Shown here piece after piece: positions 1 to 35,753 of a DNA stretch of 35,753 bases (the stretch's first letter is position 1; every line of letters starts with the position of its first letter). The notes under the pieces are model-generated. The model saw nothing but the letters and a program-made list of their open reading frames with translations. It ran no database searches and was not told the DNA's origin. A program made the translations under genes and the position numbers. Source of the stretch: Caldora sp. SIO3E6 (GTDB lineage Bacteria > Cyanobacteriota > Cyanobacteriia > Cyanobacteriales > Coleofasciculaceae); assembly GCA_010672185.1 (NCBI GenBank), contig JAAHHL010000001.1, forward strand, positions 1 through 35,753, given 5' to 3'.

Positions 1-686
1 GAAAATATTTCCTGAAAGGAGACATCAAAACTAATTGGTGCAAATTGGAGGGTTTTTGCTGGTGGTGAAACTTTGGTATTTTCTAGTTGCCATAAAATAA
101 GATTACTCAAGGCAAGGTGCGGCATCGCTACACCCTTCGGCTGACCGGTAGAACCGGAAGTGTAGATGACATAAGCCAAGTTTTCCTCAGAAGCAGTACA
201 GTGAGGATTGAAGTCAGGTTCTTGACTAACTAGATGCCAGTCAGCATCTAAACAAATAATTTGGGCTTGATTTTCCGGTAATCTAGCTAGCAAGTTTGTT
301 TGAGTTAATAGTACTGAAGCTTGAGAATTGGCCAGCATATAGGCGATGCGCTCAATCGGATAACCTGGGTCTAGGGGAACATAAGCACCACCTGCTTTGA
401 GAATGCCCAAGATACCTATCACCATCTCTAGCGATCGCTCAACACAAATTCCCACTAATACGTTTGGACCTATCCCCAGATTCTGCAAGTAATGAGCTAG
501 TTGATTGGCTTTTTGATTTAAAGCTTCATAAGTTAGTTGGTTTCCCTCAAACACAACAGCTAGAGAATGGGGAGTTCGTTCTACTTGTGCTTCAAACAAC
601 TGATGAATGCACTTATCCTGGGGATAGTCAACCTGAGTATCATTCCATTCAGTTAATAAGGGTAACTCCACCTCAAACCACCTCAT
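1..686 (-). CDS. NRPS adenylation domain, 5' part of gene (runs off left edge; probably N-terminally truncated)
   Basis: Minus-strand translation gives EVELPLLTEWNDTQVDYPQDKCIHQLFEAQVERTP...GILKAGGAYVPLDPGYPIERI...LAYVIYTSGSTGQPKGVAMPH, classic A-domain core motifs. First ATG is at 684-686 with an in-frame stop just upstream; no condensation domain precedes it. Confidence 0.88.
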   Translation of the reverse strand, partial: MRWFEVELPLLTEWNDTQVDYPQDKCIHQLFEAQVERTPHSLAVVFEGNQLTYEALNQKANQLAHYLQNLGIGPNVLVGICVERSLEMVIGILGILKAGGAYVPLDPGYPIERIAYMLANSQASVLLTQTNLLARLPENQAQIICLDADWHLVSQEPDFNPHCTASEENLAYVIYTSGSTGQPKGVAMPHLALSNLILWQLENTKVSPPAKTLQFAPISFDVSFQEIF

Positions 687-694
687 TTACTTTA

Positions 695-787
695 AGGAAA
701 AGTTAAGCAATGAGCAAATCACTACAGTATAAATCAGAAGCTGTTATTGGCTGTAGGTCACGCTGCGCGATCGTACTACCAAATTAA
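695..787 (+). pseudogene. Fragment of the toxin/antitoxin gene junction (last codons of higB-like plus first ~11 codons of higA-like), homologous to 6804-6852
   Basis: gttaagcaatgagcAaatcactacaGtaTaaatcagaagct vs gttaagcaatgagcGaatcactacaAtaCaaatcagaagct at 6811; homology ends around 742. Confidence 0.75.
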
Positions 788-810
788 GGTGATCTCCATG
801 ATTCTGAGGT

Positions 811-846
811 AATTATCCATTATCCATTGTTCATTATCAATTAGTA
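811..846. repeat. Degenerate heptanucleotide tract (attatcc)n
   Basis: ATTATCC ATTATCC ATTGTTC ATTATCA ATTAGTA read with period 7. Confidence 0.6.
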
Positions 847-855
847 AGTGGCTGC

Positions 856-3800
856 CTAAGCTAGGTCGGTATAAGGAGTATATCTAGACTCATAAGCTGC
901 CTCTTGACCGTAGGAAATTTCTACATGGTGTCCATCAGGATCTCTTAGGTAGGCTGCGTACCCAGTTGGAGGACCATAATCCTTAGGTCCGTCAAGTAAA
1001 CAACCCTCTTTGCGAGCCAGTTTACAGAGTTGATCCACTTGTTCAGAACTAACACAAGCAATACCAATATGACTCGGGGGCAAGATCGGCTTAGCCTCTT
1101 CTTCCTCCAGTAAAGCTAGCGCAAAGGGTCTAATGTTGTCAGACATCCAAACTGTACCTGGTTCTACGCGCAAGCGCACCACTGACATCTGACCGTACTT
1201 GGCGTAGAAAGCAATACTGGTATTAAGGTTCGTAACAGCTATAGCTAAATGAGTGAAGGCTGTTGTTTTAGTCATGGCAGATCCTGTAGTTTGATTGAGA
1301 CTGTCCAAAGTATCTTGAGTAAATACGGGTAATCCAAAGTCAGGTCGGTAACCGTGAATAGCATCAGGAGCAAGCTGCTTCATCAGGAAGACTATCGCCC
1401 CAGTTACCACTTGACCAGGAACTAAAATGGGGCAACCCGGTGGGGTAGGAATAATGAATGTCGATGAAACTAGTTCTCGTCCAGATGCCATTATCTCATC
1501 TATTTCATTGTCTAGCTTGAGATATTCTATTTTTTCTTCGTCTAAACCCAGGAAGTAGGCGCTCCGCATATCACCTTGCCCAGTTACCTGGTGAGAACGG
1601 AAGCCGGAGTAAAACTCGCTGAAATGAGGCAAAGAAGGCAAATTTCGTGTTAGTTGTTGCAGCTTGTTTTCAAATAATTTGATTTCCACTTGATTGTCTT
1701 GGCGCAATTCCTGTTCCAATCCCTCAGCAATTTGATTCAGGCAATCAAGCAAATATGTTACAGAACCCCAGGTTGTCCCGATATTAGTCATGAATAAAAC
1801 TGTATTGAGGGAAACCTTGTTAACCTGAATATTAAACTGTTCCATCAGTACAGAATTTTGGAAAGTATAGCCATCGATTCCTGTTTGGCCAATGTACAAA
1901 GTCAGCCGCGTGGGATCGAGTACAAATTCATCATCCTCCCAAGCTTGCTCGATACGCTGGAACTCTGCTTCTGGAGTTTCCTGAGTTTGGTAACTTTTCA
2001 GACCTGATGGTCGATAGATATCGGGAATCAACTCTTCAGGAGTAAGTATCTTGAAGTATTTTCCTAGCAATGGATGAGTGTTAACCTTCTCCCGCACTAC
2101 CATTGCTGTATCAATCTGAGACTGAAGCAATTTAAAGCCTTCCAAATCAACTTGTCGCCGCGCTAAATCCAGAGAGGCCAAAATTTGGTAATTCGGGGAT
2201 GTGCTGGTATGGGTCATGTAAGCCTCTAGAAAATCAATTTCCGACCTACGGTTGAACTCCTCGTCCCAGATGTGAATCATTGATGATTGACGCATACCAG
2301 ACAGAGATTTATGGGTTGATTGGGTTGAGTACACCCGAATCTTGACTTGATCTGGATCAGGTAAGAGGCGCTGGTTCAGCCAGGTGTCATCATCCTCTGG
2401 ATCAAGCCGATCAAATTGTTCTTTAAAGTCTGCATACTCCTGTCGGTATTGGGGACTGTTATAGCGAGTATGAAGGTCAGTGGCAGCTTGCATTGCTGTA
2501 CGTTCTCGATAGATTGAGGTGCAACGAGCAAAGGCAAACCAGGCTTCGTCCCAGAGGAAAATCAGATTTGGCTTGATTGCCAGTATTTCTTCCATGACTT
2601 GCTTAACGTTGTAAACAATCCCATCAAAGGTACAGTTTGTAAGTAACACCATCTTAACCTGCTCCAATTGCCCCTCTCGCTTGAACTTGAGCAATTGTTG
2701 CTTAATTTCCTTTAAAGGGACAGCACCATAGATACTATATTCTTTGAGGGAATAGGCATTGAGGTAAAGGGGTTGAGCACCTACTAAAACGATGCCATAG
2801 TGGTGAGATTTGTGGCAATTCTGGTCAACTAAGACAATATCACCTGGGGTTACAACTGTCTGCAAAACAATTTTATTGGCAGTTGAAGTACCGTTAGTCA
2901 CAAAAAAAGTTTGCCTGGAACCAAAGCTTTTTGCTGCTAAACTCTGAGCCTGTTTAAGGGTACCAGTAGGGTGCAATAATGAGTCTAATCCTCCACTGGT
3001 TGCTGAAGTTTCTGCTAAAAAGAGATTTTGACCGTAGAACTCTCCCATGTCCTGAATCCAATCAGACTTAAAAATGGAATTTCCCCGGGAAATGGGCATA
3101 GCATGAAATACCCCTGTGGGTTCTTGGCTGTAATTTCTTAAGGCATTGAAGAAAGGGGTTTCGTAACGTTTTGCGATGCCTTGAATAATACTTAAGTGTA
3201 CTTCAAGATAGTCTTCCTGGTTGTAGAAAACGCGGCGGAAGTTCTGATTCGCCTCAGCATCCATATCAACCACGGATACATCACTCAACAAGTATAAATC
3301 CAACTCTGGACGTAACTTATTTAAAATCGCACCTAAAGTAAAACCTCTCGGTTGGTAATATTCTCCAGCTAATTCAGCTTGTTCTAACCCACTGATGTAT
3401 TCTTCGAGCACTGACAAACGGTTGTTTGAGTGCAGGGGAAAGTCGTAGCCAATAACACAACATTGAATGTTGTGATTCAACATCAAAGCTGTTAGGGAAT
3501 CTTCGAGGTTAGAAATAAAGATAATTTGATAAATAAACTGGTCTGTACTTGAGGCTATCTCTGCTAATTTGTGGCGTATTTCTTTTTCTTTTTCTATTGT
3601 TATATCGTCTTCAACAAATAAGACTGTGAAATAGAGTTGATTAGAGTTTTTATTGTACTTATCGACCGATATAATTTGCTCTCCATCTTTCTGTTCCCTT
3701 GCAAAAATCTGATCCATGTATGCTTGGTCATACAGTTCAGCACCGCTAGACATCAAACCTATAATTTGAGCCACTTCCCAGGAAAGTCGGGAATATTCCT

Positions 3801-4062
3801 GGTGCTCAAAGTGCTGCTGCAATCGTCGAAATGCATTTATCCCTGGAAATTTCCAGTAGAGTTCGAGGGGTTCGAGAATTTTGAACCCAGCTGCAATTTT
3901 TTCCTTTAAGGTGGAGATATCCTTGCCACAGGCGTGAAGAGATTGCAAGCGGTCCGTTGACAATTTCAGTTGGCTCCAGATATCAACACGCATTGGTAAG
4001 GTATTTTTATAGGTGTTGATATACAAGCAATCAAGAATACGAGTACATGAGTTTTGAGACAC
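856..4062 (-). CDS. Orn/Lys/Arg-type PLP decarboxylase (fold type I) with C-terminal glyoxalase/VOC domain
   Basis: 1068 aa; PLP-lysine region STQSTHKSLSGMRQSSMIHI, upstream FVTNGTSTANKIV and LLTNCTFDGIVYN; C-terminal THLAIAVTNLNTSIAFYAKYGQ...YLRDPDGHHVEISYGQ is VOC-like. Confidence 0.88.
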   Translation of the reverse strand: MSQNSCTRILDCLYINTYKNTLPMRVDIWSQLKLSTDRLQSLHACGKDISTLKEKIAAGFKILEPLELYWKFPGINAFRRLQQHFEHQEYSRLSWEVAQIIGLMSSGAELYDQAYMDQIFAREQKDGEQIISVDKYNKNSNQLYFTVLFVEDDITIEKEKEIRHKLAEIASSTDQFIYQIIFISNLEDSLTALMLNHNIQCCVIGYDFPLHSNNRLSVLEEYISGLEQAELAGEYYQPRGFTLGAILNKLRPELDLYLLSDVSVVDMDAEANQNFRRVFYNQEDYLEVHLSIIQGIAKRYETPFFNALRNYSQEPTGVFHAMPISRGNSIFKSDWIQDMGEFYGQNLFLAETSATSGGLDSLLHPTGTLKQAQSLAAKSFGSRQTFFVTNGTSTANKIVLQTVVTPGDIVLVDQNCHKSHHYGIVLVGAQPLYLNAYSLKEYSIYGAVPLKEIKQQLLKFKREGQLEQVKMVLLTNCTFDGIVYNVKQVMEEILAIKPNLIFLWDEAWFAFARCTSIYRERTAMQAATDLHTRYNSPQYRQEYADFKEQFDRLDPEDDDTWLNQRLLPDPDQVKIRVYSTQSTHKSLSGMRQSSMIHIWDEEFNRRSEIDFLEAYMTHTSTSPNYQILASLDLARRQVDLEGFKLLQSQIDTAMVVREKVNTHPLLGKYFKILTPEELIPDIYRPSGLKSYQTQETPEAEFQRIEQAWEDDEFVLDPTRLTLYIGQTGIDGYTFQNSVLMEQFNIQVNKVSLNTVLFMTNIGTTWGSVTYLLDCLNQIAEGLEQELRQDNQVEIKLFENKLQQLTRNLPSLPHFSEFYSGFRSHQVTGQGDMRSAYFLGLDEEKIEYLKLDNEIDEIMASGRELVSSTFIIPTPPGCPILVPGQVVTGAIVFLMKQLAPDAIHGYRPDFGLPVFTQDTLDSLNQTTGSAMTKTTAFTHLAIAVTNLNTSIAFYAKYGQMSVVRLRVEPGTVWMSDNIRPFALALLEEEEAKPILPPSHIGIACVSSEQVDQLCKLARKEGCLLDGPKDYGPPTGYAAYLRDPDGHHVEISYGQEAAYESRYTPYTDLA

Positions 4063-4164
4063 AGTTATATTTTATTTCCTTATAAGTTTACCCAGTAATT
4101 TTCCCGCAAGCTGTGCAAGGTTTTTGAGTCATTTTACCATGATAAAACCATACTATAAAAATGA

Positions 4165-4336
4165 CGCGATCGCATGACTCAATGTATGTTATCCGAACCT
4201 AGTGCAGGGTAGCGGAAATAACTGAGAAGCTAAAATTTCCTTGTCCTCCTTGTCTCCCTTGTCTCCCTTGTCTCCCTTGTCTCTTTTGAGGTGCTCAAGA
4301 ACTTCTGCCTAGCTGTACTAGGATAAGCGATCGCTA
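4165..4336. repeat. R1 repeat copy (GCGATCGCATGACTCAATGTATGTTATCC.AACCTA / GGATAAGCGATCGC), split by an inserted CTAG element
   Basis: Left half 4165-4201 and right half 4319-4334 match contiguous copies at 4631-4682 and 5464-5516. Confidence 0.75.
4199..4321. mobile_element. CTAG-flanked short interspersed element, copy C
   Basis: CTAG|TGCAGGGTAGCGGAAATAAC...CTAGCTGTA|CTAG; interrupts R1; internal 9-bp tandem repeat (tgtctccct)n. Confidence 0.65.
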
Positions 4337-4337
4337 A

Positions 4338-4592
4338 TCATTCATCAATTAATTCTTTAATTGACTTTTTACCTGATTTAGCTTGTTCAATGGATTTTAA
4401 TAAATGTTCGGCATTAGTAGGATTGGATAATAAATATAGTGTTTCCTGCCAAGAGTTAAATTCATCTAAAGACATTAAAACAGCTTGTTTACCTTGATCA
4501 TTACATACTATAGTTGGTTCTACGTCAAGAATGACCTGATCAATTAGTTCATCTAATTGTTGTTTGGCTTGATTACTCGTAATTGCTTTCAT
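4338..4592 (-). CDS. Phd/YefM-family antitoxin, apparently orphan
   Basis: 84 aa MKAITSNQAKQQLDELIDQVILDVEPTIVCNDQGKQAVLMSLDEFNSWQET, typical Phd/YefM N-terminus; no adjacent toxin ORF. Confidence 0.8.
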   Translation of the reverse strand: MKAITSNQAKQQLDELIDQVILDVEPTIVCNDQGKQAVLMSLDEFNSWQETLYLLSNPTNAEHLLKSIEQAKSGKKSIKELIDE

Positions 4593-4630
4593 GTTTAGCT
4601 AGTAAGAGTTTATACTATAAATAACATAAA

Positions 4631-4756
4631 CGCGATCGCATGGGTCAATGTATGTTATCTGCAACCTAGGATAAGCGATCGCACTCACCACCTCAATTCA
4701 ATCGTAGGTTGGGTTGAGGGGAATAGTTGGGTAACATTAATCAACCCAACCTACAA
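4631..4756. repeat. R1 repeat followed by R2 inverted repeat (GTAGGTTGGGTTGA...TCAACCCAACCTAC)
   Basis: R1 matches 5464-5516; R2 arms at about 4702-4716 and 4741-4754. Confidence 0.75.
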
Positions 4757-4785
4757 GAGCAACCATCGCTACGAGCCAATTCGCA

Positions 4786-5118
4786 TCAGCCTAGTTCTTC
4801 ACCTAGGGTTTGCTGTGATGCGTGCCGAATGTGTAGAATGCGAACGGTCGCTCCTTCTTGCTCTTCCAATATAGTAAAAAGAATTCGATATGAATTACGT
4901 CCCCGACCGTAGAGTAATTGTCGTATTTCTTGACTGAAATACTTATTCTCTCTTGCTAGAGGACAACGTTTGGGAAACTGCGATAGAGATTCGATTGCTT
5001 GTAGCAATCCAGCATACCATTGGCTTGCCTGGGTGGGAGATGTGACTTGGGACAAACGTAGGAAGGCGCTGTCGGCTTCCTCCTCTGCCACACTGGAAAT
5101 TTCAATAGGGTATTTCAT
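4786..5118 (-). CDS. ParE/RelE-family toxin
   Basis: 110 aa MKYPIEISSVAEEEADSAFLRLSQ...FPKRCPLAREN...RQLLYGRGRNSYRILFTILEEQEGATVRILHIRHASQQ; ParE-like ending; overlaps upstream antitoxin. Confidence 0.83.
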   Translation of the reverse strand: MKYPIEISSVAEEEADSAFLRLSQVTSPTQASQWYAGLLQAIESLSQFPKRCPLARENKYFSQEIRQLLYGRGRNSYRILFTILEEQEGATVRILHIRHASQQTLGEELG

Positions 5119-5369
5119 GAATCGACTGGCAGGTTATACTGGCGACGTTGCTCTTGGGCAAACTCAGCGAAAGACCGAAATCGACCTGCCTGGAAATCAT
5201 TCAATCCTTTTTGAATGCCCTTTATCGCCTCCTCTGAATCTTCCACCTCCGACTCTAAGACATTAGCTAGCAATTCAGATGCAACCAAGCTAACATCTTG
5301 ACCTCGCTGAGCAGCATATTCACGCAGTAATGCTTCTAATTCTGAGTTAAGGGTAACAACAATTGTCAT
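5115..5369 (-). CDS. Antitoxin partner of the ParE-like toxin
   Basis: 84 aa from CAT at 5367-5369 (MTIVVTLNSELEALLREYAAQRGQDVSLVASELLANVL...); 4-nt overlap with toxin start. The longer ORF start at 5498 reads through repeat R1. Confidence 0.75.
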   Translation of the reverse strand: MTIVVTLNSELEALLREYAAQRGQDVSLVASELLANVLESEVEDSEEAIKGIQKGLNDFQAGRFRSFAEFAQEQRRQYNLPVDS

Positions 5370-5463
5370 CGACCTACTTTCCTCCCAACCTTTGCTTCTA
5401 TGCTGCATTCTAGCAAAGTGTGGGGGTGCGTTACTTTGGCATTTCCTCAACCCACCGGACAAG

Positions 5464-5697
5464 TCGCGATCGCATGACTCAATATATGTTATCCGCAACT
5501 TAGGATAAGCGATCGCACTACATCACCACCTCAATTCAATCGTAGGTTGGGTTGACGCTCCGAAACCCAACAACATCAGACCGCCACACCAATTAAATTG
5601 TACTTTCTATTTTCTTAGAGAGAAAACCCGGCTATTGAGGAGAAGACGTTGTGTTGAGGGGAATTATGTTGGGTAACATTAATCAACCCAACCTACT
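5464..5697. repeat. Composite repeat: R1, R2 arm and R3 (ttctattttcttagagagaaaacccggctattgag.agaagacgttgtgttgaggggaattatgttggg)
   Basis: R1 matches 4631-4682; R3 (5605-5672) nearly identical to 7154-7222. Confidence 0.8.
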
Positions 5698-5717
5698 AGA
5701 AGACGCATTCACTAAAT

Positions 5718-6005
5718 TTATGATTTCATCTGCTTCTGAGCAAGATAATGTTCGTCCAGGGCGCGTCTTAGCATCATTTTAATCACAGCAGATCTGCTAA
5801 TGTTGAGTTCTTTTGCCATTGTATCTAGTTCAGTGAGCATAGGGCTAGGAATTTCCATGTTTGTGGTTTCTAGATCCTGTCTTCTTCGTGAAGTCATCTG
5901 ACGGCGTGTTCCGACTCTTGTTGTTGTGGAGTCAAAATAGCGGTCTATAACTTCTTCTCCTGCTTCGATTTTTTGTTCAATTTCTTCAATAGAAATATTG
6001 TTCAT
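5718..6005 (-). CDS. brnA: BrnA-like antitoxin
   Basis: 95 aa, C-terminal ribbon-helix-helix-like MEIPSPMLTELDTMAKELNISRSAVIKMMLRRALDEH; directly follows and overlaps a BrnT-like ORF. Confidence 0.7.
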   Translation of the reverse strand: MNNISIEEIEQKIEAGEEVIDRYFDSTTTRVGTRRQMTSRRRQDLETTNMEIPSPMLTELDTMAKELNISRSAVIKMMLRRALDEHYLAQKQMKS

Positions 6006-6261
6006 AAATTTCTCTCTCCCTTTTTGTGCTTTTCCAGTAAGTTATTAACCAGATATATTCCCCTTCATCATCATAACGCAGTTCATAAATGACCGATAAA
6101 AGAGAATTTTTCAGAAAACCAATAGCAATAAATTGTTCAGGATAATCTTGTTTTATTCGTTCTACATAGTCGCCAGCCAAGATAGTAGCGACTTCATCGA
6201 ACGAGTATCCTCTATTTCGCTTCAGAAGTTGACTTTTGTGATTATCCCAATCAAATCGCAT
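5986..6261 (-). CDS. brnT: BrnT-family toxin
   Basis: 91 aa MRFDWDNHKSQLLKRNRGYSFDEVATILAGDYVERIKQDYPEQFIAIGFLKNSLLSVIYELRYDDEGEYIWLITYWKSTKREREIYEQYFY; BrnT pattern (FDWD-K...F-EA...I-A-KATKREREIYEQ). Confidence 0.83.
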   Translation of the reverse strand: MRFDWDNHKSQLLKRNRGYSFDEVATILAGDYVERIKQDYPEQFIAIGFLKNSLLSVIYELRYDDEGEYIWLITYWKSTKREREIYEQYFY

Positions 6262-6361
6262 TTTTTACCATAAAGTCCTAAGATAGAGATGTTTCTCTAC
6301 TCTGCTACCGTCCTAATTTTACCGGATAATTTGCTTAGAAATCAAAGTATAAGCGTTATTT

Positions 6362-6412
6362 TTGTTGGGTTTCGTTGCCTCAACCACCCTACAAGATCGC
6401 GATCGCACTCTA
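6362..6412. repeat. R2-family partial repeat plus HIP1
   Basis: ttgttgggtttcgttgcctcaaccaccctacaag; reverse complement cttgtagggtggttgaggcaacgaaacccaacaa. Confidence 0.6.
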
Positions 6413-6453
6413 TCATGCATCGCATGATATTATATGGAATGTAAGAGGTTATA

Positions 6454-6822
6454 TTGCGGATTTTTAAGAATGCATGGTTTCAACGCTTCTCCCGTAGGGA
6501 AAGAATGACAGATGCTATGTTGCTCAAAGCTGTGATGCGGGCAGAGCAAGGCTTAATCGATGCCGATCTCGGTGGAGGTGTTATTAAGCAGCGCATTGCC
6601 CGTGAGAGCCAGGGTAAGTCTGGAGGGTATCGCTCGATCATCCTATTTCGTCGTGGTGATAAGGCGTTTTTCATGTATGGGTTTGCTAAAAGTGAGCGCG
6701 ATAATATCTCCAATGATGAGCTAGCAGACTTTAAGAAGGCGGCTAAAGAGTACTTGGCTCTGTCAAATGAACAGATTCAGCAATTGATAGATATCAAGGC
6801 ACTAGGGGAAGTTAAGCAATGA
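6454..6822 (+). CDS. RelE/HigB-family toxin
   Basis: 122 aa, TTG start; RIFKNAWFQRFSRRERMTDAMLLKAVMRAEQGLIDADLGGGVIKQRIARESQGKSGGYRSIILFRRGDKAFFMYGFAKSERDNI. Confidence 0.83.
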   Translation: MRIFKNAWFQRFSRRERMTDAMLLKAVMRAEQGLIDADLGGGVIKQRIARESQGKSGGYRSIILFRRGDKAFFMYGFAKSERDNISNDELADFKKAAKEYLALSNEQIQQLIDIKALGEVKQ

Positions 6823-7142
6823 GCGAATCACTACAATACAAATCAGAAGCTTTTGCTGCCATCCATGAGTCTATGGAAGCTTTGCATCAAATTGATGCCA
6901 TTACTCAGCAGACAATGGGTGAGTTTGATGAAACCTGTCTTACTCCTATAGAATCCCTATCTCCACAAGATATCCGTGCTTTGCGGGAGCGGGAAAATGC
7001 TTCTCTACCAGTCTTCGCTCGTTACCTCAATGTTTCACTCCATCAGGTTTCCGACTGGGAAAGTGGTGTTAAAAAACCTGGGGGAGCTGCACTACGCCTG
7101 TTGACACTCGTGAAGAAAAAAGGGCTACAAGCGATCGCCTAA
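6819..7142 (+). CDS. HigA-like XRE-type HTH antitoxin
   Basis: 107 aa; LSPQDIRALRERENASLPVFARYLNVSLHQVSDWESGVKKPGGAALRLLTLVKKKGL; ATGA overlap with toxin. Confidence 0.85.
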   Translation: MSESLQYKSEAFAAIHESMEALHQIDAITQQTMGEFDETCLTPIESLSPQDIRALRERENASLPVFARYLNVSLHQVSDWESGVKKPGGAALRLLTLVKKKGLQAIA

Positions 7143-7146
7143 AGCA

Positions 7147-7247
7147 TTGTAGGTTCTATTTTGTTAGAGAGAAAACCCGGCTATTGAGAAGAAGACGTTG
7201 TGTTGAGGGGAATTATGTTGGGTTGAAGAATGAAACCCAACCCTACA
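7147..7247. repeat. R3 repeat second copy with R2-type ends
   Basis: ttctattttgttagagagaaaacccggctattgagaagaagacgttgtgttgaggggaattatgttggg matches 5605-5672. Confidence 0.8.
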
Positions 7248-7268
7248 GCTTTTTCTCCTAAACTCAAT

Positions 7269-9014
7269 TCACGACTCCTCAAATATATGATCACCTTTGT
7301 GCAGTCGATGGGCCATTTCGTAGGTTTGTTCCTGAGAGCGCATAGTTGGTGCATGAGCGGCTAAATATCTCGCTGCTGCAACTAATACGTGAATTCCTGC
7401 CTTAGTATCCCGTAAAAGCGTATACTGACGAAAAGCTGCTTCGACGGCTTGAATTGTGTGGAAGTTTCGGTCTTCTCGTAACAGTAACTTCCCCAGCATG
7501 GCCAACAACTGGTCAGGATTGCCACCACTATATAAGTAGTGGGCAACTAATTTACCTGCTTTATTTACTTGCTGCTGTCGATCCAACAATCCAGGTAGTT
7601 CTTTGAGTAATTCTTCTGGCTCAGTAACAGTTTGATTGGGTTCTGGTAACCTAGCCGGTGGTACATTCAAAAAGCGGTTAAGATAAACAGTCATAGCGGC
7701 ATCAAAGACCCCTCGCAATAGTTCGGTGGAGGTAACTCGCCGCAGTCCCTGATGCACGGCGTTGGCAAAAGTGAAACTATGATGGGCTGTATCCCAATCC
7801 CGGAAGTCGTTGTTCGTTTGGAAGTGGGCAAGGCGCAATGCTGCGGCATAGGCTACCGTACCAGCTAATTCTACTTCACTACAGCCGGAGCTTAGGGCTG
7901 CTAACAGTGAAGAAGCGATCGCTTGAACATCTTCACCTAATAGTACTGGCACTAACTGCTCACGCCCCAACCAAGTACCCCGTTTCTCTTTCCCTGCCTC
8001 AATTGCCTCCGGCAGAGCCTCGAAAGCAGTCTCTAGAATTGCGACTAAATCAATCGGGTAGCGCCAAGCATTAGATTCCTCCATCCGCTCAGCCCTAGCA
8101 TAACCTCTAACTAAACTGGTTAGTACTAAAGCTGCATCTTGCCAATCAGTAGCATCTAGAGCTTCCAATGCCTTGTTGCTGAAGTCAAGGGCATGACCAA
8201 TATCAATATAGCGGTGGTCTGTGGCCGCAGCAAAGAGCATCTGGGCGATTTGAGTTGGCTTGGCACCAGCAGCAAGAGCAGATATTAAGCAGCGTTCTGC
8301 TCCTTCTGCATCCCGTACTTCGATAAACTGGCGAAACCATCCCTGAAGAGTCCCGAACTCAGGGTTAGCATTGGGCAAAGGCTGAAGAGTAAACCGTGGC
8401 GGCGCACCAGCACAGTCACGAGCTACCGCAGATAGTCCTTGGTAAAGGGCACGGGGTTGGTCATGAACATCTAAATAAGGCAACAAGTTCATCATACAGG
8501 TATGGATGGTTAGACCAGCACCCCAGCCATCTTGGCGGTAACGGACTCCAAAATCAAGTCCGATGCGGAAGGGCTCTGTTGCCTTAACTTTTCCAGTAAG
8601 TAAAGCAATAACCGATTTGGCAATCACCAAAGAAATACTCTGTTCTAGTCCATCTTGGAGACGTTGGCGTTGATGTACCAAAGGGTCTATCTGAGGTGCT
8701 AGATCTACCCACACTTCCCCTGCTTGTAGCTGCACAGGGAACGAGCGTACATCATCAGCCCAGCCATCAAAAGTGCCCCCGCTGTTAAGGTCAAAGCGGG
8801 CATGATGCCAATGGCAGGTTAGAATACAGTTTTTGACAGTACCTCTGTCCAAGGGAAAACCCATATGAGGGCAACGATTATCTATGGCATAGACTTTGTC
8901 ACCTTCGCTGAATAAAGCGATCGCCTGTCCTTGAGTATGGACAACTAAATAGCCAGCAGCTTGGACATCTGTCAGCTGGGCGACTCTTACGTAGTTATTT
9001 GTATTGCTAGACAT
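7269..9014 (-). CDS. Rieske [2Fe-2S] domain protein with ~450-aa C-terminal domain of unclear function
   Basis: 581 aa; CPHMGFPLDRGTVKNCILTCHWHHARFDLNSGG matches Rieske C-x-H...C-x2-H ligands. Confidence 0.88.
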   Translation of the reverse strand: MSSNTNNYVRVAQLTDVQAAGYLVVHTQGQAIALFSEGDKVYAIDNRCPHMGFPLDRGTVKNCILTCHWHHARFDLNSGGTFDGWADDVRSFPVQLQAGEVWVDLAPQIDPLVHQRQRLQDGLEQSISLVIAKSVIALLTGKVKATEPFRIGLDFGVRYRQDGWGAGLTIHTCMMNLLPYLDVHDQPRALYQGLSAVARDCAGAPPRFTLQPLPNANPEFGTLQGWFRQFIEVRDAEGAERCLISALAAGAKPTQIAQMLFAAATDHRYIDIGHALDFSNKALEALDATDWQDAALVLTSLVRGYARAERMEESNAWRYPIDLVAILETAFEALPEAIEAGKEKRGTWLGREQLVPVLLGEDVQAIASSLLAALSSGCSEVELAGTVAYAAALRLAHFQTNNDFRDWDTAHHSFTFANAVHQGLRRVTSTELLRGVFDAAMTVYLNRFLNVPPARLPEPNQTVTEPEELLKELPGLLDRQQQVNKAGKLVAHYLYSGGNPDQLLAMLGKLLLREDRNFHTIQAVEAAFRQYTLLRDTKAGIHVLVAAARYLAAHAPTMRSQEQTYEMAHRLHKGDHIFEES

Positions 9015-9118
9015 AATTAAATTAGATAGTCTACATCGGTATGAATCTTGTTAGAATAAATTTCCTACACTACCCACCACTAAATCCTTTTAGTCATCGC
9101 CGATAGCGAACCAGGAGT

Positions 9119-10222
9119 ATGTTTAACCGTTTTCAAGGTCTGTTTGCCAAGGGAAAGAAAGGCATCGGCATCGAATTGGCTCCAGAGCGAATCAATATAG
9201 CTCAGCTGCGCAAGCAAGGTCAAAGCTTCAAAGTAACTACACTATACTCTCACGAGGTGCCAGAGGGTATTTTTGAAGGGGGGCAGATTACTGACTCGCC
9301 TGCCCTCGCAGAACTGATTAAGGAGGCCATCAGCCAGAGTAAAGTAAAAGTCGATAGCGTGGCTACTGCTGTACCGATGAGGGAAGCCGTGATTCGGATT
9401 ATCCCGATTCCCGCTGAGCTAGATGATAATGAACTCAGAGACATGGTGCTCAACCATGAAGCAGGTTTGTACTTGCCTTATCCCAGGGAAGAAGTAGACT
9501 TAGATTATCAAAAGTTAGGTTTCTTCATTGATGAAGATGAAATCGAAAAGGTGCAAGTACTCCTGGTTGCTACCCGTAAGGAAGTCACAGAGCTCTATCT
9601 TGATACCTTTGAGCAAGCTGAGATCAAAGTAGATGTGCTAGAAATTAACAGCTTTGCCCTCATTCGGACTATTAGAGAGCAATTGCGACAATTTGCTCCC
9701 CAAGAGGCTGCTGTACTGGTAGATATTGAGTTTGACAGCACCGAGATTGCGATCATTGTCGATGGTGTGCCCCAATTCTCCCGCACGGTTCCCATTGGAA
9801 CCTACCAACTACAAAGCGCTCTCTCGCGAGCCATGAATTTACCTGCATCCAGAAACACTGAACTGTTGCAAGGAATGACTATTCCCAATACACCAGTTCA
9901 AGGAATCCATACCGGAGCAACGGGTATTAACCCAGGTATGGCGGCTTTGCTGAGGGTCTTGGGAGAACTAGCGGATGAACTGCGTCGTTCCATCGATTTT
10001 TATCTGAATCAGAGCGAAAATTTAGAAGTTGCCCAGCTTCTACTCGCAGGTCCTGGTGGAGGCATTGGACAACTTGATGAATTTTTTACCCAAAGGTTAA
10101 GCTTGCCGACAACTCAAGTAGACCCTATAGCCGCTCTGTCTCTGGAAATGGATGAAGAAATACCCTTGGTGCAACGACCAGGATTGGGTACTGTACTAGG
10201 ATTAGGATTGCGAGAGGTTTGA
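9119..10222 (+). CDS. pilM: Type IV pilus assembly protein PilM
   Basis: 367 aa GIGIELAPERINIAQLRKQGQSF...AVPMREAVIRIIPIPAELDDNELRDMVLNHEAGLYLPYP; first gene of pilMNOQ order. Confidence 0.92.
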   Translation: MFNRFQGLFAKGKKGIGIELAPERINIAQLRKQGQSFKVTTLYSHEVPEGIFEGGQITDSPALAELIKEAISQSKVKVDSVATAVPMREAVIRIIPIPAELDDNELRDMVLNHEAGLYLPYPREEVDLDYQKLGFFIDEDEIEKVQVLLVATRKEVTELYLDTFEQAEIKVDVLEINSFALIRTIREQLRQFAPQEAAVLVDIEFDSTEIAIIVDGVPQFSRTVPIGTYQLQSALSRAMNLPASRNTELLQGMTIPNTPVQGIHTGATGINPGMAALLRVLGELADELRRSIDFYLNQSENLEVAQLLLAGPGGGIGQLDEFFTQRLSLPTTQVDPIAALSLEMDEEIPLVQRPGLGTVLGLGLREV

Positions 10223-10226
10223 AGCG

Positions 10227-11033
10227 ATGTATAGTCTGGATATCAATTTTTTAAATGACCGCCCTGAGTATAAACCGCCAGAAAAGGAGCCTAAGGCGAA
10301 AGCGCCTCCAGGAGCCATGACTCCCTTAATTATCGGAGCAGCGGTTGGTCTCTTGGTACCTGGGTTGGTAGGAGCCTTCTGGTGGTTTACCGGGTATCGA
10401 ACTTCTCAGTTGAAGCAGGAAGAAGTTGTTTTAGACCAAGATTTGCAAAAAATAGAAGCCAAAAAGCAAGAAATTGCCGGGATTAAGGCACAAATTGCCC
10501 AAGCAAATGCAGAAAAACAGGCTTTGGTCAATGTCTTCAATCAAATTAAACCTTGGTCAGCACTTTTGCAAGACATTAGCGATCGCGTTCCTAAAGATGT
10601 TCTGATTACAGAGATTAAGCAAACTGAGGAGACTCCCAAACCCGCCGCAGGAGAAGCGGGGAAGAATGCTCAAGCCCAAAATGGAAGCCAAACAAGTAAC
10701 AAGATCATCAAACTAGAGATTTCTGGCAATGCTAAATCTTTTGATAAGGTGAATGACTTTCTGCTGACGCTTCAGCAATCTCCCTTTTTTGATAAAGATG
10801 GAACCCAGTTACTAAAAGCTAAGTTGGTGGAGCAACCCCTCAAGCTGACTCAAGAAAAACAAAAGTCGGCAACTAATGTTAAGTATGAATTACCAAAATG
10901 GGTGGAATACACCATAGATACCAATATTAATGATTTGACTGCTGATGATCCTCAGATACTCAAAGAGTTAGATCGTAAGGGTGCTGTAGGACCAGTAACT
11001 CGCATTAGAACCTTGCAAACTATTACGGAGTGA
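10227..11033 (+). CDS. pilN: Type IV pilus assembly protein PilN
   Basis: 268 aa; MYSLDINFLNDRPEY, single TM segment, coiled coil; operon position. Confidence 0.9.
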   Translation: MYSLDINFLNDRPEYKPPEKEPKAKAPPGAMTPLIIGAAVGLLVPGLVGAFWWFTGYRTSQLKQEEVVLDQDLQKIEAKKQEIAGIKAQIAQANAEKQALVNVFNQIKPWSALLQDISDRVPKDVLITEIKQTEETPKPAAGEAGKNAQAQNGSQTSNKIIKLEISGNAKSFDKVNDFLLTLQQSPFFDKDGTQLLKAKLVEQPLKLTQEKQKSATNVKYELPKWVEYTIDTNINDLTADDPQILKELDRKGAVGPVTRIRTLQTITE

Positions 11034-11040
11034 TCAAACT

Positions 11041-11793
11041 ATGACGTATGGTGATGAAGAATTTATACCAGCGGTGGAAGGAGAGGAAGACGTTCCTAAT
11101 TATCCCACAGCTTTTGGTATTACCTTCACTCCCAGAGTATCGGGCATAACCTTTGGCATTTTGGGTGTTTTAGGAGCTGCCTATATGCTGGTTAACTTCG
11201 CTTTGCCAGCTTGGGAGCAGGTTCAACAGTTACAAAGTACTGTTAAAGACAAAAAGAGCCAAGTTGCTAACCAAGAAAACATTGAAAAACAGCTGGAAGC
11301 TTCCAAGGAAGATCTAGAAAAGGCTAAGCAACAAAGTCAAAAAGTACTAAGTTTATTTGCTGATGAGCAAAGCCTGAATACCTTGTTGCTGGATCTCAAT
11401 AACCGTGTTAAAGCCAGCAATGGTCAGATTGTGTTGTATGAGCCGGAGGCAAATGGTGCAACTCCTGTTACTGATGGCTCCCTAGGCACAGAGGTGAATG
11501 GTAAGCTCAAACGGAAGAAAATCGGTGTAGAGCTTGAGGGCAACTACGCTCAAATCCAATCAATCATGCGTGGTTTTGAACGGTTGCAGGCACTGTTGTT
11601 GGTCAAAGATTTTACAGCTAAGCTAACTCAAGACCGGGAAGTTCAAATTGATCCCAATACCAACTTGGTAACCAGTGCTAAGCCACCAACAATCACCACC
11701 AGCATGACTCTAGAAGCTCTATTACCTTTAAATGAGCAGGAGAAACAGGAGGCAGAGGCAGCCGCAGCACAAGCTCAGCAAACAAAAAAGTAA
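11041..11793 (+). CDS. pilO: Type IV pilus assembly protein PilO
   Basis: 250 aa; N-terminal TM then coiled coil; operon position. Confidence 0.88.
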   Translation: MTYGDEEFIPAVEGEEDVPNYPTAFGITFTPRVSGITFGILGVLGAAYMLVNFALPAWEQVQQLQSTVKDKKSQVANQENIEKQLEASKEDLEKAKQQSQKVLSLFADEQSLNTLLLDLNNRVKASNGQIVLYEPEANGATPVTDGSLGTEVNGKLKRKKIGVELEGNYAQIQSIMRGFERLQALLLVKDFTAKLTQDREVQIDPNTNLVTSAKPPTITTSMTLEALLPLNEQEKQEAEAAAAQAQQTKK

Positions 11794-11831
11794 ACATTTA
11801 AGATAGCTTGAATTTAGGTGAGGAGTTTATT

Positions 11832-14366
11832 GTGAGAAAAGCTCAAGTATTAAATGGCATGGTTATGGGAGGAGTTGTTACCCTCTTGGCAAGCCAGCCA
11901 GTATTGGCAGAGACTACCCAAGTTAAGGCAGTGCGCCTCTCTCCCAATGGCAGTGGCATGGAATTAGTTCTAGAAACTGAGGCCGGAGATGCTCGTCCCC
12001 AAATTTTCCCTGTAAGTCGCGGTAACGATTGGGTGGCAGATATTGTTAATGCCCAACTTAATTTGAGTAATGGGGATAGCTTTCGGCAAGAAAATCCCGT
12101 GCCTGGGATCAATGCGATCGTTGTTAGACAACTAGAACCTAACACCATCCGAGTTACTGTCAGTGGTGTTGGTAGTCCTCCCAATGGTCAAATTCTCCAA
12201 CAAGCACCTCAGACGATCGCTTTAGGTATCAGCGCCGGGAAGAACCCTCAAGCCACAGAACCCATAGCTGATTCAGAGCCCACTGCTGAACCTTTGTTCC
12301 CGGTTAAGCCAGAACTCCCAATAATTGAGTCTTCTGCAACTGTGGCACAAAGACCAGATTCCACTAATACTCAGAACCAAGCAACACCTCAACCTGCGGA
12401 TCTAGCCCAAACACCAGCTAACCCCACTCCCGCTACACCACCTCCAGAACCGGAAGTCTTAGTTCCCAACCCAACAATTACTATTGATGGTAGACCCGCT
12501 CCTCCAGCTAACGCCGTACAACCAGTAGCACCAGTACCTCCCTTTTTACCCAGAGCAGTTGCTCCCCCACTGGGTGATATTGCCATTTCTAATATCAATG
12601 CCGCTGCCAGCACAATTGATCTCGGAACAGCCGCCAGGGTACCTCGCTTAGCTCTGCGAGAAGCTCCTGTACGAGAAGTCTTATCCCTCCTGGCTCGCTC
12701 CGCTGGTTTGAATATTGCCTTTATTGATGGAGAGGGAGGAGGTAATGCTCAACCGGGAGGTGCTCAACCGGGAAGTACTGCACAGCAGAAAATAACCCTA
12801 GATTTGGAAAATGAACCGGTTCAAGATGTATTTAACTACGTTCTCCAGATCTCTGGTATGCAGGCTAACCGCAGAGGACGGACAATTTTTGTTGGAGCCA
12901 AGCTGCCTGTCGCAGCTCGTAACCTCGTTACGCGCACCTTGCGCCTTAATCAGGTTAACTCTATAAGTGCGGCAAATTTCCTCACCGCTCAAGGAGCAGA
13001 GACTCAAATTCCCTTTGAGCAGGTACAAATTCAGACAGTTGGCGAAGGAGCAGCGGCTCGCACTATTGAAACTAGAACTCCGACGATTCTAGCCCTAAAA
13101 GCTACGGAGACGGATGGAACCTTGTTACTTAGGGGTTTGTCAGTAGTTGCTGATGAACGACTGAATTCGATCACCTTAGTTGGGGAACCACGTCAAGTGG
13201 AAATTGCCTCAGCTTTCTTGACTCAACTAGACTTGCGGCGTCGTCAAGTAGCGGTAAATGTCAAGGTGGTTGATGTGGATCTTTCCGGAGAAGACGCTTT
13301 CAGTGCTAGCTTCTCCTTCGGTGTTGATGATGCCTTTTTTGTCAGCGATCGCGGTTCTGCTGTCTTTAATTACGGCCAGTTTAATCCCCCTACTCAATTA
13401 CAAACAACCTCTAGTATTGCTGCTCCACCGGTAATTACCAATCCTTTTTCTGGGGCTAATATCTTTCTTGACGCCAACAATCCCTTATCGGTTCCAGGAA
13501 CTCTACCCGGTACAGTCAGGATTGACACAGACGGTACGATTACCAGAACTGATCGAGGAGCAGGAGCTTTTGCCAGTCCGTTGGTTAACTTGGATGATCC
13601 TCTACAAGGGGGAATTATTAGCATTACTCAACCGACGGATAATATCATTACTAACACTTTACAGCCAGACGGCAATACACAAATTACAGTATCTCAGGGC
13701 ACAGTTGGTGACGTTACCGTTGGTCTTCCTTCTTTATTCCAGTACCCTGACCGATTCTTAACTACCTTGCAAGCTCAGATTGTCAGTGGTAACGCCAAGA
13801 TTTTAACAGACCCCACCCTGGTAGTCCAAGAAGGGGAAACAGCTCAAGTTAACTTGACACAAGAGGTAGTGGGGAATATTTCGAGTGAAACAGAATCTTC
13901 CGAAGGGTTAGTTACCAGAACCATAGAAGCAGAGATTCGAGAGGCTGGTTTAATCCTCGAAATCATTGTTGACAGAATTGATGACAATGGTTTTGTCACT
14001 TTAGCTGTCAATCCTACAGTTAGTTCGATTGGAGGTATTCAAGACCTAAGTGTTGGGGATGATACCAACCAAATTGCCTTGCTCAACGTGCGTCAGCTTG
14101 AATCAGGAAGAATTCGCCTGCGAGATGGTCAAACCTTAATCCTCTCAGGTATTATTCAAGAAGCTGACCGCACCACAGTCAGCAAAGTACCAATTCTAGG
14201 AGATCTTCCCATCATTGGTGCTCTATTCAGAAGTACTAATCGCGTCAATGAGCGTAGTGAGGTAATTGTGTTGTTGACGCCTCAGATTCTTGATGACTCA
14301 GGACTTTCTGGCTTTGGTTATAATTACACCCCAGGTAGGGAAGTACGTCAGTTATTGCAAAGGTAA
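11832..14366 (+). CDS. pilQ: Type IV pilus secretin PilQ with AMIN domain
   Basis: GTG at 11832 preceded by GGTGAGGAG; signal peptide, AMIN-like N-terminus, Pro-rich linker, secretin motifs (VPILGDLPIIGALFRSTNRVNERSEVIVLLTPQIL). ORF track starts at 11808. Confidence 0.92.
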   Translation: MRKAQVLNGMVMGGVVTLLASQPVLAETTQVKAVRLSPNGSGMELVLETEAGDARPQIFPVSRGNDWVADIVNAQLNLSNGDSFRQENPVPGINAIVVRQLEPNTIRVTVSGVGSPPNGQILQQAPQTIALGISAGKNPQATEPIADSEPTAEPLFPVKPELPIIESSATVAQRPDSTNTQNQATPQPADLAQTPANPTPATPPPEPEVLVPNPTITIDGRPAPPANAVQPVAPVPPFLPRAVAPPLGDIAISNINAAASTIDLGTAARVPRLALREAPVREVLSLLARSAGLNIAFIDGEGGGNAQPGGAQPGSTAQQKITLDLENEPVQDVFNYVLQISGMQANRRGRTIFVGAKLPVAARNLVTRTLRLNQVNSISAANFLTAQGAETQIPFEQVQIQTVGEGAAARTIETRTPTILALKATETDGTLLLRGLSVVADERLNSITLVGEPRQVEIASAFLTQLDLRRRQVAVNVKVVDVDLSGEDAFSASFSFGVDDAFFVSDRGSAVFNYGQFNPPTQLQTTSSIAAPPVITNPFSGANIFLDANNPLSVPGTLPGTVRIDTDGTITRTDRGAGAFASPLVNLDDPLQGGIISITQPTDNIITNTLQPDGNTQITVSQGTVGDVTVGLPSLFQYPDRFLTTLQAQIVSGNAKILTDPTLVVQEGETAQVNLTQEVVGNISSETESSEGLVTRTIEAEIREAGLILEIIVDRIDDNGFVTLAVNPTVSSIGGIQDLSVGDDTNQIALLNVRQLESGRIRLRDGQTLILSGIIQEADRTTVSKVPILGDLPIIGALFRSTNRVNERSEVIVLLTPQILDDSGLSGFGYNYTPGREVRQLLQR

Positions 14367-14369
14367 AGT

Positions 14370-14425
14370 TGTAATTGGTCATTTGTGATTTGTGATTGGT
14401 CGTTTGTTATTGGTCCTTTGTACTA
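14370..14425. repeat. Degenerate heptad tract (ttggtca/tttgtga)n just after pilQ stop
   Basis: attggtcatttgtgatttgtgattggtcgtttgttattggtcctttgta. Confidence 0.55.
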
Positions 14426-14684
14426 ATTACATAGAGAGGTGACTTATGCTTCTCGCAAAGTAGGTATACGAGTAACTCTTTTGTTGCTCGTGTACATTTT
14501 TTTTGACATCCTTTTCTCCGAGGCAGGAGGCAGTCCCGATGAAAAAATTTTTTCACCACCATCAATGAAAATCCCTTTCTCCGCGTCCCCACGTCCGGTG
14601 CGTCTCCGCATCTCTTTCAAGTCAGAAGGAGAAGGTCAACTGATCGAGTATATTGTGAGAGGATGTCACCTCAACCGCCTGATC

Positions 14685-15863
14685 ATGAATAATAACTCAA
14701 CAGATGCAATTAAAGGCGATATCTTAGTGGTTGACCATCACCTCGAAAATGTCAACCTTCTCTTCACTATGCTGAGTCAGCATGGCTATGAAGTTCGTCA
14801 AGTGAATAATGGCAGACAGGCATTACAGGCAGCGCAATACGACCCCCCTGACCTGATTTTGCTCGATATTCTGATGCCAGAAATGGATGGCTATGAAATC
14901 TGCCGACAACTAAAAGCTTTCCCAGAAACCCAGAAGATTCCAGTAATTTTCTTGAGTGCTTTGGATGATGTATGGGATAAGGTGAAAGCTTTTGAAATTG
15001 GTGGAGTGGATTACATTACTAAACCCTTTGACCTGCCAGAGGTATTAGCGCGGGTAGAGCATCAACTAACTATTGTACGCCAGCAAAGGCAACTCACTGA
15101 GCAAAATATTCGCCTGCAACAGGAGGTTCAGGAGCGTCAAATAACTCAACAGCAATTGCAACAGTTGAATCAAGAACTGTTACGTTCCAACACTGATTTG
15201 GAGCAATTCAATTCGATTGTTTCTCATGACTTGCGACAACCATTGACTAGTATTAATGCTAATGCTCAGTTGCTAGCAATAAAATCTCACCGTTTTCTCG
15301 ACGAGGACTCTAAACAATGTGTCAATCGTATTTTGGAGGGAACCAATCTTATGGATCAACTCTTGCGGGATTTGTTTGCTTATGCCCGACTAGGAGGAAC
15401 CGATACAACCAAGTTTAAAGCGACTGATTGCAATTTGGTGCTTAATCAAGCCCTAGACAATTTATACCAAGCAATTGAAAAAAGTCAAGCTATTGTTAAC
15501 CATGACCCTTTACCAACAATTATAGCCGATCGCGTACAATTAGTAATCCTCTTCCAAAATCTCATTAGCAATGCCATTAAATATCGCCGGGAAGAAACCC
15601 CTCAGGTCAATATTTCAGTCAGGCAAACAGATACTGAATCCTTCTTTGAAATTCAAGATAATGGCATTGGCATCGAACCAGAAAACTTGGAGACAATATT
15701 TAAGCTTTTCCAACGTTTGCACTCACTGCAAGATTATCCTGGTAGTGGTATCGGTCTCGCTATCTGTAAGAAGATTGTTGAATGCCACGGAGGGCGTATC
15801 TGGGTTGATTCTTTACCTAATGTTGGCAGTAAGTTTTATTTTACTATTCCCCAGCTTAAGTAA
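14685..15863 (+). CDS. Response regulator receiver - histidine kinase hybrid
   Basis: From ATG 14685 (MNNNSTDAIKGDILVVDHHLENV...LILLDILMPEMDGYEICRQL...YITKPFDLPEVLARV); HisKA (SHDLRQPL) and HATPase (NLISNAIKY, DNGIGI, GSGIGLAI). ORF track extends to 14439. Confidence 0.9.
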   Translation: MNNNSTDAIKGDILVVDHHLENVNLLFTMLSQHGYEVRQVNNGRQALQAAQYDPPDLILLDILMPEMDGYEICRQLKAFPETQKIPVIFLSALDDVWDKVKAFEIGGVDYITKPFDLPEVLARVEHQLTIVRQQRQLTEQNIRLQQEVQERQITQQQLQQLNQELLRSNTDLEQFNSIVSHDLRQPLTSINANAQLLAIKSHRFLDEDSKQCVNRILEGTNLMDQLLRDLFAYARLGGTDTTKFKATDCNLVLNQALDNLYQAIEKSQAIVNHDPLPTIIADRVQLVILFQNLISNAIKYRREETPQVNISVRQTDTESFFEIQDNGIGIEPENLETIFKLFQRLHSLQDYPGSGIGLAICKKIVECHGGRIWVDSLPNVGSKFYFTIPQLK

Positions 15864-15986
15864 TAAGTAATAAGTAATAAGTAATAAGTAATAAGTAATA
15901 AGTAATAAGTAATAAGTAATAAGTAATAAGTAATAAGTAATAAGTAATAAGTAATAAGTAATAAGTAATAAGTAATAAGTAATAAG
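15860..15986. repeat. Heptanucleotide tandem repeat (taataag)n, ~17 copies
   Basis: Uninterrupted period-7 tract; stop codon of the upstream kinase lies in it. Confidence 0.97.
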
Positions 15987-16069
15987 CGTCGTCAGACGCA
16001 GGGAATGGGGCATAGGATAAAATTCCGCGTCAAAAAGAAGGTGAGAAACTAGTCAGTTTCCCTTAAAAC

Positions 16070-16130
16070 CTCCTGCCTCCTGCCTCCTGCCTCCTGCCTC
16101 CTGCCTCCTGCCTACTGCCTTCTACCTCCT
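16070..16130. repeat. Heptanucleotide tandem repeat (cctcctg)n
   Basis: cctcctgcctcctgcctcctgcctcctgcctcctgcctcctgcctactgcc. Confidence 0.95.
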
Positions 16131-16348
16131 TTCTCACCTCATTATTGAAAAATTAATTGATAGATAATATCAACAATCTTACCTTTCCTGAGAAAATTTC
16201 TTGTTAGTTATTAATGCCAATATAAGTCATCAAAATCTATAGTTGATGTCATATAAAAAAATAAATTATTGAAAGTAGAATTATTGTTTAATGTGTGTTA
16301 GAACAAATTAATAGCCTGTAATTAAACATAAAATCAGAGGAGCATACG

Positions 16349-16885
16349 ATGCCAGGAACCCAAACTTTAGTACAGCCCTTCGGTCAAATCGCGGATAATC
16401 CCATATTGCTAGAGCGCTCAACTACTGAGCCCATTTGTGAGGGATTGAATTTAGCTCTAGCTAGCTTCCAAGCGCTGTATTTGCAGTACCAGAAGCATCA
16501 TTTTGTAGTTGAAGGGGCTGAATTTTATTCCCTCCATCAGTTCTTCCAAGACAGCTACACAGCAGTTCAAGGACATGTTCATGATCTTGGTGAGCGCTTG
16601 AATGGACTAGGTGGTGTACCTGCGGCTAGCTTCACCAAATTAGCCGAATTATGCTGTTTTACTCCCGAATCAGATGGCTCTTATTCTTGTCGCCAGATGG
16701 TAGAACATGACTTAGAGGCTGAGCAAGGACTCATTTCCCTATTGCGTCGCCAAGCTGCTCAAGCAGAAAGTTTAGGCGATCGCGCTACCAGATACTTGTA
16801 CGAACAAATTTTGTTGCAGACGGAAGAACGAGCCTATCATTTGGCACATTTCCTGGCTCCTGATACTTTGGTGGTAAATCGATAA
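16349..16885 (+). CDS. Dps-family ferritin-like protein
   Basis: 178 aa; [43 protein letters not shown] is Dps-like (KxHWxxxGxxFxxLHxxFxxxY). Confidence 0.85.
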
Positions 16886-16900
16886 GCTGAACGCTGATAG

Positions 16901-17076
16901 CCATTGGTGACAAGTTAAGGTAAAGATGTCGTTGTCAAGGGAGCGGAGGAGCGGAGGAAGAAGAATACAATTTTCCTTAACCCTTGGAGTATTTCCATAT
17001 ATAGGTTTTTTTAAGAATCACTACGCTATATATGGGAGTTGACAAAATGCACGACCTTTTAACTTGTCACCATTGG
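16901..17076. mobile_element. MITE-like element with 38-nt imperfect terminal inverted repeats, inserted in a heptamer tract
   Basis: Left ccattggtgacaagttaaggtaaagatgtcgttgtcaa (16901-16938); reverse complement of right 17039-17076 ccaatggtgacaagttaaaaggtcgtgcattttgtcaa. CTGATAG flanks both sides (16894-16900, 17077-17083). No ORF. Confidence 0.75.
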
Positions 17077-17104
17077 CTGATAGCTAATAGCTATTAGCTA
17101 TCAG
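17077..17104. repeat. 28-bp perfect palindrome made of heptad (gctNatN) units
   Basis: CTGATAGCTAATAG/CTATTAGCTATCAG; overlaps stop codon of the 17094 minus-strand CDS. Confidence 0.9.
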
Positions 17105-18395
17105 CTAAATCCGCCTTTAAAAAGTCAATAAACTGCCTTGCAGTACGTCCAGAACGTCCATTGTGACGGGTTGCCCATTGCAAAGCTTGATATTCTAATT
17201 CTTCGGGGTTGATGGCAATTTCCTGTAGTTCTGCTAAATGGCGAATCATCTTTAAATAAGTATCTTGGTTAGCTGGCTCGAAGGTGAGGGTTAAGCCAAA
17301 GCGATCGCTAAATGAGAGTTTTTCTTGCATTGTATCCCAGGCATTAACTTCATCCTGATCACTAGGACGGGGACGATCTGCGAAAAATTCTCGAATTAAG
17401 TGCCGTCGGTTAGAAGTGGCATAAACTACTACATTAGAAGGACGAGCAGTGACATTGCCTTCCAACACTACTTTCAAGGCTTTGAAGACATCATCATCTT
17501 CCTCAAAGGAAAGGTCATCCACAAAAATGATAAACTTTTGTGGTACATCTCGCAGTTGTTCTACAATGGTAGGTAGAACTTTCAAATCAGATTTAGCAAC
17601 TTCCACTATCCTGAGACCGCGATCGCAATATTTTGCTAGTAAACCCTTGACTAAAGAAGACTTCCCAGAACCACGACTACCGTAGAGAAGAACGTGTAGA
17701 GCAGGGTAACCAGCCAGTAAAAACTCGGTATTTTTGATTAAAGTCGCTTTTTGGGACTCATAACCTACTAGTTCCTTCAACTGTATAGAGTCAGGATGAG
17801 TAATTCCCATTAGTTGAGTTGACTGCCAGCGTAAAGCCTGATACTGAGCAAACAAGCCTGTGCCATATTTGCGGTAGTAAGCCGCTAAATCTTCTACTGC
17901 CTCTCCCCAGTTATCCAGCTGTTGCAGTTTGCTGCGCACAGAAGCCAAGGCTGGTTTCTCCTGTTGCTGCTCTTGATGCCAAGGAATTGGGCAAGTAGAG
18001 CATTCAGATGCGACTTGCACCCAATAGTACAGTTGTTCGCTGCTGCATTGGTAAAGACTTTGCAAAGCTTGCAAATCATGTTGTGCGGCGGCAATCAATG
18101 TAGGAGACAAGTTCTCTAATGATGTCAGTTGAGCTTGTTTGGTAAAAGGATTATCATCCAGGAGAATTTGCCTGAGCAAGTAATTTTGCCAAGTTTGACC
18201 CTCTGCCGCCAAAGCTTTAAACCAGCTACCGTAAGCTTGGAGGCAATTGAGTCCATCAGGATCACTATGACGAATTGTTTGCAGCAAGTTAACAAAGGCA
18301 GTACCAACAGAGTCACCGATAACATTTTGATAGAGTAACAGGGATACTGCTTGGCGTTGGAGTAGTTGAATTGAATCAGTAGTTGGGGTAGTCAT
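17094..18395 (-). CDS. DUF815-type P-loop ATPase (AAA-like)
   Basis: Walker A YGSRGSGKSSLVKGLL, Walker B KFIIFVDDLSFEEDDD; likely start MTTPTTDSIQLLQRQ at 18395. Confidence 0.85.
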   Translation of the reverse strand: MTTPTTDSIQLLQRQAVSLLLYQNVIGDSVGTAFVNLLQTIRHSDPDGLNCLQAYGSWFKALAAEGQTWQNYLLRQILLDDNPFTKQAQLTSLENLSPTLIAAAQHDLQALQSLYQCSSEQLYYWVQVASECSTCPIPWHQEQQQEKPALASVRSKLQQLDNWGEAVEDLAAYYRKYGTGLFAQYQALRWQSTQLMGITHPDSIQLKELVGYESQKATLIKNTEFLLAGYPALHVLLYGSRGSGKSSLVKGLLAKYCDRGLRIVEVAKSDLKVLPTIVEQLRDVPQKFIIFVDDLSFEEDDDVFKALKVVLEGNVTARPSNVVVYATSNRRHLIREFFADRPRPSDQDEVNAWDTMQEKLSFSDRFGLTLTFEPANQDTYLKMIRHLAELQEIAINPEELEYQALQWATRHNGRSGRTARQFIDFLKADLADS

Positions 18396-18528
18396 TAGAT
18401 CCTGACGGGATGACAACAAGGCTAAAAGGGAAATTGGGTGTTGGGTGTGGAGTATGGGGAAGAAGAAACCAGTGTTTCTTCTTCCCCGACAGTAGGGGCG
18501 CAATGCTTGGGCCCTCAATGCTTGGGGG

Positions 18529-18561
18529 AGATGTCCGACTTCTTCAAGAAGTCGGACATCT
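18529..18561. repeat. 33-bp perfect palindrome AGATGTCCGACTTCTT-c-AAGAAGTCGGACATCT
   Basis: Arms 16 bp identical, 1-nt centre. Confidence 0.95.
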
Positions 18562-18638
18562 AGAGTGTTTGCGATCGCGCTTCCAGGTTGTTGTTGAGAT
18601 ATATTAAGAAATTTACCCGATTTTCTTCCCCTAACCAA

Positions 18639-18800
18639 GGAATTGATACTATTACTGACTTTAACTCCACCCAAGGAGACCTAATTCAAATATCTACCAG
18701 TGACTTTGGTGGTGGACTCACTCTCGGTACATTGGATATCGACCAGTTTCCCATCGGTTCAGCGGCTACTCAGGTAAGCGATCAGCTACGCTGGTGCTGA
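18639..18800 (+). pseudogene. C-terminal fragment of an RTX-type calcium-binding-repeat protein
   Basis: GIDTITDFNSTQGDLIQISTSDFGGGLTLGTLDIDQFPIGSAAT resembles the segment following hemolysin-type repeats; no upstream RTX repeats, truncated downstream. Confidence 0.6.
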
Positions 18801-18912
18801 AAGCAATCGCACGCACTCTTGGGACACCATCGACCGAATTGATTGATTTTTTATCTTGCGGACTGTCAGACTTTGGAGTTTCGCACCGGGAACTAGTCTA
18901 AACTCCAGTCCC

Positions 18913-20466
18913 TTAAGAGAACTTAGAAATGAATCCCAAAAATCGTTTACTAGTTGGAGTTAACAGTGTCCGACGATAAGCATCTGCCGCCTTTTTAATT
19001 CCTTCAGCCTGAGTTGGATAAGGATGAATCACACTAGAGAGACCACTTAATCCTACTTTGTTGACAATTGCCGTAGTTATCTCACTAATCATGTCACCAG
19101 CATGACTAGCCACAATTGTCGCTCCTAAAATCTTATCTTTACCCTTCTGATGGTGAATTTTGACAAAGCCTTCCTCTTCCCCATCCGCGATCGCTCGGTC
19201 TACAGTACTAAAAGGTATCTTAATCGTACTAACATCATATCCCTGCTTCTGAGCTTGCTCTTCAGACATCCCCACATGGGCAATTTCTGGGTCAGTATAG
19301 GTAGCCCAAGGCATGACCAAATTACTAAGCTTATAACGTCCTAAGCCAAAAGGAGAAAAGAGAGTATTCTTAATCACAATCCTCGCGGCGGCATCAGCTG
19401 CATGGGTAAACTTCCAATCCATACAAATATCACCAGCAGCATAAATCTTGGGGTTGGTCGTCTGGAGATGATCATCCACCTTCACCCCCTTACGCTGGTC
19501 GTATTCTACCCCAACTGTTTCTAAATTTAGACCTTCGACATTAGGAGCCCTACCTGCACCGATTAAAATCTCATCTACCGTCACTGACTCTTCCTGTCCA
19601 TTGAAGCTAGTAAAGTAGAGGGTTTTACCTGCTTCAGTCTTCTCTACCCGGTGCATCTTGCAACCTAATACTAGGCGAATACCTTCCTTGATAAAAACAT
19701 TTTGCACAATTTCTGCGGCGTCCGCATCTTCCTTATTTAAAATATGAGAGCCACGATGAAACAGCACAACTTCAGAGCCTAAACGGTGGAAAGACTGAGC
19801 CAATTCGCAACCAATTGGGCCTCCACCAATCACAGCTAGACGCTTAGGACGTTCTGTTAGGGAAAAAACTGTCTCATTGGTAAGAAAACCTGCCTCTCCA
19901 ATACCATCAACGTTCGGTATTACTGCTCTAGCTCCCGTAGCAATCACTGCTTTTTTAAATCGGAGAGTTTGACCTCCTACTTCTACAGTATTATCACTAG
20001 AAAAACTACCATTACCTAAGAAAATATGAATACCATAGGTCTTGTGAAAGCGCTCAGCAGAATCATGATGACTAATACCTGCTCGGAGTCTACGCATCCG
20101 CTGCATCACGGCAGGAAAATCCACTTCAATATTTTCTGGCGGACGAATGCCAAATGCTGCGGCTTCTCTCATTTGGGCAACTACCCGAGAAGACCTAATT
20201 AGACATTTAGAAGGTACACAACCGACATTTAAACAGTCTCCACCCATTAAATGCTTTTCAATCAAAGCCACCTTTAAACCAATATCCATACCCGCTGCTC
20301 CTGCAGCCACCACTAATCCCGCAGTACCAGCACCAATCACTACTAAATCGTAACAATCCACCGGTTTCGGATTGACCCAATCTGGTGGATGAACATAGTT
20401 AACCAAAGTCTGGTTATATTCATCCATTGGTGGAACACTCACTCTCTCGAATCGAGAATTGGACAT
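18913..20466 (-). CDS. MerA-like pyridine nucleotide-disulfide oxidoreductase
   Basis: 517 aa; DLVVIGAGTAGLVVAAGAA, GGDCLNVGCVPSKCLIRSS, IYAAGDICMD; lacks the C-terminal Cys pair of true MerA. Confidence 0.9.
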   Translation of the reverse strand: MSNSRFERVSVPPMDEYNQTLVNYVHPPDWVNPKPVDCYDLVVIGAGTAGLVVAAGAAGMDIGLKVALIEKHLMGGDCLNVGCVPSKCLIRSSRVVAQMREAAAFGIRPPENIEVDFPAVMQRMRRLRAGISHHDSAERFHKTYGIHIFLGNGSFSSDNTVEVGGQTLRFKKAVIATGARAVIPNVDGIGEAGFLTNETVFSLTERPKRLAVIGGGPIGCELAQSFHRLGSEVVLFHRGSHILNKEDADAAEIVQNVFIKEGIRLVLGCKMHRVEKTEAGKTLYFTSFNGQEESVTVDEILIGAGRAPNVEGLNLETVGVEYDQRKGVKVDDHLQTTNPKIYAAGDICMDWKFTHAADAAARIVIKNTLFSPFGLGRYKLSNLVMPWATYTDPEIAHVGMSEEQAQKQGYDVSTIKIPFSTVDRAIADGEEEGFVKIHHQKGKDKILGATIVASHAGDMISEITTAIVNKVGLSGLSSVIHPYPTQAEGIKKAADAYRRTLLTPTSKRFLGFISKFS

Positions 20467-20555
20467 AAATAACTCCTGTGAAATTACAAATTTTTATTTT
20501 TTTTATTAGTTGTTAATAAATAACAAACAACCAAAAAACAATAATTAGCAACAAA

Positions 20556-20662
20556 CTAGTACAGCACGGCGGAAATAACCCGTTAGTTAAAGAAGGTGAA
20601 AAAGCTTTCTTTCCTTAGACCTTCTGCCTCCTGCCTCCTGCCTCCTGCCTTCAAAGCACTAC
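20556..20662. mobile_element. CTAG-flanked short interspersed element, copy A
   Basis: CTAG|TACAGCACGGCGGAAATAACCCGTTAGTTAAAGAAGGTGAAAAAGCTTTCTTTCCTTAGACC...(cctcctg)n...CTTCAAAGCA|CTAC. Confidence 0.7.
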
Positions 20663-21426
20663 GAAACTGCCTCATCTAAAGCCTTCTTAGCAACCTTAGT
20701 TACATAAACTGTCACAGCCACCGTTGCGATAAAACCGATGATTCGGATTGCCCACTGCACAGCAGCATTAGTAGGTTGATCCCCAGCACCAATCGTAGCC
20801 AGATTACCAGCCAGGGAACCAATGTAAACGTACATGATTGTTCCTGGGATCATACCTAGGGAACCAATTACATAGTCTTTTAGGGAAACTCCCGTCAAAC
20901 CATAGGCATAGTTTAAGATGTTGAAAGGAAAAACAGGGGATAGTCTAGTTAGAAGGACGATTTTTAAACCTTCCCTACCAACGGCTTGATCAATTGCGGC
21001 GAATTTTTTGTTGCCTTCAATCTTCTTAGACACCCAACCTCTTGCCAAATAGCGTCCAACTAAGAAAGCGGCAGTAGCTCCTAGGGTGGCACCGATAAAA
21101 ACGTAAAAGGAACCTAAAAATACACCAAAGAGTACGCCAGAACCTAGAGTAAGAATTGAGCCCGGTAAAAAAGCTACAGTGGCAACGAGATAAATAACCA
21201 TAAACATAATTGGTCCAGTAGAGCCAAGATTATCAATCCACTGTAGAGCATCTAGCAGCCTTTGCTGGGGATTAAATCCCTGAGCATTAGCGGATTCTTG
21301 CGCCAAGGCAGGAGAATTGGCCAATACAAGGGTAATACTAACTGCAAGTAGTGCTAATCCAGCTAACTTGGAAAGTTTGAGCAAATTTCTGGTAGGAAAT
21401 TGATGTTTGATCCTTTTTTTCGTCAT
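20659..21426 (-). CDS. TVP38/TMEM64 (VTT/SNARE-associated) membrane protein
   Basis: 255 aa; FLPGSILTLGSGVLFGVFLGSFYVFIGATLGATAAFLVGRYLARGWV...LTRLSPVFPFNILNYAYGLTGVSLKDYVIGSLGMIPGTIMYVYIGS. Confidence 0.9.
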   Translation of the reverse strand: MTKKRIKHQFPTRNLLKLSKLAGLALLAVSITLVLANSPALAQESANAQGFNPQQRLLDALQWIDNLGSTGPIMFMVIYLVATVAFLPGSILTLGSGVLFGVFLGSFYVFIGATLGATAAFLVGRYLARGWVSKKIEGNKKFAAIDQAVGREGLKIVLLTRLSPVFPFNILNYAYGLTGVSLKDYVIGSLGMIPGTIMYVYIGSLAGNLATIGAGDQPTNAAVQWAIRIIGFIATVAVTVYVTKVAKKALDEAVS

Positions 21427-21866
21427 CGCTTGACCTCACGCGGTTAAGATTTAGGGATTTGGTGTGGGTGTTTATTTGGTAGTGTTTCAGTTAAAACTAG
21501 GTTAAATTTTTACTTTCTAGTTATCATTAGCTGATTTGATGATGTCTATTGTTCCATGCTATCTGCTCACGGCCTTAGCTGAACCTAGGCAAATTTACAA
21601 TGCGACATAAATGGCCACCCAGTAATTTTTTTGACTAATTTTATTCTTCACCCCAAAGGTGAATTAATCTGGTTATTCCGCTGAAATTTTTTTGAGATAA
21701 TTTTATGATTACCTGATGCTTTTCTCAGGAAAAACTCAGTTTTGTGAATTAATATATTTGTTTAAATATTAGACCTACTGCATAAATCCCGGAAGGGCGT
21801 AGCATTGGCGGAACAAAACTTTGATTTTATGGAGAATCTGCTAGGGCATATTTTCAAACTGCCGGA

Positions 21867-21931
21867 GGGCGAAGCATTTGGATAGTATAACTTGGGTTTT
21901 ACCGATAAATTGTCGCCCAAATGCTTCGCCC
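21867..21931. repeat. Inverted repeat, 15-bp arms GGGCGAAGCATTTGG/CCAAATGCTTCGCCC
   Basis: Arms 21867-21881 and 21917-21931, immediately downstream of the 21942 minus-strand CDS. Confidence 0.9.
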
Positions 21932-21941
21932 CTACAAACAA

Positions 21942-23048
21942 TTACGCCAAAGGTAAGTAAAATCGAAATGTAGAGCCAACACCAACTTGGCTTTCTACCT
22001 CAATCTTACCCCCTTGCAATTCCACCAGCCGTTGGGAAATCGCTAAACCAATCCCAGTGCCACCATTATGTTGATTGCGTGACTTTTCTGCTCGCCAGAA
22101 CCGTTCAAACACATGGGGCAAATCTTGGGGGGCAATTCCTACACCTGTATCAATCACAGCAATCCACAATCTGGGAATAGGGTTACCTGTAGATTCCTTC
22201 CCAACACTGACAGTAATGGAGCCAGTTTTGGTATAAGTCACTGCATTGCCTAAAAGATTAACCAACACCTGTTCTAACCGGTCAATGTCAGCCAGTACAT
22301 TCGGTAGTTGGCTAGGACAATCTAACCGTAATACCGGTCCATCTTCAAGTAACTGGTCAGCAAATTTTTGTACCAAAGACTCTAACAAAGGACGCAAATT
22401 CACTGCCTCAATCTTAATTGGCAAATAACCAGCCTCTGCCTTGGAAAGTTCTTGCAAATCATTAATCAACCTTTCCAAACGCCTAGTTTCCTTTGCTAGC
22501 TGTTGATATACTGCTGGCGTTGCCTCCAGTCGCTCAGTAGCTAATTCTTCCAAGTAACCCCGCAGCACTGTTAGAGGAGTCCGCAGTTCGTGGGTGAGGT
22601 CACTCACCAGCTCTCGCCGTCGATGCTCAACATCTTCCAAGCTAACTGCCATCCGGTTAAAACTGTTAGCTAGTTGGTTGATTTCTGGAATTTCACTGGA
22701 AGGTAAGCGCTCATCAAGCTGTCCTGCTGCAAATTTCTGGGTGACTTTTCTCATTTGAGTTAGAGGTTGCACAATACGCTGGGAGACCCAGTAACTCAAC
22801 CCTCCCGCAGCAGTAGCACCAACAATCACTGACCAGAAAGTACTGCGATTCCAGGCAATTTGAAACCCATCTAATACCTCTGTACGGGTATAGCGTAAAG
22901 TGATACCCTGGCCCTCAAGTTTTTGCAAGTGCAAGACAAACAAGGGACGGGAAGATAGTTTACCAATGATTACCAGAGAACCCACCCCTACAATCATCAC
23001 CAAAAGGTGGGAGAAAAATAGGCGAGAGGCTAAAGGTATTTTGGTCAT
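21942..23048 (-). CDS. HAMP-domain sensor histidine kinase
   Basis: 368 aa; HAMP, VSDLTHELRTPLTVLRGYLEEL, NLLGNAVTYT, DTGVGIAPQDLPHVFERFWRAEKSRN, GTGIGLAISQRLVELQGG. Confidence 0.92.
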   Translation of the reverse strand: MTKIPLASRLFFSHLLVMIVGVGSLVIIGKLSSRPLFVLHLQKLEGQGITLRYTRTEVLDGFQIAWNRSTFWSVIVGATAAGGLSYWVSQRIVQPLTQMRKVTQKFAAGQLDERLPSSEIPEINQLANSFNRMAVSLEDVEHRRRELVSDLTHELRTPLTVLRGYLEELATERLEATPAVYQQLAKETRRLERLINDLQELSKAEAGYLPIKIEAVNLRPLLESLVQKFADQLLEDGPVLRLDCPSQLPNVLADIDRLEQVLVNLLGNAVTYTKTGSITVSVGKESTGNPIPRLWIAVIDTGVGIAPQDLPHVFERFWRAEKSRNQHNGGTGIGLAISQRLVELQGGKIEVESQVGVGSTFRFYLPLA

Positions 23049-23120
23049 TGGTTATTGGTTATTTGTTATTTGTCATTTGTCATTGGTTATTTGTTATTTG
23101 TCATTGGTTATTTGTTATTA
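23045..23120. repeat. Heptad tract (ttatttg/tcattgg)n abutting the kinase start codon
   Basis: tcattggttattggttatttgttatttgtcatttgtcattggttatttgttatttg. Confidence 0.85.
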
Positions 23121-23257
23121 GACGTCTCCAGAAACTCCGATTTTTGCACGGTAGCATGGGGGTTCTAGCGTAATTATTGGAGATGTCTATTGGTACAAAG
23201 GACAAGTGTAGACTCTTCCGAAGTTGCCTGTTGCCTGGGTTAGACGCTTATTACATT

Positions 23258-23297
23258 TAGCTGAAAGCTGAAAGCTGAAAGCTGACAGCTTATTGCT
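23258..23297. repeat. Heptad tract (agctgaa)n abutting the txlA-like stop codon
   Basis: agctgaaagctgaaagctgaaagctgacagcttattgctgaac. Confidence 0.9.
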
Positions 23298-23892
23298 GAA
23301 CTTGAGCACCATGACTACGAGGGTCATCTTGACTAGTCTTGGTTGATGATATGGGTACTTCAAAAGTAGAAATCTGTCCACTATCTTGGGTATAGGGTAG
23401 TGGTAAATTAGCAACCAGAGCCTCTAAATCAGCTTCTAGGACAGGGCGAGGTTGTTCCCCAATTGTCTGGGCGATCGCTTGCCCGTTTGCACCTAAAAAT
23501 ACAAAATGTGGTATACCATCAACCCGATAATTGAGGATTTCTGGCAACCACTTGCTGTTATCTACATTCAGCATGACAAAATTTACTTTTGTGGCATACT
23601 GCTGTTTCAATTCGCTCAAGTCTTTTGACATTGCCTGACAGGCGGTACACCAGTTAGCATAGAACTCCATCAATGTTGGTTTGTCATTGCTCAATGCTAC
23701 TTCTAGGGGAGTGGATTCCACTGCTTGGGTTTCTAAGGAAGCAGAACCAGTTTCCGTTTTTAATCCCAGGAACAGTGCAACACCGAGAGCGATCGCGACT
23801 AGAGCAATTACAAAATTTCTGATGCGGATACCGTTGGTAGTCTCAGGTTTCTTGGAGGATGCCGGTACTGAGTCGGGTAAATTTGGAGTCAT
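23290..23892 (-). CDS. txlA: Membrane-anchored thioredoxin-like protein, TxlA/HCF164 type
   Basis: 200 aa; N-terminal TM, LMEFYANWCTACQAMSKDLSELKQQY, GIPHFVFL. Confidence 0.85.
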   Translation of the reverse strand: MTPNLPDSVPASSKKPETTNGIRIRNFVIALVAIALGVALFLGLKTETGSASLETQAVESTPLEVALSNDKPTLMEFYANWCTACQAMSKDLSELKQQYATKVNFVMLNVDNSKWLPEILNYRVDGIPHFVFLGANGQAIAQTIGEQPRPVLEADLEALVANLPLPYTQDSGQISTFEVPISSTKTSQDDPRSHGAQVQQ

Positions 23893-23987
23893 GCTTCACT
23901 AAATTTAATAAAGAAGAAGGAACTAAGAAAATCTAAAACCTTAACTAATAAATTCGTTAACTTTCATAACAATACTTTAACAAAACC

Positions 23988-24392
23988 ATGAAAAAACGGG
24001 TGACAGTGACCTTTCCTCAACGTGCCGTTCAAATGCCGGTAACTTACCGATTAGCTAAAGATTTCAACGTCGCAGCAAATATCATCCGAGCTCAAGTGAC
24101 TCCCAATCAAATTGGGACGTTGGTGATGGAACTGTTGGGGGAGATTGATGAGTTAGATGCAGCAATTGAGTGGATGCGTTCAGTTGAGATCCATGTCTCA
24201 CTAGTTGGGCGGGAAATTTTGATTGATGAAGACAGTTGTGTAGATTGTGGTTTGTGTACTGGCGTCTGTCCCACCCAAGCCCTAACTCTTGCCCCAGACA
24301 CATTTAAGCTCAATTTCTCGCGATCGCGCTGCATTGTCTGTGAGCAGTGTATTCCGACTTGTCCAGTTCAGGCAATTTCTACCAATCTTTAG
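23988..24392 (+). CDS. NIL domain + 4Fe-4S ferredoxin
   Basis: 134 aa; NIL-like N-terminus; CVDCGLCTGVCPTQAL and CIVCEQCIPTCPVQAI. Confidence 0.88.
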   Translation: MKKRVTVTFPQRAVQMPVTYRLAKDFNVAANIIRAQVTPNQIGTLVMELLGEIDELDAAIEWMRSVEIHVSLVGREILIDEDSCVDCGLCTGVCPTQALTLAPDTFKLNFSRSRCIVCEQCIPTCPVQAISTNL

Positions 24393-24411
24393 TATGGCAG
24401 GCTTTAACAGC

Positions 24412-25020
24412 TTAACGACTACTATCGTTATTGAGCAAGGGTCGTATAATCAAAAAGCCAGTACCAAAAGCGGTAAGTACAATTAGCAATATGGCAACAA
24501 TTAACCACCAGCCACTTACTTCTGAGACACCTTCTGATTGAGGTTTAGAGCGAGGGCGACGTTCTTCTTGTTCAATTACCAAAGTTTCTTTATAGGGTGA
24601 ACGAGGGGGTTCCGGCTGCTGGCTAGGCGGCGGTAATTCATTCGGTGGGAAATTTGTCGTTGCTTGAGGCTTGGGCTTTGGTGGTGCTGGACGGGGCTCC
24701 GGTTTTCTGACTACTCTAGATGAAGGTACTTCCCTAACCTGATTTGCTGAATCCAAAGACGTAAAAACTTTCTGTAGATTTTCAGTTGATTGGAGAACTT
24801 TGGTTACCTCTTGTCGCAGCTGTTGATTTTGTTGAACTAATTGCTGATTTTGAGCATTAATGGAATCCATCATTGCCTGAGTTGCTTGTAACTCAGCTGC
24901 GAGTTCTCGGTAAACGGAAATTGGCACTGAAGCGCGGTAGGAGTTCGCTGCTGTTGCTGGTGCATAATGGTCTGTTTGCAGGTTAGGCATGGGGGTATCG
25001 TTTGGGAAATTAGAGTTCAT
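24412..25020 (-). CDS. Hypothetical coiled-coil protein with C-terminal TM helix, downstream of ftsZ
   Basis: Likely ATG at 25018-25020 (MNSNFPNDTPMPNL); QNQQLVQQNQQLRQEV coiled coil, Pro-rich middle, TM GWWLIVAILLIVLTAFGTGFLII. Confidence 0.7.
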   Translation of the reverse strand: MNSNFPNDTPMPNLQTDHYAPATAANSYRASVPISVYRELAAELQATQAMMDSINAQNQQLVQQNQQLRQEVTKVLQSTENLQKVFTSLDSANQVREVPSSRVVRKPEPRPAPPKPKPQATTNFPPNELPPPSQQPEPPRSPYKETLVIEQEERRPRSKPQSEGVSEVSGWWLIVAILLIVLTAFGTGFLIIRPLLNNDSSR

Positions 25021-25127
25021 AGTGATCTCAAAGCAACTTTGATAATTTCTTGTACTAACCAATACTCTTGAAAAAAGTTCATAATTGTGCACCCTGCGAG
25101 GAGATTCTGGCTGCTAGTTCTAGATGT

Positions 25128-26396
25128 TTAGCTCCTAGGGAACCGACGCCTCTGCAGGAATTCTGGAATATCCAGTTCCGGTCTGTTCCTGGGCTCCACA
25201 GCAGGAGGGACTGGTGGATTTGGTGCTGGGGAAATTGGTCGTTTCCGAGGTTGTGGTACTTCCCTTACGGCTGGCACAGACTGAACTTCTCCACTAAATC
25301 CAGTAGCAATAACAGTAATTCTAATTTCTCCCTGGAGCCTGTCATCAATCACTGCCCCAAAAATGATATTGGCATTGGGATCAACAACTTCATAAACTGT
25401 TTCTGCAGCAGCATTAACTTCGTGCAAGGAGAGATCAGTACCACCTGTAATGTTCAAGACAACACCCCTAGCTCCTTCAATGGAAGATTCAAGTAGGGGA
25501 GAGGAAATGGCAGCCATTGCTGCTTCTCTGGCTCGCGACTTTCCAGAACCCACTCCAATACCCATTAATGCTGAGCCTGCATCTGCCATTACAGCTCGAA
25601 CATCGGCAAAATCAACGTTAACTAAACCAGGAATAGTGATTATATCAGAAATGCCTTGTACCCCTTGACGCAGTATATCATCAGCAACGGTAAAGGCTTC
25701 CTGAACTGGCATTTGCTCAGGAATCACCGACAAAAGTTTGTTATTGGGAATAACTATGAGAGTATCTACCCGACCTTGCAGAGCGGAAATCCCTTCATCC
25801 GCTTGATTGGTACGACGACGTCCTTCAAAGGTAAAAGGACGAGTGACAACACCAACGGTTAAAGAACCCATTTCCTTAGCTACTTCCGCTACAATGGGAG
25901 CCGCTCCCGTACCGGTACCACCACCCATACCAGCAGTAATAAACACCAGATCTGAGTTTTCCAAAGTTTGGGCAATTTCATCTCGGGATTCTTCAGCAGC
26001 TTTTTGACCAATTGCTGGATTACCTCCAGCTCCTAGTCCTCGCGTTAATTTCTGTCCTAGTTGGAGGCGATTGGGGGCAGAAGTTTGGGTAAGAGCCTGA
26101 ACGTCTGTGTTAATCGACCAAAATTCAACCCCAGCTAACTCGCTAGCAATCATGCGGTTGACTGCATTGCCCCCACCACCACCAACACCAATGACTTTAA
26201 TTTTCGCGGCGCTACTTGGCACTATCTCGTCACTCCTAGTTTCTTCCCTGGGTATGCCCTTAATATCATGGGTTTGGCTCAACTGTAACCCAGAATTACT
26301 AAAGGGATGAGTATTATCTACTCCGACTGAAATATCTGTGTGTCCATTGATATGAGAGCTTTGACTGGCCAGCCCCATTTTACTATTAAGCGTCAT
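25128..26396 (-). CDS. ftsZ: Cell division protein FtsZ
   Basis: 422 aa; [42 protein letters not shown]-terminal [17 protein letters not shown]. Confidence 0.98.
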
Positions 26397-26628
26397 TGTA
26401 GTAGGTCAGGATTGATAATCAACTTTATCAGTTATGGGTTGCAATCTGAGTAAACTATAGAGTAAGTCTATTGAAAAACCAATGAGTTTCTTTGTTGCAG
26501 TGCTGATACTCTGGCAAAAGAGGACTGCTAACAGTCGCTGCTAAGCTAGGGCAGCAGCATAGAGTATAGTTTATGTTGAAATGCTTCATTACTTAATCTT
26601 AATGATTTTCCGGTTGAAAAGTCCCAAT

Positions 26629-27444
26629 TTAATTTTTCAGCTGAATTGCTGGTAAATCTGGATTTTTGAGATCAATATAGGCAATTTGACTAGGTTTGAT
26701 CTGAGTTGATAATTCTTGCATTCTAGACAAAACAGCTAGTTGGTCAACGAATCGGGAGCTATAAGAACCACAGTGTACATGGCCTAGTTCAGTTTTCAGG
26801 ATTAAGTTAGCTGGATCTTGCCAATCAATCTCTAAAACTTCGATGGTGGATTGGCTTACTTCTTGGTAGAGTACTCGCCAATGAGAAAGGTATTGCTGGC
26901 TTGAACCAATCACTTTCAGTGTGGGTAACTGGAAATTAGGTGCTAGGGAAAGCAAACTACTTTCGGGCATCCAATTTCCCTGGGCATCCAATAAACCCCT
27001 TTCTGGGGGGGAAGTCTTATTTTTGACTTTTTGAAGGGGTTTGCTCAGTTGAGCGATTGCTACTGGTTTAAGTTCTTTAACTTGAATAGTCAATCCTGGT
27101 GGCATCAGTTGACGTACAACCTTGGCTTCGGCAATCGGAGCTTGAGACTCTAGGGAGTTGGCAATAACTTGGGGTTCTACTTGCAGTAAATACTCAGGAT
27201 AAGATAAGGGGAGTAGAGAGCGAATTGCTTGGGAGGAAAGCAGCTCATTACCTTCAATGACAATTTGTTCTGGTTGACCAATTACCCAATCTGGTAGGGT
27301 AATTGCCCAAACTAAGCCACTAGCCATACCCCCAACGAAAAGAGAGCGCCAAATAGCCTGAAACAATCTAATCTGCCGCTCTCGTTGCAGTTGTTTACGT
27401 CGGTTGGTTAATTGTGATTGAGATACTGATGCGATGTTTGCCAT
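26629..27444 (-). CDS. ftsQ: Cell division protein FtsQ/DivIB family (POTRA)
   Basis: 271 aa; TM then IVIEGNELLSSQAIRSLLPL..., upstream of ftsZ as in cyanobacteria. Confidence 0.87.
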   Translation of the reverse strand: MANIASVSQSQLTNRRKQLQRERQIRLFQAIWRSLFVGGMASGLVWAITLPDWVIGQPEQIVIEGNELLSSQAIRSLLPLSYPEYLLQVEPQVIANSLESQAPIAEAKVVRQLMPPGLTIQVKELKPVAIAQLSKPLQKVKNKTSPPERGLLDAQGNWMPESSLLSLAPNFQLPTLKVIGSSQQYLSHWRVLYQEVSQSTIEVLEIDWQDPANLILKTELGHVHCGSYSSRFVDQLAVLSRMQELSTQIKPSQIAYIDLKNPDLPAIQLKN

Positions 27445-27830
27445 CTACTATCGCTAGGAGCCAATGTATGTGAATTTGTAGTAGTTATTTCCACTACCCT
27501 GGTTAAAGGGCTTTGGTGGGTAGTTAAATGAACCCAAGATACTTTTCCATTTAACCACTCCTAAATTACCACTACTGTAAATCTGCCCACGATTAAACTG
27601 TTGTGCATCCAGATTGCCTCATTCTGGATATTTTTCTACTCAGGACATATGCAATCAGAAGTGATTACACTGGCTTATATCAACCATTAGACTTAATCAA
27701 CCATCAATTTTAGTTACACCAACAGACTGATGCTGAAGGCAGTGATATTCCTCACTGAGGGGTTGTGACCCCTAGGTATATGGTTTCAATTAATGATTTA
27801 CTCTCTATTTGAGACCGTAAGCGAGTAAGT

Positions 27831-27876
27831 CTTGAGAATGGAACTGCATCTACCTTGAGAATGAAACTGCATCTAC
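27831..27876. repeat. 23-bp tandem duplication spanning the start codon of the following ORF
   Basis: cttgagaatgGaactgcatctac (27831-27853) / cttgagaatgAaactgcatctac (27854-27876). Confidence 0.95.
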
Positions 27877-28178
27877 CGACATTTTTTAAAGCTTGTAACC
27901 CTGCAAAGACTTTGGTTGTGGGGAATCCTGAGGATCGTAAGTACTATATTGATTTTTCTGCTGTGCGGGGCGGTAAGATCATTGAAGCGATAGAACGAAC
28001 TATCACCCGTTTATCACCGGATGAACCCACCTGCCAGCTATTTACAGGACATATCGGCTGTGGAAAGTCTACAGAATTGTTGCGCTTGAAAGCTCTGTTG
28101 GAAGAGCAACAATTTCATGTGGTTTATTTTGAATCAAGTCGTGAGACCACTGCCAATAATTGCCACCCAATCCGGTAG
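27861..28178 (+). pseudogene. N-terminal fragment of a P-loop ATPase
   Basis: MKLHLPTFFKACNPAKTLVVGNPEDRKYYIDFSAVRGGKIIEAIERTI...[34 protein letters not shown]; coding sense stops near 28144. Confidence 0.8.
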
Positions 28179-28703
28179 CCATTCTAAGTTCGAGCCATCT
28201 TCACTAGTAAAAACCGTTTTACCGTCAATGGTAATTCCTGGAGGAACAAAGGGTACTGAACCAGTAGACAGAATAATATCTTTGGCCGAGATAATCTTTT
28301 CGCCACTGTCTGTAGTGATTGCTACTTTTTGTGGGCCAGCGATTTTACCCCAACCCTGGATAATATCAACACCTAAGCGTTTAAGGCTATTAGTCAAGTC
28401 TCCACGAATTTTAGCAACCAGATTGCCAGCGTGCTCTGAGATCACTTGCCGATCAAATGTCACCCCTTCCACTTGGATACCCAAGGATTTGAGGTGGTGA
28501 GCGTCGTGTAACTCTCTTACCCTACCGGATGCAGCTAATAAGGCTTTTGAAGGGATACAGCCTCGATTGACGCAGGTCCCCCCCATCTCAGCGGCTTCAA
28601 TAATCGCAGTTTTCAATCCGCAGCTAACCGCATGTAAAGCAGCACCATGTCCGCCCACACCAGCACCGATAATTACTAAATCGTAATCAAATGCTTCGCT
28701 CAC
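28134..28703 (-). pseudogene. lpdA: C-terminally truncated dihydrolipoamide dehydrogenase
   Basis: GTG start 28703; [21 protein letters not shown]...[26 protein letters not shown]...WVAIIGSG then LTT*; second half of the enzyme absent. Confidence 0.88.
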
Positions 28704-28713
28704 ATCTATCTCC

Positions 28714-29550
28714 CTACTCAATCTGTATTGCCTCCTTATTTTCAACTCGACTAATCAATGAGTGCAAGTTTTTATTACGCTGGCGTTGAGCTTCGTACAA
28801 AATTAAAGCAGCAGCGATCGCCACATTCAAAGATTCAACTCCCGGCATCAGGGGAATTTTGACTTGTTGATCTGCTAGAGCTGCCAAATCCGCTCTCAAA
28901 CCCGCTGCTTCGTTACCCAACATAATCAACGTGGGAGTTTGCAAGTTGAGTTCCCAATAGCTCATAGTAGCATTAGGTATCGTTGCTACTAACTGTATTC
29001 CTTGAGCCTTATATTGGCAGACCACATCTTTCAAATCGCTACTCACTGTCATGGGTAAGCGGAACCACTGACCAGCTGATGCTCTTAAAACTTTTGGGTT
29101 GTCTAAATCTACACTATCTTTGCTCAACCACAAACCCTCAGCACCAGCCGCCGCCGCAGTCCGGATTATTGTACCCAGATTACCCGGGTCTTGTATGGTC
29201 TCCAGAGCCAAACCGAGAGATGGGGCTCCAGAACATTTGGGAGAATTGATGGTTCGCTGCGCCGTTGCTACCACACCATCGGGTTGGACTGTAGTCGCGA
29301 TCGCTTTTATTACCGACTGACTAACTAATTCTGCCCTTTGACACTGACTAGTGGCATACTGCCAAAGTTGTGGGTGAAGTTCCTGCCATTCTGGTGTACA
29401 GCAAACGGTGACTAGGGGGTAATCCATAGCACAAGCTTCTTCCAGAAGGTGCGTACCCTCGAGCAAGAATAAATGCTGCTCCTGCCTACCCTTGGCTGTT
29501 TGCAACTTCCTAATTTTTTTGATCAGAGGGTTTTGAGTACTTGTGAGCAT
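28714..29550 (-). CDS. TrmH/SpoU-family RNA methyltransferase
   Basis: Start ATG 29548-29550 ([39 protein letters not shown]); [60 protein letters not shown]. Confidence 0.93.
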
Positions 29551-29602
29551 GACAATTTCAGCTTTTAGATATCGACGGCGAATCCAAAATCCAAAATTGG
29601 TA

Positions 29603-29686
29603 TGCGGAACCCGGGACTTGAACCCGGAAGTCCTTGCGAACACTAGAACCTGAATCTAGCGCGTCTACCAATTCCGCCAGTTCCGC
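29603..29686 (-). tRNA. tRNA-Leu (anticodon CAG)
   Basis: Reverse complement GCGGAACTGGCGGAATTGGTAGACGCGCTAGATTCAGGTTCTAGTGTTCGCAAGGACTTCCGGGTTCAAGTCCCGGGTTCCGCA; 7-bp acceptor, anticodon loop TTCAGGT, T-arm GGGTTCAAGTCCC, long variable arm. Confidence 0.96.
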
Positions 29687-29870
29687 TTATGGTGTGTTAA
29701 TTTCCTTTGCAGTTTATTATCATGCAACAACCTAAGACATTAGTCAACTAATCTGATCCAGATATATAAGCTGAAACCAGTTACAGTAGTCAGCCTTAAG
29801 ACCAATCATCGTGATTACAAATCTAGACATTTGCGATCTTTCAGGTAGAATCAGTAGCAAATTTTAAAAA

Positions 29871-31295
29871 ATGCAAAGTATTCCACTGATTCTGGAGGTT
29901 AGACCCATTAATCACTCTCCAAGCCTGAAAGATAACGACTCTCTGCCCAAGCAAGACCAATCCGTTTTAAGTATTTGGGGCAGAGCTTCCCTGAAAGGAC
30001 AAGTAAGAATTAGCGGAGCCAAAAACTCTGCATTAGCAATTATGGCAGGAGCTTTACTTTGTCCTCAAGATTGCCGACTGCACAATGTCCCCTCCCTGGT
30101 AGACATCAAGAAGATGAGCCAAATTCTCTCTGCTCTGGGTGTCAAACTGACAAAAAATGGCGATATCTTAGATATCAATGCTAGCAATCTTGGGCATTCC
30201 ACTGCACCCTACGATTTGGTCAGCCAACTAAGAGCTAGCTTTTTTGCCATTGGTCCATTGCTAGCGAGGTTGGGAGCTGTACGAATACCCTTACCGGGAG
30301 GTTGTGCCATTGGTGCTAGACCTGTAGATCTCCATGTTCGTGGTCTACAATCTATGGGAGCTCAAGTACACATTGAACATGGCATGGTTAATGCCTATAT
30401 CAGTGGCAGTGGCAACAAAAGGTTAAAGGGGGCAAAAATTTACCTCGATTACCCGAGTGTGGGAGCAACGGAAACCCTGATGATGGCAGCAACGCTAGCA
30501 GAAGGAGAGACAACTATTGAAAATGCTGCCCAAGAGCCAGAAGTAGCAGATTTGGCCAATTTTTGCATAGCAATGGGAGCCAAAATTAGTGGTGCTGGCA
30601 CCAAGACTATCATCATTTCTGGGGTTCCTCGTTTACATTCTGTGGAATACTCGGTTATTCCCGATCGCATTGAAGCAGGGACATTCTTGGTTGCCGGTGC
30701 CATTACCCACTCAGAAATTAGCCTTTTCCCTGTAATACCCGATCATCTGAGTGCTGTTATTGCCAAGCTGCGAGAAGTTGGTTCTAAGGTGATTATGGAG
30801 GGAACCAATCGCCTGCGGATTGTTCCTGACAGAATACAAGCAACAGATATTGAAACTTTGCCTTTTCCTGGTTTTCCCACTGATATGCAGGCACCATTGA
30901 TGGCATTGTTAACTTTAAGTAATGGAGATAGTATCATTTCCGAAACAGTATTTGAAAATCGGTTGGGTCATGTTCCAGAACTCAATCGCATGGGTGCAGA
31001 TATTCGTATCAAAGGTAATCATGCAATTATTCGAGGAGTACCAATGCTATCTGGTGCTCCGGTTATGGCAACCGACTTACGAGCATCTGCAGCACTGATA
31101 CTGGCAGGGTTAGCGGCAGAAGGGAAAACCACGATTAAGGGATTGCATCATTTAGACCGGGGTTACGAAAATGTGGAGGAGAAATTGCGGAACTTGGGAG
31201 CCAAGATCAAGCGGGAAAAGGAAGAGAGTGAACCAGAACCAGAGCCAGAAGAAACTTCGATAGATCAAAGCAAAATCACTGTAACCCCGCAGTAA
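29871..31295 (+). CDS. murA: UDP-N-acetylglucosamine 1-carboxyvinyltransferase
   Basis: 474 aa; [54 protein letters not shown], catalytic Cys present; acidic C-terminal tail. Confidence 0.95.
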
Positions 31296-31362
31296 TTGTT
31301 TAGGAGCTAACTCCAAGAACAAATAGGCTTTTCCACATCTAAATTTTCCTAAGTATTTCCAA

Positions 31363-31501
31363 CTAGTGCTTTGAAGGCTCCGAGACACCAACCCACCCCT
31401 AAACCCTCCGTTGGAGGGAAAAGGCTCCAAGGAAAGAAAGCTTGGAAGGGAAGCTTTTCACCTTGTTTAACTGACGGGTTATCTTTGCCGCGCTGCACTA
31501 G
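31363..31501. mobile_element. CTAG-flanked short interspersed element, copy B (reverse orientation)
   Basis: Reverse complement CTAG|TGCAGCGCGGCAAAGATAACCCGTCAGTTAAACAAGGTGAAAAGCTT...CTTTCTTTCCTTGGAGCC...GCCTTCAAAGCA|CTAG; both ends match copy A. Confidence 0.75.
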
Positions 31502-31795
31502 GCATGATGAGCTATCACTCAAAACACAGGATTTACATCCTTGTTACCCTGTTCGTTTTCCGTTCCCTAAGTTCATTAGCTGCTCCCGTTAGGTGATTTA
31601 AATGTGGTTTAGCTTAGCATCAATACCGTAAACAACCTTGTACAGATTTAGCGCAGTCGGGACAAATGACCACTTCAGCCGAGAGATGAGTTAATTTTTA
31701 GATTTGTGTGGCTAGATAAGCTATTTCTCCATACAGGGTCTTATTGCTTGGGGAAATATATGCTATAAAACGAATTTGTGTGAGGAGCTCAATAG

Positions 31796-32665
31796 ATGAA
31801 TGTCTGTAAAGATGCATTGGAGATTCTGAAAGAAACTAGTCGGACTTTTTACATCCCTATCAATCGTCTACCTCCAAGACTCAAGGAAGCAGTAGCATCA
31901 GCCTATCTTTGTATGCGTGCCATTGATGAAATTGAAGACCATCCGGGACTCGATAACTTCACAAAGGCACGATTGTTACGCACGATTAGCACAAATTTAC
32001 AGGCTGCGGTTGATAGCTTCACCCTTGATCAACTGTTCGTCGGATTTAGTCGGCAGGACAGTCAGCTAGCGGAAGTAACGGTTCGGGTAGGAGAATGGGC
32101 AAGATTAGCACCTGAGACCATTGCGCCTCGGATCTGGGATGCTACAGCGGCAATGGCAGATAGAATGGCTTATTGGGCTGAGCACAACTGGGAAATTTAT
32201 ACCGAAGCAGATTTAGATCGTTATACGTTTGGAGTAGCAGGTGCAGTAGGCTTGTTACTTTCTGACTTGTGGGCTTGGTATGATGATACCCAAACCAACC
32301 GTCTCCATGCTATTGGCTTTGGTAGAGGCTTACAGGCTGTGAACATTTTACGGAACTATAAGGAAGACAGAGTCAGGGGAGTTGATTTCTTCCCCAATGG
32401 CTGGACTGAAAATGATATGCAAACTTATGCTCGTCGGAATCTAGCTCTGGCTGATGCCTATACCAAGGCTCTACCCAATGGACCTGCTTTAGGCTTTTGC
32501 CAAATTCCGCTTACTTTGGCTCACGCCACTCTTGATGTTTTAGAATATGCACTAAGAGCTAGAATTAGGAAATATAAATTTTCTTTGTGTCCTACCCTTC
32601 GGGAACTCCTTCGGAGAATGTGCCTTTGTGGTGAGTTCTCTTCATGTCCTAACCTATTCGCGTAG
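31796..32665 (+). CDS. Squalene/phytoene synthase family protein
   Basis: 289 aa; SRTFYIPINRLPPRLKEAVASAYLCMRAIDEIEDHPG; GFGRGLQAVNILRNYKEDRVRGVDFFPN. C-terminus atypical. Confidence 0.87.
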   Translation: MNVCKDALEILKETSRTFYIPINRLPPRLKEAVASAYLCMRAIDEIEDHPGLDNFTKARLLRTISTNLQAAVDSFTLDQLFVGFSRQDSQLAEVTVRVGEWARLAPETIAPRIWDATAAMADRMAYWAEHNWEIYTEADLDRYTFGVAGAVGLLLSDLWAWYDDTQTNRLHAIGFGRGLQAVNILRNYKEDRVRGVDFFPNGWTENDMQTYARRNLALADAYTKALPNGPALGFCQIPLTLAHATLDVLEYALRARIRKYKFSLCPTLRELLRRMCLCGEFSSCPNLFA

Positions 32666-32683
32666 TGCTATACCACAAGTGTT

Positions 32684-32781
32684 GGGAGCATCCCATTTTG
32701 GCAAGTTGGCTCCTTTAAGATGGCTGAAACCCTTGCCATGTCGTTCTTTTGGAAATGCTTTTTCCAAAATGGGATGCTCCC
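32684..32781. repeat. MITE-like inverted repeat, 18-bp arms GGGAGCATCCCATTTTGG/CCAAAATGGGATGCTCCC
   Basis: Arms 32684-32701 and 32764-32781. Confidence 0.92.
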
Positions 32782-32874
32782 CAAGTGTTTATGTCGAAAC
32801 TTGATCAAAAAGGCTGTAGTGCGATCGCTTGTTGATAAATTTGGCGTAGGGTTAGTCAACCTGGGGATAGTGTT

Positions 32875-32933
32875 GGGCGGGTTTTGAATGGAATATTCGG
32901 GTCAAATGGTCTAGATTGTCCCTAAACCCGCCC
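32875..32933. repeat. Inverted repeat, 10-bp arms GGGCGGGTTT/AAACCCGCCC
   Basis: Arms 32875-32884 and 32924-32933. Confidence 0.85.
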
Positions 32934-33153
32934 CTACGATATGTATAATCGCACTACACATCAGCGATAGTTAGCCCCCTAAATCCCCCAATTCTGGGGG
33001 ACTTTGAATTATTTTTCACGTACTCTGAGAACCGGATTTGGTATTATTTGTGCAACTCTTCCCTCCTGCCTCCTACCTTCTACTTTTCCTAAAGGTTCTA
33101 AAACAAACTCTTGACAACCAGCCATACTTCGATGTTCACACCAGTGAGTTAGC

Positions 33154-33549
33154 TTATGCTAATCTCTCTCCATTAGTAACTGGCATATTGGGCTCAATTA
33201 GGACTGTCCCGTTATCTTGGCATACGATCGCCAATACCAGTACTTCCGATTTTACACCTGCAACTCTTCTAGGCGGAAAATTGACTACTGCACAAATCTG
33301 TTTACCAATCAAATCGTCAGCAGAATAATTTCCAGTTAACTGAGCAGAGCTTTTCTTATGACCTAAAACAACACCAAAGTCTATATCCATTTCATATGCA
33401 GGAACCCTTGCTTTCTGATTTAATTTTGCGGACAACACAGTCCCGACACGTATATCAACTTTTAGGAAGTCTTCAAAGTCAATTTGAGCATTGGTTAGAT
33501 TATTCTCAGCCAAGTTTATCCCCTCTTGCCAGTATTGAATAATATTCAT
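33154..33549 (-). CDS. CsaA-like tRNA-binding (OB-fold) protein
   Basis: ATG 33547-33549; IDFEDFLKVDIRVGTVLSA...NFPPRRVAGVKSEVLVLAI. Confidence 0.85.
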   Translation of the reverse strand: MNIIQYWQEGINLAENNLTNAQIDFEDFLKVDIRVGTVLSAKLNQKARVPAYEMDIDFGVVLGHKKSSAQLTGNYSADDLIGKQICAVVNFPPRRVAGVKSEVLVLAIVCQDNGTVLIEPNMPVTNGERLA

Positions 33550-34011
33550 GGAGTTTGGTAGACATGCAATTGTCATCGGGAGCAGGTCAAATTTGCAAAA
33601 CAAATGTACTAAAACAGCAAGGTAATCAACAATCAAGCCCCTGGGACAGTAGTGTAGTTCAGGCGTTATTACAAAATTGACCTGCTCCCATTTTAAGGAT
33701 AAAGCAATGAAAACACATGAATTGGGAAGCCAAGGACAATCTCACGGTTCCGTAAATAACGCGATCGCTTAGGCAACTCACGACGGTGCTTCAATCAAAA
33801 TGATCCTTCCGGTTGGTGACAATTTAAAGGATCGCGCATAATAGGGAATCGGGAATTGGTAGGTTACCGAATTGTATTAGTGGGATAGTTTCTGTGCTAA
33901 AGTGAGCTGTGGTATTTCTTCAATAATCTCTTCTGGACTTCCTGCCTGCCTTAAAATGAGGCAAACTCTGATTATTAATGAACTATTTAACTCCTGCTCC
34001 CTACAGCATTT

Positions 34012-34052
34012 CCCCTTCCCTATTCCCCATTCCCCATTCCCCATTCCCCATT
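34012..34052. repeat. Heptanucleotide repeat (cattccc)n upstream of the mannosidase gene
   Basis: ccttccctattccccattccccattccccattccccatttcc. Confidence 0.9.
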
Positions 34053-34084
34053 TCCGAAAACCAGAAACTTTGTACCTCATTCCA

Positions 34085-35753
34085 ATGAGAAACGCTATAT
34101 CTCTTGATGACTCAATTAAAAAATTACGTGCCTTAACTCAAATTAAGGTGCAAAACAACTGGCGATATTGTCTCCAGGACTTGCCGGTGGCTGTTGCTAC
34201 AGAGTTTGAACAATGGCAAAATTGGTCAATTTCAGAATTAAACGAAAAAGAATATATTGTTTGGTCAGCAGGGGAACAGGTAATTTGGCTAGGTCAACAA
34301 TTTGTGATTACCCAGGATTTACAGGGTTATCCTTTAGTAGGATTAAGTTTACGACTTCTGTTGACTTGGTGGGCTCAATCAGCTCAGATTTTTGTAAATG
34401 GTCAACTGGTACAGGAAGGAGATTTATTCGATTCTTCTGCTAGGATACTTCTTAGTCCCGCTGTAGTGACTGGGGAAAAAATTACAGTAGCTTTGCGGCT
34501 AGTGAGTCCTGGTCATGATATTGGTGGCTTGATGGGTTCTCACTGCTGGTATGAGTCGAATGATTCAATTGATCCAGGATTTGTAGCGGATGAATTAGCA
34601 GTTTTACAGAAGTATGTAGCAGCTTTTGCACCAGAAAAATTAGGTATCTTGGCTACAGCAGTTGCTGAGATTGATTGGGAGTTAGAGTCTCAGCAAGTAG
34701 CATTTACCAGTTCCCTTGCTACCTGCCGCCAATATCTCCAATCCCTGATCAGGGATCATGATTTACCCACACCAAAACAACGCTGTATTCATCTACTGGG
34801 ACATGCCCACTTGGATTTAGCTTGGTTATGGCCAGTGAGTGAAACTTGGGAAGTAGCAGTGCGTACTTTTGAGTCTGTATTAAACCTACAGCAAGATTTT
34901 CCTCATTTAATATTTTGCCATTCTACACCAGCTATTTATGCTTGGATAGAACAGCATCGTCCTGATTTATTTGCCAAGATCCAACAAAAAATTGCAGCTG
35001 GTAGTTGGGAAGTGGTAGGAGGAATGTGGGTAGAACCAGAATTGAACCTGATTGCTGGTGAGTCAATTGTGCGCCAAATCCTCTATGCTCAACGCTATAT
35101 CCAGGAAAAATTTGGTAAGTTGACCAAAGTAGCTTGGGTTCCTGATAGTTTTGGCTTCCCTTGGCAGTTACCCCAGATTTTGCAACAGGGAGGCATCGAA
35201 TACTTCGTAACTCAAAAGTTACATTGGAATGATACTAATAAGTTTCCCTACAATGCTTTCTGGTGGCAATCCCCTGATGGCAGCAAAATCTTCAGTCTGA
35301 TGTCTCCCCCCAACCTTGCTGGTGTGATGGATACTAATCCCATCACGATGACTTCCTATGCTGTTGATTGGGAAACCCAGACTAATCTACAAGACATATT
35401 CTGGCTTCCCGGTGTCGGAGATCATGGTGGTGGCCCGACTCGCGATATGTTAGAAGTCGCTCAGCGTTGGCAGCAATCCCCATTTTTCCCCCACTTGGAA
35501 TTTACTACTGCCGAGGGTTATTTGGAGAGTATTAGGGAGATGGGGAGATGGGGAGCTGAGGGAGCTGAGGGAGCTGAGGGAGCTGAGGGAGCTGAGGAAG
35601 CTGAGGGAGATAAGGAGATATTTCCCATTCCCAATTCCCAATTCCCAATTCCCAATTCCCAATTCCCAATTCCCAATTCCCAATTCCCAATTCCCAATTC
35701 CCAATTCCCAATTCCCAATTCCCAATTCCCAATTCCCAATTCCCAATTCCCAA
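34085..35753 (+). CDS. Alpha-mannosidase, GH38 family (runs off right edge)
   Basis: ATG 34085; [19 protein letters not shown]...[32 protein letters not shown]...[41 protein letters not shown]...[14 protein letters not shown]. Absent from ORF track because no stop lies in the window. Confidence 0.92.
35549..35612. repeat. 9-bp tandem repeat (gagctgagg)n encoding (Ala-Glu-Gly)n in the mannosidase frame
   Basis: ggagctgagggagctgagggagctgagggagctgagggagctgaggaagctgaggg. Confidence 0.92.
35622..35753. repeat. 7-bp tandem repeat (ttcccaa)n, ~18 copies to window edge
   Basis: Period-7 tract continuing to the last base; read in the mannosidase frame as repeating FPIPNSQ. Confidence 0.97.

Follow-up and report, generated by a model that had tools for sequence, protein, structure and literature searches.

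The short insert in one copy of the repeat R1 is very probably a non-autonomous mini-transposon (MITE) of the IS630 family that entered a CTAG in the R1 loop. The insert lies in the window, by which is meant the whole stretch of 35,753 nucleotides that was analysed, part of a 9-Mb draft genome (G000) that is 93.6% complete and whose genus-mates include Symploca sp. SIO1C2, SIO2C1 and SIO2E6. Elements with the same ends are dispersed through this genome with CTAG at both borders, and several of their sites are empty in sister genomes. Similar ends bound complete IS630 elements of other cyanobacteria, and an internal tandem array of variable length occupies a constant position within the elements.

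Structure of the insert and of its target

Read directly from the sequence, the insert comprised 115 bp (4203-4317) and was bordered by CTAG at 4199-4202 and at 4318-4321, in the arrangement ...TTATCCGAAC CTAG / TGCAGGGTAGCGG...GCCTAGCTGTA / CTAG GATAAGCGATCGC. Under a model in which only TA is duplicated, the element proper would span 4202-4318 (117 bp), with TA at 4200-4201 on the left and at 4319-4320 on the right. The earlier note had described short inverted repeats, TGCAG and CTGTA, at the ends of the insert. Inverted ends were indeed present, but they reach further than that, over ~23 bp through the CTAG, and are imperfect, with 14 of 23 positions matching between the two ends of the window copy. 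A 9-bp tandem array, absent from the earlier note, occupied the middle of the element and accounted for 45 of its 115 bp. An Rfam search of the window returned one tRNA and nothing else.

The target repeat R1 is bounded by GCGATCGC (HIP1) octamers, and an intact copy folded as a hairpin (z = -3.3). Three matches to R1 were found within the window, compared to 0 expected. Two of these were contiguous and the third was opened by the insert, as had been noted before, except that the match given as 4661-4680 should read 4661-4682. Across the genus another seven copies were contiguous: G003 held four, G002 two and the remainder of this genome one, and in all seven the point of interruption read CCTAGG. 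The filled copy was one base short, with CCGAACC in the place of CCGCAACC. The R1 copies were interspersed with minus-strand toxin-antitoxin genes between 4166 and 6261 (Table 1). The minus strand also encoded, at 856-4062, a 1068-aa Orn/Lys/Arg decarboxylase-like protein fused to a C-terminal glyoxalase domain.

Table 1. Positions of the element, its parts, further family members, R1 copies and neighbouring genes in the window.
Feature	Position	Strand	Basis or remark
R1, interrupted target	4166..4334	+	Opened at CTAG in the loop of a TTATCC...GGATAA hairpin
Whole inserted unit with both CTAGs, very probably an IS630-type MITE	4199..4321	+	Sequence, family alignment, CTAG borders, uninterrupted sites
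Left terminal repeat CTAGTGCAGGGTAGCGGAAATAA	4199..4221	+	18/23 identical to IS630 end of Nostoc flagelliforme L276
9-bp tandem array, CCTTGTCTC x5	4239..4283	+	TRF
Right terminal repeat, read on the minus strand as CTAGTACAGCTAGGCAGAAGTTC	4299..4321	-	17/23 against IS630 end of Nostoc flagelliforme L276
Phd/YefM antitoxin	4338-4592	-	Beside R1 copies
Uninterrupted R1, paralogous empty site	4632..4682	+	Sequence match
ParE-like toxin with small ORF upstream	4786-5118	-	Beside R1 copies
Uninterrupted R1, TTAG replacing CTAG	5466..5516	+	Sequence match
CopG-like and BrnT-like genes	5718-6261	-	Beside R1 copies
Second family member, CTAGTACAGCACGGCGGAAATAA ... CCTCCTG array ... AAGCACTAC	20556..20662	+	Right border CTAC
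Third family member, reverse orientation	31363..31501	-	Ends CTAGTGCAGCGCGGC... and GCACTAG

Dispersed copies and their borders

The genome-wide search that the earlier note had proposed was productive. BLAST with the insert against this genome returned 71 pieces, among which ~22 places held related element copies with unrelated flanks, while most of the remaining pieces were stand-alone 9-bp arrays. A left-end pattern of the wider family matched 53-56 times in this genome, 42 times in G001, 11 times in G002 and twice in G003, and the reversed pattern, used as a control, gave 0 matches. The elements fell into subfamilies with common ends and differing interiors: A with a 9-bp unit (CTTGTCTCC), B with the 7-bp unit TTAATTC, C with the 7-bp units CCTCCTG/CCTTCTG, and a few further copies with the unit GGGGACGCG. 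The right end of B, read inward, was CTAGTRCCGCTGCGCGGAATTAA, from which it follows that the ends are ~23 bp long. Element sizes ranged from 86 to about 250 bp, and no transposase or coding capacity was found in any of the copies examined. No two copies were seen to be fully identical, and the family therefore does not demonstrate recent activity.

Tabulation of the flanks showed CTAG at both borders, with C93 T97 A97 G93% on the left (122 left ends) and C96 T100 A91 G87% on the right (23 B-type right ends), and near-random bases just outside either border. Borders and ends thus recurred from copy to copy, in place of the missing CTAG flanks and variable ends by which the earlier note would have recognised chance similarity. 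Two copies (L007 and L003) abutted another family member with one CTAG common to both, which suggests that one element inserted at the border of another.

IS630 elements with matching ends

Of 390 cyanobacterial genomes covered by a class-wide search, 61 contained the ~23-bp ends; the control gave two matches. The ends were abundant in many genomes of one Nostocaceae-like family. The consensus of the Nostoc-type MITEs matched the Brasilonema plasmid CP030123.1 next to an annotated IS630 transposase. The IS630 element on this plasmid carried the left end of the Nostoc-type MITEs (28/28 nt), measured 1330 bp, was bounded by 37-nt inverted repeats (92%) and contained a DDE ORF (DDE_3, 6.8e-30) and a helix-turn-helix ORF; both ORFs matched parts of the NCBIfam IS630 model, each of them alone scoring below the cut-off. 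Nostoc flagelliforme, Calothrix PCC 7716 and a Nostocaceae-like genome (G304) contained comparable elements of 1330-1332 bp whose two termini both matched, and all four elements, that of Brasilonema included, were flanked by CTAG. The autonomous element with the same ends that the earlier note had suggested looking for was found in these IS630-family elements of ~1.33 kb. A plasmid search with the Symploca consensus returned simple-repeat matches only.

The window copy agreed with the Nostoc and Brasilonema IS ends at 17-18 of 23 positions on the left and 15-17 of 23 on the right. Random 23-mers from the window reached these scores 0-2 times in 20,000, and the 18/23 of the left end 0 times in 20,000. 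Past the first ~28 bases the interior of the MITEs had nothing in common with the IS.

At E ≤ 0.001, no transposase of the Nostoc/Brasilonema-type IS630 was detected in the draft of this genome, 93.6% complete. Within the genus a transposase, 77% identical, was found only in the sister Symploca G003, where it had two ORFs in different frames and the right terminal repeat of the element was lost. A decayed IS in another genome (G114) shared the right end CTAGTGCAGCGCGGC with Symploca. With the transposase missing from the element's own draft genome and the right repeat lost in G003, the argument for mobilisation in this lineage is the similarity of the ends, 17-18/23. A cognate transposase in the same genome is usual for an active MITE and is not defining. 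Its absence here lowers the confidence in current mobility and leaves family membership untouched. The IS630 genes of this genome itself (three matches to PF13358 and one to PF01710) were considered as partners and rejected, since the ends of L060 and L183 differ; at both loci, IS630-type HTH/DDE genes lay between inverted repeats of the type TTATAGCGCTACGCGCTGG...

Length of the target duplication

The earlier note had described an apparent 4-bp CTAG duplication. CTAG at both borders was confirmed, but the length was not: CTAG is palindromic, and a 4-bp duplication is therefore inseparable at this site from a 2-bp duplication of TA. Nearly all copies of the family had TA at both borders, nearly always inside CTAG, and position-wise conservation, alike for the inner and the outer CTAG bases, does not tell TA from CTAG. 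ISY100, a cyanobacterial IS630 element, moves by cut-and-paste into TA, and IS630-family elements duplicate TA on insertion (PMC2170065); for TA within CTAG as the target, that paper cites Tenzen and Ohtsubo (1991). Since an IS630 partner was found, the duplicated bases were most probably the TA within a CTAG target, not CTAG itself.

It is unlikely that the insert is instead an IS5-family MITE with all four bases of CTAG duplicated. Some IS5-type elements do duplicate CTAG or YTAA, such as MITEPsy1 of Pseudomonas syringae (PMC3189936), and the about equal conservation of all four CTAG positions at both borders would suit them. However, the complete elements that were found with common ends encode IS630 transposases. 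In addition, right borders that had departed from the outer G kept the inner C (L002, L116, L129 and the window member at 20556-20662), as TA duplication predicts, in a search that favoured such cases.

Alternatively, one flanking CTAG could represent the target and the other a terminal cleavage site. The element would then have been moved by a Y1 (IS200/IS605-type) transposase, like REPINs and TIR-flanked relatives of RAYTs, and inserted 3' of CTAG with no duplication, and REP repeat families are present in cyanobacteria (PMC3733652). This was judged very improbable, as the window copy folded no better than shuffled sequences (z = -0.7), conserved end hairpins were not found, and the ends are conventional inverted repeats common to DDE-type IS elements.

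Empty sites in sister genomes

For 18 copies from this genome, the two flanks were joined and searched across the genus. Insert-free sites were found in sister genomes for seven copies (L005, L038, L045, L054, L057, L058 and L126), each with about the length of a single unduplicated target and with small indels near L126, L057 and L058. The empty sites read CTAG (L038, L058), CTAA (L045, L054), CTTA (L057) and TTGG (L005), and the readings that depart from CTAG count against the proposed explanation; the L058 site occurs several times per genome and some of its matches may be paralogous. Other insertions were common to this genome and SIO1C2, and one such pair (L120/L135) differed by one array unit. 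The sister-genome sites are better evidence of mobility than the paralogous R1 copies, and together with the dispersed copies they substantiate the proposal of the earlier note that the insert is small and mobile, with both filled and empty sites. That a tandem array merely grew within R1 by slippage and acquired CTAG borders by accident, as the array's share of the insert and the element-free arrays of the same unit elsewhere might suggest, is refuted: the parts outside the array, like both ends, recur in scattered copies whose flanks are unrelated, and insert-free sites match other copies.

The internal tandem array

An array of 7- or 9-bp units (in one case 8 bp) was present in 47 of the 59 elements of the Symploca set and in 8 of 14 Nostoc-type elements, and in 0 of the shuffled sequences. 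In both groups the median distance between the left end and the start of the array was ~63 bp, and the array stopped ~16-17 bp short of the right end; the unit differed between the groups. The 15 copies of subfamily A always held whole multiples of 9 bp, from 3 to 8 units. These observations raise the possibility, which we put forward tentatively and with considerable doubt, that one IS630-type MITE lineage across cyanobacteria keeps a homologous repeat-forming site ~16 bp inside its right end, at which differing 7- and 9-bp units (TTTTGAC, TTAATTC, CCTCCTG, CTTGTCTCC) arise or replace each other, perhaps in connection with transposition.

The MITEs were also considered as the vehicle of the heptamer arrays of this genome. 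This was rejected, as the enrichment was weak: in three 400-kb samples, 13 of 205, 11 of 160 and 2 of 75 heptamer arrays lay within 120 bp of a MITE end, compared to 2.6, 3.9 and 2.0% of random positions, respectively. No element remnant was found within 400 bp of eight stand-alone 9-bp arrays. Two long, near-perfect heptamer arrays of the window, TAAGTAA x18.6 at 15857-15986 and TTCCCAA x19 at 35622-35753, were situated away from MITE ends. The MITE family alone does not account for the heptamer arrays in these genomes, which are mostly located elsewhere.

Proposed mechanism

The following course of events would account for the element. A DDE transposase of the IS630 type, provided in trans, would excise it, and the excised element would be pasted into the TA of a CTAG, with duplication of the TA. 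The array inside the right end would lengthen or shorten by ordinary slippage during replication and might, in the longer term, give way to arrays of other units. An intact IS630 partner in this Symploca or its sisters would be expected to carry CTAGTGCAGCGSG... ends. The IS630 elements provide a family of short repeats in a marine cyanobacterium with an autonomous partner family, and the movement of the short repeats becomes directly testable. An array that keeps its position and changes its unit across distant cyanobacteria is a natural system for studying the origin of bacterial heptamer repeats.

Comparison with known systems

The element resembles members of the IS630/Tc1-mariner group, such as IS630 of Shigella sonnei and ISY100 of Synechocystis, in its ends, its CTAG target and the DDE_3 transposase of its partner. 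It differs from them in having no transposase of its own, in sharing only ~23-28 bp of the ends and in carrying a tandem array. In this last respect it is similar to BrickBuilt of Porphyromonas gingivalis, a MITE with a minisatellite between a leader and a tail; BrickBuilt, known from P. gingivalis and P. gulae, is IS5-like and has 23-bp units (PMC4596501), whereas the present family has IS630-type ends and 7- or 9-bp units, which differ between lineages and lie at a fixed site near the right end.

Nezha and the 147 MITEs of Anabaena sp. 90 are likewise short, gene-less, cyanobacterial and bounded by inverted repeats, and the Anabaena sp. 90 elements were called type II, no IS with matching ends having been found (PMC3542288). 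Compared by description, some of the Nezha and Anabaena sp. 90 elements may belong to the same family as the window element. Cyanobacterial STRR heptamers and small dispersed repeats were reportedly described by Mazel in 1990 and by Elhai in 2008; they include 7-bp arrays of filamentous species, which are reported to lie in or beside mini-transposons. In contrast to the STRR heptamers, the array described here is a regular internal part of a TIR-bounded element, and most heptamer arrays sit elsewhere. An IS630-type MITE as such is of a known kind; it is the fixed array site with its changing unit that merits follow-up.
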